From positions 2,914,001-2,978,000 of the forward strand of contig NZ_CP034929.1 in NCBI RefSeq assembly GCF_004014875.1: a stretch of DNA of 64,000 nt, read 5' to 3'. The position numbers and the translations under genes are program-made. Position 1 is the first letter of the stretch. Every line of letters begins with the position of its first letter. This document shows, one piece after another, positions 1 through 64,000 of this stretch. The notes below the pieces were generated by a model. That model was not told where the DNA came from. It was given only the letters and a program-made list of their open reading frames with translations, and ran no database searches. The DNA comes from Nocardioides yefusunii (GTDB lineage Bacteria; Actinomycetota; Actinomycetes; Propionibacteriales; Nocardioidaceae).

Positions 1-710
1 CACGCGACCAGTACGCCCAACGCCGGCAGGGCCGCGGAGAACGTCTCGACGAACGACAGCGTCGCGGTCTCGGCACCCGACTCCAGACCGAACCAGGTCA
101 CCGAGGCCAGCTCGCCGACTGCAGCGCCGGGGGTGAGGTCGAGCCAGCGTCCGACGCTCTCGGGGACGATCGGGGCGAACGTGCCGACCATCGCGAGCAC
201 CATGACGGGCGCGGAGGTCAGCTGGGCGGCCTCGGCGGTCTTGGTCCATGAGGCGGTCCACAGCGCGAACGCGGCGAAGGTGACCACCGAGAGCACGACG
301 GCGACGAGCAGCATCACCGGGTTCACCGGCAGGTCGACTCCGGCGACCGCCGTGATCGGGACCGCGAGGACCAGCACCAGCACGGCCAGCAGTGCACCGG
401 GCAGGGCCATCGAGGTGATGAGTTCACCGTCGCGGATCTCACCGGTGCGCAGACGCTTGAGGACCAGTTCGTCGCGTCGGGAGACGAACATCGACAGCAG
501 GTTGTAGTAGCCGGGGAAGATCAGCGCCATCAGCCAGGCGGTGGTGATCATCGAGGCACCGGCGTCGGGGGCGTCGCTCTCGAGGGTGAAGAGCAGCGCG
601 AGCGGCAGCAACGGAATCACGACGCCGTAGATCATCGTGGTGCGGTTGCGCAGCATCAGCGTCAGGTTGAAGCGGGCCAGGCCCACGGTGCGAGCGGCAA
701 CGGCGTTCAT
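1..710 (-). CDS. ABC-2 type transporter permease (partial, C-terminus beyond window)
   Basis: This is the membrane subunit of an ABC exporter, and it is cut by the left window edge after about 236 residues. The start ATG at 710 overlaps the stop of the ATPase gene by 4 nt (ATGA), so the two form one operon. Hydrophobic stretches visible in order include the segment around IYGVVIPLLPLALLF, one near ALPGALLAVLVLVLAVPI, and VMLLVAVVLSVVTFAAFALW. That pattern fits ABC2_membrane permeases such as the DrrB type. Substrate cannot be read from the sequence; ABC-2 exporters of this arrangement commonly move drugs, lipids or polysaccharides. Confidence 0.8.
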   Translation of the reverse strand, partial: MNAVAARTVGLARFNLTLMLRNRTTMIYGVVIPLLPLALLFTLESDAPDAGASMITTAWLMALIFPGYYNLLSMFVSRRDELVLKRLRTGEIRDGELITSMALPGALLAVLVLVLAVPITAVAGVDLPVNPVMLLVAVVLSVVTFAAFALWTASWTKTAEAAQLTSAPVMVLAMVGTFAPIVPESVGRWLDLTPGAAVGELASVTWFGLESGAETATLSFVETFSAALPALGVLVA

Positions 711-1744
711 CGGACGGCTCCAGGAGCAGTGGTGGCGACCTGGACGGCGGGGGCGTCAGCGTCGGCAGCGAGGGACAGGAAGACAGATTCCAGCGTCGCG
801 GTGCGGGCGTCGAGCAGGTCGAGGCGGGCGTCGCGCTGGCGGGCGAGGAGCAGCAGGTCGGTGAGGACGGGCTGGAGGTCGGCGACCCGCAGGACCGTCC
901 GGTCGTCGTCGTGACCGACCGCGTCAGCAGGCAGACCTGCCGCGACGAGGGCCGGGACCAGGCCGTCGTCGGTGGTGACGAACGAGATCTCCGAGGGGTG
1001 CCCGGCGACGACGCCCGCGACGGTGCCCTCACGGACCACCTGCCCGGCGCGCATGATCGAGACCTGGTCGGCCAGGACCTCGGCCTCCTCGAGGTAGTGC
1101 GTGGTCAGCAGGACGGTGGCGCCACCGTCGCGCAGATCGCGGACGAGGTCCCAGACCGCACGACGCGACTCCGGGTCGAGACCGGTGGTGGGCTCGTCGA
1201 GCATGACGAGTTCAGGGTGTCCCGAGAGCGTGCAGGCGAGGTCGACGCGGCGGTGCTCGCCGCCCGAGAGGCCACGCATCCGGGTGTCGGCGACCTTCTC
1301 CAGACGGAGCATCGCGATGAGTTCGTCGACGGGGCGGGCGCCGGTGACGGTCGCGCCCCACATCTTCAGGGTCTCGCGGACGGTGAGGTCGCCGACGAAC
1401 CCGGAGTGCTGGAGCAGGACGCCGGTGCGGCGACGGACCTCGGCACGGTCGGCGACCGGGTCGAGGCCCAGGACACGGACGGTGCCGGCGGTGGCGGGAG
1501 CGAGTCCTTCGACGACCTCGAGGGTGGAGGTCTTGCCGGCGCCGTTGACGCCGAGGAGGGCGTGGACGGTGCCGCGGGCGACGGTGAGGTCGAGACCGCG
1601 GACGGCTTCGAAGGCGTCGGAGCCGGTGCCGTAGACCCGGCGCAGGCCGCTGATCTCGACGGCCGCGTCGACGGCCGTCACAGCCGCGGACGGAGCCGAG
1701 GTCGCGGTCGAGGCCGCGTTCAGGTGGGGAGGAGTGGTGCTCAT
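707..1744 (-). CDS. ABC transporter ATP-binding protein (DrrA/CcmA-like)
   Basis: This is the cytoplasmic ATPase subunit of an ABC-2 exporter, 345 residues. Walker A (GVNGAGKT) is at about residues 65-72, the Q-loop LLQHS near 110, the signature LSGGE at 159-163, Walker B LVMLDEP at 179-185 and the switch His in LLTTHY at 216. The C-terminal extension of about 100 residues is typical of DrrA-type drug exporters. The start at 1744 was chosen because GGGAGG lies 8 nt upstream; an in-frame ATG at 1762 is possible. It is followed directly by the permease with a 4-nt overlap. Confidence 0.88.
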   Translation of the reverse strand: MSTTPPHLNAASTATSAPSAAVTAVDAAVEISGLRRVYGTGSDAFEAVRGLDLTVARGTVHALLGVNGAGKTSTLEVVEGLAPATAGTVRVLGLDPVADRAEVRRRTGVLLQHSGFVGDLTVRETLKMWGATVTGARPVDELIAMLRLEKVADTRMRGLSGGEHRRVDLACTLSGHPELVMLDEPTTGLDPESRRAVWDLVRDLRDGGATVLLTTHYLEEAEVLADQVSIMRAGQVVREGTVAGVVAGHPSEISFVTTDDGLVPALVAAGLPADAVGHDDDRTVLRVADLQPVLTDLLLLARQRDARLDLLDARTATLESVFLSLAADADAPAVQVATTAPGAVR

Positions 1745-1813
1745 GGCACCAGCCTCCCGCACGTCAACGGCCAGAAACAGTGCCGAACGTCATGGTTGTG
1801 TCGTGAACTTCCC

Positions 1814-3181
1814 TCAGTCGGGCGGCGTCCAGGACTCTCCTGCGCGCAGCTTCTCACCGGCTCCCGGGTACTCGCGTTCGAGGAAGGCACGAGCCTGGGA
1901 ACGGCAGCGCAGGATCATCGCGATCCCCAGGACCCACACGAACACCTGGGTGCACATGGCGACCTTGAAGTCGCCGAGTTCGTAGAAGTCGGTGCCGTCC
2001 GGTTCGACGGCGTCGAGCACGATCCCGATCAGCGCCATCGTGGTGAGGGAGGCGATGAACCCGCCGACGTTGACGAGGCCGGTGGCCTTGCCGATCTGGC
2101 GGGCGGGGTTGAAGGTACGAGCCAGGTCGAACCCGATCACCGACGCCGGTCCACCGGTGGCGACGGCGGCAGCGAGCAGCAGGATCACCGCGACGGGTGC
2201 CTGTCCGGGCCACAGGATCACGACACTCCACATGACGGCGTGGCCGACGACGACCCCGATCGCGATCTGGGCGCGGGCGAACGGCAGGCGGGTGGTGACG
2301 GTGCCGATCACGAAGCCGGACAGGATCACCCAGCCGGTCATGCCGATCAGCAGGGTGCCGGCTGCGACCTCGCTCCAGCCCTGGCCCTTGACCAGGAACG
2401 GGACGCCCCACAGCAGCGCGAAGACGGTGAACGAGCACTGGGTGGTGAAGTGCACCCAGAATCCCAGACGGGTGCCGGGGTTGGCCCAGACACTGCGGAC
2501 GCTGGTGTGCTCGGTGCCCGCGGCCGGCGGGCGGGTGCGCCCGAACGGCGAGTCCTTGACGACGACGGCGACCGCGACGAGCAGCAGGATCCCGAGCAGC
2601 GAGGTGGCACCGAACGCCGACGTCCAGCCGTAGTGGGTGAGCAGCAGCGTCAGCGGGGTCGCGGCGGCGATCGAGCCGAGCTGGCCGACCCATCCGGTGA
2701 CCTGGGTCAGCATCGGCACCTGACGGGGCCGGAACCAACTGTTCACGACCCGGATGACGGTGATGAAGACCATCGCGTCCCCGGCCCCGACGAGCCCGCG
2801 TGCCAGCACCGCCATCGGGTAGGAGTGGACGTAGGCGAACATCAGTTGCGCAGCCGTCATCAGCGCCGCACCACCCAGCAGCAGGACCTTCGGGCCGTAG
2901 CGGTCGAGCATCACCCCGACCGGCACCTGCATGCCTGCGTAGACGATCAACTGCAGGACCGTGAACGACGCCAGCTGGGTGGCGGCGATGTCGAAGCGGT
3001 CCGCGGCCAGCAGCCCGGCGACGCCGAGCGAGGACCGGTTGAAGACGGCGAGGGCGTACACCGCGACGGCGACGCCCCAGACGGCCCAGGCGCGTCGGCG
3101 TCCGAGGTCGTGGAGCTGGACTGGCTGCATGGTCTCAGCGGCGGCCCCCCGGCCGTCGTCGGTGGGGGTGGGGCTGTTCAC
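1814..3181 (-). CDS. MFS transporter
   Basis: This is a major facilitator superfamily transporter with about 12 hydrophobic segments and roughly 455 residues from the GTG start chosen here. The loop 2-3 motif appears as GVMLDRYGPKVLLLGG, a close form of the MFS signature GxxxDRxGRR. The region VFNRSSLGVAG resembles the substrate-side first helix of the NarK/anion-cation symporter-like group. A GGGGGA stretch lies upstream of the GTG at 3181; longer in-frame starts reach 3241 and a shorter ATG (MQPVQL) lies inside, so the exact start is uncertain. Substrate is unknown. Confidence 0.82.
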   Translation of the reverse strand: MNSPTPTDDGRGAAAETMQPVQLHDLGRRRAWAVWGVAVAVYALAVFNRSSLGVAGLLAADRFDIAATQLASFTVLQLIVYAGMQVPVGVMLDRYGPKVLLLGGAALMTAAQLMFAYVHSYPMAVLARGLVGAGDAMVFITVIRVVNSWFRPRQVPMLTQVTGWVGQLGSIAAATPLTLLLTHYGWTSAFGATSLLGILLLVAVAVVVKDSPFGRTRPPAAGTEHTSVRSVWANPGTRLGFWVHFTTQCSFTVFALLWGVPFLVKGQGWSEVAAGTLLIGMTGWVILSGFVIGTVTTRLPFARAQIAIGVVVGHAVMWSVVILWPGQAPVAVILLLAAAVATGGPASVIGFDLARTFNPARQIGKATGLVNVGGFIASLTTMALIGIVLDAVEPDGTDFYELGDFKVAMCTQVFVWVLGIAMILRCRSQARAFLEREYPGAGEKLRAGESWTPPD

Positions 3182-3253
3182 CCGTCCAGTGTCCCCCACG
3201 TCCCGCGGCATGACTGCGTCGGGCAGTGCAGCCGCCACCACCCCGGAAATGAC

Positions 3254-3283
3254 TTCAGCCCCGGACCGAGGTCCGGGGCTGAA
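3254..3283 (-). terminator. Terminator downstream of tRNA-Tyr
   Basis: A perfect 13-bp inverted repeat (TTCAGCCCCGGAC at 3254-3266, its complement at 3271-3283) has a 4-nt loop and lies just 3' of the minus-strand tRNA. On the minus strand it is followed by a short T-containing run (GTCATTTCC). Confidence 0.8.
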
Positions 3284-3292
3284 GGTGTGCTG

Positions 3293-3375
3293 TGGCAGAT
3301 GAAGGATTCGAACCTTCGAAGGCGTAAGCCGACGGATTTACAGTCCGCTCCCATTGGCCGCTCGGGCAATCTGCC
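3293..3375 (-). tRNA. tyrT: tRNA-Tyr (GTA anticodon)
   Basis: On the minus strand the sequence begins GGCAGAT and ends ATCTGCC plus discriminator A, giving a full 7-bp acceptor stem. The anticodon loop reads ACTGTAAAT, so the anticodon is GTA. The T-arm GGTTCGAATCC is intact. A long variable arm, expected for bacterial tRNA-Tyr, makes the gene 83 nt. CCA is not encoded. Although tRNAs are frequent integration targets, the mobile element to the right does not use this gene. Confidence 0.95.
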
Positions 3376-3489
3376 TCACTGCACTGCTCCGGTTCCCGTT
3401 TGGGCTCCGTCGCAACAAGGGAGACAATAGCCCAAGCACTACGGGAGATGAAAAATCGCCCCCACCCGAACCCTTCAGGAGGGACCCAC

Positions 3490-3981
3490 ATGGCCGACTC
3501 GTCGTTCGACATCGTGAGCAAGCTGGACCGCCAGGAGGTCGACAACGCGCTGGGCCAGGCTGCCCGCGAGGTCGCCACCCGCTTCGACTTCAAGGGCACC
3601 AACGCCACGATCGAGTGGTCCGGCGAGCAGGTCATCGAGATCTCCGCCTCCGCTGACGACCGTGCGACCGCCGTCCTCGACCTCTTCAAGGAGAAGCTGA
3701 TCAAGCGTCAGCAGTCCCTGAAGATCCTCGACGCCGGAGAGGTCCGCCAGTCGGGCCAGCTCTCCAAGATCACGATCACCCTCAAGGAGGGCATCTCCAC
3801 CGAGGACGCGAAGAAGATCTCCAAGCTCATCCGCGACGAGGGCCCCAAGGGCGTCAAGGCGCAGATCCAGGGCGACGAGCTCCGCGTCTCCTCCAAGAAG
3901 CGTGACGACCTGCAGGCCGTCCAGGCGCTGGTCAAGGCTCAGGACTACGACTTCGCGGTCCAGTTCCAGAACTACCGCTGA
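3490..3981 (+). CDS. yajQ: YajQ family nucleotide-binding protein
   Basis: This 163-residue protein opens with [20 protein letters not shown] and has [13 protein letters not shown] and an ending of [11 protein letters not shown], all hallmarks of the YajQ (DUF520) family. Members of the family bind nucleotides, and some bind cyclic di-GMP. A strong AGGAGG lies 8 nt before the ATG at 3490. The last five codons and the stop form the attachment core of the adjacent mobile element (17-bp repeat at 3966-3982 and 10614-10630). The gene stays intact, but its probable native terminator now lies 6.7 kb away at 10673-10704. Confidence 0.93.
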
Positions 3982-3982
3982 C
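3966..3982 (+). repeat. attL core, 17-bp direct repeat within yajQ 3' end
   Basis: CCAGAACTACCGCTGAC covers the last yajQ codons and TGA stop and is repeated exactly at 10614-10630. Sequence on both sides diverges abruptly, as expected for an integrase crossover core. Confidence 0.85.
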
Positions 3983-4012
3983 CTACGCCTGTGCCTGCAG
4001 GCCAGAGGCTTC

Positions 4013-5137
4013 CTAGGTTGCCTCAGTCCGCACAGAGTCCGCATTCTGTGCGAACGCGGACTGCATGAGGTGCTGCGCCGCCGATCGAGTCCGGTCGGCG
4101 GCGTCCAGCCACAGGTGGGAGTACGTGTTCAGCGTGATGGACGCCTGGGAGTGCCCAAGAGCCCGCTGGACCGTCACCACGTCGCACCCGGCCGCGATCA
4201 GGCCGGAGGCGTAGAAGTGCCGCAGGTCGTGAAGGGTGAACGCCTCGAGCGCGACCGCGGCCCGAGTACGGCGCCACTGGTGCCCAGCTGACGACCTGTT
4301 GAGCAGGTTCCCCCACACGTCGGCGAACAGCCACTGCTCGGGGCCGTGCACGCCGACCGTCTGCACATGGCGCGCGATCAGGTCGACCAGGTCCGGCGGG
4401 AGGTGGACCGTGCGCTCTGACCCGAACTTCGGGGGCACGATGGCCAGGTTCGCCACGTTGGTCCCTTGGACTTGGCGCCGAACGTGCAGGGTGCGGCGCA
4501 GGAAGTCGACGTCACCGAGCTGCACGCCGGCCGCCTCCCCTAGGCGCAGGCCAGCAAACGCACACAGGGCCACGAAGCCGGCGAACCATTCGGGTGCTTC
4601 ACGGACGGCGCGGCCGACACCCTCGGGCGTCGGGATGCTGACCGAGGACACCGAGGCGCGCGGCTTGCGCGGCAACGTCACTCCGGTGCACGGGTCCTCG
4701 TGGATCAGCTTGTCCTTCTGCGCCGCAAGGAAGGCGCCGTGGACGTAGTTGTAACGGGTGTGAATGGTGGAGACCGCCAGGCCGCGTGGACGGCTTCCAC
4801 CGGGCGCCTGCAGCGTCTTGATCCAGTGCTGCACCTGAGTCGGCTGGATCCGGTTCAGAGGGATGTCGCCGAACGTCACACAGTCGGCGGCCTGCTGGGC
4901 GCTGATGCGCGTGCCAGCGGCCCAGACCTGACGCTCGGAGTAGACGGCGAACCACTCCGAGAAGGTGATCTTGCCGGCCACCGGATCGACGTAGGTCCGC
5001 GTCCGCATGGCCTGCCGCTGCTCCGCCAGGAAGTCCTGGGCCGCGCGCTTGGTGTCGAAGTGCCGCGCACGCTCGCGGCCGGAGGGATCCCGGTAGCGCG
5101 CCCGCCACTTCCCGTTGTCACGCCTCTGGACGCTCAT
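4013..5137 (-). CDS. int: Tyrosine recombinase (site-specific integrase)
   Basis: This 374-residue phage-type integrase has an N-terminal arm-binding domain (about 1-50, RRDNGKWRARYRDPSGRERARHF), a SAM-like core-binding domain (about 58-150) and a catalytic domain (about 165-355). The catalytic residues are visible: Arg198 (AGLRLGE), Lys237 (PPKFGS), His303 and Arg306 (LHDLRH), His329 (LGHSQ) and the nucleophile Tyr339 (LNTYSH). It should recombine attP with the yajQ attB. It sits at the left end facing attL, as expected. Its first 20 nt overlap the end of the XRE gene, so the two are co-transcribed. Its last codons include the 20-bp repeat also found near attR. Confidence 0.95.
   Translation of the reverse strand: MSVQRRDNGKWRARYRDPSGRERARHFDTKRAAQDFLAEQRQAMRTRTYVDPVAGKITFSEWFAVYSERQVWAAGTRISAQQAADCVTFGDIPLNRIQPTQVQHWIKTLQAPGGSRPRGLAVSTIHTRYNYVHGAFLAAQKDKLIHEDPCTGVTLPRKPRASVSSVSIPTPEGVGRAVREAPEWFAGFVALCAFAGLRLGEAAGVQLGDVDFLRRTLHVRRQVQGTNVANLAIVPPKFGSERTVHLPPDLVDLIARHVQTVGVHGPEQWLFADVWGNLLNRSSAGHQWRRTRAAVALEAFTLHDLRHFYASGLIAAGCDVVTVQRALGHSQASITLNTYSHLWLDAADRTRSAAQHLMQSAFAQNADSVRTEAT
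4024..4043 (+). repeat. Left copy of inner 20-bp direct repeat (candidate integrase arm site)
   Basis: CAGTCCGCACAGAGTCCGCA begins 41 bp inside the left core and overlaps the 3' end of int. An identical copy lies at 10486-10505, 108 bp inside the right core. The unit itself contains AGTCCGCA twice. Position near both ends suggests arm-type integrase or Xis binding sites. Confidence 0.6.
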
Positions 5138-5669
5138 CAGTCACCCCGGGATCCCAGAGAGGGACGCTCACCGCAACCCTGTCGCCAGCGCCAGGCACGA
5201 AGTCCATACCCAAGGGACCATCGGCGCCCTCCAAAGCAGCGGCAACCAACGCCACTGCACCGCGCTCGAGCATGTACAGATCCATCCCTGCGGGATCCGC
5301 GTAGTCCGCCGGCTTCAGGCCCGTGCGGTAAAAGAAGTCGTCAGCTGTCATCTGACTCTCCTCGTAACGCACGGCCGCAAAGGCCAGCGCCATGCCATCA
5401 CTTCGCAGCGCTCCCAGAGCTGCACGCGCGTTTCTCACCCGGCCAGGCTCAAGGAACGCACCAGGCCCACCGACGCCAAGGATGCGCGCCAAGTCCTCGC
5501 CCTCGGCTAGCCGGAGGGGGCGGTCCCCCTTCTCGACCGACCACACCGTGGACTGACTCCACTTCCCGTGGCCCCCCTCAGCCATCGCCAGCGCCACCTC
5601 GGCCTGAGTCATCCCTCGACCCTCGCGCGCCTCACGGACCGCCTTGCCGATCTCCGTGTCCTTCGCCAT
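5118..5669 (-). CDS. XRE/Cro-CI family transcriptional regulator
   Basis: This 183-residue protein has an N-terminal helix-turn-helix: GKAVREAREGRGMTQAEVALAMA then WSQSTVWSVEKGDRPLRLAEGEDLARIL (about residues 8-65). The C-terminal part is of unknown fold. It lies between the int gene and the divergent rightward operon, where a lysogeny-type repressor would sit. No Shine-Dalgarno precedes the ATG at 5669. A candidate -10 (TAGTGT, 5677-5682) and -35 (TTGTGG, 5700-5705) on the minus strand place the transcript start at or next to the ATG, so translation may be leaderless. The repressor role is inferred from position. Confidence 0.82.
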   Translation of the reverse strand: MAKDTEIGKAVREAREGRGMTQAEVALAMAEGGHGKWSQSTVWSVEKGDRPLRLAEGEDLARILGVGGPGAFLEPGRVRNARAALGALRSDGMALAFAAVRYEESQMTADDFFYRTGLKPADYADPAGMDLYMLERGAVALVAAALEGADGPLGMDFVPGAGDRVAVSVPLWDPGVTDERPEA

Positions 5670-5676
5670 GCAGGAG

Positions 5677-5705
5677 ACACTACGAGAATTCCCTGTTGAC
5701 CACAA
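5677..5705 (-). promoter_or_regulatory. Candidate leaderless promoter for the XRE-int operon
   Basis: On the minus strand, TTGTGG and TAGTGT are separated by 17 nt, and the ATG lies 7 nt after the -10. The boxes match consensus weakly (3 of 6 each), but the spacing is exact and no ribosome-binding site is present, consistent with a leaderless mRNA. Confidence 0.4.
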
Positions 5706-5724
5706 TTGGCTTTCTTGGTTTACT
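5696..5724 (+). promoter_or_regulatory. Candidate promoter of the rightward satellite operon
   Basis: TTGACC (5696-5701) and TTTACT (5719-5724) are 17 bp apart on the plus strand and point into the xis-to-capsid operon. The -35 overlaps the -35 of the opposing XRE promoter, a layout typical of a lysis-lysogeny type switch. Confidence 0.55.
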
Positions 5725-5730
5725 CCAACT

Positions 5731-5762
5731 CTAGAAACACCAGTCAATGTCAACTAGAAACA
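5731..5762. promoter_or_regulatory. Candidate operator: two CTAGAAACA direct repeats
   Basis: CTAGAAACA occurs at 5731-5739 and 5754-5762, 23 bp apart (about two helical turns), just downstream of the rightward promoter. GTTGAC at 5695-5700 and GTCAAC at 5749-5754 add an inverted pair. Likely ligands are the XRE regulator or the Xis-like protein; this is inferred from position. Confidence 0.45.
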
Positions 5763-5771
5763 GGAGTAACC

Positions 5772-5981
5772 ATGAAGGTTGCACTGCAGGATCCGCTGCT
5801 CCGCATTGAGGATGTAGCCGCCCTGACCGGGATCCCGGTCAACACGTGGCGGACGTGGATCGCAAGCAAGAAGGGCCCCCAGCCGGCCAAGCTCGGGGGC
5901 CGACTGTTCTGGCGCCGCTCCCAGATCGACCGCTGGCTGGACGAGCAGTTCGCCGCCGCGGCCGCGAGTGAGCGCAAGTGA
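5772..5981 (+). CDS. Excisionase/AlpA-like helix-turn-helix protein
   Basis: This 69-residue protein has a MerR-type winged HTH of the excisionase family: LLRIEDVAALTGIPVNTWRTWIASKKGPQPAKLGGRLFWRRSQIDRWLDEQF. It probably acts as recombination directionality factor and/or activator of the satellite operon. AGGAG at 5762-5766 fixes the ATG at 5772. It is the first gene of the rightward operon. Its TGA overlaps the GTG of the next micro-ORF by 4 nt. Confidence 0.8.
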   Translation: MKVALQDPLLRIEDVAALTGIPVNTWRTWIASKKGPQPAKLGGRLFWRRSQIDRWLDEQFAAAAASERK

Positions 5982-6079
5982 ATCTGGCCGGAGACGCAGC
6001 GAGCCGCCTGGTGCTGGAACACCAGACGGCTCAGAACGGACCACACATCTGCCCGGCAGGCATCAGGGAGACCGCATGA
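5978..6079 (+). CDS. 33-codon micro-ORF, translationally coupled
   Basis: The ORF starts at a GTG that overlaps the xis stop (GTGA) and ends at a TGA that overlaps the next ATG (ATGA). The product would be a 33-residue peptide beginning NLAGDAAS and ending GIRETA with a single Cys; no family is recognised. Precise 4-nt overlaps on both sides, like the rest of the operon, are the main evidence. It may serve only to carry ribosomes between genes. Confidence 0.5.
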   Translation: MNLAGDAASRLVLEHQTAQNGPHICPAGIRETA

Positions 6080-6117
6080 GCACTGTACCGAGACCGCCGC
6101 GCCCCGGGCGGTCATGA
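6076..6117 (+). CDS. 13-codon leader ORF before the replication gene
   Basis: An ATG at 6076 preceded by AGGGAG (6065-6070, 5 nt spacing) opens a 13-codon frame (starts MSTVPRPPR). Its TGA at 6115-6117 overlaps the ATG of the replication gene. It overlaps the preceding micro-ORF by 4 nt as well. The strong ribosome-binding site here, rather than directly before 6114, suggests that translation of the replication protein is coupled to this leader. Confidence 0.5.
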   Translation: MSTVPRPPRPGRS

Positions 6118-6734
6118 TGGGTGCCCGGAATGTCTCCGCTGTCTTCACCTTCTGGAGCAAGCGTCTGGACTCGGCGCCCTTCCGCGTCCTCACCTACATG
6201 GCTCTCATCACCCACGATGACGATTCCAAGCAGCCTCGTTTCTGGGGTGGCTGGGAAGTGCTGGCGTCCGTCGCCCTCGGACGCGACCTGACCCTTGGGT
6301 CCGAGGAGGCACACCGTCGAGCGGTCTCACGAGCCATCGAAGCACTCCGCAAGGCCGGCGCGCTCACCAACGCCCAGGAGTCCGCCACCGGCAGGCGCGC
6401 CGAGTACTTCCTTCACTTCACCGGAACACACGACGCTCATCGTCCTGTGGGCAAAGCGGTACCGACGACAGACGCGACACAGCAGCACACGACGCTCAGC
6501 GACAGGGACACACGACGCTCACTGACCGAACGTACGACGCTCAGTGGCGAGGCATACGACGCTGACCGTCGCCCCAAGGAAGTACAGGAACCACAAGGAA
6601 CTACCTCAGGAATCAACACTCATTCACCGACCGCAACTCACCGTCACGCGCGCGTGACGGTCGCGGAGATGAATGGAATGGAGAAGGTGAGGGCAGCCCT
6701 CGCCGACGCCCAAGGCATGGAGGCGGCGTCGTGA
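6114..6734 (+). CDS. Winged-helix replication initiator-like protein with embedded iterons
   Basis: This 206-residue protein has an N-terminal winged-helix region (about 8-103: FTFWSKRLDSAPFRVLTYMAL, WGGWEVLASVALG, EEAHRRAVSRAIEALRKAGAL) like phage and plasmid replication or primosome-loader proteins. The middle (about 106-151) is low complexity and is the translation of repeated 10-bp iterons (ACGACGCTCA). That is the layout of replicons whose origin lies inside the rep gene. The C-terminus is basic and unremarkable. It is coupled to its neighbours by 4-nt overlaps on both sides. Assignment as initiator rests on the HTH plus the iterons; no polymerase or helicase motif is present. Confidence 0.6.
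   Translation: MMGARNVSAVFTFWSKRLDSAPFRVLTYMALITHDDDSKQPRFWGGWEVLASVALGRDLTLGSEEAHRRAVSRAIEALRKAGALTNAQESATGRRAEYFLHFTGTHDAHRPVGKAVPTTDATQQHTTLSDRDTRRSLTERTTLSGEAYDADRRPKEVQEPQGTTSGINTHSPTATHRHARVTVAEMNGMEKVRAALADAQGMEAAS
6430..6565 (+). repeat. Iteron array (ACGACGCTCA), candidate replication origin
   Basis: ACGACGCTCA occurs at 6430-6439, 6489-6498, 6512-6521 and 6534-6543, and as ACGACGCTGA at 6556-6565. The last four are spaced 23, 22 and 22 bp, about two helical turns, so a protein would bind them on one face. They lie inside the presumed initiator gene. Confidence 0.65.
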
Positions 6735-6961
6735 GCAGCGAGCACCTGAGCACGGACCAGTACGCCGACGTGCGCCAGGCACTCGAGGACGCCGACCGCG
6801 TGGCCGGCGACATCATCACCTGCGTCACCGAGACCGGAGCACTACTGGTCGACGCCAACAAGGTGGAGTTCCTGGCCCGCCGACTGCAGGCCCTGACTCG
6901 AGGCTGCCTCGAAGCCGAGCAGCGTTCGCGTCACACCAGCAGGCGGGAGAACCGAGCGTGA
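6731..6961 (+). CDS. Hypothetical protein of satellite operon (76 aa)
   Basis: A GTG start overlaps the preceding stop by 4 nt and the TGA overlaps the next GTG by 4 nt. The product is predicted mostly helical: DQYADVRQALEDADRVAGDII, then VDANKVEFLARRLQALTRGCLEAEQ, with a basic tail. No family is recognised. Small acidic-then-basic helical proteins like this are common between replication and structural genes of actinobacterial elements. Confidence 0.6.
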   Translation: MSSEHLSTDQYADVRQALEDADRVAGDIITCVTETGALLVDANKVEFLARRLQALTRGCLEAEQRSRHTSRRENRA

Positions 6962-7236
6962 TCCCCGTCGACTCCGCCGACGCCCGAGAGCAGCGCGAGG
7001 CCGCAGAGACTGATGCTGTAGCCGCGGTGCCGCACCCGGTGGGTTGCCGTGGAGGCTGGCTAGGAGAGGACGCCGAAGGGCGTCCCCGTCCCTGCCTCGC
7101 GTGCCGGCCGCACCTGGCCCGAACCGACTGCTGCTCGTGTCGGTCGCCCTGGAGCTCGTGCGACACGCTCCGGCTCACGGGCAAGGGACCGTGTTGCCCG
7201 GCCTGCGATCACCGACCGCCGAGGCCGCGCAGGTGA
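6958..7236 (+). CDS. Cys-rich putative zinc-binding protein (92 aa)
   Basis: A GTG start overlaps the previous stop by 4 nt. The protein has two Cys clusters: GCRGGWLGEDAEGRPRPC then LACRPHL, followed by DCCSCRSPWSSCD and GPCCPACD. The spacing of CxxC pairs suggests one or two zinc ribbons. The block CxGGWLGEDxxGRPRPC-xx-C resembles short proteins found in actinobacterial phages and integrative elements; this is from memory of such proteins, not a search. Function unknown, possibly DNA binding. Confidence 0.65.
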   Translation: MIPVDSADAREQREAAETDAVAAVPHPVGCRGGWLGEDAEGRPRPCLACRPHLARTDCCSCRSPWSSCDTLRLTGKGPCCPACDHRPPRPRR

Positions 7237-7619
7237 TCCGCCCCCACCTCATGGACGGCCGCGTCGTCGCGATCATCGACGGGCCCGAACTGCAACACCT
7301 CGCGGCGCTAGCTGCTCGCACCGACAGCGCACTGCAGTGGCGCGGGCAGGGAGCACTCCCGTGGGCTCGCGACTTGGAGCACGCCGCGGGCATGGCCAAG
7401 TCGGTCGGCGCCTCGGTTCCGCTTCCGGAACCTCGTGCAGACAGAACCCCCTTGGCTGAACAACCGTGGTCCTCAACAGCAGAGGCGGCACGCCTGCTGG
7501 GCATCTCGGAGAGGGCAGTCCGCAAGCGGATCACCACCGGGAGCCTGCGAGGCAGCAAGGTCGCCGGCCGCTGGCTGGTGAACCTCATTCACTCCTCCAC
7601 ACGAAACGAGGGCCCATGA
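7233..7619 (+). CDS. Helix-turn-helix protein with C-terminal excisionase-type domain (128 aa)
   Basis: A GTG at 7233 overlaps the previous stop by 4 nt, which decides the start. Residues 1-70 have no recognised fold. The C-terminus holds a MerR/excisionase-type HTH: SSTAEAARLLGISERAVRKRITTGSLRGSKVAGRWLVN. The stop overlaps the capsid gene ATG (ATGA). Its place right before the capsid gene suggests a DNA-binding role in regulation or packaging (a small-terminase-like part), but only the HTH is seen. Confidence 0.65.
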   Translation: MIRPHLMDGRVVAIIDGPELQHLAALAARTDSALQWRGQGALPWARDLEHAAGMAKSVGASVPLPEPRADRTPLAEQPWSSTAEAARLLGISERAVRKRITTGSLRGSKVAGRWLVNLIHSSTRNEGP

Positions 7620-8992
7620 CCCTGCACGAACTCATCACCCGCAAGCGCTCCGCGCTGGCGTCCCTGCTGAACGAGCGGGCAACCAACGTCCACGAGCTGG
7701 CCCAGATCGCCGAGCGCGGCACCGCCGCGCCCTCCGACGAAGCGCGTGTCGCCCAACTGCGCCAGCGCCAGGGCCAGATCGACTCCGAGGCGCGTGGCAT
7801 CGAGCGGACCATCGCTGACCTCGAGGCCGCCGCCGCGGATGACGCCCTGGCCACGGCCCGCGCCGAGGTTCGCGTACCCGCGTCTCCCTCGCCCTCTCTG
7901 GCCTCCGGTGCCGGCGCGCCCGCCGAGCTCGGAACCCGAGGCGCCTGGATCAACACCGACACGGGTGCCCCGGCTGCGCTGCGCTCCGGCGAGACGCTGA
8001 CGCAGCGCGTCGCCCAGTTCGCGCCAACGCGCCAGGACTCGGCCGTCATGAGCGCGCATGAGAACGTCGGCTCCTTCGTCCGCGCGCTGGCCACCAGCGG
8101 AGGCGGCGCGGCTGTCGTGCCGACCTCTTGGTCCGCGACCATCATCGACCAGGCACGCAGCCTCTCTGCACTCGGTCAGGCCGGGGCAACCCTGATCCCG
8201 ATGGAGACCAAGACCGTCGAGATCGGTCGCCTGCTCTCCGACCCGACGTCGGGATTCCGCACCGAGGGCTCCACCATCACCGCGTCAGACCCGACGTTCG
8301 ACAACGTGACCCTGACCGCGAAGACCGCCAGCGCGCTCACCGTGGCATCTCTCGAGTGGTTCGACGACTCTCAGGAGGGCCAGCAGCTCATCGAGCAGGC
8401 CATCTCCCAGTCCATCGCGAACACGATCGACGTCGCGGGCCTCTATGGCGGCATCACGACGGGCGCCGGCGCCATCAACCTCGCCACTCCCCCGAACCCT
8501 CGCGGTGTCTTGGCCGCGCTCAACGCCAACCGGCCCGCCAACGTGCTCGGCACCGCTGCAGCGAACGGCACCACGCAGACGGCCGCGACGTTCTGGAGCG
8601 AGATCATCGATCTCCTGTTCACGGTGCAGGACGGCAACGAGACCCCCACTGGACTGCTCTGGAACTCCAAGGTGGCCCGCCAGTACGCCAAGGCAACTGC
8701 CACCGACGGCCAGCCCCTGCAGGTCCCCGACGCGGTCAAGGCTGTCCCGAGCTTCGTCACGAACCAGATCCCGTCCTACACCAAGGGCACGATGACCACC
8801 GCCACGGACGTGTTCGCCGGAAACTGGTCCCAGCTCCTCATCGGCCAGCGCCTCGGCGGGATCAAGATCCAGATCCTCACCGAGCGCTACGCCGAGAACG
8901 GCCAGGTCGGCATCGTCGCCCACTGGCGCGGCGACATCCAGCCGGCACGCTCCAGCGCGTTCTCCGTGCACCGCGCTCTTCTGGGGGCTTGA
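7616..8992 (+). CDS. HK97-fold phage major capsid protein
   Basis: This 458-residue protein has an N-terminal helical part (about 1-80, rich in Arg, Glu and Ala) like the scaffolding delta domain, a Pro/Ser/Ala linker (about 88-105), then a capsid domain. The latter shows features of the HK97 family: VVPTSWSATIIDQARSLS, FRTEGSTITASDPTFDNVTLTAK, SLEWFDDS, NPRGVLAALN, GLLWNSKVARQYAKA and AHWRGDIQPARSSAFSVHRAL. It lacks any neighbouring protease, portal or terminase. It may build satellite-sized capsids with helper proteins or interfere with helper assembly. The ATG at 7616 overlaps the preceding stop. Confidence 0.9.
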   Translation: MTLHELITRKRSALASLLNERATNVHELAQIAERGTAAPSDEARVAQLRQRQGQIDSEARGIERTIADLEAAAADDALATARAEVRVPASPSPSLASGAGAPAELGTRGAWINTDTGAPAALRSGETLTQRVAQFAPTRQDSAVMSAHENVGSFVRALATSGGGAAVVPTSWSATIIDQARSLSALGQAGATLIPMETKTVEIGRLLSDPTSGFRTEGSTITASDPTFDNVTLTAKTASALTVASLEWFDDSQEGQQLIEQAISQSIANTIDVAGLYGGITTGAGAINLATPPNPRGVLAALNANRPANVLGTAAANGTTQTAATFWSEIIDLLFTVQDGNETPTGLLWNSKVARQYAKATATDGQPLQVPDAVKAVPSFVTNQIPSYTKGTMTTATDVFAGNWSQLLIGQRLGGIKIQILTERYAENGQVGIVAHWRGDIQPARSSAFSVHRALLGA

Positions 8993-9240
8993 TGCCCAGC
9001 CGCAAGAAACCCCTGATCATAGACGGCGGGGAGCACCGAAGAGATCCCGCCACCGTCTTCTACCTCGACGGGGAACCGGACCCGGCACAGGCTCACACGC
9101 CCCGAGGCTGCTTCCAGCACCACGTGACCTACACGCACCCCGAGACCGGAGAGCAGGCCGTCTTCACTCCCGGCGAACTCGTGCCCGAGTGGTTCCCCGG
9201 GACCGCCACCCCTGCGGAGGGCCCCTCCTCCACCCCCTGA
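8992..9240 (+). CDS. Hypothetical small protein downstream of capsid gene (82 aa)
   Basis: The ATG at 8992 shares its A with the capsid stop (TGATG), so it is co-translated with the capsid protein. The sequence is polar with His, Pro and acidic residues: IIDGGEHRRDPATVFYLDGEPDPAQ, then HHVTYTHPETGEQAVFTPGELVPEWFPG. No family is recognised. By position it could be a head accessory or decoration protein; this is inference. It is the last gene of the rightward operon. Confidence 0.65.
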   Translation: MPSRKKPLIIDGGEHRRDPATVFYLDGEPDPAQAHTPRGCFQHHVTYTHPETGEQAVFTPGELVPEWFPGTATPAEGPSSTP

Positions 9241-9790
9241 CTCCCTGCTCAGGCCCGTCCGGGAGCGCTCTGCGACGGCGCATCCCTTCCATCCCGGCCG
9301 GGTCGGTGTGATGGCCATGAGCAGGGTCACGAGCCCCCGAGACAGCGTCTCCGACGTTGCCTCGGGGGCTCGCTTGCTGCCCCTTGAAGCCCACTCCGGC
9401 CAGGGCGAGGCTCAGCCAGCGCGAGTCCCAAGGAGAGCCGACCTCGCCGGCAGGCACGGCCAGCCTCGGCCCGACTCAGCCGCAATGCAGAAGTCGCACC
9501 GCGACACGCTGCAGGCACGCGTTCACGCACGCAGGCACGCACCCGGACACACCTCCCGCGGCGATCTGCCCGACTTTTTAAGCGTGAACCTCGCATGCTG
9601 ACCCCGCCCTCGACCATTTCTCACACGGGATTTTTTTCTTGCGTGCACCCCGAGAGTTGAAACGGTCTCGCCTGCCGACTGTCGCGCTGCCATGCTCCGC
9701 CCATGCATCTGGACCTTTTCCGCCTCAGGGACATCAACCCGCTCTGTGCCCACGTCCGCTTCCTCTCTCGTTCCTTGAACCAAGTACAAC
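9241..9790. other. 550-bp non-coding stretch of the satellite
   Basis: No convincing gene lies here. It holds an 11-bp inverted repeat (9331-9341/9361-9371), the pair GTTCACGC (9521-9528)/GCGTGAAC (9582-9589), a doubled GCAGGCACGC (9511-9520 and 9531-9540), a CTTTTTA run (9574-9580) and T7 near 9631. In so dense an element a stretch this long may contain a terminator, a packaging (cos/pac) site or a small RNA; none can be proven from sequence alone. Confidence 0.5.
9331..9371 (+). terminator. Probable terminator of the satellite rightward operon
   Basis: GAGCCCCCGAG (9331-9341) and its complement (9361-9371) form an 11-bp stem with a 19-nt loop, about 90 bp after the last gene of the operon. 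There is no clear T-tract. Confidence 0.5.
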
Positions 9791-9819
9791 AGTGCCCCAC
9801 CCGTGACGGGTGGGGCACT
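9791..9819 (-). terminator. Terminator of the DUF6907-like gene
   Basis: A perfect 13-bp stem (AGTGCCCCACCCG and complement) has a 3-nt loop and is located 22 bp after the stop of the minus-strand gene. On the minus strand it is followed by TGTTGTACTT. It may act in both directions. Confidence 0.8.
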
Positions 9820-9841
9820 GCGCTTCCTCGGCACCTCGTCC

Positions 9842-10180
9842 TCAGGACTGAGACTCCAACCAGCGTGCCGCCGATGCGGCGTTGTCAGCCAGATCCAGGA
9901 GAACGCCCGACTCAGCACTCAAGCCAGCCAGCCTGAGGACCTCGAGGTTGCTCTCGATCGTCAGCGTCATCGCACCGGACACGAGATCGCCCTCGCCCTG
10001 CCCCTGGAACGGACCGAACCGCGGCCCAACGTGCCTGAGCAGCACCTGCACCGTGCCCTCGTCATCGCCCGGACACACACGGAAGTCCCGCGCCTCGTGC
10101 TCGCCCGGCGTCGAGCACCACTCCGGGCACACAGGACGGAAGTCGGTGAAGGTGTCGGCGGCAGCTGCGGCAGTAATCAT
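9842..10180 (-). CDS. DUF6907-like protein (112 aa)
   Basis: The protein has CPEWCSTPGEHEARDF near the N-terminus, then VQVLLRHVGPRFGPFQG and a C-terminal region with LTIESNLEVLRLAGLSAESGVLLDLADNAASAARWL. The CPxWC...H opening and the late helix-rich end resemble DUF6907-type actinobacterial proteins of unknown function, often found on integrative elements. AGGGGA upstream supports the ATG at 10180. It is transcribed away from the small HTH gene at 10279 and has its own hairpin terminator, so it forms a separate unit at the right end of the satellite. Confidence 0.65.
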   Translation of the reverse strand: MITAAAAADTFTDFRPVCPEWCSTPGEHEARDFRVCPGDDEGTVQVLLRHVGPRFGPFQGQGEGDLVSGAMTLTIESNLEVLRLAGLSAESGVLLDLADNAASAARWLESQS

Positions 10181-10240
10181 GCGAGGTCCCCTAGATCCCG
10201 TGTCCTCGACGGTCGTCAAGTAGGACCTAGATTGACGGAA

Positions 10241-10260
10241 CCCTTGTCGCTCGTCAAGGG
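10241..10260. promoter_or_regulatory. Inverted repeat between divergent right-end genes
   Basis: CCCTTG (10241-10246) and CAAGGG (10255-10260) flank an 8-nt centre. TCGTCAAG is present both in this repeat and at 10213-10220. It lies in the 98-bp space between the divergent genes at 9842-10180 and 10279-10467 and could be an operator for the small HTH protein. Confidence 0.35.
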
Positions 10261-10278
10261 GTTTGCCAGAATCGGGCC

Positions 10279-10467
10279 ATGCCCGAGAACCTGGCCGGCG
10301 CCGCCGAGATCGCAGAGCTCCTCAACGTGTCCCGACAGCGGGTCCACCAGCTCACCGAGGGGGACGACTTCCCCGATCCCGTCGCCGTACTCAAGGCCGG
10401 GAAGATCTGGGAGCGCGCCGACGTCGTGGCCTGGGCACGCGAGCACGGCCGCACCATCAACGAGTGA
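10279..10467 (+). CDS. Small AlpA-like helix-turn-helix protein (62 aa)
   Basis: A compact HTH of the MerR/AlpA kind fills almost the whole protein: LAGAAEIAELLNVSRQRVHQLTEGDDFPDPVAVLKAGKIWERADVVAWAREHGR. The recognition helix (VSRQRVHQL) and wing (AGKIWERADVVAW) are clear. It may regulate the divergent DUF6907-like gene or act at the nearby right-end att site as a second directionality factor. ATG at 10279. Confidence 0.75.
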   Translation: MPENLAGAAEIAELLNVSRQRVHQLTEGDDFPDPVAVLKAGKIWERADVVAWAREHGRTINE

Positions 10468-10485
10468 CCCGCGCCGCGGCGCCTC

Positions 10486-10505
10486 CAGTCCGCACAGAGT
10501 CCGCA
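10486..10505 (+). repeat. Right copy of inner 20-bp direct repeat
   Basis: CAGTCCGCACAGAGTCCGCA is identical to 4024-4043 and lies 108 bp inside the right core repeat, beyond the last gene of the satellite. Candidate integrase arm site. Confidence 0.6.
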
Positions 10506-10613
10506 AAAGATTCATCAAGCACCCCAAACACCCATCAAGCCAGAACCGCATAACCACAGGTCAGAGCCACTTCTCACCGTTGGCGATCAGATCGGGTTCA
10601 GGCGGGGTCATTA

Positions 10614-10630
10614 CCAGAACTACCGCTGAC
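10614..10630 (+). repeat. attR core, 17-bp direct repeat
   Basis: CCAGAACTACCGCTGAC is an exact copy of the yajQ 3' end at 3966-3982. To its right the sequence resumes what should be the original yajQ downstream region. Confidence 0.85.
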
Positions 10631-10672
10631 GCACGACGTCGCCCGTCCGCGGGCTGCGCGCGCACAGTGCGA

Positions 10673-10704
10673 CAGGGCCGGCTCCCCTCGGGGAGCCGGC
10701 CCTG
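10673..10704. terminator. Long hairpin, probable original yajQ terminator
   Basis: CAGGGCCGGCTCCCC (10673-10687) pairs with 10690-10704 over 15 bp. It lies 43 bp from attR and 22 bp from the end of the convergent gene at 10727, so it probably once terminated yajQ and still ends the minus-strand gene. Confidence 0.75.
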
Positions 10705-10726
10705 CGTCGTTCTCGTCCGCAGAGGT

Positions 10727-11038
10727 TCAGGGGCGAGCGCGGGCCAGCAGCAGCACCGCGACCATGACCGCCGCGGGCGTCACCAGCGTCGGCAGGAACC
10801 ACGGGCCGATCCACGCGGCGAGGAGCATCGCGCCCCAGACCAACGCGCAGGCGGCGAGGACGAGAACGCAGCACATCAGGAACACCAGGAAGTGCCCCAG
10901 GGCCGCGAGCCGACCCGACGGCGTGCGCGTTGCGGTAGGTGTCGCCGGAGGCGCCTGCTGCGCGGCGGCGAAGGCCTGCGCCTGACCTTGGAAGGTCTGC
11001 GCAGGCGCCGGGGGACGCGGGCTGCCCTTGATCTGCAC
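10727..11038 (-). CDS. Small membrane protein (103 aa)
   Basis: The product has a Pro/Ala/Gln-rich cytoplasmic N-terminus and two strongly hydrophobic segments at the C-terminal half: LGHFLVFLMCCVLVLAACALVWGAMLLAAWI and FLPTLVTPAAVMVAVLLLA. No family is recognised. The GTG at 11038 was chosen because AAGGTGG lies 5 nt upstream and because the terminator of the preceding gene (11120-11151) excludes longer frames. It sits next to the att site and belongs to the host. Confidence 0.55.
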   Translation of the reverse strand: MQIKGSPRPPAPAQTFQGQAQAFAAAQQAPPATPTATRTPSGRLAALGHFLVFLMCCVLVLAACALVWGAMLLAAWIGPWFLPTLVTPAAVMVAVLLLARARP

Positions 11039-11119
11039 GGATTCCACCTTGGCAGCGGCCACGCGACGCGGCCATACCTCAGGAGCGTGACCTGCACGCT
11101 GCAGTCGTGGAACGACGAA

Positions 11120-11151
11120 GGTCCCGTCCACCACGACGGCGGGACGGGACC
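11120..11151 (-). terminator. Terminator of the nuo-polyprenyl synthase operon
   Basis: GGTCCCGTCC (11120-11129) and GGACGGGACC (11142-11151) form a 10-bp stem 20 bp after the stop of the synthase on the minus strand. Confidence 0.65.
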
Positions 11152-11171
11152 CTCGAGGAGTCTGCGGTGAA

Positions 11172-12179
11172 TCAGGAGGAGCGGAAGGCCACCACGTCGG
11201 CGAACGTCTCCAGCGCCTCACGGACGCCGCCCTCAGGCAGCACCTTCAGCAGCGCCTTGGCCTGCTCAGCCTGGTCCTGGACGTAGGCCTGGGCACGCTC
11301 CATCGCGGGGTGCGCGCGGAGCAGCGTCAGCGCCTCGGCGACCTCGTCCTCGTCGGTGATCGGACCGGCGAGCAGCGCCTTGAGGCGGTCGTCGGCCGGG
11401 TCGGTGGAGGCCTGGGCCATCAGCGTCGGGAGCGTCGGGACGCCCTCGCGCAGGTCGGTGCCGGGCGTCTTGCCGGAGTCCTCGGAGTCGGAGGCGATGT
11501 CGAGGATGTCGTCGGAGAGCTGGAACGCCGAGCCGACGATGGTGCCGTAGGCGGCCAGGGCCTCCACGACCTCCTCCGAAGCGCCGGCGAACATCGCGCC
11601 GTAGCGGGCCGAGGTGGCGATCAGCGAACCGGTCTTGCCGTCCACGACCTCGAGGTAGTGCTGCAGCGGGTCGGTGCCCTCGGCCGGCGCGACGCCCTCG
11701 AGGATCTGACCCTCGACCAGCTCGGTGAAGGTGCGGGCCTGGATCCGGACGGCCTCAGGACCGAGGTCGGCGGTGAGCTCCGAGGAGCGTCCGAAGAGGA
11801 AGTCGCCCACGAGGATCGCGGTGTTGTTGTCGTACTTGGCGTTCGCGGTGGGGGCACCACGACGCAACGGGGCCTCGTCCATCACGTCGTCGTGGTACAG
11901 CGACGCGACGTGCGTCAACTCCACGACACAGGCGGACTTGAAGACCTCTTCGGCCGCCGGGTTGGGGCCGGTCTCAGCGGCCAGCAGGACCAGCAGCGGA
12001 CGGAACCGCTTGCCGCCGGCGGACATCAGGTGAGCCGCAGCCTCGGAGACGTAGGTGGTGCGGGCCTGGGTGTACCCGGCCAGCATCTCCTCGACCGTGG
12101 CGAGGCGCTCCTTGAGGCGCTCAGCCAATGCCTCGTCGACGACGGGGAGGGCCAGTCCGGCAGTTGCGTCAGTGCTCAC
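11172..12179 (-). CDS. ispB: Polyprenyl diphosphate synthase (menaquinone side chain)
   Basis: This trans-isoprenyl diphosphate synthase adds isopentenyl units to make the long prenyl tail later attached by MenA. Both Asp-rich motifs are present: DDVMD at about 97-101 and DDILD at 223-227, with the GGKRFRPLL motif near 55-63. From GTG 12179 it has 335 residues, typical for heptaprenyl to nonaprenyl synthases. This GTG overlaps the nuoN stop (GTGA) and has GGGAG 10 nt upstream; an ATG at 12188 is an alternative. It is the last gene of the nuo operon, linking quinone supply to complex I. Confidence 0.9.
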   Translation of the reverse strand: MSTDATAGLALPVVDEALAERLKERLATVEEMLAGYTQARTTYVSEAAAHLMSAGGKRFRPLLVLLAAETGPNPAAEEVFKSACVVELTHVASLYHDDVMDEAPLRRGAPTANAKYDNNTAILVGDFLFGRSSELTADLGPEAVRIQARTFTELVEGQILEGVAPAEGTDPLQHYLEVVDGKTGSLIATSARYGAMFAGASEEVVEALAAYGTIVGSAFQLSDDILDIASDSEDSGKTPGTDLREGVPTLPTLMAQASTDPADDRLKALLAGPITDEDEVAEALTLLRAHPAMERAQAYVQDQAEQAKALLKVLPEGGVREALETFADVVAFRSS

Positions 12180-13909
12180 CTGATCCATTCTCCCGCACGC
12201 CCCACGAGATCGACCAATGGGTCCGGAAGCACGCCGAGCACGAGGGTGGCGGCCGCGGCCACCACGATCACGGACCCGGTCAACCACGTCATCGGCAGGA
12301 CCGTCACTTCAGTCCCTTGCGTCACAACAGGGCGGGTGGCCACGCTCACCGAGGTGTCGCCACCACCCCCGATGTCGGTTCCGGCCGTCTCCCGAACCAC
12401 GGCGACGGGCAGCGGCTCGGCGAAGAACATCTGCCCGATCACCCGGACGTAGAACGCCGCCGCGACCCCACTGGTGAGCACCGCGACCACCACGACCACC
12501 CAGTGACCGTCGCTCGCAGCCGTCTCGAAGACCGCCCACTTCCCGACGAACCCTGACGTCAACGGGATCCCGGCCAGGGCCAGCACCAGGAACCCGAACG
12601 CCGCCGCCGTCCACGGGGCGCGCCGCCCCAGACCACGCCAGCTCTGCAACGACGTCGCCTCGGCCCCAGCCGCTCCGTCGGCACCGCTCTCGCGCACCGT
12701 CGAGACCACCGCGAACGCGCCGACCGTGGTGAGCGCGTACGCGGTCAGGTAGATCAGGACCGCGGTGGTGACACCGAGTCCGGTGGAATCGGCCTCGTTC
12801 GACGGCTTGCCGAGCAGACCCACCATCAGGAACCCGGCGTGGGCCACCGAGGAGTACGCCAGGAGCCGCTTGACGTCATCCTGGGTGAGGGCGAAGAGGG
12901 TGCCGACGACCATCGACACGAGCGCGAGTGCCGCGACCGCAGGCGTCCAGTCGTCGCGCACCGAACCGAAGGCGCTGAGCAGCAACCGGGTCAGCGCAGC
13001 GAACGCGGCGACCTTCGTGGCGGCGGCCATCCAGGCCACCAGCGGACTCGGCGCTCCCTGGTAGACGTCCGGCGTCCAGGCGTGGAACGGCGCGACGCCC
13101 ACCTTGAACCCGAGGCCGACGAGCAGCAGACCGATCGCGGCGAGCAGCAGCACCCGGTCCGGCGCTCCCGCCTCGCCCTCCCCCGCCACGGCGACCGCGA
13201 CGGCGTCGTAGGTGGTGGAACCGGCGATGCCGTAGGTGAACGCGATCCCCATCAGCAGGAACGCCGACGCGAACGCACCGAGCAGGAAGTACTTCAGGGC
13301 CGCTTCCTGACTGAGCAGGCGGTGACGCCGAGCCGTCGCACAGAGCAGGTAGAGCGGCAGGGACAGGATCTCGACGGCGATGAAGAGGACCAGCAGGTCG
13401 TGGGCGGCGACCAGCAGCAGTCCCCCGGCGACCGCGAAGAGCAGCAGCGGGTACACCTCGGTCTGCTCCCACCGGGCCCGGGCGGCAGGCTGGTCGTGCT
13501 CGTCCTGCGGCGCGACGGCGGCCTGTCCGGCGAAGCTGCTCAGACCGCCCACGCTGCGGTCGGCGAAGAGCGCCGTGCCGAGCAGGGCCAGCACCAGCAG
13601 CAGTCCCCAGAGGTAGAACGTCGGGCCGTCCAGGGCCAACGACCCCATCGCCCCGACGACGCCGGAGGCGCTCAGCCCCGACACGTCGACGCCGCTGGCC
13701 TCGGGCAGGTCGAGGGAGACCGCCAGCGTCGCCACGATCGCGGCGACCAGGACGACGGCGGTGAGCAGCGTCTGGACAAGGAACCTGCGCGGACGCGGGA
13801 CGAACGCCTCCACCAGCACCGCCAGGAACGCTCCGGCCAGAACGATCAGCAGGGGCGAGAGGTGGCCGTACTCCAGCGACGGTTTCGCGAACTCGGCGAC
13901 GTCGTTCAC
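12176..13909 (-). CDS. nuoN: NADH-quinone oxidoreductase subunit N
   Basis: This is an antiporter-like proton-pumping membrane subunit of complex I, 577 residues with about 14 hydrophobic segments. Typical family segments are FKVGVAPFHAWTPDVYQGAPSP, KVAAFAALTRLL and QDDVKRLLAYSSVAHAGF, where the conserved Lys residues of the proton path lie. The start at 13909 overlaps the nuoM stop by 4 nt. A hydrophilic insertion (GQAAVAPQDEHDQPAARARWEQ) separates early helices. Confidence 0.95.
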   Translation of the reverse strand: MNDVAEFAKPSLEYGHLSPLLIVLAGAFLAVLVEAFVPRPRRFLVQTLLTAVVLVAAIVATLAVSLDLPEASGVDVSGLSASGVVGAMGSLALDGPTFYLWGLLLVLALLGTALFADRSVGGLSSFAGQAAVAPQDEHDQPAARARWEQTEVYPLLLFAVAGGLLLVAAHDLLVLFIAVEILSLPLYLLCATARRHRLLSQEAALKYFLLGAFASAFLLMGIAFTYGIAGSTTYDAVAVAVAGEGEAGAPDRVLLLAAIGLLLVGLGFKVGVAPFHAWTPDVYQGAPSPLVAWMAAATKVAAFAALTRLLLSAFGSVRDDWTPAVAALALVSMVVGTLFALTQDDVKRLLAYSSVAHAGFLMVGLLGKPSNEADSTGLGVTTAVLIYLTAYALTTVGAFAVVSTVRESGADGAAGAEATSLQSWRGLGRRAPWTAAAFGFLVLALAGIPLTSGFVGKWAVFETAASDGHWVVVVVAVLTSGVAAAFYVRVIGQMFFAEPLPVAVVRETAGTDIGGGGDTSVSVATRPVVTQGTEVTVLPMTWLTGSVIVVAAAATLVLGVLPDPLVDLVGRAGEWIR

Positions 13910-15483
13910 GGGGCGACCTCCTCGGCCTCGGCTGCCTGCTCGGCTGATTGGTCGGGACGGGTGACGTCGGGCCGATCATCGACGACACCGACGCTGGTGA
14001 AGAGACGGTCGACGCTCTCGTCGACCGGGTCGAGGACCGGCGCCGGACGCACCCCGAGGACGACGAGGGCCACCAGCACCGGCGCCAGCGCCCACACCTC
14101 ACGGGCCGAGAGGTCGACGACGCCCGCGAGCTCAGGCCGTTCGGGGCCGGTCATGGTGCGGCGGTAGGCGGAGAGGACGTAGACGGCGGCCAGCACGATC
14201 GAGGTGACCGCGACCGCGCCCACCCACCACGCCCAGCCGAACGCGGCCACGATGACGAGGAGCTCGGAGACGAACGGCGACAGGCCCGGGAGCCCGACGG
14301 TGGCCATCCCGGCGACGACGAAGAGCCCGGCCAGCACCGGTGCCGCCTTCTGCACCCCGCCCATCGCGGCGATCGAGGTGGTGCCGGTGCGCTGCACCAA
14401 GTAGCCCGCGACGAGGAACAACGCCGCGGTCGCGAGGCCGTGGTTGACCATGTAGAGCACCGCACCCGAACCGCCGGGACGGGACCAGACGAAGATCCCG
14501 ACGGTGATCAGCCCGAAGTGCGACAGCGACGTCAGACCGACGAGGCGGAGCAGGTCGTCGGAGCCGATCGCGAGCAGCGCGCCGTAGACCACCGAGATCA
14601 GCGCGAGGGTCAGCACCAGCGGCGTCGCCCACTCCGACGCCTCGGGCAGCAGCCCCAGGCAGAACCGCAGCATCCCGTAGGTGCCGATCTTGTCGAGGAC
14701 GCAGACCAGCAGCACCGACGTCCCCGCGGAGGCCTGACCGGTGGTGTCGGCCAGCCAGGTGTGCAGCGGGAACAACGGCGCCTTGGCCGCGAACGCGACG
14801 AAGAACGCCACGAAGAGCCAGCGCTGCGTCGTGGGGTCGAGGTCGAGGGCAGCGAGGTCGCTGAGCAGGTAGGAGGGGGTCTCCCCCGGACTGCCTGACT
14901 GTGCCGCCGCCTGGGCGGAGACGACGTAGAGGCCGATGATCCCGGCCAGCATCACCAGTCCCCCGGCGAGCTGGAAGAGCAGGAACTTGGTGGCGGCACG
15001 GGCGCGTCCTTCGCGGCCGAACCCGGCGACGAGGAAGTACGCCGGGATCAGGGTCGCCTCGAAGACGACGTAGAAGAGCAGCGCGTCGGTGGCGAGGAAG
15101 ACCACGAGGCTGAGTGCTTCGAGGGCGAGGGTCCAGGCCATGAACGAGCGGGGGCGACCTTCGTCCATCCGACGCCACTCCGCCACCATCACCACCGGCA
15201 CCAGGAACGCGGTGAGCAGCACCATCACCAGCGAGATCCCGTCGACGCCGAGCGCCCAGTGGGTGCCGAAGAGGGTGATCCAGTCGTGGGTCTCGGCGAA
15301 CCGCATCCCGCCCGCGTCGGCGTCAGCGCCGCTGTAGCGGAACCACACCACCACGGGCAGGACGAGGGCGGCGAGACCGAATCCGATCCCCACCTTCTTG
15401 GACGTGGATGCGTCGAGCGGGGCGAGTGCCACCACCAGCGCTCCCACCAGCGGAACCAGGACCAGCCAGGTCAGTACACCCAT
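13906..15483 (-). CDS. nuoM: NADH-quinone oxidoreductase subunit M
   Basis: This is an antiporter-like membrane subunit of complex I, 525 residues. Family segments visible are THWALGVDGISL, KFLLFQLAGGLVML, AAKAPLFPLHTWLADTTGQA and VDKIGTYGMLRF-like VLDKIGTYGMLRFCLGLLPEA. AGGGGAGGA lies 9 nt before the ATG. Its ATG shares a base with the stop of a repeat-encoded micro-ORF at 15483-15593, and its stop overlaps nuoN. Confidence 0.95.
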   Translation of the reverse strand: MGVLTWLVLVPLVGALVVALAPLDASTSKKVGIGFGLAALVLPVVVWFRYSGADADAGGMRFAETHDWITLFGTHWALGVDGISLVMVLLTAFLVPVVMVAEWRRMDEGRPRSFMAWTLALEALSLVVFLATDALLFYVVFEATLIPAYFLVAGFGREGRARAATKFLLFQLAGGLVMLAGIIGLYVVSAQAAAQSGSPGETPSYLLSDLAALDLDPTTQRWLFVAFFVAFAAKAPLFPLHTWLADTTGQASAGTSVLLVCVLDKIGTYGMLRFCLGLLPEASEWATPLVLTLALISVVYGALLAIGSDDLLRLVGLTSLSHFGLITVGIFVWSRPGGSGAVLYMVNHGLATAALFLVAGYLVQRTGTTSIAAMGGVQKAAPVLAGLFVVAGMATVGLPGLSPFVSELLVIVAAFGWAWWVGAVAVTSIVLAAVYVLSAYRRTMTGPERPELAGVVDLSAREVWALAPVLVALVVLGVRPAPVLDPVDESVDRLFTSVGVVDDRPDVTRPDQSAEQAAEAEEVAP

Positions 15484-15593
15484 CAGCGCTGTCCTCCCCT
15501 CGTCATCGCGTCGGTCGTCACGGCGGTCGTCACGGCGGTCGTCGCGTCGGTCGTCACGGCGGTCGTCACGGCGGCCTTCAATGCGCAGGTCAT
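15483..15593 (-). CDS. Repeat-encoded 36-codon micro-ORF bridging nuoL and nuoM
   Basis: An ATG at 15593 overlaps the nuoL stop (ATGA) and a TGA at 15483-15485 shares a base with the nuoM ATG (TGATG). The frame is open throughout and encodes a Thr/Ala/Val peptide made of AVTT and DATT units. The DNA is six 12-bp units (15501-15572), so the repeats keep the frame. No family is known. The coupling on both sides is the main support; it may only carry ribosomes to nuoM. Confidence 0.45.
   Translation of the reverse strand: MTCALKAAVTTAVTTDATTAVTTAVTTDAMTRGGQR
15501..15572 (-). repeat. 12-bp minisatellite (six units) between nuoL and nuoM
   Basis: On the minus strand GCCGTGACGACC occurs four times, with GACGCGACGACC and GACGCGATGACG as units 3 and 6, giving a 36-bp higher-order unit twice. 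Confidence 0.85.
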
Positions 15594-17554
15594 GAGCGTC
15601 CCGGTCCCATCAGCCACAGCAGCAGTACCAACGCCACTGCCCCGCCCACGGCCGAGAGTGCGTACGAGCGGGCGTACCCGTTCTGCGCCTTCCGCACGAG
15701 GGTCGAGAAGAGCCCGGCACCCTCCGCGCCGCCCTCGACCACTCCGTCGACGACGGCCCGGTCGAAGGTCACCAGGCCCGACGCCAAGCGACGGGTGGGT
15801 GCGACGACGAGCCCCTCGGTGGCTGCGTCAACGCCGAGTCCGGCGCGTGCTGCCCGGACCAGGACGTTGCCGCGCGGCGCCACGTCGGGAACCCGTCGGG
15901 CCCCGACCAGGAACCATGCGGCCGCGACCCCGACGGCGACCACGACGGTCACCGCGAGCGTCACCACCCAGGTCGGGACGGCCAGTTCGTGGTGCGGTGC
16001 GGTCCCGACCACCGGCGTCAGGAAGTCGACGATCCAGTTGCCCACCAGCAGGAAGCCACCGAAGACCGACAGCACGGCGAGCACCATCATCGGGGCGGTC
16101 ATCGCCTTCGGGGACTCGTGCGGTTCGACGCCGTCGCGCCACCGCCTCTGGGTCCAGAACGTCATCAGGAACATCCGGGTCATGTAGAAACCGGTGATCC
16201 CGGCGCCGAGCAGGGCCAGCAGACCGACGGTCGGGTTCTCGGCGAGCGCGGTCTCGATCACCTTGTCCTTCGACCAGAAGCCGGAGAACCCGGGGAAGCC
16301 GATGATCGCCAGGTAGCCGAGCGCGAACGTGGCGTAGGTGGCGGGCAGGACGCGTTCGAGGCCGCCGTAGTGGCGAAGGTCGACGTCGTCGTCCATCGCG
16401 TGCATCACCGAGCCGGCACCGAGGAACATCGTGGCCTTGAAGAAGCCGTGGGTGAGCAGGTGCAGGATCGCGAAGGCGTACCCGACAGTGCCGAGCCCGG
16501 CCGCCAGCACCATGTAGCCGATCTGGCTCATCGTGGAGGCGGCGAGCACCTTCTTGGCGTCGTCCTGCGCGCAACCCAGGACCGCTCCGTAGAGCAGCGT
16601 CACCACCGCGACCACCACGACGGCGGTCTGCGCGGTGGGGGCGAACTCGAGGACGAAGCTGGAACGCACCAGCAGGTAGACGCCGGCCGTCACCATCGTG
16701 GCGGCGTGGATCAGCGCCGAGACCGGGGTGGGGCCCTCCATCGCGTCGAGCAGCCAGCCCTGCAACGGCACCTGCGCAGACTTGCCGCAGGCCGCGAGCA
16801 GGAGCAGCAGACCGAGCGCGGTCATGGTCCCCTCCCCGGCCGCCGGGGTGAGCGCGCTGACGGCGGCGAAGTCGACCGACCCGAAGCTGGCGACCATCAG
16901 ACCGATGCCGAGGGCGAGCCCGACGTCGCCGATCCGGTTGGTGACGAACGCCTTCTGTCCGGCCGCTGCCGCGGACGGCTTGTGCTGCCAGAACCCGATC
17001 AGCAGGTACGACGCCAGCCCGACGCCCTCCCAGCCCAGGAACAGCACCACGTAGTTGCCGCCCAGGACGAGGACGAGCATCGCGGCGACGAAGAGGTTGA
17101 GGTACCCGAAGAACCGACGACGGCGTTCTTCGTGAGCCATGTAGGCGGTCGAGTAGACGTGGACGAGCGTCGCGACGCCGGTGACGAGCAACAGGAACAG
17201 GATGCTGAGCGGGTCCAGGAGCAAGTCGAAACCGACGGTGAAGCTGCCTGCGGAGAACCACGTCCACAGATGTTGGGAGACCTGTCGGTCTGCGCTGTCG
17301 CGGGAGAGCAACGCGACGAGCAACGCCACCGAGACGACGAACGACGCCGCCACCAGTGCGGTCGCGACCCACGGCGCGACCCGGTCGAACACGCCCCGCG
17401 CAGCGCCGGGCAACAGCGGGGCAACCAGCAGCAGGAGCACCGCGCCGGCCAGCGGCAGTGCCGGCACCAGCCACAGCAGCGACAGCCACCCCTCGGCCGG
17501 GGTCGGGTCGACGACGGGCACCACGTGTTCGGCGGCGGTCAGAAGAAGGGACAT
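15590..17554 (-). CDS. nuoL: NADH-quinone oxidoreductase subunit L
   Basis: This is the distal antiporter-like subunit of complex I, 654 residues. Diagnostic segments are FDLLLDPLSILFLLLVTGVATLVHVYS, YVVLFLGWEGVGLASYLLIGFW, KSAQVPLQGWLLDAMEGPTPVSALIHAATMVTAGVYLL and DDAKKVLAASTMSQIGYM. The C-terminal lateral-helix region is present. It follows nuoK by 7 nt and is followed by the micro-ORF and nuoM. Confidence 0.95.
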   Translation of the reverse strand: MSLLLTAAEHVVPVVDPTPAEGWLSLLWLVPALPLAGAVLLLLVAPLLPGAARGVFDRVAPWVATALVAASFVVSVALLVALLSRDSADRQVSQHLWTWFSAGSFTVGFDLLLDPLSILFLLLVTGVATLVHVYSTAYMAHEERRRRFFGYLNLFVAAMLVLVLGGNYVVLFLGWEGVGLASYLLIGFWQHKPSAAAAGQKAFVTNRIGDVGLALGIGLMVASFGSVDFAAVSALTPAAGEGTMTALGLLLLLAACGKSAQVPLQGWLLDAMEGPTPVSALIHAATMVTAGVYLLVRSSFVLEFAPTAQTAVVVVAVVTLLYGAVLGCAQDDAKKVLAASTMSQIGYMVLAAGLGTVGYAFAILHLLTHGFFKATMFLGAGSVMHAMDDDVDLRHYGGLERVLPATYATFALGYLAIIGFPGFSGFWSKDKVIETALAENPTVGLLALLGAGITGFYMTRMFLMTFWTQRRWRDGVEPHESPKAMTAPMMVLAVLSVFGGFLLVGNWIVDFLTPVVGTAPHHELAVPTWVVTLAVTVVVAVGVAAAWFLVGARRVPDVAPRGNVLVRAARAGLGVDAATEGLVVAPTRRLASGLVTFDRAVVDGVVEGGAEGAGLFSTLVRKAQNGYARSYALSAVGGAVALVLLLWLMGPGRS

Positions 17555-17561
17555 GTCCGCC

Positions 17562-17861
17562 TCAGCCCCTCAGCAGGTGGGCGTCGTCGACGGACGCGGT
17601 CCGACGCGAACGGTGGACGGTCATGATGATCGCGAGCCCGACGACCACCTCGGCGGCCGCGACCACCATCACGAAGAACGCCGCGATCTGCCCCTCCAGA
17701 TTGCCGTGCTGGCGGGCGAAGGTGACGAAGGTGAGGTTGCAGGCGTTCAGCATCAGCTCGACGCACATGAACACCACCAGGGCGTTGCGGCGCACCAGCA
17801 CGCCCACCGCTCCGATCGCGAAGAGCAGCGCCGCCAGCACCAGCAGGGGTCCGGTCTCCAT
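17562..17861 (-). CDS. nuoK: NADH-quinone oxidoreductase subunit K
   Basis: This short (99-residue) three-helix membrane subunit of complex I has the conserved Glu in helix 2 ([16 protein letters not shown]) and a second in helix 3 ([13 protein letters not shown]). Its ATG at 17861 shares a base with the nuoJ stop. Length is normal for the family. Confidence 0.95.
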
Positions 17862-18628
17862 CAGTCCTCCTCCTCCGTGACGCGGCCGGCGACCTGGTCG
17901 AGGACGACGTCGATGTGAGCCGCCTCCGGCCCGACCGCTCGCACCTGGTCACGTCCCGCCAACGGGCGTGGCACCGACGCGGGCGCCGGGCTGCCGTCGG
18001 GCAGCAGCGCAGGGGTGTCGACGGAGTTGCTGCGAGCGTAGACGCCGGGAGCAGGACGCGGCCCGGGGTGCATCCCGGTCTCGGCGTAGGCCTGGATCCG
18101 GGCGGCGGCGAGTCGGGCCTGGGTGACGCGCGGGCCGGCCTCGCGGTGGGTCAGCATCATCGCGCCGACCGCGGCGGTGACGAGCAGGGCGCTGGTGGCC
18201 TCGAAGGCGAGCACCCAACGGCTGAACAGGAGGTCGGCGATCGCCTCGACGTTGCCGCCCGCGTTCACCTCCCCCAGCCCGGTCGCGGCACCGAACCCGA
18301 CCTGCGCGACGCCGATCGCCAACGTCAGGGCCAGCAACGTGCCCAGTACGACGGCTCCCGCGCGCTGGCCGGGGATCGTCTCGCCTGCGTCGTCGGAGTG
18401 GTCGACGCCGACGAGCATCACCACGAACAGGAAGAGCATCAGCACGGCGCCGGTGTAGACGATCACCTGGACCACGAAGAGGAAGGGCGCTTCGAGGCCG
18501 AGGTAGAGCCCGGCCATCGAGATCATCACCACCGCCAGCAGCAGGGCGGCGTGCACGGCGCTGCGGACGAACAGGATGCCGAGCGCGCAGAGCACCATCA
18601 CCGGGGCGAGGATCCAGAAGGCGGTCAC
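17861..18628 (-). CDS. nuoJ: NADH-quinone oxidoreductase subunit J
   Basis: This is a five-helix membrane subunit of complex I, 255 residues. The family motif [26 protein letters not shown] is clear near residues 50-75. A hydrophilic C-terminal extension of about 80 residues (from about 170) is longer than in E. coli but common in actinobacteria. Overlaps nuoI by 4 nt at its start. Confidence 0.95.
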
Positions 18629-19206
18629 CAGTTCTCCTCCTCGTCGCGGACGGCCTCCTCGGCGAGCGCCGAGACGGCGGCGGGGTCGAACTCTCCGCGG
18701 TAGTAGGACTGGGCGTCGTCGGCGAGCAGCATCGGGTGCGGCGGCGCTTCCATCGCCTCGCCGAGCGGGGCGAGGAGCTGTTCCTTGGTCCAGATCAGGG
18801 CGCCGCGGGAGTCGTCGGCGAGTTCGTACTCGTTGGTCATGGTCAGGGCCCGCGTCGGGCAGGCCTCGACGCAGAGTCCGCAGAGGATGCAGCGCAGGTA
18901 GTTGATCTGGTAGACCGCGCCGTAACGCTCACCGGGGCTGTAGCGCTCCTCGTCGGTGTTGTCGGCACCCTCCACGAGGATCGCGTCGGCGGGGCAGGCC
19001 CACGCGCAGAGCTCACACCCGACGCACTTCTCCAGCCCGTCGGGCCAGCGGTTGAGCTGGTGGCGTCCGTGGAACCGGGGCGCGGTGGGCTGCTTCTCGA
19101 ACGGGTACTGCTCGGTGACGGGTTCGCGGAACATCGTCGTGAACGTCACCCCGAAGCCGGCGACCTTGTCGGTGAACGACTCGCGTGGTTCCTGCTGCTC
19201 GCTCAT
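18625..19206 (-). CDS. nuoI: NADH-quinone oxidoreductase subunit I
   Basis: This is the peripheral-arm ferredoxin-like subunit, 193 residues. Two complete [4Fe-4S] motifs, [15 protein letters not shown] and [15 protein letters not shown], carry clusters N6a and N6b that pass electrons to NuoB. It overlaps nuoH and nuoJ by 4 nt each. The C-terminal acidic tail ([11 protein letters not shown]) is unremarkable. Confidence 0.96.
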
Positions 19207-20522
19207 CGCTGCTCACCTGCCGCTTCCTCGAGGACTGGGGGAACCGCCACGGGCGTGGGGTCGAAGACGAGCGGGGCGGCAGCGCCGCGGACCGGGCCAC
19301 CGGCGGGCATCGGCGGGACCGGGAACGCCGGGACGTCGTGCCCGGCCGGGGTCGGGACCTCGCAGGTGGGCACCTCGACCCGATCCCGACGCCGCGGCCA
19401 CACCAGGAAGGCGACCACCGCGACGACACCGAGCACCGACACGGTCGTGAACAGCACCGTCCGGGACCAACCACCGTCGACGGCGACCGCACGGATCCCG
19501 GCCACGACGACGATCCAGGCCAGCGACGCCGGGATCAGGACCTTCCAGCCCAACGCCATGAACTGGTCGTAGCGCAGGCGCGGGAGGGTGCCGCGCAGCC
19601 AGATGAACCCGAAGATGAAGCAGAACATCTTCGCGAAGAACCAGAGCGCACCCCAGGCTCCGTCGTCGGCGCCGGGCCACAGGTGGCTGACGCCCCACGG
19701 AGCGTGCCAACCGCCGAGGAAGAGGGTGGTGGCGAGCGCGGAGACGGTGGCCATGTTGATGTACTCGGCCAGGAAGAACATCGCGAACTTCATCCCGGAG
19801 TACTCGGTGTGGAATCCGCCGACGAGTTCGCCCTCCGCTTCGGGCAGGTCGAAGGGGGCACGGTTGGTCTCGCCGACCATCGCGACGACGTAGACGCAGA
19901 ACGACGGCAGCAGGAGCAGCCCGAACCAGAGCCCGTCCTGCGCCTCGACGATCTCCGAGGTCGACATCGACCCCGCGAACAGGAAGACCGCCACGAACGA
20001 GAGCCCCATCGCGATCTCGTAGGAGATCATCTGGGCGCTGGAGCGCAGCCCGCCGAGCAGCGAGTACGTCGACCCCGACGACCAGCCGGCCAGCACGATC
20101 CCGTAGATCCCGATCGAGGCCGTCGCCACCACGAAGAGCACCGCGACCGGCATGTCGGTCAGCTGCAGCGGGGTGACGGTGTCGGTGAACGGGATCCGCA
20201 CCTCACCGGCGAACGGGATCACCGCGAACGTCACGAACGCCGGGACCACGATGATCAGCGGCGCGAGGACGAAGACGACCTTGTCGGCCGCGCTCGGGAT
20301 GATGTCCTCCTTGAACATCAGCTTGGTGCCGTCGGCCAGCGACTGCAGCAGTCCGAAGGGGCCGTTGACGTTGGGCCCGATCCGGTGCTGCATCCGGGCC
20401 ACGACGCGCCGCTCGAACCAGATGTTGAAGAGCGTCAGCAGCACCAGGACGAGGAACACCCCGACGGCCTTGAGCAGCACCGTGGGGAAGGAGTCGTGAC
20501 CGAAGAGGTCGAGGCCGTTCAT
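19203..20522 (-). CDS. nuoH: NADH-quinone oxidoreductase subunit H
   Basis: This is the quinone-chamber membrane subunit, 439 residues. Typical segments are [66 protein letters not shown] and [19 protein letters not shown] Pro/Ala-rich cytoplasmic extension of about 70 residues at the C-terminus, after [11 protein letters not shown], is an actinobacterial addition. The ATG at 20522 overlaps the nuoG stop (ATGA) and fixes the start. Confidence 0.96.
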
Positions 20523-23029
20523 GCCGACACCTCCTGGTCCGGCGACACGACGGGCGACGCGACGCGGGCAGGCCGCACGTCGACGCCCTGACCCGGCGCG
20601 GCGAGCTCGGCCCAGACCCCGCGCCCGTGGGAACGGGTCGGGATCCAGACGACGCCGTCGGGCAGGTCGGCCACCGCACACGGCAACGTCCAGGCGCCGC
20701 GGTCACCGGCGACGTCGACGAGGTCTCCCGGCGTGACACCGAGCCGGTCGAGGTCGGTGGTCGACATCGCCACCACCGCTGGGCGCATCGTCGCGAGCAG
20801 GGCGTCCTGCCCGGCCAGCAGGGAGGCGTGGTCGACGAGCTGGCGGTGCGTGGCCAGCACGAAGTGGCCCCCACCGGCGTCGGGCGCAGGCAGCGGTGGC
20901 GCAGCGACGACCCCGGTCGGGGCAGCCGCTCCGCCGAGCGCCGCGATCTCCTCCTGGAGTTGGTCGACGTTCTCCCAGCCCAACGGGCGTCCCAGCGCGG
21001 TCGCGATCTCGGACAGGACCCGCCACTCCGGCAGCGAGCCGGGGACGTCGAAGATCTGCTCGAAGCCGCGTTCGCGGGCGTCCCACGTGAGGAAGGTGCC
21101 TTCGCGTTCGGTGACCGGCGCGACCGGGAGGACGACGTCGGCGGCCAGTGCCACGTCGCTCCAGGCGAGTTCGAGGGAGACGACGTGGGTGGCCTTGGCG
21201 ACCGCCGTGCGGAAGCCGGACGGGTCGGGGGTGTCGTCGGGGTCGACGCCGCCGACCAACAGCGAGGTGATCGTCTCGGCCCGGGCAGCAGCGACGATGC
21301 CGGTCAGATCGCGGCCCACCTGCTCGGGCAGGTCGCCGAAGGCCGCACCGATCAGGGCTCGGTCGGCTGCGGCCTCGAGGTGTCGTCCGCCGGGCAGCAG
21401 GCCCGGCAGCAGCCCGGCCTCGACCGCACCGCGGTCCCCGGCACGACGGGGCACCCAGGCGAGTCGAGCGCCGGTGCGGGCGACGAGTTCGGTGACGGCG
21501 ACGAGTGCGCCGGGGCTGGTGGCGAGGCGTTCCCCGACCAGGACGACGTCGCCCCGACCCAGGCTGACGCCGCTGGACTGCGGGCTGGCGAGGTGGTCGT
21601 CCAGCGTCGCGAGCAGGGCTGCTTCCCGTCCGGGGACGACGTGGTGGACGTCGGCGTCGAGCTTGGCCAACCCACGCGTGGTGAACGGCGCGAGCGCCAC
21701 CACACGGGTGCCGTACCCCTTCACGGCCGTGCGCAGCCGCAGGAAGAGCGTTCCGGCTTCGTCCTCGGGATCGAGCCCGACCAGGACGACGGTGTCTGCC
21801 GCCTCGAGGTCGGCGTAGGTGGGCACCTGGGTCTCGGCGAGACGCCCGGCGACGAACCGGCTCAGGAACCACGCCTCCTCGGCGGAGTGCGGGCGGGAGC
21901 GGAAGTCGACGTCGTCGGTGCGGAGCACGGTGCGGGCGAACTTCGACCACGCGAAGGCGTCCTCGACCGGCATCCGTCCTCCGGTGAGGACGCCGACCGG
22001 TCCGGCCTGCAGGGCAGTTGCGGCACGGGCGATCGCCTCGGGCCACGACGCCGGACGCAGTTCGCCGCGGCTGCGACGCCCCGAGCCCTCGGCAGGCAGG
22101 TCGCGGACCCACGGGTGGGTGATCCGGCGTGAGGCGCGGGTGTAGGAGAACGCGAAGCGGTCCTTGTCGCTGATCCACTCGGTGTTGACGGCCGGGTCGT
22201 TGCCTGCGAGTCGACGCACCACCTTGCCGCGGCGGTGGTCGACGCGGATCGCGGCACCGCAGGCGTCGTGCTCGGCCACGGACTCGGTCGAGACGAGGTC
22301 GAAGGGCCGGGCCCGGAACCGGTAGTCCACCGAGGTGAGGGCCCCGACCGGGCAGATCTGAACGGTGTTGCCGGCGAAGTAGCTCAGGAACGGCGCCTCG
22401 GGGGCGATCCCGATCTGCTGCTGCGCACCGCGTTCGACCAGGGAGATGAACGCGTCCCCGGCGACCTCGTCGGCGAACCGGGTGCAGCGCTGGCACACGA
22501 TGCAGCGTTCGCGGTCGAGCAGGATCTGCGGGCTCAACGGGATCGGCTTCTCGAAGGTCCGCTTCGTCATGCCCTGATCGGCGAACCGCGACTCGGAGCG
22601 TCCGACGCTCATCGCCTGGTTCTGCAGCGGGCACTCGCCGCCCTTGTCACAGACCGGGCAGTCGAGGGGGTGGTTGATCAGGAGCAGTTCCATGACGCCG
22701 CGTTGGGCCTTCTCGGCCCCAGGCGACGTGTGCTGGGTACGGACCTCCATGCCTTCGGACGCCACCAGCGTGCAGGACGCCTGCGGCTTCATCCGTCCGG
22801 GTGGGCCCTGCATCTGCCGCATCGTGCCGTCGGGGCCGGGCGTCGCGACCTCCACCAAGCACTGGCGGCACGCGCCGGCCGGGGCGAGCAGCGGGTGGTC
22901 ACAGAAACGCGGAATCTCGATCCCGACCTGTTCGGCGGCCCGGATCACCAGGGTCCCCTGCGGGACGGTGACGGTGACGCCGTCGATCGTCAGCGTCACG
23001 GTCGGGATGACGTTCTCGGACGCAGTCAC
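20519..23029 (-). CDS. nuoG: NADH-quinone oxidoreductase subunit G
   Basis: This is the large iron-sulfur subunit, 836 residues. The N-terminal [2Fe-2S] domain has [15 protein letters not shown], followed by the His-Cys N5 motif [17 protein letters not shown] and the N4 motif [10 protein letters not shown] with a later CPVGAL. In the molybdopterin-like C-terminal domain, the usual Cys cluster for the extra N7 centre is reduced to a single Cys (HDACGAA), so N7 is probably absent. Overlaps nuoF and nuoH by 4 nt. Confidence 0.95.
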
Positions 23030-24348
23030 GACAGCGCCTCCTCACGGGCCCAGACCGTGGAGCGTCGGGGATCGGACGGGCATCCGCCCTCACGCAGGTG
23101 CGCCACGTACTCGTCGCGGAAGTGGGTGATCGAGGAGATGATCGGCGAGACCGCGCCGTCGGCCAGGGCACAGAAAGAGCGTCCGGCGATGTCGTCGCAC
23201 TGGTCGAGGAGCTGGTCGAGGTCGGTCTCGCTGCCCTGCCCGGCCTCGAGGCGCCTCAGCACCTGCACCAGCCACCACGTTCCCTCGCGGCACGGGGTGC
23301 ACTTGCCGCACGACTCGTGCTTGTAGAACTCCGTCCACCGCAGCACCGCGCGGACCACGCAGGTGGTGTCGTCGAAGACCTGCAGGGCGCGGGTGCCGAG
23401 CATCGACCCCGCGGCGGCCACCGACTCGAAGTCGAGGGGGACGTCGAGGTGATCGGCGGTCAGCAGGCCCGTCGACGAGCCGCCCGGCGTCCAGAACTTC
23501 AGTGTGTGGCCCGGGCGCACTCCCCCGGCGAGGTCGATCAGTTCACGCAACGTGATCCCGAGCGGAGCCTCGAACTGGCCGGGGTTCACGACGTGGCCCG
23601 AGAGGCTGAAGATCCCGAACCCGTTGGACTTCTCCGTCCCCATCGCGGCGAACCACTCCGGGCCGTTCGCGACGATCGCGGGCACCGACGCGACCGACTC
23701 GACGTTGTTGATCACCGTCGGGCAGGCGTAGAGCCCTTCGAGGGCCGGGAACGGGGGCCGCAGCCGGGGTTGACCGCGTCGGCCTTCGAGGGAGTCGAGC
23801 AACGCCGACTCCTCGCCGCAGATGTAGGCACCGGCCCCGGCGTGCACGACGAGGTCGAGGTCCCAACCGGAGCCGTGGACGTCCTGGCCGAGGTGCCCGG
23901 CCATGTAGGCCTCCGCGACGGCCTTGCGGAGACGTCGGATGACGTGCAGGACCTCGCCCCGGACGTAGATGAAGGCGTGGTTGGCGCGGATCGCGTACGC
24001 GGCCAGGATCACGCCCTCGACCAGGGTGTGCGGCGCGGCCATCATCAGCGGGATGTCCTTGCAGGTGCCCGGCTCGGACTCGTCGGCGTTGACCACGAGG
24101 TACTTCGGCTTCGTGCCGCCGGGGACGTCCGCTCCCTGCGGGATGAAGCCCCACTTCATGCCGGTGGGGAAGCCTGCGCCGCCGCGGCCGCGGAGTCCGG
24201 CGGTCTTGACCATGTCGATGACGGCGTCAGGCCCGGCCGCGAAGGCGGTGTCGAGGGTCCGGTAGCCGCCGCGGGCCTCGTGGGCCTCGATCGTCCAGGA
24301 GCGGTCCTCGCCCCAGTTGTCGGTGAGGACGGGCGTCAACGTCGTCAC
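23026..24348 (-). CDS. nuoF: NADH-quinone oxidoreductase subunit F
   Basis: This is the NADH- and FMN-binding subunit, 440 residues, where electrons enter complex I. The Gly-rich NADH motif GRGGAGFPTGMKW, the FMN segment NADESEPGTCKD and the N3 [4Fe-4S] ligands ESCGKCTPCREG with a late Cys (GRSFCALAD) are all present. Start and stop overlap neighbours by 4 nt. Confidence 0.96.
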   Translation of the reverse strand: MTTLTPVLTDNWGEDRSWTIEAHEARGGYRTLDTAFAAGPDAVIDMVKTAGLRGRGGAGFPTGMKWGFIPQGADVPGGTKPKYLVVNADESEPGTCKDIPLMMAAPHTLVEGVILAAYAIRANHAFIYVRGEVLHVIRRLRKAVAEAYMAGHLGQDVHGSGWDLDLVVHAGAGAYICGEESALLDSLEGRRGQPRLRPPFPALEGLYACPTVINNVESVASVPAIVANGPEWFAAMGTEKSNGFGIFSLSGHVVNPGQFEAPLGITLRELIDLAGGVRPGHTLKFWTPGGSSTGLLTADHLDVPLDFESVAAAGSMLGTRALQVFDDTTCVVRAVLRWTEFYKHESCGKCTPCREGTWWLVQVLRRLEAGQGSETDLDQLLDQCDDIAGRSFCALADGAVSPIISSITHFRDEYVAHLREGGCPSDPRRSTVWAREEALS

Positions 24349-25061
24349 GACTGCTCACCCGGCTCTGCAGGCTCGGGGGCCGTCCAGCCGCGTTCACGGG
24401 CGATCTCGCGTCCCCGGACCGACGCCGGGCCGGCCGAGGGTCCTTCGTCGGCGAGGTCGTCGGGGAACCCGGCGATCACGCGTTCGGCCTCGCGCCACGT
24501 CACCAGCCGGGCCCCACGGGTGGAGCGGACCTCGCGCCCGGACCGCAGGTCCTCGACGAACGCGAGCACCGACTCCGGGGTCTGGTTGTCCATGAACTCC
24601 CAGTTCACGGTCGCGACGGGTGCGTAGTCGCAGGCCGCGTTGCACTCGATCCGTTCCAGCGAGACGGTCGCGACGTCGCCGCCCCGGCGGGTGGCGGTCT
24701 CGTCGTGGCCGATCTTCAGGTGGGATGAGACGGCGTCCCAGATCTCGTCCCCGCCGAGCACCGCGCAGAGGGTGTTGACGCAGATCCCGACGTGGAAGTC
24801 GCCGACCTGACGCCGCTTGTACATCGTGTAGAACGTCGCGACGCCGCTCACCTCGGCGGGCGTCGTGCCGGTGGCCTCGGCGCAGGCCCGGATTCCTTCG
24901 GGAGTGATCCGGCCCTGGGCGGACTGCACGAGGTGCAGCATCGGCAGCAGCCCGGACCGCTTGTGCGGGTAGCGGGCGGAGATCTTGGCCAGCTCGGCCA
25001 CCGTCTCGGCGCTGAGCGGTTCGGTGCTGAGGGGTTCGGTGCTGAGGGGTTCGGTGCTCAT
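24345..25061 (-). CDS. nuoE: NADH-quinone oxidoreductase subunit E
   Basis: This is the [2Fe-2S] N1a subunit, 238 residues. Cluster ligands are CVNTLC and, about 40 residues later, CNAACDYAP. The thioredoxin-like domain follows a helical N-terminus ([16 protein letters not shown]). The first 16 residues are three STEPL copies encoded by 15-bp tandem repeats (25011-25058). The ATG at 25061 overlaps the nuoD stop, which settles the start. A C-terminal extension ([18 protein letters not shown]) of about 50 residues is typical of actinobacteria. Confidence 0.93.
25011..25058 (-). repeat. 15-bp tandem repeats encoding STEPL at NuoE N-terminus
   Basis: On the plus strand GGGTTCGGTGCTGAG and near copies occur three times in tandem inside the 5' end of nuoE, giving [15 protein letters not shown]. 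Confidence 0.8.
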
Positions 25062-26398
25062 CGGTCCACGCCTCCCATCACCGGGTCGATGGAGGCGATC
25101 GCGACGATGACGTCGGAGATCGTCCCGCCCTCGCTCATCACCGCGGTGCCCTGCAGGTTCACGAACGAGGGGTCCCGGAAGTGCGCCCGGAACGGCTTCT
25201 TGCCGCCGTCGGAGACGAGGTGGGCGCCGAGTTCGCCGCGGGGTGACTCCACGGGGACGTAGACCTGCCCGGCCGGGACCGGGAAGCCTTCGGTGACCAA
25301 CTTGAAGTGGTGGATCAGGCTCTCCATCGACTCCCCCATGATCTTCCGGACGTGGTCGCGGGAGTTGCCCAGACCGTCGGCGCCGACCGAGAGCTGGCTG
25401 GGCCAGGCGATCTTCTTGTCGGCCACCATCACCGGGGCCCCCACGAGGTCGGCGAGCCGGTCGACGGCCTGGGAGACGAGCCGCAGCGACTGCTGCATCT
25501 CCTCCAGGCGCACCCGGAACCGTCCGTAGGCGTCCGCGGTGTCCCAGGTGATGACGTCGAAGTCGTAGGTCTCGTACCCGCTGTAGGGCTGGGTGCGGCG
25601 CAGGTCCCATGGGTAGCCGGTGGCGCGCAGCGGCGGCCCGGTGATCCCCAGAGCGGTGCAGCCGGCGAGGTCGAGGACCCCGACGCCGTCGAGGCGGCGG
25701 CGGAAGATCGGGTTGGCGTTGCAGAGCGCGGCGTACTCGGGCAGCCGCTTCTGCATTAGCGCGACGAACGTGCGCAGGTCGTCGAGGGCCCCGTGCGGGA
25801 GGTCCTGGGCGACGCCGCCGGGACGCAGGAACGCGTGGTTCATCCGCAGGCCGGTGATCGTCTCGAAGAGGTCGAGGACGAGTTCGCGTTCGCGGAACCC
25901 CATCGTCATGACCGTCAGCGCACCGATCTCCATGCCGCCGGTGGCGATCGCGACGAGGTGCGAGGAGATCCGGTTGAGCTCCATCAGCAGGACCCGCATC
26001 ACCTGCGCCTTCTCGGGAACGTCGTCGGTGATGTCGAGGAGTCGTTCGACGCCGAGGACGTAGGTGGCCTCGTTGAAGAACGGGGAGAGGTAGTCCATCC
26101 GGGTGCAGAACGTGACGCCCTGGGTCCAGGTGCGGAACTCCATCGACTTCTCGATGCCGGTGTGGAGGTAGCCGATCCCGCAGCGGGCCTCGGTGACGGT
26201 CTCGCCCTCGAGCTCGAGGATGAGGCGCAGCACGCCGTGGGTGGAAGGGTGCTGGGGACCCATGTTGACCACGACGCGTTCGCGGGTGGGGACGGCTCCG
26301 CGGCGGTCGTGGAGACGGTCCTGGACGGCGGTGGCGATCTCGTCCCAGTCCTGGCCGGTGACCGTGACGGTGAGCGGTTCGTCGGTGGCGTGTGTCAT
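25058..26398 (-). CDS. nuoD: NADH-quinone oxidoreductase subunit D
   Basis: This is the 49-kDa quinone-site subunit, 446 residues. The family opening [22 protein letters not shown] contains the quinone-site His residues. [26 protein letters not shown] and DPVMGGVDR at the C-terminus are diagnostic. The ATG at 26398 shares a base with the nuoC stop (TGATG). Confidence 0.96.
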
Positions 26399-27102
26399 CA
26401 GTTGTACGACCTCCGCTGGTCCGGGGGCGGGGTGGTGGCGCCCTTGAAGGTCACGCCGATCCCGCCCAACGGGTAGTCCTTGCGTTGCGGGTGGCCCGGC
26501 CAGTCGTCGGGCATCAGGATCCGGGTCAGCGCGGGGTGGCCGTCGAAGACGACGCCGAACATGTCCCACACCTCGCGTTCGTGCCAGTCCGCCGTCGGGT
26601 AGACGCCGACCAGGCTGGGCACGCGGGCGTCATCCTGGGGTGCGGTGGCCTCGACCCGGACCCGGCGGTTGTGCGTCATGGAGAGCAGGTGGGTGACGAC
26701 GTGGTGCTCGCGGCCTGCGTCGTCGGGGACGTGCACCCCGGAGACGCCTGAGCAGACCTCGAACCGCAACCGGGGGTCGTCGCGCAGGGTGCGGGCGACG
26801 GCGACGAGATGCTCGCGCGGGACGTGCACGGTGAGTTCGCCACGGAAGACGACGACGCGAGTCACTGCGTCGGGCCCGACGACGTCGAAGAGGACGTCGA
26901 CGCACTCGTCGAACCAGCCGCCGTACGGCCGGGGCGCGGACTCGGGCTCGAGGACCGGCTGGACGAGGCCGGCGTACCCGGAGACGTCGCCCGTGCCACG
27001 GCCGCCGAACATGCCGCGTCGGACCCCGACCGCACGCCGGGTCTGTTCCTGACGTTCTGGCGGGGACCCCTGCGGGGAGCCCTGCTGGGGAGGCTGCGTC
27101 AT
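26398..27102 (-). CDS. nuoC: NADH-quinone oxidoreductase subunit C
   Basis: This is the 30-kDa peripheral subunit, 234 residues. The signature [42 protein letters not shown] is complete. The N-terminus is a Gln/Pro/Arg-rich extension of about 35 residues. The ATG at 27102 overlaps the nuoB stop (ATGA). Confidence 0.95.
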
Positions 27103-27653
27103 CGTCGGCCTCCCTCGTGCCGCGAGAGCGGGACGGCCTTGAGGGCTGCGTCCTCGCGCTCGAGGGTCTCGGCGGCGAGGTTCTTGCCCATCGCGGTGTG
27201 CTGGACCTGCTCGTGGAGCTTGAGGATCGCGTCGATCAGCATCTCGGGGCGCGGCGGGCAGCCGGGCAGGTACATGTCGACGGGGACGACGTGGTCGACG
27301 CCCTGGACGATCGCGTAGTTGTTGAACATGCCGCCCGAGGAGGCGCAGACGCCCATCGCGAGGACCCACTTGGGTTCGGGCATCTGGTCGTAGATCTGGC
27401 GCAGGACCGGTGCCATCTTCTGGCTGACCCGGCCGGCGACGATCATCAGGTCGGCCTGACGGGGGCTGGCACGGAAGACCTCCATGCCGAAGCGTCCGAG
27501 GTCGTACTTGGGGCCACCCGACGTCATCATCTCGATCGCGCAGCAGGCCAGACCGAACGTCGCGGGCCAGAACGACGCCTTGCGCATGTAGCCCGCCAGA
27601 CCCTCGACGGTGGTCAGCAGGACGCCACTGGGGAGCTTGTCCTCGATGCTCAT
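27099..27653 (-). CDS. nuoB: NADH-quinone oxidoreductase subunit B
   Basis: This is the subunit that carries the terminal N2 cluster next to the quinone site, 184 residues. The tandem Cys pair [11 protein letters not shown] and the later GVCASSGG and PGCPPRPE supply the [4Fe-4S] ligands. GGGGGGAGAAGGC lies directly before the ATG at 27653. Unlike other nuo junctions there is a 124-bp space to nuoA, filled by a coupled micro-ORF. Confidence 0.96.
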
Positions 27654-27781
27654 GCCTTCTCCCCCCTCAGGCGTCGTGAGATGTGCGTCAGGCCAAGGCC
27701 GAGGAACGACGACGGCCTCTGTGCGCAGCGCAGCGGAGCGGCCGACGAGGGACGAGAACGCAGGGATGGCGTGCAGATCAC
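27650..27781 (-). CDS. 43-codon micro-ORF bridging nuoA and nuoB
   Basis: A GTG at 27781 overlaps the nuoA stop (GTGA) and a TGA at 27650-27652 overlaps the nuoB ATG (ATGA). The frame encodes a basic, Ser/Arg/Leu-rich peptide that begins [16 protein letters not shown]. No family is recognised. Its exact fit between two coupled genes is the only support; it could equally be an untranslated spacer in which an open frame arose through high GC. Confidence 0.35.
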
Positions 27782-28143
27782 GACGCCTCCCAGTCGAGGC
27801 CGCCGCGGCGCCAGACATAGGCATAGGCGACGAAGACGGTGGCGATGAAGAGCAGCATCTCGACGAAGCCGAAGAGTCCCATCGCATCCGAGTGGAGGGC
27901 CCACGGGTAGAGGAAGACGATCTCGATGTCGAAGACGATGAAGAGCATCGCGGTGACGTAGTACTTCACCGGGATGCGACCGCCGTCGACGGGCTGCGGG
28001 GTGGGTTGGACGCCGCACTCGTAGGTGTCGAGCTTGATCGGGTTGTGCCGCTTGGGCCCGACCACCTGCGCGAGCAGGATCGACCCGACGGCGAACAGGG
28101 CTGCGATCGCGCCGAGGACGACGACCGGTGTGTAGAGCTCCAC
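27778..28143 (-). CDS. nuoA: NADH-quinone oxidoreductase subunit A
   Basis: This three-helix membrane subunit of complex I has 121 residues from the GTG at 28143, which is preceded by GGAGGGAGAGG. The family motif [15 protein letters not shown] and the stretch [27 protein letters not shown] are intact. It is the first gene of the operon; upstream lie a Rex-type operator and a second palindrome. Confidence 0.95.
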
Positions 28144-28208
28144 GTCTGCCTCTCCCTCCCCTGGGACGTGCCCGTCGGGTGGAGGCGTTCGGCCGGACAC
28201 GTCCAGCC

Positions 28209-28226
28209 TTGTGAAAACCTTCACGA
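28209..28226. promoter_or_regulatory. Rex-type operator upstream of nuoA
   Basis: TTGTGAA-AACC-TTCACGA matches the actinobacterial Rex operator TTGTGAA-N4-TTCACAA at 13 of 14 fixed positions. It lies 66 bp before the nuoA start. A rex gene is encoded at 53971-54696 in this window, and nuo is a known Rex target in Streptomyces. Confidence 0.7.
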
Positions 28227-28256
28227 GAGGGCCTGCGTTGTGACCCTAGACCCGCG

Positions 28257-28274
28257 ACGTGACCTGAGTCACGC
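28257..28274. promoter_or_regulatory. Crp/FNR-family type palindrome upstream of nuoA
   Basis: CGTGACCTGAGTCACG (28258-28273) contains GTGA-N6-TCAC with perfect 6-bp arms, the shape of Crp/GlxR sites. Its centre is 48 bp upstream of the centre of the Rex-type operator. A weak -10-like TAGGGT lies between them on the minus strand (28243-28248). Confidence 0.5.
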
Positions 28275-28328
28275 ATCTGGGATGAACTGTTACGCAGGGG
28301 AGTCATTCCTCGGCGACAATGCACGAAA

Positions 28329-28354
28329 GCCCGCCTCCCCAGAGGGAGACGGGC
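28329..28354 (-). terminator. Terminator downstream of menG
   Basis: GCCCGCCTCCC (28329-28339) pairs with GGGAGACGGGC (28344-28354) with one wobble. On the minus strand it is followed by TTTCGT. It separates menG from the nuo promoter region. Confidence 0.75.
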
Positions 28355-28385
28355 CTCGAACAACGTGTCAGGCGGTGCTTCTCAG

Positions 28386-28425
28386 GCAGTCGCGCGGTGC
28401 AGTCTCACGCAGTCGCGCGGTGCAG
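28386..28425 (-). repeat. Local 17-bp duplication at the end of menG
   Basis: GCAGTCGCGCGGTGCAG occurs at 28386-28402 and 28409-28425, 23 bp apart. The second copy lies inside the last menG codons and the first lies just after the stop. Confidence 0.8.
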
Positions 28426-29094
28426 CGCCACGATGCCGCCGGTCAGGTTGCGCCACTCGGCGTCCTTCCAACCAGCCTCGCCCATCAGCTCGGCCAGACC
28501 CTGCTGGTCCGGCCAGGCGCGGATCGACTCCGCGAGGTAGACGTAGGCGTCGGGGCTGGAGGAGACAGCGCGCGCGATCGCGGGCAGCGCCTTCATCAGG
28601 TACTCGAGGTAGGCCACACGGAACGGCTTGAAGGTGGGGTGGGAGAACTCCGCCACCACGATCCGGCCGCCGGGCTTGGTGACGCGACGCATCTCGGCGA
28701 GCCCCTGGAGCGGGTCGACGATGTTGCGCAGACCGTAGGAGATGGAGACGGCGTCGAAGGTGTCGTCCTCGAACGGAAGCTGGGTGCCGTCACCGGCGAC
28801 GAACGCCAGGTCGGGACGCTTCGTCTTGCCGGCCTGCAGCATGCCGACGGAGAAGTCGCAGGCCACGACGCGGGCGCCGGCCTTCGCGAACTCCACCGAC
28901 GAGACGCCGGTTCCGGCAGCGAGGTCGAGGACCAGCTCCCCGTTGGTCGCACCGACGGCAGCAACCGTCTCGCGACGCCACATCGCGTCCTGGCCTCCCG
29001 ACAGCACCGTGTTGGTGATGTCGTAGCGCTTGGCGACGGCGTCGAACATGCGTCGGACGTCGGACGGCTTCTTGTCGAGTTCTGCGCGGGCCAC
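28405..29094 (-). CDS. menG: Demethylmenaquinone methyltransferase
   Basis: This SAM-dependent methyltransferase performs the last step of menaquinone synthesis, 229 residues. The SAM motif I is [13 protein letters not shown] (about 55-67), and the UbiE signatures [18 protein letters not shown] and [26 protein letters not shown] are complete. It stands alone upstream of nuo on the minus strand, opposite the isochorismate synthase gene. A 17-bp repeat duplicates the codons at its very end. Confidence 0.93.
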
Positions 29095-29159
29095 GGGCCG
29101 AGCCTAGTCAGACGGTCGTCAGGGACGGGAACCCAGCCGCAGGGTCGTAGGCTGGACGG

Positions 29160-30485
29160 GTGAACCAGCCGGCACCCAGCAGCACCTCCGTCGCACTCGC
29201 CGAGGAGGCAGTCGCACCTCCTGTGCGGTTGGTCGCACGCACCCGCAGGCTCGACGTGGCCGATGCCGCCGACCTGCTGGCCCTGCTTCCCGAGGACGCA
29301 CCGGTGGCCTGGATCCGCAACGGCGAGGGCCTCGTCGGATGGGGCGTCGCTGCCCGCGTCACCGCGTCAGGTGCCTCCCGGTTCGCCGACGCCGACACCT
29401 GGTGGAACACCGTCGTGGCGGCCGCACAGGTGAACGACGAGGTCGCCCAGCCCGGCACCGGTCTGGTCGCGTTCGGCACGTTCGGCTTCTCCGACGCCCA
29501 CACCGGCGACTCCTCGCTGGTGGTCCCGCGCGTCGTCGTGGGTCGTCGTGGTGAGCACGCGTGGGTGACCACCGTCGCCGTCGCGGGAGAGGCTCCCGCC
29601 GACCTCACTGACGACGACGCCGACGTCTGGCGCACCGAGGTCTCCGCGACCCGCGCCCCGCACGGCCTCACGTTCTCCGACGGTTCCTTGGACGGCGAGA
29701 CCTGGATGGGTGTCGTCGCCGACGCGGTGCGCCGCATCGACGCCGGGGACCTCGACAAGGTGGTCCTGGCCCGCGACCTGCTGGCCCGCGCGGACGACGA
29801 CGTCGACGTGCGCTGGCCGCTGCGTCGCCTCGCCACCCAGTACCCGACCTGCTGGACGTTCCACGTCGACGGCATGTTCGGTGCGACGCCCGAGATGCTG
29901 CTGCGGCGCGAGCGCGGTCTGGTGACCTCGCGGATCCTGGCCGGCACGATCCGTCGCACCGGTGACGAGGCCCGCGACCTGGCCCTGGCCGGTCAGCTGG
30001 CGCACTCGTCGAAGGACCTGGAGGAGCACGAGTACGCGGTCCGTTCGGTGGCCGACGCCCTCGGCCCGCACTGCTCGTCGATGAACGTGCCGGAGAGCCC
30101 GTTCGTCCTGCACCTGCCCAACGTCATGCACCTGGCCACCGACGTCAACGGCGTGGTCTCCGACGCGGCGGCTGCGTCGTCGTTGAAACTGGCCGAGGCC
30201 CTGCACCCCTCCGCGGCCGTGGGTGGCACCCCCACCCCGACCGCGACCGCGCTGATCGCCGAGATCGAGGGCATGGACCGGGCCCGCTACGCCGCCCCTG
30301 TGGGCTGGATCGACGCTGCTGGGGACGGCGAGTGGGGCATCGCGCTGCGCTCGGGCCACGTCAGCGGCAACCAGGTGCGGCTCTTCGCGGGCTGCGGCAT
30401 CGTCTCGGGCTCGGAGCCCGCCTCCGAGCTCGCGGAGTCCCAGGCGAAGTTCGTGCCGGTGCGCGACTCGCTCGCCACCGACTGA
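29160..30485 (+). CDS. menF: Isochorismate synthase
   Basis: This chorismate-utilising enzyme converts chorismate to isochorismate for menaquinone synthesis, 441 residues from a GTG start. The C-terminal chorismate-binding domain shows DKVVLARDLLARADDDVD, TCWTFHVDGMFGATPEMLLRRE, LHPSAAVGGTPTPTATALIAEIEGMDRARYAAPVGW and RLFAGCGIVSGSEPASELAESQAKF, all typical of MenF/EntC/DhbC. Context with menD, menC and menE favours MenF over a siderophore role. Confidence 0.88.
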   Translation: MNQPAPSSTSVALAEEAVAPPVRLVARTRRLDVADAADLLALLPEDAPVAWIRNGEGLVGWGVAARVTASGASRFADADTWWNTVVAAAQVNDEVAQPGTGLVAFGTFGFSDAHTGDSSLVVPRVVVGRRGEHAWVTTVAVAGEAPADLTDDDADVWRTEVSATRAPHGLTFSDGSLDGETWMGVVADAVRRIDAGDLDKVVLARDLLARADDDVDVRWPLRRLATQYPTCWTFHVDGMFGATPEMLLRRERGLVTSRILAGTIRRTGDEARDLALAGQLAHSSKDLEEHEYAVRSVADALGPHCSSMNVPESPFVLHLPNVMHLATDVNGVVSDAAAASSLKLAEALHPSAAVGGTPTPTATALIAEIEGMDRARYAAPVGWIDAAGDGEWGIALRSGHVSGNQVRLFAGCGIVSGSEPASELAESQAKFVPVRDSLATD

Positions 30486-30496
30486 CCCAGACGCAC

Positions 30497-30556
30497 CGAA
30501 CCCCACCGATTTGAGTCGCTGAAACGGCAGTTTCACGACTCAGATCGGTGGGGTTC
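30497..30556. terminator. Very long hairpin between convergent menF and hydrolase genes
   Basis: CGAACCCCACCGAT...TGAGTCG and CTGAAAC on the left pair with GTTTCA, CGACTCA and ATCGGTGGGGTTCG on the right, about 27 pairs with one mismatch and a 4-nt loop. It should terminate both genes. Length and near perfection are unusual. Confidence 0.75.
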
Positions 30557-30563
30557 GCGGGTT

Positions 30564-31211
30564 TCAGAGGCCGGGTACGTCCTCACCGACGGCGACGCGG
30601 GTCCACTCCAGACCGCGCGGGACGGCCAGGTTGTTCATCAGGTTGTCCAGGACTCCGTGGCCCGGGGCGGTGTAGATCGCGTCGTGGATCGGGACGTTGC
30701 GGGCTGCGGCGACGGCGCGCACGAACTCGACGGCCTCCGATGCCTTGAGCCACGGGGCGGACGCCGGAGCGAGCAGCAGGTCGACCTTCTGGGTCGGGAC
30801 GACGAGCGAGTCACCGGGGTGGAAGACCGCGGTGCCGGCGAGGTCGAACAGGAAACCGGAGTTGTCGATCATCGGCAACTCGGGGTGGATCACCGCGTGC
30901 TGCTCACCGATCGCGGTGGCGGTCACGCCGGAGACCGTGAACGTCTCACCCGGGGCGACGACGGTGACGCGCTCGGACAGGTCCGGGGCGCTGGCGGCGA
31001 TCGCCGCCGCGACACCGGCGACGGTGAAGATCGGGGCGTCGACGCGACGCAGGTGGTCGGCGCTGTAGTGGTCGAAGTGCTCATGGGTGATGAGCACGCC
31101 GGTGGCTCCGTCGACGGCCTCGGCGTCGGTCAGACCGCCCGGGTCGACGACGAGAGTGGCATTGTCGTGCTCGATGCGGACGCAGGCATGCCCGAACTTC
31201 GTGATCCTCAT
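30564..31211 (-). CDS. Metallo-beta-lactamase-fold hydrolase (UlaG-like)
   Basis: This 215-residue protein starts MRITKFGHACVRIEHDNATLVVDPGG and has the metal motif THEHFDHYSADHL (HxHxDH). Further ligand candidates are EQHAVIHPELP and VFHPGDS. The short C-terminus ends near TAPGHGVLDNLMNN. Such UlaG/RomA-like hydrolases act on phosphodiester, lactone or acyl substrates; the substrate here is unknown. It is convergent to menF and divergent from the GH16 gene. Confidence 0.85.
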   Translation of the reverse strand: MRITKFGHACVRIEHDNATLVVDPGGLTDAEAVDGATGVLITHEHFDHYSADHLRRVDAPIFTVAGVAAAIAASAPDLSERVTVVAPGETFTVSGVTATAIGEQHAVIHPELPMIDNSGFLFDLAGTAVFHPGDSLVVPTQKVDLLLAPASAPWLKASEAVEFVRAVAAARNVPIHDAIYTAPGHGVLDNLMNNLAVPRGLEWTRVAVGEDVPGL

Positions 31212-31314
31212 GACCCCGAATGGTAGTGGGAACCTCGGAAAGTCCTGCTGCGTGACCCACATTACGCCGATAGGGTGATGAGAACCCCCGTCCAGAACCA
31301 CCATGAGGAACCCG

Positions 31315-32736
31315 ATGCTCGGACGCCGGATCACCGTCGCAGCCACACTCACCCTTCTCGCCGCCTGCTCCCAGGGGCCGACCGAGAGCCCGGAGTCCGT
31401 CTCCCGAGGCACGCTCGCCCCTGCCTCGTCGGCAACCTCCACCTCCAGCTCGTCCAGCACGGCGCCCACCGCACCGGCGCCTGTCTCCAGCTCGTCCGCC
31501 GCGGGGAGTTCCACCAGCCCGGCGGCCAGCATCTCCACCTCCGCCTCGACGACCTCGACGGCCACCGTCTCCACCTCCCCTGCCGGGAAGGTGACGGCCG
31601 TAGCCGACGACAAGGGACTCACCGCAGCCCAGGTCTCCACCGTGGCCGGCGCCAAGAGCGCCACCAAGATCACCATGCGTCTCCTGCCGCGCATCGCCCA
31701 GCAGGGCAGCAAGAAGGCCTCCCCCGACAACGCCCTCAACGCGATCGAGGTGAGCGTCTCTCCCAAGCGCACCACCCAGGTCCGCCTCCAGGCCAAGTCG
31801 GGCAAGAAGTGGGTCAACGTCGCCGTCGCGAAGACCGCCAAGAACGGCACCTACGTCTTCAAGGCCAAGTCCAAGCGTCGTGGCACGTGGGCCACCTACC
31901 GCGTCGCGGTCGGCAAGAAGGCCTCCGCGCCCGCGTCCACCAAGATCTGGAAGAAGGCCGACTTCACCGACACCTTCTCCAACGGTGTGCGCTCCAAGTT
32001 CTGGAACCACCAGCGTCAGCACTACAACCCCGACGGCCTGCGTCGCTGCTCGAAGGGCAGCCCGAAGGCGGCCACCACGTCCGGTGGCGTGCTCCGGGTG
32101 AGTGTCCTCAAGGACACCTCCAAGAAGGGCACCTGCAAGGCCAAGCGCGCCAACGGAAAGTCGTCCCAGGTCGCCTGGCGCCTCAACGGCAACATCTCCA
32201 CCCAGAACAAGTACTCGTTCAAGTACGGCTACGCCGCCGCGCGCATGAAGTTCCCCCGCTCGATGGGTCAGCACGGCTCGTTCTGGATGCAGCCGCAGGT
32301 CCACGAGTCCGGCACCGTCGACCCCAAGCGCACCGGCGCGGAGATCGACGTCATCGAGTCGTTCGGTGAGCGCTACTCCAAGAAGAACCAGGGCATGACC
32401 TCGTTCACGTACCACTGGAAGCTGCAGAACAACCAGGGCGTGCGGGTCAAGACCGGTGGCTACATCCCCAACATCAAGTCGTTCCTGGCCAACAAGAGCG
32501 ACAACTGGTGGGACAAGTACCACGTCTACTCGGTCGAGTGGACGCCCAATTACTACATCTTCCGTATCGACGGCAAGGAGACCTGGCGCTCCTACACCGG
32601 CATCTCCGGCCAGCCGCAGTACCTGGCCCTGTCGCTGCTCTCGTCCGACTACGAGATCCACCTGCTGAAGGGCGACAAGAACCTGCCCCAGCACATGTAC
32701 GTCGACTGGGTGCGCGTCTGGGAGACCGGACGCTGA
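31315..32736 (+). CDS. Secreted glycoside hydrolase family 16 lipoprotein
   Basis: A 473-residue exported enzyme. The N-terminus MLGRRITVAATLTLLAAC is a lipoprotein signal with the lipobox Cys at 18. A Ser/Thr/Ala/Pro linker (about 20-90) and a small beta-rich domain with KSGKKWVNVAVAKTAKNGTYVFKAKSK (about 135-200) precede the catalytic domain. The GH16 active site EIDVIE is at about 343-348 (nucleophile Glu343, acid/base Glu348), with upstream GSFWMQP and downstream YHVYSVEWTPNYYIFRIDG. Targets are probably beta-1,3- or beta-1,3-1,4-glucans. AGGA lies 6 nt before ATG 31315; an ATG at 31303 is the alternative. Confidence 0.88.
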   Translation: MLGRRITVAATLTLLAACSQGPTESPESVSRGTLAPASSATSTSSSSSTAPTAPAPVSSSSAAGSSTSPAASISTSASTTSTATVSTSPAGKVTAVADDKGLTAAQVSTVAGAKSATKITMRLLPRIAQQGSKKASPDNALNAIEVSVSPKRTTQVRLQAKSGKKWVNVAVAKTAKNGTYVFKAKSKRRGTWATYRVAVGKKASAPASTKIWKKADFTDTFSNGVRSKFWNHQRQHYNPDGLRRCSKGSPKAATTSGGVLRVSVLKDTSKKGTCKAKRANGKSSQVAWRLNGNISTQNKYSFKYGYAAARMKFPRSMGQHGSFWMQPQVHESGTVDPKRTGAEIDVIESFGERYSKKNQGMTSFTYHWKLQNNQGVRVKTGGYIPNIKSFLANKSDNWWDKYHVYSVEWTPNYYIFRIDGKETWRSYTGISGQPQYLALSLLSSDYEIHLLKGDKNLPQHMYVDWVRVWETGR

Positions 32737-32773
32737 TCCACCGCACGCCCCTGCGCAGCACCTGAACCGCCGC

Positions 32774-32822
32774 GGACGGATCAGGGCCTGGCTCACCTCT
32801 GGTGAGCGAGTGCCTTGATCCG
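32774..32822. terminator. Possible imperfect hairpin between convergent GH16 and menD genes
   Basis: CGGATCA and CTCACC pair with GGTGAG and TTGATCCG around a 3-nt loop, with internal mismatches. The hairpin covers the menD stop codon and would lie just downstream of the GH16 gene. Confidence 0.4.
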
Positions 32823-34412
32823 TTCGTCCATTTCACGACGGTCGGCGCGACCCACCTGCACCTCGATCACCTCGATGCCCCCGGCCGGGTGCGCCAGCGC
32901 GTGCTGCAGTTCGAGCGCGGAGGTCACCTTCCAGTGCGGGGTGCGGGTCGCGGCACACAACGACGCCACGTCGACGCCGTGCGGGGTGCCGAAGATCCGT
33001 TCGAAGTCGTTCGCGTACTCCGGGGCGCCCTGCTCCAGGACGGCGAAGATCGACCCGCCGTCGTCGTTGACCACGACGATCGTCAGGTCAGGGCGCGGCT
33101 CGTCGGGGCCGATCACGAGGCCGTTGGAGTCGTGCAGGAACGTGACGTCGCCCATCAGGGCCACTGCGCGGGTGCCGCCGACGGCCTGGGTGGCCAGGGC
33201 GGCGCCGATCGCGCTGGAGACGACACCGTCGATGCCGGCCAGGCCACGGTTGCTCATCACCTGGGCGGCGCGTCCGCGCACGGGGGCCATCAGGTCGAGG
33301 TCGCGGATCGGGTTGGAGGGGCCGACGAAGAGCAGGTCGGTGCTGCGCAACGACTTCGCGACCGCGGCAGCAGCCTCGTAGGGGGTCACCGCGTCGTCCT
33401 CGGCCAGGAGCGTGTCGATCCGCATCCCGAGCGCCCAGTCCTCACGACGCCACGTCTCCAGCCACTCCGCGTCGCGGGTCGCGGTGGCCTCGTCGGCGGT
33501 CGGGATCTCGACGTCGTGGACGGAGACGTCGACGCGGAAGGGGCGCGGCGCCCACCGCGGGTCGAGGTCGACGACCTGGACCTCACGACGGGCCAGCAGG
33601 CGCGAGACCGGGCGGCTGAGGGTGGGGTGGCCCAGCAGGATGACGCGCTCGACCTGCTCGCCGAGCTCGGTGGAGAGCAGCAGGCGGTAGGTGCGCAGCG
33701 CGTGGGCGCCGTCGCGGGCTCCGGAGGACGGTTCGGCGAGGAGCGGCCAGCCGCCGCGTTCGGCGATCATCCGGGCTCGACCGCCGGCGTCGTCACCGGC
33801 CACGACGACGGTGCGCGGGCCGTGATCCAGCACCGCGGCACGGGCCGAGCGACGCGGAGCGGCGATCCCGAAACCGTTCGCTGCGGCCGGGGCCGGACGC
33901 GGGGACCAGTCGTCGCCGGGCGTCAGCGGCTCGGCGAACTGCAGGTTGAGGTGGACCGGGCCACCGGAGTTGAGCAGCGGCACCAGTTCGCCGCGCACTT
34001 GGTAGGCGTCGGAGACGTCGACGGTGCGGGCGCGGAGCAGACCGATCTGGTCGGTGGTCTGCGAGGCGCTGGTGCCGCGCAGTGACTCGGGGCGATCTGC
34101 TGCCAGGACGATCACCTGGGCGTCGACGTGCGAGGCCTCCAGGACAGCCGGGGCGAGGTTGGCGACCGCGGTGCCCGAGGTGCAGGCCACCGCCACCGGG
34201 CGACCGGAAGCGCGGCTCAGGCCGAGGGCGAGGAAGCCGGCGCTGCGTTCGTCGATCCGCACGTGCAGCCGGATCGCACCCGACCGCGACGCCGCGAGCA
34301 ACGCGAACGAGAGCGGGGCGTTGCGCGAGCCCGGCGACAGGACCGCTTCCCGCACACCGTTGTCGATCAGGGTGCTGACGACGGCGCGGGCCAGTTCGGT
34401 GGAGTCACTCAC
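32793..34412 (-). CDS. menD: SEPHCHC synthase (menaquinone pathway)
   Basis: This thiamine diphosphate enzyme joins isochorismate and 2-oxoglutarate, 539 residues. Diagnostic segments are VREAVLSPGSRNAPLSFAL, RIDERSAGFLALGLSRASGRPVAVACTSGTAVANL, ADRPESLRGTSASQTTDQ, MSNRGLAGIDGVVSSAIGAALA and the ThDP motif ALMGDVTFLHDSNGL. The ATG at 34412 overlaps the menC stop. Confidence 0.95.
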   Translation of the reverse strand: MSDSTELARAVVSTLIDNGVREAVLSPGSRNAPLSFALLAASRSGAIRLHVRIDERSAGFLALGLSRASGRPVAVACTSGTAVANLAPAVLEASHVDAQVIVLAADRPESLRGTSASQTTDQIGLLRARTVDVSDAYQVRGELVPLLNSGGPVHLNLQFAEPLTPGDDWSPRPAPAAANGFGIAAPRRSARAAVLDHGPRTVVVAGDDAGGRARMIAERGGWPLLAEPSSGARDGAHALRTYRLLLSTELGEQVERVILLGHPTLSRPVSRLLARREVQVVDLDPRWAPRPFRVDVSVHDVEIPTADEATATRDAEWLETWRREDWALGMRIDTLLAEDDAVTPYEAAAAVAKSLRSTDLLFVGPSNPIRDLDLMAPVRGRAAQVMSNRGLAGIDGVVSSAIGAALATQAVGGTRAVALMGDVTFLHDSNGLVIGPDEPRPDLTIVVVNDDGGSIFAVLEQGAPEYANDFERIFGTPHGVDVASLCAATRTPHWKVTSALELQHALAHPAGGIEVIEVQVGRADRREMDERIKALAHQR

Positions 34413-35380
34413 AGGGAGTGATCCTCCCCCACCGTGCGCACCGCAGCCATTCGACGCACCCAGTGGGCGGCCCGGTCGCTGGGCGCGGCGAGGCGGCGCA
34501 GGATCTCCTCGGAGACGGTGACGTCACGGACCGGGAGGTGGCCGGCGACCGGCAGCAGCGGCTCGTCGGCGAGGTCGGCGGTGAACATCTGCACCGTCGC
34601 GAGACCGCAGGCGTGCTGCAGGTCGGGCAGGGCCGCGGCGAGCGCGACGCCGGCGGCGATGCCCACGCTGGACTCCAACGCCGAGGAAACGACGACGGGC
34701 AGGCCGATGTCCTCCGCGATCCGCAGGCAGGCGCGGACTCCGCCGAGGGGCTGGACCTTGAGCACCGCGACGTCGGCGGCCTCGAGGTCGCGCACCCGGT
34801 AGGGGTCCTCGGCACGACGGATCGACTCGTCGGCGGCGATCGGGACGTCGACGCGGCGACGCACCTTGGCGAGTTCCTCGACGTCCATGACGGGCTGTTC
34901 GACGTACTCCAGTCCCCCGGCGGCACGGTCAAGGACGGGGATCGAGGCGATCGCGGTGTCGAGGTCCCAGAGGCCGTTGACGTCGATCCGGATCTTCGCC
35001 CCCGGCCCCATCGCGTCGCGGACGGCCTCGAGTCGGGCGATGTCGTCGGCGAGGGTCTGGCCGGGGTCGGCGACCTTCACCTTGGCGGTGGTGCAGCCGC
35101 CGCGGGCGACGATCTCGCGGGCCCGTTCGGGGCCCACTGCGGGGACGGTGACGTTGACGGGGACGCTGCTGCGCAGCGGGACGGGCCAGTCACCGGCGAC
35201 GGCTTCCTCGGCGGCGCGCAGCCACGGCAGCGCGACCTCGGGCGAGTACTCCAGGAACGGGCTGAACTCGCCCCAGCGGGTGATCCCGTCGTCGCCGCGG
35301 CGGCCCATCAGGACGCCTTCGCGCACGGTGATGCCCCGGAAGCGGTTGCGCAGCGGGACCGACCAGACGTGGACGCTCAT
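34409..35380 (-). CDS. menC: o-Succinylbenzoate synthase
   Basis: This enolase-superfamily enzyme dehydrates SHCHC to o-succinylbenzoate, 323 residues. TAKVKVADPG holds the catalytic Lys motif KxK, RIDVNGLWD, EYVEQP and IAADESIR supply the metal-binding acidic residues, and VLKVQPLGG holds the second Lys. The ATG at 35380 overlaps the menE stop by 4 nt. Confidence 0.93.
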   Translation of the reverse strand: MSVHVWSVPLRNRFRGITVREGVLMGRRGDDGITRWGEFSPFLEYSPEVALPWLRAAEEAVAGDWPVPLRSSVPVNVTVPAVGPERAREIVARGGCTTAKVKVADPGQTLADDIARLEAVRDAMGPGAKIRIDVNGLWDLDTAIASIPVLDRAAGGLEYVEQPVMDVEELAKVRRRVDVPIAADESIRRAEDPYRVRDLEAADVAVLKVQPLGGVRACLRIAEDIGLPVVVSSALESSVGIAAGVALAAALPDLQHACGLATVQMFTADLADEPLLPVAGHLPVRDVTVSEEILRRLAAPSDRAAHWVRRMAAVRTVGEDHSL

Positions 35381-36459
35381 GCGGCACCGCCTGCGGCGAG
35401 GGCACGGACTCCGGTGCGGTCGACCTTGCCGTTGCCGAGCAGCGGCAGGGCGTCGACGACGACGAGGCGGCGCGGCGCCCAGGCACGGGGGTGGGTGGCT
35501 GCGACGTGGTTGCGCAGTGCGTCGAGTTCCGGGGTCCGGCCAGCGGCGGGCACGACGACGGCGACCACCTCGGTCCCCCATTCGACGCTGTCGACGCCGG
35601 CGAGTTCGGCCTGGTCGACGTCCACGTGGGTGAGCAGCGCGGTGCGCACCGCGGGCAGCGGCACGTTGACGCCCCCGGAGACGACGACGTCGTCGGCACG
35701 GCCCAGGATCTTCAGGCGACCGTCGTGGTCGAGGGTGCCGAGGTCGTTGGTGACGTACCAGCCGTCGACGAGGGTCTCGGCGGTGAGCGCGTCGTCGTCG
35801 AGGTAGCCGGAGAAGATCGTGGGGCCCCCCAACCTGACCCGTCCGGTCGCGTCGATCGCGACGCCGACGCCGTCGAGGGGGTGGCCGTCGTAGACGCAGC
35901 CACCGGCGGTCTCCGAGGCCCCGTAGGTGGCCACGACCCGGATCCCGACGGCTTCGGCGCGGGCGCGCAGTCCGGCGTCGACAGGACCGCCGCCGAGCAG
36001 CACGGCGTCCATCGCAGCCAGCGCGGCGACGTCGTCGGGAGAGTCCATCATCCGGTGCAGTTGGGTGGGGACCAGCGAGGTGAACGCGGCCGGTCCGTCG
36101 GCGTCGGCGAAGGCGCCCAGGACGGGGTCGTGTCCGGCGACCAGTGACCGGACGATCACCTGGACGCCGGCGACGTAGGAGGACGGCAGGACCAGCGCCC
36201 AGCGTCCACCGGTGGCGTCGGGGGAACCTGCCAGGCGGGTCGCGGAGGCGTGCACGGAGGCGAGGACGGCGTCGCGGGTGAGCACGACGCGCTTGGGGTG
36301 TCCGGTGGAGCCTGAGGTCTCGATCAGCAGCGGGACCGGAGCCGTGGCGTCCAACCAGTCGCGCAGTTGCTGCACGGCCTCGGCGGGTGTTTCGGACGGG
36401 CGCAGGAAATCCACGGCCCCCACGCTATCCCCCGACTCCACGAGCGCCGAGTCGGTCAC
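35377..36459 (-). CDS. menE: o-Succinylbenzoate-CoA ligase
   Basis: This adenylate-forming ligase, 360 residues, is short for the family as in other actinobacteria. The AMP motif PLLIETSGSTGHPKRVVLT is intact, as are VATYGASETAGG, the hinge LKILGRADDVVVSGGVNV and the catalytic Lys in LLGNGKVDRTGV. It provides CoA activation before MenB. GTG 36459 overlaps the stop of the upstream membrane protein (GTGA). Operon order is membrane protein, menE, menC, menD. Confidence 0.93.
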   Translation of the reverse strand: MTDSALVESGDSVGAVDFLRPSETPAEAVQQLRDWLDATAPVPLLIETSGSTGHPKRVVLTRDAVLASVHASATRLAGSPDATGGRWALVLPSSYVAGVQVIVRSLVAGHDPVLGAFADADGPAAFTSLVPTQLHRMMDSPDDVAALAAMDAVLLGGGPVDAGLRARAEAVGIRVVATYGASETAGGCVYDGHPLDGVGVAIDATGRVRLGGPTIFSGYLDDDALTAETLVDGWYVTNDLGTLDHDGRLKILGRADDVVVSGGVNVPLPAVRTALLTHVDVDQAELAGVDSVEWGTEVVAVVVPAAGRTPELDALRNHVAATHPRAWAPRRLVVVDALPLLGNGKVDRTGVRALAAGGAA

Positions 36460-37628
36460 GGCAACGGCACGCGTCGGAACTCTGGCCGGTAGAGCTTCGG
36501 GTCGCTCTGGAGAGTGGTGGGGTCGACGGCGTTGACGCTCCAGCTGACCACGACACTGCCCTTCTCAGGGAGCAGTTCGGGGTGAGCGAGCGCCATGTAG
36601 GTGACGACCTCGTCGTCGCTGGGCAGGCTCGCGACGGGCCCGGTCGCGGTGAAGGGACCGGTCGGAGTGGGCGAGGTCCAGATGACCATCTCCGAGCCCA
36701 GGAACTCCTCCTGCTTGCTGACGGCGTACCAGGTCCCGTCGCGTTCGAAGACGCTCAACGCACGCGAGACGCCCTTCTCGGCCTCGATGACGGCGACGGC
36801 CTCGGACTCCTCCTTCACCCAGGTGGTCCCGTCCCAGTACTCCCAGCGTTCGGGGTGCGCGAGGTCGGGGACGGTGGTGCGGGCCGCGTGCAACGAGTAC
36901 CCGAAGACGAGGTCCTCCTCCGAGCGGCGGGTGCCGTAGAGGTGGACGGTGCCGTCGTCGGCCAGATAGGCAGCTGCGCTCCACAACGGCTTGGACGGGT
37001 CGGGCTCGTCCGGACCGATGTCGAAGACCTCGACGAGTTGTGGGACGCCACCGGCGGGAACCTGGAAGCGGGCCGCGCTGGCGCCGAGCTCCTGGAAGTC
37101 CCAGGCGCCGTCACCGACGGCCTTGACCCGGGTGAGTCCGACGACGACGCGGGTCCCGCCCTCGCCGTCGGGGGCGGAGTCGACGGTGGTGGGCCAGTAG
37201 CCGACCTCGCCGTCGCGGTCCGGGATCGCGGCGAGGCCGTCGGCGGGACGGTAGACCCCGGCGCAGTCGTCGCCCATGATCAGGATCGAGTTGCGCACCA
37301 TCGTGGGGCCACCGTCGGTGGAGGGACGCAAGGTGTCACCGAAGACCCAGAAGCTGCGGCCGTCGGCGAGCGCGGTGGAGGCCCCGACGTCGCCGCCCGC
37401 CCAGCCCGGCGCGGGACGTTGAGTGTCGATGAAGTCGTTGATGTCCTCGACGGTGCGGGGCCGCTCGAAGGGTTCGCACTCCACCGACGCGACCGGGTCG
37501 GGGCCGTCGTTGCGCGACTTCAGCCAGCCGGCGAAACCGAGGATCAGCAGCACGACGATCACCATGAACGCCGCGGTGACCTTCGTGACGCGTCGGAGGA
37601 TGCGTCGTCGGTCAGCTCGTGTCGTCAT
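36456..37628 (-). CDS. Membrane-anchored DUF4185-like protein
   Basis: A 390-residue protein with a cytoplasmic basic N-terminus (MTTRADRRRILRRVTK), one membrane helix (about 19-35, AFMVIVVLLILGFAGWL) and a large exported domain. The latter has GWAGGDVGASTALADGRSFWVFGDT, LYGTRRSEEDLVFGYSLHAAR and WTSPTPTGPF, a pattern of five-bladed propeller proteins such as DUF4185. These resemble glycosidase-like folds; no activity can be stated. It is co-transcribed with menE through a 4-nt overlap, although no link to menaquinone is evident. Confidence 0.7.
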   Translation of the reverse strand: MTTRADRRRILRRVTKVTAAFMVIVVLLILGFAGWLKSRNDGPDPVASVECEPFERPRTVEDINDFIDTQRPAPGWAGGDVGASTALADGRSFWVFGDTLRPSTDGGPTMVRNSILIMGDDCAGVYRPADGLAAIPDRDGEVGYWPTTVDSAPDGEGGTRVVVGLTRVKAVGDGAWDFQELGASAARFQVPAGGVPQLVEVFDIGPDEPDPSKPLWSAAAYLADDGTVHLYGTRRSEEDLVFGYSLHAARTTVPDLAHPERWEYWDGTTWVKEESEAVAVIEAEKGVSRALSVFERDGTWYAVSKQEEFLGSEMVIWTSPTPTGPFTATGPVASLPSDDEVVTYMALAHPELLPEKGSVVVSWSVNAVDPTTLQSDPKLYRPEFRRVPLP

Positions 37629-37702
37629 GGCCGAAGGGTAGTTGCACCACCCCCGGCGACGTCGAGGTCTGTGTTCACTGCGTGGCCTGCCAGAATCGAT
37701 GG

Positions 37703-38617
37703 GTGACGAACCAGGACCGCAGCACCGCCCCGCCCGCTCCCGAGCCCGCCGCCACCGTGGCCGACTGGATCGCCGGGGCCCGTCCACGCACGTTGCCCGC
37801 CGCCGTCGCGCCGGTCCTGGCCGGCACCGCGGTCGCGGCCCACCTCGACGGTGCGGTCTGGTGGAAGGCGCTGCTGGCGCTGGTGGTCTCCCTGGCGCTG
37901 CAGGTGGCGGTCAACTACGCCAACGACTACTCCGACGGCATCCGCGGCACCGACGACGACCGCGTCGGCCCGATGCGTCTGGTCGGTTCGGGACGCGCGA
38001 CCCCGTCGGCGGTGAAGCGTGCTGCCTTCGCAGCGTTCGGCGTCGCCGGTGTGGCCGGTCTCGTCCTGGCTGCGACGACGGCCTGGTGGCTGGTCGCGGT
38101 GGGTGTGGTCTGCATCGTCGCGGCGTGGTTCTACACCGGCGGCAAGAACCCCTACGGCTACATCGGCCTGGGCGAAGTGATGGTGTTCGTCTTCTTCGGC
38201 CTGGTGGCCGTCATCGGTACGACGTTCGTGCAGACCGAGACCTTCGAGGTCGACGCGCTGTGGTGCGGCATCGGCATCGGCGCGCTCTCGTGCGCGGTGC
38301 TGGTGACCAACAACCTGCGTGACATCCCCACCGACACCGTCTCCGGCAAGCGCACCCTGGCGGTGCGTCTGGGTGACGCCCGCACCCGCTGGTTCTACGT
38401 GGCGCTGGTGGCCGTGGCCACGGTGATGGTGGTCGTGCTGGCCGCGAACACCGACTGGCTGGTGCTGGTCGGCCTGCTGTTCCTGGTCAAGGCCGCCCCG
38501 GCATGCCGCACGGTGCTCGGTGGCGCCGGTGGCCCGGCGCTGATCCCGGTGCTGGCAGCGACCGGCATCTCCCAGCTGTGGTGGGCCGGCTGCGTGGCTG
38601 TGGGTCTGCTCGTCTGA
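37703..38617 (+). CDS. menA: 1,4-Dihydroxy-2-naphthoate polyprenyltransferase
   Basis: This UbiA-family membrane enzyme attaches the prenyl tail to dihydroxynaphthoate, 304 residues with about nine helices. The first Asp motif is NYANDYSDGIRGTDDDR, and the second is NNLRDIPTDTVSGKRTLAVRLGD. It starts at GTG 37703, divergent from the membrane protein-menECD operon. It uses the product of the polyprenyl synthase at 11172. Confidence 0.93.
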   Translation: MTNQDRSTAPPAPEPAATVADWIAGARPRTLPAAVAPVLAGTAVAAHLDGAVWWKALLALVVSLALQVAVNYANDYSDGIRGTDDDRVGPMRLVGSGRATPSAVKRAAFAAFGVAGVAGLVLAATTAWWLVAVGVVCIVAAWFYTGGKNPYGYIGLGEVMVFVFFGLVAVIGTTFVQTETFEVDALWCGIGIGALSCAVLVTNNLRDIPTDTVSGKRTLAVRLGDARTRWFYVALVAVATVMVVVLAANTDWLVLVGLLFLVKAAPACRTVLGGAGGPALIPVLAATGISQLWWAGCVAVGLLV

Positions 38618-38643
38618 GCCGAGCGCCGTTCCTTCTCTTCTCC

Positions 38644-38693
38644 GGGACGTCATAGGAATCGGGGCCTTGGGCCCTCGATTCCTATGACGTCCC
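38644..38693. terminator. Long perfect hairpin between menA and the Eis-like gene
   Basis: GGGACGTCATAGGAATCG (38644-38661) is an exact inverted copy of 38676-38693, an 18-bp stem. The inner segment can pair further. It lies between convergent genes and probably terminates both. A 12-nt part (GACGTCATAGGA) recurs near 47804. Confidence 0.75.
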
Positions 38694-38722
38694 GCTGGTT
38701 TCAGCGCCGCGGGAGGCATCGC

Positions 38723-40009
38723 TCAGAAGTCGGTGGCGCAGTACGGCACGTCGCCGCCGTCGGCCATCGAGGCCAGTCGTCGTACTGCCGTCGCGTCTCC
38801 GCGCAGACGCCCGGTGACGGCAAGGGTCTCCACGCTCACTCCCCCGAGCACCAGCGACCCGAGCGTCGAGACGTCGGCCTGCACCTGCGCCGCAGCATCG
38901 GTGCGCGTCACCTCGACGTCGGAGTCCCGGACCACGACGCGCCACGTCCCGTCGGTGAATCCGAGCCGGTCCCGGACCCCGACGAGCACCTCGCCGTCGC
39001 CGTACCAGGGCCGCGAGGTCAACGTCGCGGGCACGTCGAGGACGCGGAGCCAGAGCAGGTCGTCGAGCGCGGTCTGCTTCACCGTGCGCGGGTCCGAGAC
39101 CGCCCACCGCAGGCGGTCGTCCGGGCTGACGTAGGAGGTCACCTTCTGGGTCAGGTCGATACCGGCCAGGAACTCCCACAGCCCCAACGACGCCGAGGAC
39201 GACAGCGCCACCATGTCGGTCACCGTCAGCACGCCGACGGGGTTCTCCCACCCCGAGTGGGTCCACAGCACGAACCCGTCGGGCCGGTCGTCGGCGTCGA
39301 GATGAACGGCCCCACGCAGGGTGTCGACGGGCTTCTGGGTCTCCCAGTCGATCGCGCCGGTGGCGATGTCCTGGTAGCCGGCGTGACGACTCACCGATCC
39401 GCGCGTGACCGTGTGCCAGCGTCGGAAGACGTCGTCGACGACGGGCCACATCTCGACCGGCGGCATGATCACGCAGCGGCCCACACGACCTTCCTGGGCG
39501 AGTCCGACGTCGTCGGGGTGCTCGACGGAGAACCGCGCCGAGACGTCCACCTCGACCCGGGCCCGGAACGTCGCCGGACCGAACCCGAAGCGTCGGTAGA
39601 TGCCGCCCTCGGTGACCGTCAGCGCCGCCAACGGGAACCCTGCGCGCGCGGCGTCGGCGAGCTCGTCGCCGATCATCCGACTCGCCAGTCCCTGACGACG
39701 CTGTGCCGGGGAGACGGTGACGTCGGTGATCATCCGGACGTCGACGAGACCGGATCCGGTGTTGACCTCGCCGGGCCACGACGCCAACGTCGCGACCGGT
39801 TCAGGGCCGGCACCGAAACTGCCCGCGGGGAGCCAGGCGCCCCGCATGAGGGCGGAGTCGGCGGCGTAGCGCCGCGCGTACAGGTCGGCGCGGTCGTCGT
39901 CGACCAGCGGCAGGTGGAAACCGCGCGTGGCGCCACGCACCCAGCCCCGTACGACGTCGGGGTCCAGGGTGGCATCACGCGGGTCGAGGACACGGAAGTC
40001 GAGCTCCAT
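38723..40009 (-). CDS. Eis-like GNAT acetyltransferase
   Basis: This 428-residue protein has a tandem GNAT arrangement with a sterol-carrier-like C-terminal domain, like Eis of Mycobacterium. Acetyl-CoA binding is suggested by DVTVSPAQRRQGLASRMIGDELADAARAGFPLAALTVTEGGIYRRFGFGPAT. The C-terminal Phe (ATDF), which forms the free carboxylate general base in Eis, is conserved. Eis relatives acetylate aminoglycosides or protein lysines; the substrate here is unknown. The ATG at 40009 fits the family start; an ATG at 40045 is possible. Confidence 0.85.
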   Translation of the reverse strand: MELDFRVLDPRDATLDPDVVRGWVRGATRGFHLPLVDDDRADLYARRYAADSALMRGAWLPAGSFGAGPEPVATLASWPGEVNTGSGLVDVRMITDVTVSPAQRRQGLASRMIGDELADAARAGFPLAALTVTEGGIYRRFGFGPATFRARVEVDVSARFSVEHPDDVGLAQEGRVGRCVIMPPVEMWPVVDDVFRRWHTVTRGSVSRHAGYQDIATGAIDWETQKPVDTLRGAVHLDADDRPDGFVLWTHSGWENPVGVLTVTDMVALSSSASLGLWEFLAGIDLTQKVTSYVSPDDRLRWAVSDPRTVKQTALDDLLWLRVLDVPATLTSRPWYGDGEVLVGVRDRLGFTDGTWRVVVRDSDVEVTRTDAAAQVQADVSTLGSLVLGGVSVETLAVTGRLRGDATAVRRLASMADGGDVPYCATDF

Positions 40010-40059
40010 GCCCCCACACTCCCCGGGACAGGGGGCTTCGTCCACCCCTCAGGGGCGGT

Positions 40060-40329
40060 TCACTCCTCGCCGGGAGCCTTGCGCATCTCTTCGTACTTGC
40101 GCGAAGCCGAGTCGGCACGCTGGCCGAGACGGATGGCGAGCGCCTCACGGGGACCGCGGAGGAAGAACCACGAGGTCACGCCGGAGGCCACGAAGGCGAG
40201 GATCAGCGCGAGCAGGAAGTCGCGGTCGCTGACGGCGTCGTCCACGAGGAACCAGACGGCAAGCACGGCACACACCCAACCCACGAGCATGAGCAGGCGC
40301 AACAGGTTGTAGACAGCGAACTCCTTCAC
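40060..40329 (-). CDS. DUF4229 small membrane protein
   Basis: An 89-residue protein with two hydrophobic segments (NLLRLLMLVGWVCAVLAVWFLV and FLLALILAFVASGVTSWFFL) followed by a charged tail (LRGPREALAIRLGQRADSASRKYEEMR). The arrangement matches the actinobacterial DUF4229 family of unknown role. Starts at GTG 40329, which is preceded by GGCGG. Divergent from the small protein at 40405. Confidence 0.8.
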   Translation of the reverse strand: MKEFAVYNLLRLLMLVGWVCAVLAVWFLVDDAVSDRDFLLALILAFVASGVTSWFFLRGPREALAIRLGQRADSASRKYEEMRKAPGEE

Positions 40330-40404
40330 CCCGCCATCGTAGGCGGCCCCCGGTGGCGGCGCTGCTTCGCCGGTCCTCTCAGGTGCCTCGCCTAGGCTGG
40401 GTGC

Positions 40405-40647
40405 GTGCTCAAGATCCTGCTGTTCGTGTTCGCCGTGGCCCTGGTGGTCTACGCCCTCGTGATGTTCGTCGACAAGCGGGTGGCGCGACGCAAGCAGGCG
40501 CCCAAGCCGGTTGCTCCCGACGACGACCTCAACTTCCTGCGCAACCTCGAGTGGGAGCAGCGCAAGGAACGCAACCGTCGCCGCAAGGACGACGACGAGG
40601 AACCCGGCGACGAGCCCAGCGACGACGACCAGCCCGACACCCCCTGA
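40405..40647 (+). CDS. Small single-span membrane protein (80 aa)
   Basis: A GTG start precedes one membrane helix (LKILLFVFAVALVVYALVMFV), a basic juxtamembrane stretch and a highly acidic tail (RRRKDDDEEPGDEPSDDDQPD). It resembles short PLDc_N/phospholipase-D-anchor-like proteins seen next to cytochrome c maturation genes in actinobacteria, but no function can be given. It is followed by a bidirectional terminator. Confidence 0.65.
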   Translation: MLKILLFVFAVALVVYALVMFVDKRVARRKQAPKPVAPDDDLNFLRNLEWEQRKERNRRRKDDDEEPGDEPSDDDQPDTP

Positions 40648-40673
40648 CAGCCGGCCGCAGGCCGGGAACGACA

Positions 40674-40717
40674 CGAGGGCCGCTCCCCCACCCTGAGGTG
40701 AGGAGGAGCGGCCCTCG
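40674..40717. terminator. Bidirectional terminator between small membrane protein and ccsB
   Basis: CGAGGGCCGCTCC (40674-40686) is an exact inverted copy of 40705-40717, a 13-bp stem with an 18-nt loop, between two convergent genes. Confidence 0.75.
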
Positions 40718-40746
40718 TCGTACGTCAGACGTGTGCCAGCCGAGCG

Positions 40747-41709
40747 TCAGCGGGTGAGCGACTCGATCGTCGTCAGCTCCGCAGCACCCTCGGCGTAGGA
40801 GTGCACCGAGGTGGTGGAGAAGAAGTTGACGCCGATGAAGCTCCACCACAGCGTCGCCATGCCGATCAGCGCCAGGATCGCAGCGACCTTGCCGCGCATG
40901 CCGGCGGTGGTGCGGGCGTGCAGGTAAGCGGCGTAGACGACCCAGGTGATGAACGCCCAGACCTCCTTGGGGTCCCAGTTCCAGTAGCGCGACCAGGCCT
41001 CGTGAGCCCAGATCGGGCCGGTGATGAGGACGGCGAACGTCCACACCGGGAAACCGAAGGCGTGCATGCGGTACGAGATCCGGTCGAGCGTCTTCACGTC
41101 GGGGATGCGGGCCAGGTAGCCGGTGAGCTCGACGCCGTTGGCGGCGGCCTTCTTCTCGGCGCGGTTCTTGACCAGCCACAGCGCCACCAGGATGCCGCCG
41201 ATGGAGAACGCAGCGGTCGCGATGACGGCGGAGACGACGTGGATGACGAGCCAGTACGAGTCGAGCGCCTCGGTGAGCGGCGAGATCGGCTTGTAGAGCC
41301 AGATCGCGGCGATCATCAGCACCGCGGTGACGAAGATCAGCAGCCACGGTGCCATCCACACGAGGCGGAACTTCTTCATCGTCACCAGGTAGATGAGGAC
41401 CATGAAGAACGTGCCCGCGACGGCGAACTCGTACATGTTGCCCCACGGAACGCGGTTGGGGTCGGCGGCCATGCCGCGGCCCACGAGCGAGGCGAGGTGG
41501 GCGACGAGACCGAACGCGGTCAGCGTCGTGCCGATGATCCGGGCCATCGCGGTGCGGCGGGTCTCGTCGTCGGAGGTCACGCCCTTGCCGACCGTCGAGT
41601 TGCGCTGGGAAGCCCACTCGAAGAGGTGGCTGATCAGCGCCAGGAAGTAGATGACACCGGCGGCCGACAGCGCGTCACTGCTGAAGCCCTCCCACTGGAT
41701 GTCGGTCAC
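40747..41709 (-). CDS. ccsB: Cytochrome c biogenesis protein CcsB/ResC
   Basis: This is the heme-handling membrane protein of the system II cytochrome c synthase, 320 residues with about eight helices. The WWD-type motif is IWAHEAWSRYWNWDPKEVWAFITW, and conserved His residues flank it (VIHVVSAV, MHAFGFP). It works with ResB to move and attach heme to apocytochromes outside the membrane. Overlaps the resB stop by 4 nt. Confidence 0.93.
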   Translation of the reverse strand: MTDIQWEGFSSDALSAAGVIYFLALISHLFEWASQRNSTVGKGVTSDDETRRTAMARIIGTTLTAFGLVAHLASLVGRGMAADPNRVPWGNMYEFAVAGTFFMVLIYLVTMKKFRLVWMAPWLLIFVTAVLMIAAIWLYKPISPLTEALDSYWLVIHVVSAVIATAAFSIGGILVALWLVKNRAEKKAAANGVELTGYLARIPDVKTLDRISYRMHAFGFPVWTFAVLITGPIWAHEAWSRYWNWDPKEVWAFITWVVYAAYLHARTTAGMRGKVAAILALIGMATLWWSFIGVNFFSTTSVHSYAEGAAELTTIESLTR

Positions 41710-43433
41710 GACTGCTCCTTCTCACCGGTCTCGCCGGCCTGCTGCGGGGACTGCTGGGTTTCCTGCGCGACGGGGTCCGTCTCGGCAGGGAGGGTGCTGG
41801 GGGTGGAGGAAGTGGCCGGGGCGAGCGCGGCCCGGATCTCCTCGAGCTCTTCGGAGACGTCGCCGCCGGAGGAACGGTCGAGGCCACCGATCTCGACGAG
41901 GGTGCCCTCCTCGGTGCGGCGGGCACGGACCCAGATGCGACGCGGACGGACGTAGAGCGAACCGATCATGCCGATCAGGGCGAGCACCACACCGGCGAGC
42001 GCGACGAGCTTGCCGGGCGTGTGGCTGATCTGGAGCTTGTTCCAGCTCACGATGCCGTCGAACGAGATCGAGCCCTGACCGTCGGGCAGCTTCACCGTCT
42101 CGCCGGGAGAGATGTCGACGCGGAAGTCGGATCCGTCGGCCTTGAGGACCTTCTCCATGCCGGCCTTGTCGAGGATGTAGACCGACTGGGAGACGCCGGC
42201 GTCGAGGCCGAGGTCGCCGGTGTAGGCCAGCAGCGACATCTTCGGGTCGATCAGGCTGCCGTGCGAGGAGTACGGGCCGTGGTCCATGTCGAACTCGTAC
42301 GTCGGGTACAGCTCGCCCTCGAAGGCGAGGCCGCCCTCGGCGTCGGGTGCCTTGATGACGCCCATCGACCGGAACGTCTGGTCCAGGGGCAGGAAGATCG
42401 TGGGTCCGGAGTAGACGGCCTCGCCGCTGCTGTCACGGACGGTGACGACGGGGGCGTAGCCGTGGCCGATCAGGAAGATGTCGGTGCCGGAGATGTTGAG
42501 CGGGTGGTTGACGCGGAGGTCGTAGGACTTCTGCTCGCCACCCGGCTCTTCGGTGTACTCCAGCTTCGAGACGAACTTGCGGGCCTGTCCGGCGGCGGCG
42601 CCGGAGTAGAGCCACTCGGCGTCGAAGTCGGTGAGGTCGAACGAGAACGGCGGCATGTCGTCGGCGTCGTAGAGACCACCGGCGGAGAACTCGTCGTACT
42701 GGGTGAGGTTGTTGGAGAAACCGTTGCCGACCTGCAGCAGCACGCCGCCCTGGTAGCCGAAGAGGCTGCCGAGGGCGAAGCCGACCATCACCACCAGGAT
42801 CGAGAAGTGGAAGAGCAGGTTGCCGGCCTCACGCAGGTAACCGCGCTCGGAGGACACCGAGGCGACCTTGGTCCCTGCGTTGGCTGCGGACTCGTCGTGC
42901 ACGTCGACCCGGAAGCGACGCTTCTTCAGCAGGGCCCGGGCTCGTTCGACGACGACGTCGACATCCTCGTCGGTGGTGTACGTGGCGTTGTCGCTGAAGC
43001 GCGTCAGGTTGCGCGGTGCCTTCACCGGACGGGCGCGCATCGCCTTCGCGTAGACCCGCAGGCGCGGCACGATGCAGCCGATCAGGGAGACGACCAGCAG
43101 CAGGTAGATCGCGGAGAACCACGGCGAGGAGTAGACGTCGAAGAGGCCGAGCTTCTCGTAGACGGGCGCGAGATCGGGGTGCGCGTCCTTCCACTTCGAC
43201 ACCTTCGACATGTCGATGTTCTCCTGCGGGATCACCGATCCCGGCACGGCGGCCAGGGCCAGCAGCAGGAGCAGCAGCAGCGCGGTGCGCATCGACGTCC
43301 ACTGACGCCAGATCCACCGCCCGAACTCGCGGGCGTTCATCTCGGTGGCGGCACTGGTCTCGGCGCTGGCCTCGGTGGAGGCGCCGGGCGCGGTGGCGTC
43401 CCGGGGGATGTCCTTGTTGCGGCGCTTGCTCAC
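41706..43433 (-). CDS. resB: Cytochrome c biogenesis protein ResB
   Basis: This is the partner of CcsB in system II cytochrome c maturation, 575 residues. Three N-terminal membrane helices (LLLLLLLALAAVPGSVIPQ, WFSAIYLLLVVSLIGCIVPRL, LLFHFSILVVMVGFALGSL) and a last one (LVALAGVVLALIGMIGSLYVRPRRIWVR) frame a large extracytoplasmic domain. The tail is Ser/Thr/Pro/Gln rich. GTG 43433 overlaps the ccdA stop (GTGA), which decides the start. Confidence 0.93.
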   Translation of the reverse strand: MSKRRNKDIPRDATAPGASTEASAETSAATEMNAREFGRWIWRQWTSMRTALLLLLLLALAAVPGSVIPQENIDMSKVSKWKDAHPDLAPVYEKLGLFDVYSSPWFSAIYLLLVVSLIGCIVPRLRVYAKAMRARPVKAPRNLTRFSDNATYTTDEDVDVVVERARALLKKRRFRVDVHDESAANAGTKVASVSSERGYLREAGNLLFHFSILVVMVGFALGSLFGYQGGVLLQVGNGFSNNLTQYDEFSAGGLYDADDMPPFSFDLTDFDAEWLYSGAAAGQARKFVSKLEYTEEPGGEQKSYDLRVNHPLNISGTDIFLIGHGYAPVVTVRDSSGEAVYSGPTIFLPLDQTFRSMGVIKAPDAEGGLAFEGELYPTYEFDMDHGPYSSHGSLIDPKMSLLAYTGDLGLDAGVSQSVYILDKAGMEKVLKADGSDFRVDISPGETVKLPDGQGSISFDGIVSWNKLQISHTPGKLVALAGVVLALIGMIGSLYVRPRRIWVRARRTEEGTLVEIGGLDRSSGGDVSEELEEIRAALAPATSSTPSTLPAETDPVAQETQQSPQQAGETGEKEQS

Positions 43434-44191
43434 ACGCCCACCTCGAATTCGGAGTTGAGGGACGTCTGGAACCACGTGGTGAAGTCGTTCCAGAGGCCGC
43501 TGACCAGCAGCACGCCGACGATGACCATCATCGCGCCGCCGATCCGCATCAGGGCCACCTGGTGACGTCGGAAGAAGAAGAACGCACCGAGCATCCGGTG
43601 GTAGGCCAGACCGGCCAGGACGAACGGGACGCCCAGGCCGAGGCAGTAGAAGACGGCCAGGAGCGCGCCGCGCGCGGCGGTGCCCTCGTTGAAGCCGAGG
43701 TTGAAGATGACCGCCAGCGTCGGCCCCAGGCAGGGCGTCCAGCCGAGGCCGAACAGGAAGCCGAGCATCGGGGCGGCGGCGATCCCGACGGCCGGCACCT
43801 TGTGGATGCGCCAGTCACGCTGCAGGAACGGCAACCAGCCCGCGAACGAGAGGCCGAGCAGGATCACCAGGAGTCCGAGGACGACGGTGATCGGGCGGCT
43901 GTGCTCGGCCAGGAAGTTGCCGGCGGCGCCGGAGAGGACACCGACGGTCACGAAGACGACGGTGAAGCCGAGCACGAAGAGCGTCGAGCCGAGCAGCATC
44001 CGGCCGGTGCGACGCGGGGCGTCGGGGTTGTTCAGGTCGGCTGCGGAGATGCCGGTCGCGTACGACATGTAGCCCGGGATCAGCGGGATCACGCAGGGCG
44101 AGAAGAACGAGAGCAGGCCGGCGATCGTGGCCACCGCGATCGCGGGGAGCAAGGAACCCGAGGCTGCGATCTGCTGGAAGGTCTCACCCAT
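43430..44191 (-). CDS. ccdA: Thiol-disulfide transporter CcdA
   Basis: This six-helix membrane protein carries reducing power across the membrane to keep apocytochrome thiols reduced, 253 residues. The two redox Cys are in FFSPCVIPLIPGY and GWTPCLGPTL. It hands electrons to the TlpA-like protein encoded just upstream; the two genes overlap by 8 nt. Confidence 0.93.
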   Translation of the reverse strand: MGETFQQIAASGSLLPAIAVATIAGLLSFFSPCVIPLIPGYMSYATGISAADLNNPDAPRRTGRMLLGSTLFVLGFTVVFVTVGVLSGAAGNFLAEHSRPITVVLGLLVILLGLSFAGWLPFLQRDWRIHKVPAVGIAAAPMLGFLFGLGWTPCLGPTLAVIFNLGFNEGTAARGALLAVFYCLGLGVPFVLAGLAYHRMLGAFFFFRRHQVALMRIGGAMMVIVGVLLVSGLWNDFTTWFQTSLNSEFEVGV

Positions 44192-44825
44192 CGGAGGCGG
44201 CTCCGCCGTCGGCGTCGCCGTCGGCGTCGCCCTCCACACCGGCGACGTCCTGGACGAGCTGGACCAGGGTCAGCTTGGACGGGATCGCGCCGATGATGGA
44301 GGCGGCGGCCCGGCCTTCGGCGTCGAGGATGACGGTCGAGGGGATCGCGTTCGGGGGGACCTTGCCGGAGAACGGCATCAGCGCCTTGCCGTCGGGCGAG
44401 AAGAAGGAGTCGTAGGGGACGTCGAACTTCTTCTGGTAGCCCTTGGCCTGGTCGACGCCGGAGTCACGGATGTTGATGCCCACGAACTCGGCGACACCCC
44501 TCAGCTCCGCGGCGGCCTCGGTGAGGTCGGGCTGCTCCTTGCGGCACGGCGGGCAGGCCGACCACCAGACGTTGACGACGACGGGCTTGCCCGCGTAGTC
44601 GGCCAGCGAGATCTCCTCGCCGTCGAGGTTCTTGCCGCTCAGCACGATCGGCTCGTCGCGGTCCTCGGCAGCGATCCGACGCACGGTGCCGTCTCCGGCC
44701 ACGTAGTCACCCTCGCCGGTGCTCAGCGAGGAGCAGCCGGTCAGGGCCAGGACGCCAACGGTCAGCAGGACGACGACGCGGCCCAGGAGGCCACGCGACG
44801 TGGTGCGGGTGTGGGGGGTGTGCAC
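44184..44825 (-). CDS. TlpA/ResA-like thioredoxin lipoprotein
   Basis: A 213-residue extracytoplasmic thioredoxin. The signal peptide ends in a lipobox with Cys31 (VLALTGCSS). The redox motif is SACPPCRK (Cys91, Cys94), and the cis-Pro segment is NAIPSTVILDAEG. It should reduce the CxxCH thiols of apocytochrome c, with CcdA as electron donor. The acidic Gly/Asp repeat tail (GDADGDADGG) is unusual but short. Confidence 0.9.
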   Translation of the reverse strand: MHTPHTRTTSRGLLGRVVVLLTVGVLALTGCSSLSTGEGDYVAGDGTVRRIAAEDRDEPIVLSGKNLDGEEISLADYAGKPVVVNVWWSACPPCRKEQPDLTEAAAELRGVAEFVGINIRDSGVDQAKGYQKKFDVPYDSFFSPDGKALMPFSGKVPPNAIPSTVILDAEGRAAASIIGAIPSKLTLVQLVQDVAGVEGDADGDADGGAASDG

Positions 44826-44829
44826 GGGA

Positions 44830-45528
44830 TCAGGGTCGCTTCTCGTCGTCCGTACCGCCGGCGGAGAACGCGGCGTTGCGGTCCTTGGCCGGGATCAGGT
44901 CGACCGCCGGCTCGGAGTAGCTGACCTTGACCAGACGGTCGCCCTCGTAGTGCAGGGTGGTCAGCGAGCAGAGGGTGCACTCACGCTTGCGCGGGTCGTG
45001 CAGGTAGGACTTCTTCTCCGCGTGCAGACGCAGCGTCCAGATCGGGAGCTGGTGGGAGACGACGACGGCCTCGTGGCCGCGGGCGGCGTCCCGGGCGTCC
45101 TCGACGGCAGCGCTCATGCGAGCGGCCATCTCGGTGTAGGGCTCGCCCCACGACGGCTTGAACGGGTTGTAGAGGTAGCGCCAGGTCTCGGGGTGACGCA
45201 GCAGCGTCTTCGCACCGTCGCGGAACGAGATGCCCTCGAAGCGGTTGGTCGACTCGATGACGCGCGGGTCCAGTTCGGGGGTGAGACCGAGACGCGCGGC
45301 CAGCGGTGCGGCGGTCTCCTGGGCGCGCTCCAGCGGGGAGGTGCGGATGTGCACGATGTCGCGGTCGCCGATGGACTCCGCGATCCGCTCGGCCATCTTC
45401 ACCCCGAGCGCGGAGAGGTGGAAGTTGGGTCGGCGCCCGTAGAGGATGCCCTCGGGGTTGTTGACCTCACCGTGACGCAGGACGTGGACCAGCGTGGTCT
45501 CGGTTCCGGTCGACTCGGGCGTGCTCAT
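44830..45528 (-). CDS. Histidine phosphatase family protein
   Basis: This 232-residue protein has the phosphatase RHG motif in HVLRHGEVNNPEGILYGR, TSPLERAQETAAPLA and the second His in VVVSHQLPIW. A Cys-containing stretch (LHDPRKRECTLCSLTTL) follows. Members dephosphorylate small metabolites or proteins; substrate unknown. The same position between hemL and the ccs genes occurs in other actinobacteria. Its ATG shares a base with the hemL stop. Confidence 0.87.
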   Translation of the reverse strand: MSTPESTGTETTLVHVLRHGEVNNPEGILYGRRPNFHLSALGVKMAERIAESIGDRDIVHIRTSPLERAQETAAPLAARLGLTPELDPRVIESTNRFEGISFRDGAKTLLRHPETWRYLYNPFKPSWGEPYTEMAARMSAAVEDARDAARGHEAVVVSHQLPIWTLRLHAEKKSYLHDPRKRECTLCSLTTLHYEGDRLVKVSYSEPAVDLIPAKDRNAAFSAGGTDDEKRP

Positions 45529-46895
45529 CAGTTGCCTCCAACGGCAGCAGCGGCCTGGGCGGCCTTCGGCAGGGCAGCGAGGACGTGTGCCACGGCCTCG
45601 TCGTCGTGGGCGGCGGAGACGAACCACACCTCGTAGGCGCTGGGCGGCAGGTAGACGCCCTGCTCCAGCATCGCGTGGAAGAAGGCGGCGTAGGCCTTCT
45701 CGTCCTGGGCCGATGCGTCGGCGAAGTTCTTCACCTCTCCGTCGCGGAAGAAGATCGAGAACATCGTGCCGGCGCTCTGGACACGGTGCGGGACACCGGC
45801 GGCGGTCAGCGCGGCGGACGCGGCGTCGGAGATCGTGGTCGCGGCAGCGTCGAGGTGGGCGTACACCTCGTCGGTGGCACGACGCAGCGTCGCGAGTCCG
45901 GCGGTGGTCGCGATCGGGTTACCCGACAGGGTGCCTGCCTGGTAGACGTTGCCCTCGGGCGAGAGGTGGCTCATGACGTCGGCGCGGCCACCGAACGCGG
46001 CGGCCGGGAAGCCACCGCCCATGACCTTGCCGAAGGTGACGAGGTCGGGGGTCCAGCCCTCGACGGCGCCGGTGAGTCCCCATCCGCCCTGGGCGGTGGC
46101 GCGGAAGCCGGTCATCACCTCGTCGAGGACGAAGAGCGCGCCCGCCGCACGGCAGGTCTCGGCGAGGAAGGCGTGGAAGCCCGGCTCGGGCGGGACGATG
46201 CCCATGTTGCCCGGGACGGCCTCGACGATCAGTGCGGCGATGCGGGGTCCGTGCTCGGCGAACGCGGCGGTGACGGCGGCGCGGTCGTTGTAGGGCAGGA
46301 CGAGGGTCAGGTCGGTGGCCGACGCCGGGACGCCGGGCGTGCCGGGGACCGCGAAGGTGGCCAGACCCGAGCCGGCGGAGGCCAGCAGCGCATCGACGTG
46401 ACCGTGGTAGTTGCCGGCGAACTTCACCACGACGTCGCGGCCGGTGAAGCCGCGGGCGAGGCGGATCGCCGACATCGTGGCCTCGGTGCCGGAGGAGACG
46501 AAGCGGACCTTCTCGGCCGTCGTGCGCCGCACGATCTCCTCGGCGAGCTCGACCTCGGGCTCGGTCGGGGTGCCGTAGGAGGTGCCGCGCAGCACGGCGG
46601 CGTTGACCTCGGCCAGCACCTCGGGGTGCGCGTGGCCCAGGAGCATCGGCCCCCAGGAGCAGATCAGGTCGACGTAGCGGTTGCCGTCGGCGTCGGTGAG
46701 CCAGGCTCCCTGCGCCGAGCGGATGAACCGCGGGGTGCCGCCGACGGCGTTGAACGCCCGGACGGGAGAGTTGACCCCACCGGGGGTCACGGACCGGGCG
46801 CGCTCGAAGAGAGCTGCGCTTGCTGAGGTCGGAAGCGTCACCGTGTCATTGTTGCTCAGCCGACCAAGCGGTGTCTCATTCGGAGTAAGGCTCAC
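45528..46895 (-). CDS. hemL: Glutamate-1-semialdehyde 2,1-aminomutase
   Basis: This PLP enzyme makes 5-aminolevulinate, 455 residues. The PLP Lys lies in [20 protein letters not shown] (about Lys290). Other family segments are [28 protein letters not shown] and [14 protein letters not shown]. With HemA it forms the C5 route to heme. In many relatives it directly follows hemB; here two unrelated genes intervene. Confidence 0.95.
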
Positions 46896-46974
46896 CTTGG
46901 TGACGTCGATCGCCCTCCAAGCAGTGCGCGCCGCGTCCTCCGACGTCGCCCTGCCCGGGCGTGCGCGGCTGCGC

Positions 46975-47781
46975 TCAGAGGTCGCGCGTCACCCGGATGT
47001 TGCCCAGGTGGGCGTCGTAGTACCCCTGGGAGTCCGCGTTGACGGTGTTCCAGACCGCGAACTTCACTTCCGTGAGCGGGCCGGGCTTCGTGAAGGTCAC
47101 GTAGTTGTTGGTGCCGTGCTCGGTCTGGGCCGTGGAGGAGTAGGTGGCCGCAGAGTGCGCCGGCACACCGGTGGACGCGGATGCCGACACCGCGTACATC
47201 CCCGGTCCGCGCGCACTCACGAGAAGTCCCTCGGTGAGCGGAGCGACAGCCATCACCCGGTAGTACTTCGGGCTCGAGGAGGACCCGCTCCACGTGACCT
47301 GCAGCCCGGCGACGGTGAACTCAAGGTCTCGCACCTTCGTCGGGTCGGTGGTGGTGACGTTGAGCGTGTAGATCCGTCGGCTCCCATAGAGGGTGGCGGC
47401 ACTGGCGCCGGTCATGGCGCGGCGATCCTGCGAGAGTCGCAACCCCGCGCTGCCCCCCAAGGAGGCAGTGGTGCGGGTGCTGAAGGACGTCCCGAGTCCG
47501 GCACCGCTCTGTCCCTGGTCCGTGTAGGAGCCCGAGACGTGGTAGGTGAAGGCGATGCGACCGCCGGACATGACGCTTCCGGAGTGGGAGGTCGACGAAC
47601 TGACGTCGAGACCGAGCATGTGGAGCTCATCGGTCACGGTCGGGGAGGAGGCGAAGCTCGGCGAGGCCGCAGCCACCGAGATGGCCGGCAGCGCCCAGGC
47701 TCCGGCCCGGACCATGGCGCGCCGGTCGAGCCCGGTGGAGGTGGCAAGAACGTGGTCAGGGGCTTCATCGAGGGGATTCAT
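46975..47781 (-). CDS. Putative Tat-exported secreted protein
   Basis: A 268-residue protein whose N-terminus ([28 protein letters not shown]) has a twin-arginine-like motif, a hydrophobic stretch and a probable cleavage after SFA. The mature part is Ser/Thr/Gly-rich and beta-sheet like, without Cys. No family is recognised; it resembles surface or structural proteins that share a Tat-type leader in actinobacteria. GGAG upstream supports ATG 47781. It lies between hemB and hemL with no visible link to heme. Confidence 0.6.
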
Positions 47782-47819
47782 GGCGCTCCGTGGCGTCGGG
47801 GACGACGTCATAGGACGTC

Positions 47820-47911
47820 AGGACGCCCGCAGCACACCAAGCCTCCACGCCTCGTGTCCGGTCAACGACGAGGTTTCACTCCGCGTTTCACCCCGCCCTT
47901 CACCCGGCTCT
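47820..47911. other. Short repeat-rich space after the DUF222 gene
   Basis: Directly after the DUF222 stop four TTCAC-containing units occur at 12- to 13-bp steps (47875-47920). The usual coding sequence for an HNH domain is not found here. Confidence 0.4.
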
Positions 47912-48886
47912 TCACCCGTCCACGACGGGGTGCACGTGCACCTCGGTGTGGCTGCCACGCGTCCACTCCCGCACGTGGCGCAACAGCACTCCCCCGGCCT
48001 CGGCCAGACGTCCGGTCGGGGAGATCTCGACGTCGCCGTCGGCGGTGAGCACGGCGGAGAAGTGCAGGGTGAGGTCCACCCGACGAGCAGCCGAGCCGCC
48101 GAGGTCGAAGGAGCTCTGACGACGGGCCAGCTCGCCCAGCGCCGTGGCGCGCAGTTCGGCGTGGGCAGTGCCCGGAGCCAGCGCCGCCAGATCGCGTGCA
48201 CCGGACTCCGCGGCCTGCTCCAGGTCGAAGGCGTCGGCGAGGTCGAGGACGGCCTCGACCCGGGCCAGACCGGAGTAGGCCTCGGCGAGCGGGGACACGA
48301 CGACGCTGCGCGTGGGCCCGGCGACGACGTCGGCGTCGCTCTCGACTGCGAGCCCGAACTGGACCACGGCCTCGTCGAGGGCCTCACGCAACTGGTCCGG
48401 TCCGACGAGTCCGACGAACGGGGCGACGCGCTGGTCGAGCCAGTCCGCCGCCTCGACGGTCAGCGGTGGGTGCGCGGCGGTGGAGGCGTCGGCCACCTGA
48501 CGTGCGGCAGCGACCGGGACGTCGCCGGACTGCACCCGCGACCAGAGCCGCGGCAGTCGGTGGGCGAGTTCGAGTCCGTTGCCGACCAGCCGCTTCGCCT
48601 GCGCGGACGTCACCCCCAACGCGGTCGCGAACTCCGCGACGGAGTACTCACTCACTCCCGGGCAGCCCGGACCGGCGATCGGCTCGAACTCACCGTCCTC
48701 GGAGTGCACGGCCGCGTCGGCGGCCTGCTGGGTGCCATCGGCGGACGGGTGCAGCAAGCCCCACTCGGCTGCGAGCAGGAGCAGTTCGGCCTCGACGCTG
48801 CGCTGCTTGGCCACGGCGGTCCGCAGCGCCGAGAGCACCTCCCCGGCACCGTTCAGCTCACGCGCGGTCCGCACCTCGTCGTTCAT
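47912..48886 (-). CDS. DUF222 (13E12-like) protein lacking the HNH domain
   Basis: A 324-residue protein with the DUF222 pattern: SVAEFATALGVTSAQAKRLVGNGLELAHRLPRLWSRVQSGDVPVAAARQVADAS and VDLTLHFSAVL. In full members this part is followed by an HNH nuclease domain (CVFPWC...DHxxP). Here the frame ends at VHVHPVVDG, just where the HNH would begin, and the next 100 bp hold none. It may be a truncated remnant of a mobile multi-copy family or a natural short form. Confidence 0.7.
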   Translation of the reverse strand: MNDEVRTARELNGAGEVLSALRTAVAKQRSVEAELLLLAAEWGLLHPSADGTQQAADAAVHSEDGEFEPIAGPGCPGVSEYSVAEFATALGVTSAQAKRLVGNGLELAHRLPRLWSRVQSGDVPVAAARQVADASTAAHPPLTVEAADWLDQRVAPFVGLVGPDQLREALDEAVVQFGLAVESDADVVAGPTRSVVVSPLAEAYSGLARVEAVLDLADAFDLEQAAESGARDLAALAPGTAHAELRATALGELARRQSSFDLGGSAARRVDLTLHFSAVLTADGDVEISPTGRLAEAGGVLLRHVREWTRGSHTEVHVHPVVDG

Positions 48887-48916
48887 GGGACCAGTCCACC
48901 ACGGCCCACCGACGGA

Positions 48917-49933
48917 TCAGCCGCGCAGCAGCCGTGCCGCCTCAGCGGCCCAGTAGGTCAGCACGACGTCGGCGCCCGCGCGACGGATCGAGATCAGCGA
49001 CTCCAGGATCGCGGCCTCACGGTTGATCCAACCGTTCGCGGCAGCGGCCTCGACCATCGCGTACTCACCCGAGACGTTGTAGGCGGCCACTGGCACGTCG
49101 ACGGCGTCCTTCACCTGACGCAGCACGTCGAGGTAGCCCATCGCGGGCTTCACCATCACCATGTCGGCGCCCTCGTCGACGTCGAGCAGCGCCTCCCGGA
49201 TGCCTTCGAGGGCGTTGGCGGGGTCCTGCTGGTAGGTGCGGCGGTCGCCGTCGAGGGAGGAGTCCACGGCGTCACGGAACGGGCCGTAGAACGCGGAGGC
49301 GTACTTCGCGGAGTAGGCCAGGATCACGACGTCGGTGAACCCGGCGTCGTCGAGGGCGTCCCGGATGACGGCGACCTGGCCGTCCATCATGCCGCTGGGG
49401 GCGACGACGTGGGCGCCGGCCTCGGCCTGCGCGACCGCCATCGCGGCGTAGATCTCCAGGGTGGCGTCGTTGTCGACGGTGCCGTCGGCAGTCAGCACAC
49501 CGCAGTGACCGTGGTCGGTGAACTCGTCCAGGCAGAGGTCGGCCATCACGGTGAGACGGTCGCCGACGGCCTCACGGACCTCACGCACGGCACGGTTGAG
49601 CACGCCGTCGGGATCCAGCGACCCCGATCCGGTCGCGTCCTTCTCGGCCGGGACGCCGAAGAGCATGATGCCGCCCAGACCGAGGTCGGCGGCCTCACGG
49701 GCAGCGTCGAGCAGGGAGGCGAAGGTGTGCTGGACGACGCCGGGCATCGAGGCGATCGGCTTCGGCTCACTCAGGGTCTCGTTGACGAAGACCGGCAGCA
49801 CCAGCTGACGCGGCTCCACCGACGTCTCGCGCACGAGGCGACGCATCGGCTCGGAGGTGCGCAGACGCCGCGGTCGCACCACCGGGGTCTCGACGGCGGA
49901 TCGGGAGGACACGGTGGGGAACTGCTCGGCCAT
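48917..49933 (-). CDS. hemB: Delta-aminolevulinic acid dehydratase
   Basis: This enzyme condenses two aminolevulinates to porphobilinogen, 338 residues. The Schiff-base Lys residues are about 210 ([10 protein letters not shown]) and 262 (MVMVKPAMG). The metal motif reads [14 protein letters not shown] (132-145): two of the three zinc Cys are kept and one is Asp, a mixed form common in actinobacteria. The ATG at 49933 is the family-like start. A hairpin at 49997-50024 separates it from the hemD operon. Confidence 0.95.
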
Positions 49934-49996
49934 GCCCACGATCCTGCCACCGGCCCCCTGACGCACGCCGCCGTCGAAGTCCCGCGAGACGCACGC

Positions 49997-50024
49997 ACGC
50001 CCCGCCCGGAACCGGACGGGGCGT
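49997..50024 (-). terminator. Terminator downstream of hemD-cobA
   Basis: ACGCCCCGCCCGG (49997-50009) pairs with CCGGACGGGGCGT (50012-50024), a 13-bp stem with one mismatch, 32 bp after the stop of the minus-strand gene. Confidence 0.65.
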
Positions 50025-50055
50025 ACGTGGCGACCTGCGACGTGAGGTCAGTGGA

Positions 50056-51738
50056 TCACTTGACGGCAGCCTTGCGGCGACCCGAGGCCTTGCGGTCCGA
50101 CGGCTTCGTCACCGGCAGGCCGGTGTCGATGAACTGCTGGCGACGCGCGGCACCGAAGTCGGCCAGGGCGTCGACGAGCACGTCGACGTCGGGGCGCTCG
50201 GCCTGCACGTCGACGCGCAGACCGTGCTCCTCAGCCGTCTTGGCGGTGGCGGGACCGATGACCGCGATGATCGTCGACGGGTGCGGCTTGCCGGCGATGC
50301 CGACGAGGTTGCGCACGGTGGACGACGAGGTGAAGACCACCGCGTCGAACTTGCCCGTCTTGATCGCGTCGCGGGTCGGAGCCGGCGGCGGGGCGGCCCG
50401 GACGGTGCGGTACGCCGTGACGTCGTCGCACTCCCAGCCGAGCTCGCCGAGACCGGTCACGAGCACCTCGGTGGCGATGTCGGCACGCGGCAGGAAGACG
50501 CGGTTGATCGGGTCGAGGACGTCGTCGTACGGCGGCCACTCCTCGACCAGGCCGCGAGCAGACTGCTCACCGGTGGGGACCAGGTCGGGACGCAGACCCC
50601 ATGCCTTGACGGCGTCAGCGGTCTTGTCGCCCACGCAGGCGATCTTGAGGCCCGAGAAGGAACGGGCGTCGAGGCCGTACTCCTCGAACTTCTCGCGGAC
50701 GGCCTTGACGGCGTTCACGGAGGTGAAGGCGATCCACTCGTAGCGACCCTCGACGAGACCGCGGACGGCCTTGTCCATCTGGAGCGGGTTGCGGGGCGGC
50801 TCGACGGAGATCGTCGGGACCTCCTCCGGCACGCCACCGAAGTCGCGCAGGCGCTGGGACAGCGAACCGGCCTGCTCCTTGGTGCGGGGCACCAGGACAC
50901 GCCAGCCGAAGAGCGGCTTGGTCTCGAACCACGACAGGGTGCTGCGCAGGTTGACGACGTCACCGACGACGATGATCGCCGGCGGAGCGACGCGAGCGGC
51001 ACGAATGTCGGCGGCAGCGTTCTCCAGCGTGGTGGTGACCGTCGACTGCTCGGTGGTGGTGCCCACGCGGGTGATCGCGACCGGGGTCTGCGGGGAACGG
51101 CCGGCCTCCATCAGCGCCTTCGCGGTCTCGCCCATCGCGCCGACGCCGGACAGCAGCACCAGGGTGCGGTTGTCGGCGTACTGCTTCCAGTCGACGGTTC
51201 CGCCGCAGGTCACGACGGCCATCTCGCGGTGGTTCTTGTCGGTCAGCGGGATGCCGGCGTACGCGGGCACGGCGGAGACGGCGGAGACGCCGGGAACGAT
51301 CTCGAAGCCGATGCCCGCCTTCGCACACGCCTGGGCCTCTTCGGGGCCCGAGGCGTAGGTGAAGGGGTCACCGGTGAGCAGGCGGACGACGCGGCTCTTC
51401 TTGCCGTGCTTGACGACGAGTCGGCCACGCAGGGCGTTGGTCAGCGGCTGACCGTCGTCGGCGAAACCGCCGTCGACGAACGTCGGGCCGACGTACGGGG
51501 TCTCGTCACCCTCGACCGGTGCCGGAACACCGATGACGAGTCGGACCATTGCCTCGTGCTCCGGCGCCTCGGTCACGATGACCTCGGCGGCCTTCAGCAG
51601 CTCGACAGCGCGCACGGTCAGCAGGCCGGGGTCACCCGGTCCGCCGCCGACGAACGAGACCCACCCGGTCGGGGCAGGCTTTTCTGCGGGGGTCTTCGGT
51701 GAAGTCATGGACTGCTGATTCCTCACTGGTGTTTCCAT
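50056..51738 (-). CDS. hemD: Bifunctional uroporphyrinogen-III C-methyltransferase / uroporphyrinogen-III synthase
   Basis: A fusion of about 560 residues. The N-terminal half is a CobA-type methyltransferase (FVGGGPGDPGLLTVRAVELL, GDPFTYASGPEEA, EIVPGVSAVSAVPAYAGIPLT). The C-terminal half is a HemD synthase (GWRVLVPRTKEQAGSLSQRL, AFTSVNAVKAV, CVGDKTADAVKAWG, VVFTSSSTVRNLVG). It closes the tetrapyrrole ring and can divert it to siroheme/B12. The ATG at 51738 shares a base with the hemC stop; an inner ATG at 51708 is an alternative. The fusion is common in actinobacteria. Confidence 0.93.
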   Translation of the reverse strand: METPVRNQQSMTSPKTPAEKPAPTGWVSFVGGGPGDPGLLTVRAVELLKAAEVIVTEAPEHEAMVRLVIGVPAPVEGDETPYVGPTFVDGGFADDGQPLTNALRGRLVVKHGKKSRVVRLLTGDPFTYASGPEEAQACAKAGIGFEIVPGVSAVSAVPAYAGIPLTDKNHREMAVVTCGGTVDWKQYADNRTLVLLSGVGAMGETAKALMEAGRSPQTPVAITRVGTTTEQSTVTTTLENAAADIRAARVAPPAIIVVGDVVNLRSTLSWFETKPLFGWRVLVPRTKEQAGSLSQRLRDFGGVPEEVPTISVEPPRNPLQMDKAVRGLVEGRYEWIAFTSVNAVKAVREKFEEYGLDARSFSGLKIACVGDKTADAVKAWGLRPDLVPTGEQSARGLVEEWPPYDDVLDPINRVFLPRADIATEVLVTGLGELGWECDDVTAYRTVRAAPPPAPTRDAIKTGKFDAVVFTSSSTVRNLVGIAGKPHPSTIIAVIGPATAKTAEEHGLRVDVQAERPDVDVLVDALADFGAARRQQFIDTGLPVTKPSDRKASGRRKAAVK

Positions 51739-52661
51739 CAGGCATTTGCTTCCATCAGGGCCGCAGCGCCGTCGGCGAGCATCGCGCTCCCCAGACGGGC
51801 TCCCAGGCCCCGTGGGTCGTCGGGAGGACCGGCCGCTTCGTTGCGGACCACGACGGTGCCGTCGTGCGACAGGGCCACTGCCCGGACCCGCAGTTCGGCA
51901 CCGTTGTCGGCGTCGACCACCTCGGCCAACGCTCCGAGCGGGGCGGAGCACCCTGCTTCGAGCGTGGCCAGCACCTGGCGCTCGCACACCACCGCTGCGC
52001 GGGTGTGTGCATGGTCGAGCTCACCGAGAATCTCGACCAGGCCGGTGTCATCGCTGCGGCACTCGATCGCCAGCGCACCCTGCCCGGGGGCGGGGAGCAT
52101 CACGCTGGGGTCGAGGGCCTCGCTCACCTCGGCGTCACGGCCGAGGCGATTCATTCCGGCGTGGGCCAGGACGACGGCGTCGAGCTCGCCGCTGGTCACC
52201 TTGCCGATGCGGGTGTCCACGTTGCCGCGCACACCCACGACCTCGAGTCCGAGGCCGAGAGCCTTGATCTGGGCCGCACGTCGCGGCGACCCGGTGCCCA
52301 CGGTCGCGCCCGCCGGGAGGTCGGCCAGGGCGAGGCCGTCACGGGAGACGATGACGTCGCGGACGTCCTCGCGCTGCGGGATCGCGGCGAGCGTGATCCC
52401 GTCCTGCGGCGTCGTGGGCAGGTCCTTGAGGGAGTGGACGGCGAAGTCCACGGTCCCGTCGAGCAGCGCGTCGCGCAGGGCGGAGACGAAGACGCCCGTG
52501 CCGCCCATCTGCGCGAGCGGGGCACGGTTGACGTCGCCCTCGGTGCTGACGAGGACGAGTTCGACCTCGTGGCCGAGCGCCCGCACCATGTCGGCGACGT
52601 GGCCGGACTGGGTGGTGGCGAGTGCCGAGGCACGCGTGCCGAGACGGAGGACGCGGGTCAT
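51738..52661 (-). CDS. hemC: Porphobilinogen deaminase
   Basis: This enzyme polymerises four porphobilinogens into hydroxymethylbilane, 307 residues. The dipyrromethane cofactor Cys is in LEAGCSAPLG (about Cys238). VHSLKDLPT, GTGSPRRAAQI, GNVDTR and APGQGALAIE are typical. Overlaps hemA (4 nt) and hemD. Confidence 0.96.
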   Translation of the reverse strand: MTRVLRLGTRASALATTQSGHVADMVRALGHEVELVLVSTEGDVNRAPLAQMGGTGVFVSALRDALLDGTVDFAVHSLKDLPTTPQDGITLAAIPQREDVRDVIVSRDGLALADLPAGATVGTGSPRRAAQIKALGLGLEVVGVRGNVDTRIGKVTSGELDAVVLAHAGMNRLGRDAEVSEALDPSVMLPAPGQGALAIECRSDDTGLVEILGELDHAHTRAAVVCERQVLATLEAGCSAPLGALAEVVDADNGAELRVRAVALSHDGTVVVRNEAAGPPDDPRGLGARLGSAMLADGAAALMEANA

Positions 52662-53974
52662 CGCTCGACTCCCTGTGCGCGGGTGGGGACGGGGCGGGTG
52701 ACGGCGCTGACGGCGTCGGGATCGAGCGCGAACAGCTCGGCCAGCGCGTGGGCGTAGGAGACCGTTCCGGACTCCTGGGCCAGTTCACGCACCCGGGTGG
52801 TGGGGCGGTGGAGCAACTTCTCCGCGACCCGGTGGACGGTGCGGCGCACCTCGTCGAGCACGGCCTCGTCGACGTCGCCGAGGCGGGCGGAGAGACGCTC
52901 CATCTCGGACTCGACCACGGAGGTCGCCATCGAGCGCAACGCGACGACGGTGGGGGTGACCGACGCCTGACGGCGGGCTGACAGGAAGGAGGCGGTCTCC
53001 TCCATGACGATCTCGCGGGCACCGGCGACGGCACGGATCGCGTCGTGCTCGTCACCGAGCTGCTCGGCGAGCTGGGCGATGCCCAGGACGCGGACGCCGG
53101 GCACGTCCGCGACCGCGGACTCGACGTCACGGGGCATCGCGAGGTCGACGACGTCGAGGACGCGCTCCCTGTCACCGCGGGCAGCCGCGAGGTGGGCAGC
53201 AGTCACGACGACGCCGGACGAACCGGTGCAGGTGATCAGCAGGTCGACCTCGCCCATGAGCTCACGGGCATCGGCCAACGGGACGGCCTCGGCGTCGTAG
53301 TCGACGGCGAGGCGCTGGGCGTTGGCCAACGAACGGTTGCCGATGACGATCCGGGCCGCGCCCTCACGCTGGAGCGTGGAGACGGCGAGCGACGCCATCG
53401 CACCGGCGCCGAGGACGAGGACGTCCTTGCCGGCGACGCCACCACGACGACCGATCGAGTGCTCGAGCGCGGCCGAGACCATCGACGGACCGGCAGCGTC
53501 GACCGCGGTCTCGGCGTGGGCACGCTTGCCGACACGCAGGGCCTGCTGGAAGAGCAGGTTCAGGACCGGCCCGACGGTGTCGAGCTCCTGTCCCACGCGC
53601 AGGGCCTCGCGTGCCTGGCCGAGGATCTGGCCCTCGCCGAGGACCATCGAGTCGAGGCCAGCCGCGACGTTGAAGAGATGGGTGACGGCACCGTCGTCGT
53701 AGTGGACGTAGAGGTGCGGGACGAGCGACTCCGGGGCGACGTCGGCGCGGCCCAGCAGCAGGCGCGAGATCTCCTCGACGCTGCCGTGGAAGCGGTCGAC
53801 GTCGGCGTAGACCTCGATGCGGTTGCAGGTCGAGATGACCGCTGCCTCACCGACGTGGTCCAGCGCGGAGACGTTGAGGACGAGCTTGCGCGCGCCCTCG
53901 GGGTCGAGAGCGAGGGTCTCCAACAACGAGACCGGCGCGGACTTGTGCGAGACACCGACGACAAGGACGCTCAT
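52658..53974 (-). CDS. hemA: Glutamyl-tRNA reductase
   Basis: This NADPH enzyme performs the first committed step of C5 tetrapyrrole synthesis, 438 residues. The catalytic Cys50 lies in VISTCNRIEVY, and LDSMVLGEGQILGQ and the NADPH motif LVLGAGAMASLA are present. The C-terminal dimer helix (AVLDEVRRTVHRVAEKLLHRPTTRVREL) is complete. The ATG overlaps the rex stop by 4 nt, so Rex and heme synthesis are co-expressed. Confidence 0.96.
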   Translation of the reverse strand: MSVLVVGVSHKSAPVSLLETLALDPEGARKLVLNVSALDHVGEAAVISTCNRIEVYADVDRFHGSVEEISRLLLGRADVAPESLVPHLYVHYDDGAVTHLFNVAAGLDSMVLGEGQILGQAREALRVGQELDTVGPVLNLLFQQALRVGKRAHAETAVDAAGPSMVSAALEHSIGRRGGVAGKDVLVLGAGAMASLAVSTLQREGAARIVIGNRSLANAQRLAVDYDAEAVPLADARELMGEVDLLITCTGSSGVVVTAAHLAAARGDRERVLDVVDLAMPRDVESAVADVPGVRVLGIAQLAEQLGDEHDAIRAVAGAREIVMEETASFLSARRQASVTPTVVALRSMATSVVESEMERLSARLGDVDEAVLDEVRRTVHRVAEKLLHRPTTRVRELAQESGTVSYAHALAELFALDPDAVSAVTRPVPTRAQGVER

Positions 53975-54696
53975 GACACCTCCTCCTCGGTCGCCACTTC
54001 TCCGAGATCCGTGGCGACCTGATCGGCTCCCCGGGCCTGGTCGAGCAGGGTCTTGCGCTGCTCGTGGTAGGCCAGGATCTGGAGCTCGATCGACATGTCG
54101 ACCTTGCGGACATTCACCCCGGCAGGGACCGAGAGCACGCTCGGGGCGAAGTTGAGGATGCTGGTGATGCCGGCAGCGACCATCCGGTCGGCCACCGTCT
54201 GTGCAGCATGCGTGGGCACCGCCATCACACCGATCGTGACGCCGTGCCGGGCGACGACGGACTCGATGTCGGCCAGAGGACGCACCGGAAGGCCGGCGAT
54301 CTCCTCGCCGGCGCGCTCACGGTCGGCGTCGAGCAGTGCCACGACGTGGAAACCACGCGAACTGAAACCCGAGTAGTTGGCCAGCGCCTGACCGAGGTTT
54401 CCGATGCCCACGATGACGACGGGCCAGTCGTGGTTGAGGCCGGTGAAACGGGCGATCTGGTGGCGCAGGTAGTCGACGTCGTAGCCGACACCACGCGTTC
54501 CGTACGAGCCCAGGTGGGAGAGATCCTTGCGGAGCTTGGCGCTGTTCACCCCTGCCGCGACAGCAAGGTCTTCGCTCGAACAGGTGGCCGTTCCGGCCTC
54601 CGACAACGCAGTCAGGGCCCGCAGGTAGACCGGGAGCCGGGCCACCGTCGCCTCGGGAATTTCCCGGGCGCTCTCAGGCATGCTCCGTGCGGTCAC
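53971..54696 (-). CDS. rex: Redox-sensing transcriptional repressor Rex
   Basis: A 241-residue NADH/NAD+ sensor. The N-terminal winged helix (about 15-80) includes TCSSEDLAVAAGVNSAKLRKDLSHLGSYGTRGVGYDV, and the Rossmann motif is VVIVGIGNLGQALANY (about 93-108). The C-terminal swap helix is present. NADH binding releases it from operators TTGTGAA-N4-TTCACAA. It heads the rex-hemA-hemC-hemD operon as in Streptomyces, with a degenerate operator over its own promoter and a near-perfect one upstream of nuoA. Confidence 0.95.
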   Translation of the reverse strand: MTARSMPESAREIPEATVARLPVYLRALTALSEAGTATCSSEDLAVAAGVNSAKLRKDLSHLGSYGTRGVGYDVDYLRHQIARFTGLNHDWPVVIVGIGNLGQALANYSGFSSRGFHVVALLDADRERAGEEIAGLPVRPLADIESVVARHGVTIGVMAVPTHAAQTVADRMVAAGITSILNFAPSVLSVPAGVNVRKVDMSIELQILAYHEQRKTLLDQARGADQVATDLGEVATEEEVS

Positions 54697-54764
54697 TGGC
54701 GGGCTCTTCTCTCCAGTCGTCCGACCCTCCGGTATGTCCGGAGCTGGGGTCAGGCGGCGCTGTC

Positions 54765-54793
54765 ACTTTATGAGTTTGTGAACCGCCGTACAA
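54765..54793 (-). promoter_or_regulatory. Promoter of rex-hemACD overlapped by a Rex operator-like site
   Basis: On the minus strand TTGTAC (54788-54793) and TAAAGT (54765-54770) are separated by exactly 17 nt. The operator-like TTGTGAA-CCGC-CGTACAA (54776-54793) matches 11 of 14 positions and covers the -35 and spacer, so autorepression by Rex is likely. Confidence 0.65.
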
Positions 54794-54900
54794 ATCGCAT
54801 CCGGGCGGGGCTACCACACCACCCACCGGCACCCAAGATGGGGTATCACGAAACGCCCGGGAGACGTATGCGCGACCACATGCGTGAGATGCGAGCGTGT

Positions 54901-55158
54901 TCAGGCCTGCAGAGCGGTGCGCAGGCGCGTCTCGTCGACCCGCCAGAAGTCGTGCTGCCTGCCGTCGACGAAGGTGACCGGGATCTCCTCCCCGAAGCGG
55001 TCGTAGAGCTCGTCGTCGGAGTCGATGTCGATCTCCACGAACTGCTCCCCCAGATCCGCGCAGACCCGCGCGATCACCGCACGGGCGTCGTCGCACAGGT
55101 GGCAGCCGGGACGGCCGTACAGAGTGACGCGGGCAGAGGCCTCCGAGGACGCGGTCAT
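54901..55158 (-). CDS. Glutaredoxin-like protein
   Basis: An 85-residue thioredoxin-fold protein of the DUF836/glutaredoxin group. The active site is YGRPGCHLCDDA (Cys19, Cys22), and the cis-Pro region is EEIPVTFVDGRQ. It probably reduces protein or small-molecule disulfides. A related small gene lies near hemA in mycobacteria (the Rv0508 position). Confidence 0.88.
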   Translation of the reverse strand: MTASSEASARVTLYGRPGCHLCDDARAVIARVCADLGEQFVEIDIDSDDELYDRFGEEIPVTFVDGRQHDFWRVDETRLRTALQA

Positions 55159-55211
55159 GCCCCCATTGTGCCGCGCGGACGAGCGTGACGCCGCGCCGAC
55201 GACGTGGCGTC

Positions 55212-56852
55212 TCAGCCGAGGAGGCCACCAGCACGACGACGTTCCATGCCACGCAGACGTCCGCGCGCCACACGCCCCGATCCGGTGGTGGGCAGACGGT
55301 CCACGAACTCCACCCGCGAGGGCTGCTTGAACCGGGCGAGCTGCTCCCGCACGACCTCGGTGATCGCGATCCGCACCCCGAGCTCCTCCGAGTTGGGAGC
55401 AAGGACCACGTAGGCCACCACGCTCTGCCCCGACGTCGGATCAGCAGCACCGACCACGGCACAGTCACGGACCCCCGCTGCAGTCGCCACGACCTCCTCC
55501 ACCTCGGAGGGGTACACGTTGAAACCGGAGACGACGATGACGTCGCGTGCCCTGTCCACGAGGTGCAGTTCGTCGTTCTCGTCGGTCCAGCCGACGTCAC
55601 CGGTGTCCCACCATCCGTCGGCGTCGGGGCCGTCGGTGCCGTCGGGCCAGTAACCGGAGAAGAGGTTCTCGCCCCGGATCCGGAGCCGCCCGGGCTCGTC
55701 GCGTGCCGGGCGACCGGTCGCGTCGTCGACGATGCCGATCTCGACCCCCGGAAGCGGCGCCCCGAACGAGCCGGGCGCGGGGTCTCCCGCTGCGGAGTGA
55801 CCGGCGGCGCCCAGGGTGGTGGTCACCACCGGTGCCCCTTCGGTCAGTCCGTAGCCCTGATGGACGGGCAGACCGCTCTGCGCAGCGAACTCGGCAGCGA
55901 CGTCGGCGGGCAGGAGCTCCGAACCCGACAGCACCAGCCGCACCGGCCCCAGACGCTCACGCAGCCCGGGGTGCCCGAGCCAGGCCCGGATCACCGGAGG
56001 CGCCACCGGGAGCACCGAGACGGCCTCGTCGTCGATCACGTCGAGCGTGGTCTCGGGGTGGAACTGGTCGACGAGGACCACCTTGGCGCGGTGCCACAGG
56101 GCGGACCCGAGGACTGCGTTGAGTCCGTAGACGTGGTGCAGAGGCAGGAGACCGAGGACGACGTCGTCGCCGTGCATCGTGGCCGGTTGGACCAGCGAGA
56201 ACTGGGTCAGGTTCGCGAGCAGGGCGCGGTGGGTGAGCATCGCGGCCCGGGGTCGGCCCGCGGCCGTGACGGTGTAGAGCAGCGCAGCGAGCCGTTCGGG
56301 GTCGGTCGAGGCCGGGACCGGACGTGGGTCGGTGGCCACGACGTCGGCCCAGGCCGTCTCTCCCTCCTCGACACGGGGGTCCGTGCCCGCGACGAGGATG
56401 CGGGGGTCGCGGGCGCGCGCGACGACGGCGGGGTCGACGTCCTCGAGACCGTCCACGTGTCCACCGCCCACCACGGTGCGGACCAGCGCGACGGCCGCGC
56501 GCACGGTCGCGACGGAGTGCGCGTCGGCGACCACGAGCGCGGCGCCGGAGTCGGCGATCATCCAGGCCAGGTCGGGGACGCCGGTGCGGGGGTCCACCGG
56601 CACCGAGACGGCGTGGGCACGCAGCGCGCCCAGGTGTGCGACGACGAACTCGATCCGGTTGCCCAGGACGAGCATCACCCGCTGCCCGCCGACGACGCCG
56701 AGGCCGCCCAGACCGGTCGAGAAACGCGAGACCTGCTCATCCAGCGCGGCGAAGGTGAGGCTGCGTCCACCTGCCTCGACGAGTGCCAGGCGGTCGGGCG
56801 CCCGGGTTGCAGCGAGTGCGGCCAGGTCAGCGACGTCGGTGGGTTCAGGCAT
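55212..56852 (-). CDS. Adenylate-forming enzyme (acyl-CoA ligase family) with altered catalytic residues
   Basis: A 546-residue member of the AMP-dependent synthetase/ligase family. Core motifs A5 (HQGYGLTEGAPVV), A7 (GWWDTGDVGWTDENDELHLVDR) and A8 (DVIVVSGFNVYPSEVEEV) are recognisable. The phosphate loop, normally YTSGTTGxPKG, reads YTVTAAGRPRAAM (about 193-205), and the A10 Lys needed for adenylation is Arg527 (TTGSGRVARGRL). The enzyme may be weak, specialised or inactive. ATG 56852 opens MPEPTDVADL. It is divergent from the HAD gene. Confidence 0.82.
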   Translation of the reverse strand: MPEPTDVADLAALAATRAPDRLALVEAGGRSLTFAALDEQVSRFSTGLGGLGVVGGQRVMLVLGNRIEFVVAHLGALRAHAVSVPVDPRTGVPDLAWMIADSGAALVVADAHSVATVRAAVALVRTVVGGGHVDGLEDVDPAVVARARDPRILVAGTDPRVEEGETAWADVVATDPRPVPASTDPERLAALLYTVTAAGRPRAAMLTHRALLANLTQFSLVQPATMHGDDVVLGLLPLHHVYGLNAVLGSALWHRAKVVLVDQFHPETTLDVIDDEAVSVLPVAPPVIRAWLGHPGLRERLGPVRLVLSGSELLPADVAAEFAAQSGLPVHQGYGLTEGAPVVTTTLGAAGHSAAGDPAPGSFGAPLPGVEIGIVDDATGRPARDEPGRLRIRGENLFSGYWPDGTDGPDADGWWDTGDVGWTDENDELHLVDRARDVIVVSGFNVYPSEVEEVVATAAGVRDCAVVGAADPTSGQSVVAYVVLAPNSEELGVRIAITEVVREQLARFKQPSRVEFVDRLPTTGSGRVARGRLRGMERRRAGGLLG

Positions 56853-56902
56853 GCTCGTGATACTGGCACAAAAACGCAGGTCCGCTCCCCTAGTCTGACC
56901 CC

Positions 56903-57793
56903 GTGAACCCGCCGGAGAACGCCCGTGCTCACTCCCGCCCCAGCAACCTGAGGCGGCGCTCGACGCTGGCCGGAGAGGCGGCCGCCGCGTCGGCAGAGGT
57001 GGAGAACTCACTCGACGTTCCCGAGGACCGCACCGCTGCCGCGTTCTTCGACGTGGACAACACCGTCATGCAGGGCGCGAGCATCTACCACCTCGCCAAG
57101 GGCTTCTACCGGCGCAAGTTCTTCACCACCGCCGACCTGCTCGACATGCTCTACAAACAGGCCTGGTTCCGGTTCATCGGCTCGGAGAATCCCGACCACA
57201 TCTCCTCGACGCGGTCCGCGGCGCTGGCCTTCATCAAGGGCCACACCGTGGCCGAACTGGAGGAACTCGGCGAGGAGATCTTCGACGAGGCGATGGCGCA
57301 CCGGATCTGGCCAGGCACCCGCGCGATGGCTCAGATGCACCTCGACAACGGTCAACGCGTCTGGCTGGTCACGGCTGCTCCGCAGGAGACCGCCTCGACG
57401 ATCGCTCGACGCCTCGGCCTGACCGGCGCGATGGGCACGGTCGCAGAACGGGCCGACGGCGTCTACACCGGCCGGCTCGTCGGCGACCTGCTGCACGGTC
57501 CGGCGAAGGCCGAAGCAGTGCTGGCGCTGGCCGAACGAGAAGGTCTGGACCTGGCGCGTTGCTCGGCGTACTCCGACTCCTACAACGACCTGCCGATGCT
57601 GTCACTGGTCGGCGACCCGGTGGCGATCAACCCCGACGCAGCCCTACGGGCGCACGCACGCGCCAACGGGTGGCGGATCCACGACTACCGGACCGGACGC
57701 AAGGCCGTGCGTGCCGGACTGTTCGCTGCGGCGATCGGCGGCGCGGTGGCCGGTGCGGTCCTGGGCGCCGCCGCGGTGCGACGTCGGTTCTGA
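56903..57793 (+). CDS. HAD-superfamily subfamily IB phosphatase (SerB-like)
   Basis: A 296-residue HAD hydrolase. Motif I is [13 protein letters not shown] (Asp50, Asp52), motif II lies in [10 protein letters not shown], and motif IV is [11 protein letters not shown]. The C-terminus has a hydrophobic Ala/Gly helix ([22 protein letters not shown]) that could anchor it to the membrane. It is related to the SerB1/CicA group; phosphoserine or lysophosphatidate-type substrates are possible. A homologue lies near the epimerase and acyltransferase in mycobacteria (Rv0505c). GTG start. Confidence 0.87.
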
Positions 57794-57818
57794 GCCACCG
57801 GCAGCCGCTCTCACGGCT

Positions 57819-58832
57819 CTACCTGAAGACGCTCTCCCGTTCGAGGAGCAGCGTGAAGAGGGTCTGCTGGATCGTCTCGCGGACCTGGTCGGTGAGGTTG
57901 AAGACCAGCATCGGGTCCTCGGCTTCGACCGCGTCGTAGGCATCGGTCCGGATCGGCTCGCCGAACTCCAGGAGCCACTTCGACGGCAGCGGCACCATCC
58001 CGAGGGGGCCGAGCAGCGGGAAGAACGGCGTGATCGGGATGTAGGGGATGTTGAGCAGACGAGCCAGTGACGGCAGGTTGCCGACGATCGGGTAGATCTC
58101 CTCGGCACCGACCACCGAGAGTGGAACGATCGGGACACCGGTGCGCAGCGCGGCGGAGACGAAGCCGCCGCGGCCGAAGCGCTGGAGCTTGTAGCGCTCG
58201 GAGAACGGCTTGCCGATCCCCTTGAACCCTTCGGGCCACACGGCGACGAGCTCGCCGGAGGTGAGCATCCGTTCGGCGTCGGCCTGACAGGCCAGCGTCG
58301 CACCGAGACGTCGGGCGATCGGCGCCACCATCGGGAGCCGGAAGACGAGGTCGGCCCCGAGCGGGCGCAGGAAACGGCCGGTGCGGTCGTGCACCTCGAA
58401 CATCGTCATCAGGGCATCGACCGGGACCGTGCCGGAGTGGTTGGAGACCACGAGGGCTCCGCCGTCGGCGGGGATGTTCTCCAGGCCTCGGACCTCGATC
58501 CGGAACCACTTCTCCGCGACCGGACGCAGCATCGCCAGCAGCAGTCGCTCGGTCAGTTCGGCGTCGAAGCCGAACTCGTCGACGGTGTAGTCACCTTCGA
58601 GTCGACGACGCATGAACGCCAGGGCGTGGGCGAGCTTGCCCTCCCAGTCGGAGCCCAGGACTTCACGGGCACCGCTCTCGATCGCTGCCTTCCAGTCAGA
58701 GATCGGGATGCCGGGGATGGCACCACGGTCGCGGGTCGTGGTCGACGACGTGCTCGCCTTCGGTGGGGACTCCTGTGCAGTCTGCTGGGCACGGTCGTCC
58801 GCGTCGAAAGGGATCACGTCTGCGTCAGCCAC
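57819..58832 (-). CDS. Lysophospholipid acyltransferase family protein
   Basis: A 337-residue PlsC-like acyltransferase. The catalytic motif appears as VSNHSGTVPVDALM (His132, Asp139), an H-x6-D form seen in an actinobacterial branch instead of the usual H-x4-D. Later blocks are AVWPEGFKGIGKPFSERYKLQRFGRGGFVSAAL and GVPIVPLSVVGAEEIYP. It likely acylates a lysolipid or glycolipid at the membrane. Its start overlaps the stop of the epimerase gene by 8 nt. Confidence 0.87.
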   Translation of the reverse strand: MADADVIPFDADDRAQQTAQESPPKASTSSTTTRDRGAIPGIPISDWKAAIESGAREVLGSDWEGKLAHALAFMRRRLEGDYTVDEFGFDAELTERLLLAMLRPVAEKWFRIEVRGLENIPADGGALVVSNHSGTVPVDALMTMFEVHDRTGRFLRPLGADLVFRLPMVAPIARRLGATLACQADAERMLTSGELVAVWPEGFKGIGKPFSERYKLQRFGRGGFVSAALRTGVPIVPLSVVGAEEIYPIVGNLPSLARLLNIPYIPITPFFPLLGPLGMVPLPSKWLLEFGEPIRTDAYDAVEAEDPMLVFNLTDQVRETIQQTLFTLLLERESVFR

Positions 58833-59847
58833 GTGGCGATCCTGCCCCCAACGGCGTCAGTGGTACAGGGGTGTCCGAGGACGGGGACGCCGTGGCGTGC
58901 GCAGTGGTGCTGTCGCGGAAGTCGTCGAAGGTATCTGCGGTGGTGCGCCGCGGCTGGAACCCCAGCACGTCGCGGGTACGGGTGGTGTCGACGCCGCGAC
59001 CGTAGGTGAGGAAGGAGACCAGTTCGGGCGAGAAGTCAGAGAGCTTCGCCGACCGCAGCAGGGAGGCGAACCGGCCCACCGCGAAGCTGGGCACCGGCGC
59101 ACCGATCTTGCCCATCCGGCGAATCGCCTGGCTGAGCAGCAAGGTGCCTTCACCAGCGACGTTGAAGGTGCCCTCCACGTCGTGGGTGGCGGCGTGCCGC
59201 AGGACGTCGTAGAGGTCGTCCTCGTGCAGGAACTGCATGCGCGGGTCGAACCCGGCGACCATCGGGATGATCGGCATGCGGAAGTAGGAGGTCAACGGGC
59301 TCACCACATGGGGGCCCATGACGTTGGCGCAGCGCAGCGTCGTCACACGGACGTCGGGACGACGTCGGGCGAAGCCGCGGACGTACCCTTCGATCTCGTA
59401 GACGTCGAGGGCGTAGCCGGAGCGAGGGAGATCGCGGGGGCCCATCTCCTCGGTGAACATCGCGGGGTCGCGGTTGCTGGCCCCGTAGACGGTGGTGGTC
59501 GACTTGACCACGAGGTTCTTGACCGACGGCGACTTCTGGCAGGCGGCCAGGAGCTGCATCGTCCCGATGACGTTCAGTTCCTTCATCGCGTTGCGACCAC
59601 CGGACTTGCCGGGGGTCGCGATCACGCTCATGTGAACGACGGTGTCGACGTTCTCACGAGCGATGACCTTCGCGATGACGGGGTTGCGGATGTCGGCTCG
59701 GACAAAAGAGACCTCGCCTATGTCACCGCGTGGTGGGACTACGTCCACACCTATGACACGGTCAATGGAGGGGTCGGCTGCGGCATGGCGCGCAAAACGG
59801 CGCCCGACGTCCCGGGAAATCCCGGTGACCAGCACGACCCTCCCCAT
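58825..59847 (-). CDS. NAD-dependent epimerase/dehydratase family protein (extended SDR)
   Basis: A 340-residue Rossmann protein. The nucleotide motif is VVLVTGISRDVGRRFAR (about 4-20), with DIRNPVIAKVI and VKSTTTVYGAS downstream. The usual YxxxK pair is not evident; the equivalent region reads SGYALDVYEIEGYVRG, as in the mycobacterial GalE2 (Rv0501) group. The role is therefore uncertain, although it clusters with the acyltransferase, suggesting envelope lipid or sugar metabolism. Confidence 0.85.
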   Translation of the reverse strand: MGRVVLVTGISRDVGRRFARHAAADPSIDRVIGVDVVPPRGDIGEVSFVRADIRNPVIAKVIARENVDTVVHMSVIATPGKSGGRNAMKELNVIGTMQLLAACQKSPSVKNLVVKSTTTVYGASNRDPAMFTEEMGPRDLPRSGYALDVYEIEGYVRGFARRRPDVRVTTLRCANVMGPHVVSPLTSYFRMPIIPMVAGFDPRMQFLHEDDLYDVLRHAATHDVEGTFNVAGEGTLLLSQAIRRMGKIGAPVPSFAVGRFASLLRSAKLSDFSPELVSFLTYGRGVDTTRTRDVLGFQPRRTTADTFDDFRDSTTAHATASPSSDTPVPLTPLGAGSPRG

Positions 59848-59860
59848 GAGCCGCGAAGTC

Positions 59861-59962
59861 TTACTTGCCGAGCTTGCGACGCTGAACGCGCGTCTTCTTC
59901 AGCAGCTTGCGGTGCTTCTTCTTCGCCATACGCTTACGGCGCTTCTTGATGACAGATCCCAC
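59861..59962 (-). CDS. 30S ribosomal protein bS22 (AURKAIP1/COX24-domain peptide)
   Basis: A 33-residue, extremely basic peptide beginning [18 protein letters not shown] and ending RVQRRKLGK. It is nearly identical in pattern to the mycobacterial bS22 found on the small subunit. AAAGG lies 6 nt before GTG 59962. It is located between the HTH gene and the epimerase gene as in other actinobacteria (Rv0500B). Confidence 0.92.
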
Positions 59963-60079
59963 GGGAAACCTTTCAACGTGCTGCAGGCCGAAGGGACGAC
60001 CCGATCGAAACTCCACCAGAGTAACCGTCTGGGGCCGCGTCACCGAAACCCGGCTCGCGGAAGTGGACAGGGGTGGGCC

Positions 60080-60262
60080 TCAGCCCACGTTGAAGTAGCT
60101 CTTGCGCAGGTACTCGTCGACCGCAGTCTCCGTGACCCGGAAGGAGCGTCCCACACGGACGGCAGGCAGCTCTCCACCGTGCACCAGGCGATACACCGTC
60201 ATCTTCGAGACGCGCATCATCGAGGCGACCTCGGCAATGGTCAGGAACTTGACGTTTGACAT
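60080..60262 (-). CDS. Helix-turn-helix DNA-binding protein (BldC/excisionase family)
   Basis: A MerR-like small HTH of about 60 residues: FLTIAEVASMMRVSKMTVYRLVHGGELPAVRVGRSFRVTETAVDEYLRKSYFNVG. It is the counterpart of mycobacterial Rv0500A, a chromosomal regulator, not an excisionase of a mobile element. ATG 60262 is chosen; a GTG at 60289 would add 9 residues and may be used, since homologues have a longer N-terminus. Followed by bS22 on the same strand. Confidence 0.88.
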   Translation of the reverse strand: MSNVKFLTIAEVASMMRVSKMTVYRLVHGGELPAVRVGRSFRVTETAVDEYLRKSYFNVG

Positions 60263-60481
60263 GTCGGCGGGCTTCACCACGGCTGACACCGTCCTTCTTC
60301 GCCCACGGCGCCGGCTTCCCCTCCGGCGACACAAACGTGTGGCGTGTGTTGTGACGATAGTCCGGATGTGACGCCTGAGGAAGGGGTGCACAACCCGATC
60401 GGATGACCCTGCGGCGTGGCAAGTTGAAATGCCCCAAAAGCGATGATCCGACTCGATCCGGTCGGTCCAGACCGCTGCGTG

Positions 60482-61681
60482 TCAGGGCGTGGGGTCGATG
60501 CCGTGCAGCGGGAACGCCGCCGTACGGGTCGCATTGATGGCGCGATCGAGCCACGCCTCGGGGTCGTAGCCGTCGCGCCAGTCGCGGTACGCGGGCGTGC
60601 GTCCGTCGGTCATCAGGAACGGGCCGGTCTCCCCCAGGAGCCGCTCGACGTGCTCGCGCCACTCGAGCGGCGTGGGCGTCTCGGGATCGATGGGGCGTCC
60701 GGCGACCTCGGCCAACAGGTGTGTCCAGGTCCGCGGGACGACGGAGCCGATCGAGTAGCCGCCTCCACCGGTGGCGACCCACTTGCCACCTGCGTGGTCG
60801 TGGGCGAGCTGGTGCACCGCGGCGTGGGCGGCGCGCTGGCCGTCGACGCTGAGCATGAGGTGGGTCAACGGGTCAGACATGTGCGAGTCGCAGCCGTGCT
60901 GACTGACCAGGATCTGCGGGTCGAACTCCTTGAGGAGATCGGGGACGACGGCGTGGAAGGCCCGTAGCCAACCGGCGTCCGCGGTCCCGGGCGGGAGCGC
61001 GACGTTGACGGCGCTGCCCTCGGCGTCGCGGCCGCCGAGGTCGGCGGGGTGGCCGGTCCCCGGGAACAGCATCTGACCGGTCTCGTGCAGAGAGATCGTG
61101 AGGACGCGCGGGTCGTCCCAGAAGATCTTCTCGACGCCGTCCCCGTGGTGGGCGTCGACGTCGACGTAGGCCACGCGTTCGGCGCCGTGGTCGAGGAGCC
61201 ACTGGATCGCTACGGCGACGTCGTTGTAGACGCAGAAGCCGCTGACCTTGTCGGGCATGGCGTGGTGGAGGCCGCCGATGATGCTGGCCGAGTGCTGCGA
61301 CTCGCCCTCCCAGACCTGACGCGCGGCTTCGACGGTGGCCCCGACGACGTGCGCGGAGGCGCGGTGCATGGCAGGGAAGGTGGGGTTGTCCTCGGTGCCG
61401 ATGCCGTGGGCGAGGTCGGCGCGACCGGTGAAGCTGACCCGCTGGACCGCCTCGATCAACGACTCCGAGTGGACCGTGGCGAGGAGTTCAAGGCTGGCCA
61501 TCGGCGCGGTGACGACCTTGAGGCCAGGGTCGGCGTCGTCGTGCGCAAGGACGCCGAGCTGGTCGGCGAGGCGCATCGTGAGGTCGACCCGCAGCGGCGA
61601 CATCGGGTGCTGGGGTCCGAAGTCGTACTCGGCGACCGCGGCGTCATGGACGACGGTCGACGGACCGGTGCAGGCAGGCAT
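60482..61681 (-). CDS. Histone deacetylase-like protein (AcuC family)
   Basis: A 399-residue arginase/deacetylase-fold enzyme. The zinc and catalytic motifs are IIGGLHHAMPDKVSGFCVYNDVAVAI, YVDVDAHHGDGVEKIFW, SLHETGQMLFPGTG and SQHGCDSHMSDPL, followed by GGGGYS. It should remove acetyl groups from protein lysines (for example acetyl-CoA synthetase) or polyamines. ATG 61681 is chosen because it precedes the first family-like segment TVVHDAAVAEYDFGPQHP. Confidence 0.9.
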   Translation of the reverse strand: MPACTGPSTVVHDAAVAEYDFGPQHPMSPLRVDLTMRLADQLGVLAHDDADPGLKVVTAPMASLELLATVHSESLIEAVQRVSFTGRADLAHGIGTEDNPTFPAMHRASAHVVGATVEAARQVWEGESQHSASIIGGLHHAMPDKVSGFCVYNDVAVAIQWLLDHGAERVAYVDVDAHHGDGVEKIFWDDPRVLTISLHETGQMLFPGTGHPADLGGRDAEGSAVNVALPPGTADAGWLRAFHAVVPDLLKEFDPQILVSQHGCDSHMSDPLTHLMLSVDGQRAAHAAVHQLAHDHAGGKWVATGGGGYSIGSVVPRTWTHLLAEVAGRPIDPETPTPLEWREHVERLLGETGPFLMTDGRTPAYRDWRDGYDPEAWLDRAINATRTAAFPLHGIDPTP

Positions 61682-61739
61682 GCGCGCGACGGTACAACGC
61701 CGCAAGCGTGATTGGGGTCACACGTGCGGCGTCGGGGGT

Positions 61740-62540
61740 TCAGGACCCGGCAAGCTCCGCGGAACGGTCGCGGCAGGCCTCGAGCGCAGCCAGGAACGCG
61801 GCGCGCACGCCACGCTCGTCGAGCTGACGCAGGGCGGCGGCGGTGGTGCCGGCCGGAGAGGTGACCTGCTCACGCAGCACTGCGGGGTGGGTGCCGGTGT
61901 CGCGGGCCATCACGGCGGAACCGAGAACGGTCTGGACCGCGAGCTGGTGCGCGGTGGGGCGGGGCAGGCCGAGGTGGACGCCGGCCTCGACCATCGCGTC
62001 GATGACGTAGAAGACGTAGGCGGGGCCGGATCCGGAGACCGCGGTGACGGCGTCCATCTGCTTCTCGGGAACGACGACGACCGTGCCGCAGGCGCTCATG
62101 AGCTCTTCGGCGGCTGCGACCTGGGCGCCCGTGGCAGCGAGGCCACCGGAGAGCGCAGAGATGCCCTCGGAGACCAGTGCGGGAGTGTTCGGCATGACGC
62201 GGACGACCGCGACGCCGGCCGGGACCCGGGCCTCGATGGAGGCGATGGTGACACCCGCAGCGATCGAGATGACGGTCTGACCGGCAGCCAGCGACGGAGC
62301 GATCTCGTCGAGGACGGCGAAGATGTCCTGCGGCTTGACGGCCAGGAGGACCTGCTCGGCACCCGCAACGACGCCGAGGTCGTCGGAGACGGTGACGCCG
62401 TGCGCGGCGACGAGTTCAGCGGCACGCTCGGCACGCTTCTCCACCACGACGAGGGAGTCAGCAGGACGTCCCGACTTCAGGAGTCCAGCGAGGATCGCCT
62501 CACCCATCGCACCTGCACCGACCAGCACCGTCTTCGTCAT
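61740..62540 (-). CDS. proC: Pyrroline-5-carboxylate reductase
   Basis: This NAD(P)H enzyme performs the last step of proline synthesis, 266 residues. The dinucleotide motif is VLVGAGAMGEAI (about 5-16). AVKPQD, VRVMPNTPALV, VSGSGPAYVF and SPAGTTAAAL are complete family signatures. ATG 62540 (MTKTVLVGAG) is the natural start. It sits close to the HTH/bS22 pair, as in mycobacteria. Confidence 0.95.
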   Translation of the reverse strand: MTKTVLVGAGAMGEAILAGLLKSGRPADSLVVVEKRAERAAELVAAHGVTVSDDLGVVAGAEQVLLAVKPQDIFAVLDEIAPSLAAGQTVISIAAGVTIASIEARVPAGVAVVRVMPNTPALVSEGISALSGGLAATGAQVAAAEELMSACGTVVVVPEKQMDAVTAVSGSGPAYVFYVIDAMVEAGVHLGLPRPTAHQLAVQTVLGSAVMARDTGTHPAVLREQVTSPAGTTAAALRQLDERGVRAAFLAALEACRDRSAELAGS

Positions 62541-62653
62541 GGCGTCATTGTGCCCCTCCCCCACGACGGCGGTGTCCACAGGCACCGCGGACACGCTGCC
62601 GCGGGACGGTCCCGAACCGCTACCTTCGGCGCCGGGAGCACTCGGGAGGGGTC

Positions 62654-63187
62654 ATGGGGATGAAGAGGTTGGTCGCAGCGCTCAGCGCTGTCGCGCTGCT
62701 GGGGGCGTGCAGTGCAGAGGCTGAGCCGAAAACAGACGTTGCCCCGCCACACCCGACACCCTCCCCCAGCGAGACGCAGCAGACAGAAGAACCACGGCGA
62801 ACTGATACCCCGGAGAACACCATCCGGACCTGGTTCAACGAGCTCGATAACGCTCAGGCCACAGGAAACACAGAACGCCTTAAGTCCTTGATCACGCCGG
62901 CCTGTTCATTCTGTGAACTCATCATCGAAGTGATCGATGAAGTCTGGGCCGCGGGCGGAGAGATTCAGACCGGACCCGAACGAATCATCGAGTGCAAGGA
63001 ACTTCCCACTGAGGGCCTCGACAAGAATGCTCGCGCTTTCAGCGTCCTCTCGGAAACTCCCCCGACCGTGCTCTTCTACGGCGACGAAGATCCCCGAACT
63101 GAGTCAACGGGGGTTTCCAGAGTCAGATACACATTGTTCCTTACCCACCAAGACAACGAGTGGCTTCTCGCATCCATGGATTCGTGA
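62654..63187 (+). CDS. DUF6318-like lipoprotein
   Basis: A 177-residue exported protein. The signal MGMKRLVAALSAVALLGAC ends in a lipobox with Cys19, then a Pro/Thr/Glu-rich linker. The mature domain begins ENTIRTWFNELDNAQATGNTERLKSLITPACSFCELIIEVIDEVWAAGG, which resembles the actinobacterial DUF6318 group. GGGAGGGG lies before the ATG. Base composition drops after about 62730 compared with the rest of the window. It is directly followed by a PKD-domain gene. Confidence 0.75.
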   Translation: MGMKRLVAALSAVALLGACSAEAEPKTDVAPPHPTPSPSETQQTEEPRRTDTPENTIRTWFNELDNAQATGNTERLKSLITPACSFCELIIEVIDEVWAAGGEIQTGPERIIECKELPTEGLDKNARAFSVLSETPPTVLFYGDEDPRTESTGVSRVRYTLFLTHQDNEWLLASMDS

Positions 63188-63188
63188 C

Positions 63189-64000
63189 ATGCGCGGATCG
63201 ATTCCCAAGGCCGCACTCAGCCTCAGTGCCCTAGCAACCGTCTTGGTGGCCCCGGCCGCCCACGCAAGCGACAGAGCCCGAGACCTCGAGTTTTCAAACC
63301 CCAACTTGATTGAGACGAAAGCCAGAGAGCGACAAGCCAAGCGATTCCCAGGCGCAACCCCCTCGCGGGGGAATATCCCCGAGCCCACCCAGACTCTGTA
63401 CCGGCCGATGTGCGACTTTGACGAACTCTCCGACCAAGAATTCCAAGAGTGTGCAAGGAACTGCCTGCACACACCCGGTCGAATCTTGGGCCCGCACTAC
63501 GTGGACTTCCGCGATTACGACGCGGCCACCGGCTCCTACGGAGCGTGGCGTGCAGGAACAGTCGCATGCATGCCGCAGGGTCCCAATGAGTTCGATCCCC
63601 GCGAAGCACTGCTTGCCTTCGAGAACCATTCCTGGCCCAAAGCCGCACTCACCCTCGACCCCTCCCACGGCCTCACCCTCGTCAACAAAACCACCACCGC
63701 AACCACGGTGAACCCCGGCCCCATCACCAAGGACTTCACCCTCCTCGGACAAGCCGTCACCATCGAAGCCACCCCGAAGTCATGGACCTGGCACTGGGGC
63801 GACAACACCACCGAAACCACCACCCACCCCGGAACCGACGGCACCATCAGCCACGCCTACCCACGCGCAGGGCAGAACCTCAACCCACGCGTCGACGTCA
63901 CCTACACCGGACGCTGGAAACTCGCCGACGGCGCATGGCAGACCATCCCCACCACCCACACCGTCACCGGCAACGCACTCAACCTCGACGTCCACGAAGC
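63189..64000 (+). CDS. PKD-domain secreted protein (partial, runs off the window)
   Basis: The frame opens at ATG 63189, one base after the stop of the lipoprotein gene, and stays open to the window end (270 codons). A signal peptide is clear (KAALSLSALATVLVAPAAHA). Four Cys occur in the first third. From about residue 150 the text is Thr/Pro rich and contains SWTWHWGDNTTETTTHPG and ISHAYPRAG, the core of a PKD-like beta domain. It is probably surface-exposed and may pair functionally with the lipoprotein. The C-terminus is not in the window. Confidence 0.75.
   Translation, partial: MRGSIPKAALSLSALATVLVAPAAHASDRARDLEFSNPNLIETKARERQAKRFPGATPSRGNIPEPTQTLYRPMCDFDELSDQEFQECARNCLHTPGRILGPHYVDFRDYDAATGSYGAWRAGTVACMPQGPNEFDPREALLAFENHSWPKAALTLDPSHGLTLVNKTTTATTVNPGPITKDFTLLGQAVTIEATPKSWTWHWGDNTTETTTHPGTDGTISHAYPRAGQNLNPRVDVTYTGRWKLADGAWQTIPTTHTVTGNALNLDVHE

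Follow-up and report, generated by a model that had tools for sequence, protein, structure and literature searches.

The question raised by this locus is what a single phage capsid gene is doing in an integrated island of 6,665 bp, and whether that island is a satellite that takes the rest of its particle from a helper phage or the residue of a prophage. We examined it in the window (the whole 64-kb stretch of DNA that was analysed) and in homologous loci of other genomes. The island is flanked by 17-bp direct repeats and lies at the 3' end of a host gene that we take, by eye, to be yajQ; the other gene names (glutamine-synthetase-like, ychF-like) were also assigned by eye.

3491..3981, + strand: host gene, presumably yajQ; ORF whose last codons form attL
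3966..3982, no strand: attL, 17-bp direct repeat, exact match to 10614-10630
10614..10630, no strand: attR, 17-bp direct repeat, exact match to 3966-3982
4024..4043, no strand: 20-bp repeat, left copy, identical to 10486-10505; possible integrase arm site
10486..10505, no strand: 20-bp repeat, right copy; possible integrase arm site

The 17-bp repeat, CCAGAACTACCGCTGAC, occurs at 3966-3982 and 10614-10630 and has no other exact copy on the same strand of the 64-kb window. A match to yajQ is present in 58 of 59 genomes of the genus, and no empty site was found in 29 relatives: blastn did not recover the right flank of the window within 1.5 kb past their yajQ. Specific att sites that prophages do not use are a feature of PICIs according to PMC6092414; what the island shows is its 17-bp direct repeat where yajQ ends. 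The left part of the island is occupied by genes for integration, regulation and replication.

4013..5137, - strand: tyrosine integrase (PF00589 8.6e-21, phrog_1 1.9e-65)
5118..5669, - strand: XRE-family regulator, likely repressor (HTH_31 1.5e-7, phrog_3 7.5e-6)
5772..5981, + strand: HTH_17 excisionase or AlpA-like regulator (HTH_17 9.2e-11, phrog_66 1.3e-12)
6114..6734, + strand: O-like replication initiator (phrog_391 0.0042, weak)
6429..6564, + strand: five iterons in the replication ORF, likely origin
6731..6961, + strand: orfA, ORF overlapping its neighbours, no family match (Pfam, PHROGs)
6958..7236, + strand: orfB, Cys-rich ORF, no family match (Pfam, PHROGs)
7233..7619, + strand: HTH_17 DNA-binding protein (HTH_17 3.9e-6 on a longer ORF; putative start at 7233)

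The repeats together with the Pfam and PHROG matches confirm an island with int, XRE and xis-like genes, as the preliminary description had it. In the layout reported for PICIs, int adjoins a divergent repressor, and the genes for excision (xis) and replication initiation lie on the opposite side together with ori (PMC6092414). Here int and the XRE gene are on the minus strand, and the xis-like gene and the iteron-bearing replication ORF are on the plus strand, an assignment in which the repressor role is presumptive and the initiator match weak. The iteron, [CT]ACGACGCT[CG]A, starts at 6429, 6488, 6511, 6533 and 6555, always on the plus strand and within the replication ORF, and its pattern has one more match elsewhere in the 64 kb. 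The clustering and regular spacing are striking; the number by itself is not. The 12-mer ACACGACGCTCA, allowing at most one mismatch, has three matches, and at least three were also obtained in 5 of 100 shuffled controls. The iterons of the preliminary description are confirmed as five copies inside the gene, with an initiator match (phrog_391) that is weak; an ORF of the homologous locus L017 resembles the island replication ORF (6.9e-6) and itself matches phrog_270, 'replication initiation' (6.8e-5). PICIs are described as having a primase homologue (pri) together with rep in the same portion of PMC6092414. No primase family was recognised in the scanned ORFs of the island (Pfam, PHROGs), and the related island L020 does have a primase (3.1e-72). 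The right part contains the capsid gene.

7616..8992, + strand: HK97-fold major capsid protein (MCP), 458 aa, with a helical N-terminal (delta-like) domain (PF05065 1.6e-27)
8992..9240, + strand: orfC, 82-aa capsid-partner protein with the motif HPETG..VFxPGE..PEW, conserved 3' of MCPs
9842..10219, - strand: orfD, CPxWC-containing ORF; this copy without family match (Pfam, PHROGs)
10279..10467, + strand: small excisionase-like HTH protein (phrog_66 9.9e-8), sharing 42% identity across 52 residues with an L020 protein of this type

The MCP also matches phrog_10 (8.9e-41) and TIGR01554 (1.9e-34; 119.5 bits, cut-off 27.5), the latter covering residues 18-451 of 458. The AlphaFold2 model (mean pLDDT 89.3) predicts a complete HK97 fold in which residues 3-84 form the helical N-terminal domain, and conserved residues begin at about 120. 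Among 50,697 phage records there is no close relative, the best reaching about 28% identity across 65% of the query. The genes for the HTH protein, MCP and orfC form an overlapping cluster, and the stop of the HTH gene overlaps the MCP start (ATGA). In 13 of the 18 main-clade loci the orfC motif immediately follows the MCP, and all 15 of its matches in 646 kb, counted in the same sequences from which the motif was derived, lie just 3' of an MCP; it was not seen in the other five (one cut by a contig end) or in three second-clade loci. A homologue search with orfC returned only itself, and its fold prediction is poor (pLDDT 70.7, pTM 0.41).

Pfam and PHROG scans of ten island ORFs at E<=0.1 (the eleventh is the excisionase-like 10279-10467) recognised, besides the MCP, no head, tail or lysis gene, two marginal matches apart. 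One is of orfC to 'head-tail connector' (0.091) and the other, to 'terminase small subunit' (0.021), is limited to a generic HTH; as this was the sole support for a TerS role of the HTH protein at 7233..7619, whose match to TIGR01764 (1.1e-4) is under the cut-off of that model, we do not claim that role. The lone HK97 capsid gene of the preliminary description therefore stands, in that the MCP is full-length and we recognised neither a portal, terminase or protease gene in the island nor one for tail or lysis. The HK97 fold is common to encapsulins, and a single shell gene would also suit a domesticated, encapsulin-like compartment or a stand-alone anti-phage device. We find this scarcely credible: the families it matches are phage capsid models, the MCP lies within an integrase-bearing replicon, and it has no PADLOC match (the PADLOC matches of three other island ORFs fall on small HTH domains).

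Homologous loci offer a way to judge whether the island is a remnant. Twenty were gathered, mostly actinobacterial (21 with this island), and the MCP reading frame is open in all 21. L015, L019 and L020 come from Arthrobacter, Herbiconiux and Actinoplanes strains. Direct repeats close 9 of the 20 islands tested, at 6.7-9.6 kb and in eight different sites, the closure of L020 resting on a 15-bp repeat; a further island, L028, splits a ComM-like gene. We set aside as chance a 15-bp repeat at L039 (13 kb apart, off gene ends) and 13-bp repeats at L026 and L027; L024 has an internal repeat only, the viral contigs L029 and L030 have no terminal repeats, and contig ends truncate L017, L018, L029 and L030. 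Of 233 ORFs listed, 197 (112 + 85) were aligned in the scans, the other 36 being probable antisense, spurious or flanking, and the integrase of L019 falls outside the locus bounds used. The alignment scans gave the 25 commonest families of 134 and 124 for PHROG and of 27 and 35 for Pfam, so the absence of portal and large terminase (TerL) rests on dedicated family searches, in which portal phrog_12 and TerL phrog_9 and phrog_2 were absent from all 21 loci. The control was the prophage L044 (MCP 23% identical), in which TerL (4.8e-72), portal (3.5e-78) and protease (5.5e-39) were found. A head protease is present in one of the 21 loci (L021), a tail-tip-like gene in two and a tape-measure gene in six, among them L019. 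The L017 genome has a phrog_2 match on a separate contig of 7,538 bases, portal and TerL matches elsewhere in the same genomes being placed by position only. Of 18 island genomes searched, 2 have a phrog_12 portal at any position, which means that most contain no resident helper with such a portal.

Eighteen island MCPs form one clade (SH-aLRT 99), those of L040-L042 a second (SH-aLRT 99), and the main clade lies apart from the sampled prophage MCPs. Island as against prophage, phage or plasmid requires one change on the MCP tree, at a split with SH-aLRT 67 where long branches meet. A degenerate prophage that kept its capsid gene by chance would explain why the MCP is the one recognisable virion or packaging gene of this copy. 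We judge it very improbable based on the following observations: independent islands show similarly reduced gene sets with closed ends, every MCP frame is open, the MCP clade is distinct, and no packaging or tail remnants were recognised in the island. Because homologous islands with differing integrases, sites and replication genes retain the MCP but have neither portal nor large terminase, we prefer, as the preliminary description did, an intact satellite-type island to a deleted prophage, and consider that the island is unlikely to be a product of decay. The closed islands, the lack of portal and TerL in the 21 loci and the separate MCP clade likewise show that the homologues do not always occur inside larger prophages. 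With the genome's own match counted in each case, MCP matches occur in 1 of 394 genomes of a class sample and 3 of 391 of an order sample (E<=1e-60), and in 13 of 294 of a family sample (E<=1e-3). Five of these 13 are islands used here (G000, G202, G178, G191, G140), G187 and G281 are prophages, and in G292 the capsid gene is beside a portal, terminase and tape measure; the typing leaves out G003, G008, G036, G128 and G245.

The capsid gene could instead be a captured late gene, a passenger or mild interference factor unneeded for transfer. There is a parallel in an E. coli PICI, whose capsid gene is reported as dispensable for transfer; among 29 reference Gram-negative PICIs, 21 are reported to have a capsid gene, described as unnecessary for transfer (PMC10111431). 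We consider this improbable here. One MCP clade spans the Micrococcaceae, Microbacteriaceae, Micromonosporaceae and the family of the host while integrases, regulators and neighbours change, the partner gene is mostly present, and in the closest MCP pair (L015/L016) dN is well under dS (0.143 and 0.57).

We therefore come to a reading that we favour only somewhat, and that is drawn from sequence: the island would be a PICI-like satellite whose MCP makes all or part of a shell used with the portal, terminase and tail of a helper, and the island family probably travels by borrowing phage parts. A helper phage would relieve repression of the island, which would excise and then replicate. The MCP and orfC would assemble a small shell, whole or in part, on the portal of the helper, with the N-terminal domain of the MCP acting as scaffold, and the helper would provide terminase, tail and usually the maturation protease. 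In relatives that carry an extra tape-measure or tail-tip-like gene, tail length or tip compatibility may likewise be set by the island.

SaPIbov5 Ccm provides a direct precedent for a different arrangement, in which the MCP would form no shell alone and would join the helper shell at selected positions, shrinking it and harming the helper. Ccm, which is homologous to the capsid protein of phi12, takes the place of that protein at pentamers and alone forms no capsids, a failure linked to its missing long N-arm; no protease was identified in SaPIbov5 (PMC8569155). The present island resembles SaPIbov5 as a satellite with a single capsid-protein homologue and is likewise without portal and protease. 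However, Ccm resembles the capsid protein of its helper whereas the island MCP has no close homologue among the phage records searched; moreover, the island MCP is full-length, retains a predicted helical N-terminal domain (3-84) ahead of conserved residues from about 120, and usually adjoins orfC. We regard a Ccm-like role as possible but rather doubtful.

Lone capsid genes in satellites are already published, for Gram-negative PICIs, mycobacterial candidates and SaPIbov5 Ccm. The satellite-type reading of the preliminary description is thus upheld, but its contrast, an island much smaller than known capsid-forming satellites with their sets of head genes, was overstated. The roles that it proposed for the capsid gene (own capsids, resizing of helper capsids, interference) stay candidate alternatives. 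Gram-negative PICIs are alike in int, an AlpA-like regulator, a replication module, few genes and often a capsid gene. They differ in size (10-20 kb as reported, 6.7-9.6 kb here), in having primase/rep (PMC6092414) where this island has a weakly O-like initiator and iterons, and in host phylum, the likeness being one of gene content. Candidate PICIs of Mycobacterium, including phiRv1/phiRv2-like elements, are defined by integrase and MCP, a working definition that covers this actinobacterial island, and lie at tRNA genes or have serine integrases (PMC10654092, accessible part). Unlike it, some are reported with terminase and scaffold genes, and the 120 MCP relatives listed include no Mycobacterium among those that bear a name. 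A capsid is also encoded by cf-PICIs and by the Streptomyces satellites MulchRoom and MiniFlayer, which have in addition a portal, terminase and further head genes (PMC10690885); of the cf-PICI set, no portal, terminase, protease or connector was recognised beside the MCP of the island. Clostridioides difficile pCD630-family plasmids are replicons of about 8 kb with one HK97-type MCP and, in the two inspected, no other annotated head gene; they differ as circular plasmids with a helicase, no annotated integrase and a distant MCP (29% identity over 50% of the query).

We found no report of the island family in the open-access literature searched, subscription papers and preprints being largely outside that scope. 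It is a defined, scattered, mostly actinobacterial family with one shell gene of its own lineage and, in some islands, a tape measure, so that the action of portal and terminase on a foreign shell becomes directly testable; it also lets one ask how little virion a satellite must own. These islands suggest that searches demanding several head genes together would miss such elements, for which the four Mycobacterium candidate PICIs reported as missed by SatelliteFinder are a precedent (PMC10654092, accessible part). More speculatively, and with no great expectation that it will hold, we suggest that the islands may be 'ruler-only', owning the proteins that set dimensions (the MCP for head size and a repeatedly gained or lost tape measure for tail length) and taking the rest from diverse helpers, with a capsid lineage that evolved in satellites and has no known phage counterpart. 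The tape measure of the six islands requires five changes on the MCP tree. A reading of the tape measures as specifying short tails was set aside because the prophage L044 carries a related 548-aa protein.

The studied island occupies positions 3966-10630 of the window (6,665 bp; G+C 67.5% vs 69.6% for the window) and is bounded by two 17-bp copies of the end of its attachment-site gene, which we take to be yajQ. The integrase and XRE regulator genes run leftward, and the excisionase-like, replication, HTH, and capsid genes and orfC rightward; at the right end lie a minus-strand gene and an excisionase-like HTH gene (phrog_66, 9.9e-8), both small. The ORFs and their profile matches bear out the preliminary description of an element with an integrase, an XRE regulator, an excisionase-like gene, an iteron replicon, and a capsid gene. 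By eye, a CPxWC motif was seen in small proteins encoded at 9842-10219 of the window and in three homologous loci (L027 6855-7343, L041 13778-14089, and L042 13884-14246); three ORFs of the first locus set match DUF6907. In G266, a genome of a host relative, about 180 bp adjoining yajQ (L070 1285-1461) are 70% identical to the end of the window island's integrase. No integrase-like ORF was seen by eye in this L070 stretch, which probably keeps the scar left by a different element that had used the site.

By the same description, a terminase/portal module in the island or in homologous islands would have marked a deleted prophage. Whole-genome searches found the portal (phrog_12) and TerL (phrog_9 and phrog_2) families in none of the 21 loci; where the carrier genomes do have matches (portal 2/18, phrog_9 4/18, phrog_2 6/21), their positions or contigs set them apart from the islands. 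Among 197 ORFs scanned with PHROG and Pfam across 20 loci there were 20 Phage_capsid matches (11 + 9), and neither portal nor terminase was among the families listed; the same library detects TerL, portal, and protease in the control prophage L044. A head protease occurs among the loci only in L021. Six islands have tape-measure ORFs of 538-924 aa (L019, L023, L024, L027, L029, and L042), L040 shows weak similarity to Dit (2.8e-5), and an L041 ORF is related to the ORF following the tape measure of L044. Tape-measure presence requires five changes on the MCP tree (L017 left out), which probably reflects repeated gain or loss of the gene.

The MCP is full length (the NCBIfam HK97 model covers residues 18-451), and in the sequence ATGA its start codon shares bases with the stop codon of the HTH gene upstream. 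Its AlphaFold2 model (mean pLDDT 89.3, 64-row alignment) has helices at 3-33 and 39-84, a loose linker (85-103), and then the HK97 core. With this model Foldseek retrieves HK97-type capsids, HK97 itself among them, at E ~1e-11, with TM-scores of 0.5-0.7 by target and at most 0.4 by query. At E<=1e-10, 393 of 7,996 scored candidates are relatives; the named organisms among the 120 of these that were listed are actinobacterial, one entry is a soil metagenome, and one of the homologous loci belongs to a MAG with a Planctomycetota label. Five of 50,697 phage records match the MCP, the best-covered at 28% identity, and none does so over 80% of the query. In a quick tree of 32 MCPs, 18 island proteins form one clade (SH-aLRT 99) and L040-L042 another (99); the 11 MCPs from prophages, phages, and plasmids fall outside both. 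One split separates the islands from all others, at a support of only 67, and deep placement is unsure because several branches are long.

The small ORF orfC usually starts a few bases from the MCP stop. Its motif lies directly downstream of MCP in 13 of 18 main-clade loci, in 0/3 second-clade loci, and in 0/7 prophage or viral controls; across 646 kb of loci, each of the 15 matches falls at that place, which is positional evidence and no independent proof, since the motif was derived from the same sequences. The predicted orfC model is of low confidence, with two short strands and loose tails. We infer that orfC is a putative capsid accessory. Two tandem, divergent copies follow the capsid gene in L026 (11051-11534) and L028 (11431-11919).

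The homologous loci were collected from a one-genome-per-species scan (14), viral contigs (two close ones), and the host's relatives G202, G178, G191, and G140 (four). The search for direct repeats covered 20 islands: the window island and all collected loci but L017. Nine of them are closed, at eight different sites, by repeats of 15 bp or longer that fit a host-gene end.

Islands closed by direct repeats (island; size; site)
Window island; 6.7 kb; yajQ
L015, L016; 8.4, 8.3 kb; tRNA-Ser
L019; 8.9 kb; glutamine-synthetase-like gene
L020; 9.1 kb; ychF-like gene (weakest case, with a 15-bp repeat)
L023; 8.8 kb; tRNA-Leu
L040; 8.9 kb; tRNA-Met
L041; 9.6 kb; tRNA-Val
L042; 9.0 kb; end of another ORF

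In the remaining tested islands there is no convincing direct repeat or the contig ends first; L028 interrupts a ComM-like (Mg-chelatase) gene. Some islands have serine instead of tyrosine integrases (five second-set ORFs match PF07508 Recombinase). L019 and L024 share 96% identity in the integrase (L019 3807-5048, L024 3650-4825), 68% in the MCP, and 59% in the tape measure, and their regulator genes have also diverged; this suggests that modules were exchanged. Between the L015 and L016 MCPs, dN is 0.143 and dS 0.57.

The window replication ORF is weakly O-like (0.0042) and contains five copies of [CT]ACGACGCT[CG]A spaced 59, 23, 22, and 22 bp apart, with one further match within the 64-kb window. 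A looser count (12-mer, one mismatch) gives three matches and is equalled by 5 of 100 shuffles, so it is how the copies cluster and are spaced that carries the argument. The same repeat screen finds in-gene repeats of this kind in 4 of 21 loci; those in the L017 and L021 replication ORFs are different and their own (22/22 and 47/23 bp). In lambda, iterons lie within the O gene, and by this resemblance the window island is likely a lambda-O-like replicon. L020 carries a primase. A second tyrosine-recombinase gene sits between the excisionase-like and replication genes in L015 (6830-7747; phrog_1, 1.6e-36), L016 (2978-3904), and L021 (7880-8734), the latter two assigned by similarity.

From the gene anatomy, we suggest the following probable cycle. 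A helper phage would relieve the island repressor, and the island would then excise at the yajQ repeats and begin replication from the in-gene iterons. MCP and orfC would be made and a small head assembled on the helper portal; the helper terminase would fill it and the helper would supply the tail. By the usual scaling of shell size with genome length, a genome below 10 kb would suit a small shell (T=3 or T=4, for example). Two known cases pull the interpretation in opposite directions: Ccm, a single island-borne capsid homologue, can redirect head size yet cannot form shells (PMC8569155), and the capsid gene of an E. coli PICI was not needed for transfer (PMC10111431). With its own lineage, a predicted scaffold-like N-terminal domain, and a putative partner, the island MCP looks more like a shell former than a redirector.

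The C. difficile plasmids pCD630 and pCD-ISS1 (~8 kb) also have a single HK97-type MCP, distant from that of the island, and no other annotated head genes were seen in either; in pCD630 an HNH endonuclease gene lies near the capsid gene. An element that matches a related plasmid, pCD-WTSI1 (76% coverage, 92% identity), had particle-protected DNA, and the study's authors identified no capsid gene in it (PMC10993401), so this case does not demonstrate packaging by an MCP of its own. The plasmids are a supporting hint by analogy. Satellites with a lone capsid gene are already known; what appears new is an actinobacteria-rich island family with its own MCP lineage, our literature searches having returned no description of the family, the lineage, the small size, the replicon, or the recurrent tape-measure pairing.

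The host genome has a second, 16-kb element outside the window (G000:C1 ~1225465-1241731; L077 12466 to L078 8831), flanked by two identical tRNA-Asn copies. Its genes include an integrase, TerL, a portal, a 340-aa tape-measure protein, and an ORF in which protease and capsid are fused; it is a possible helper or capsid-forming satellite.
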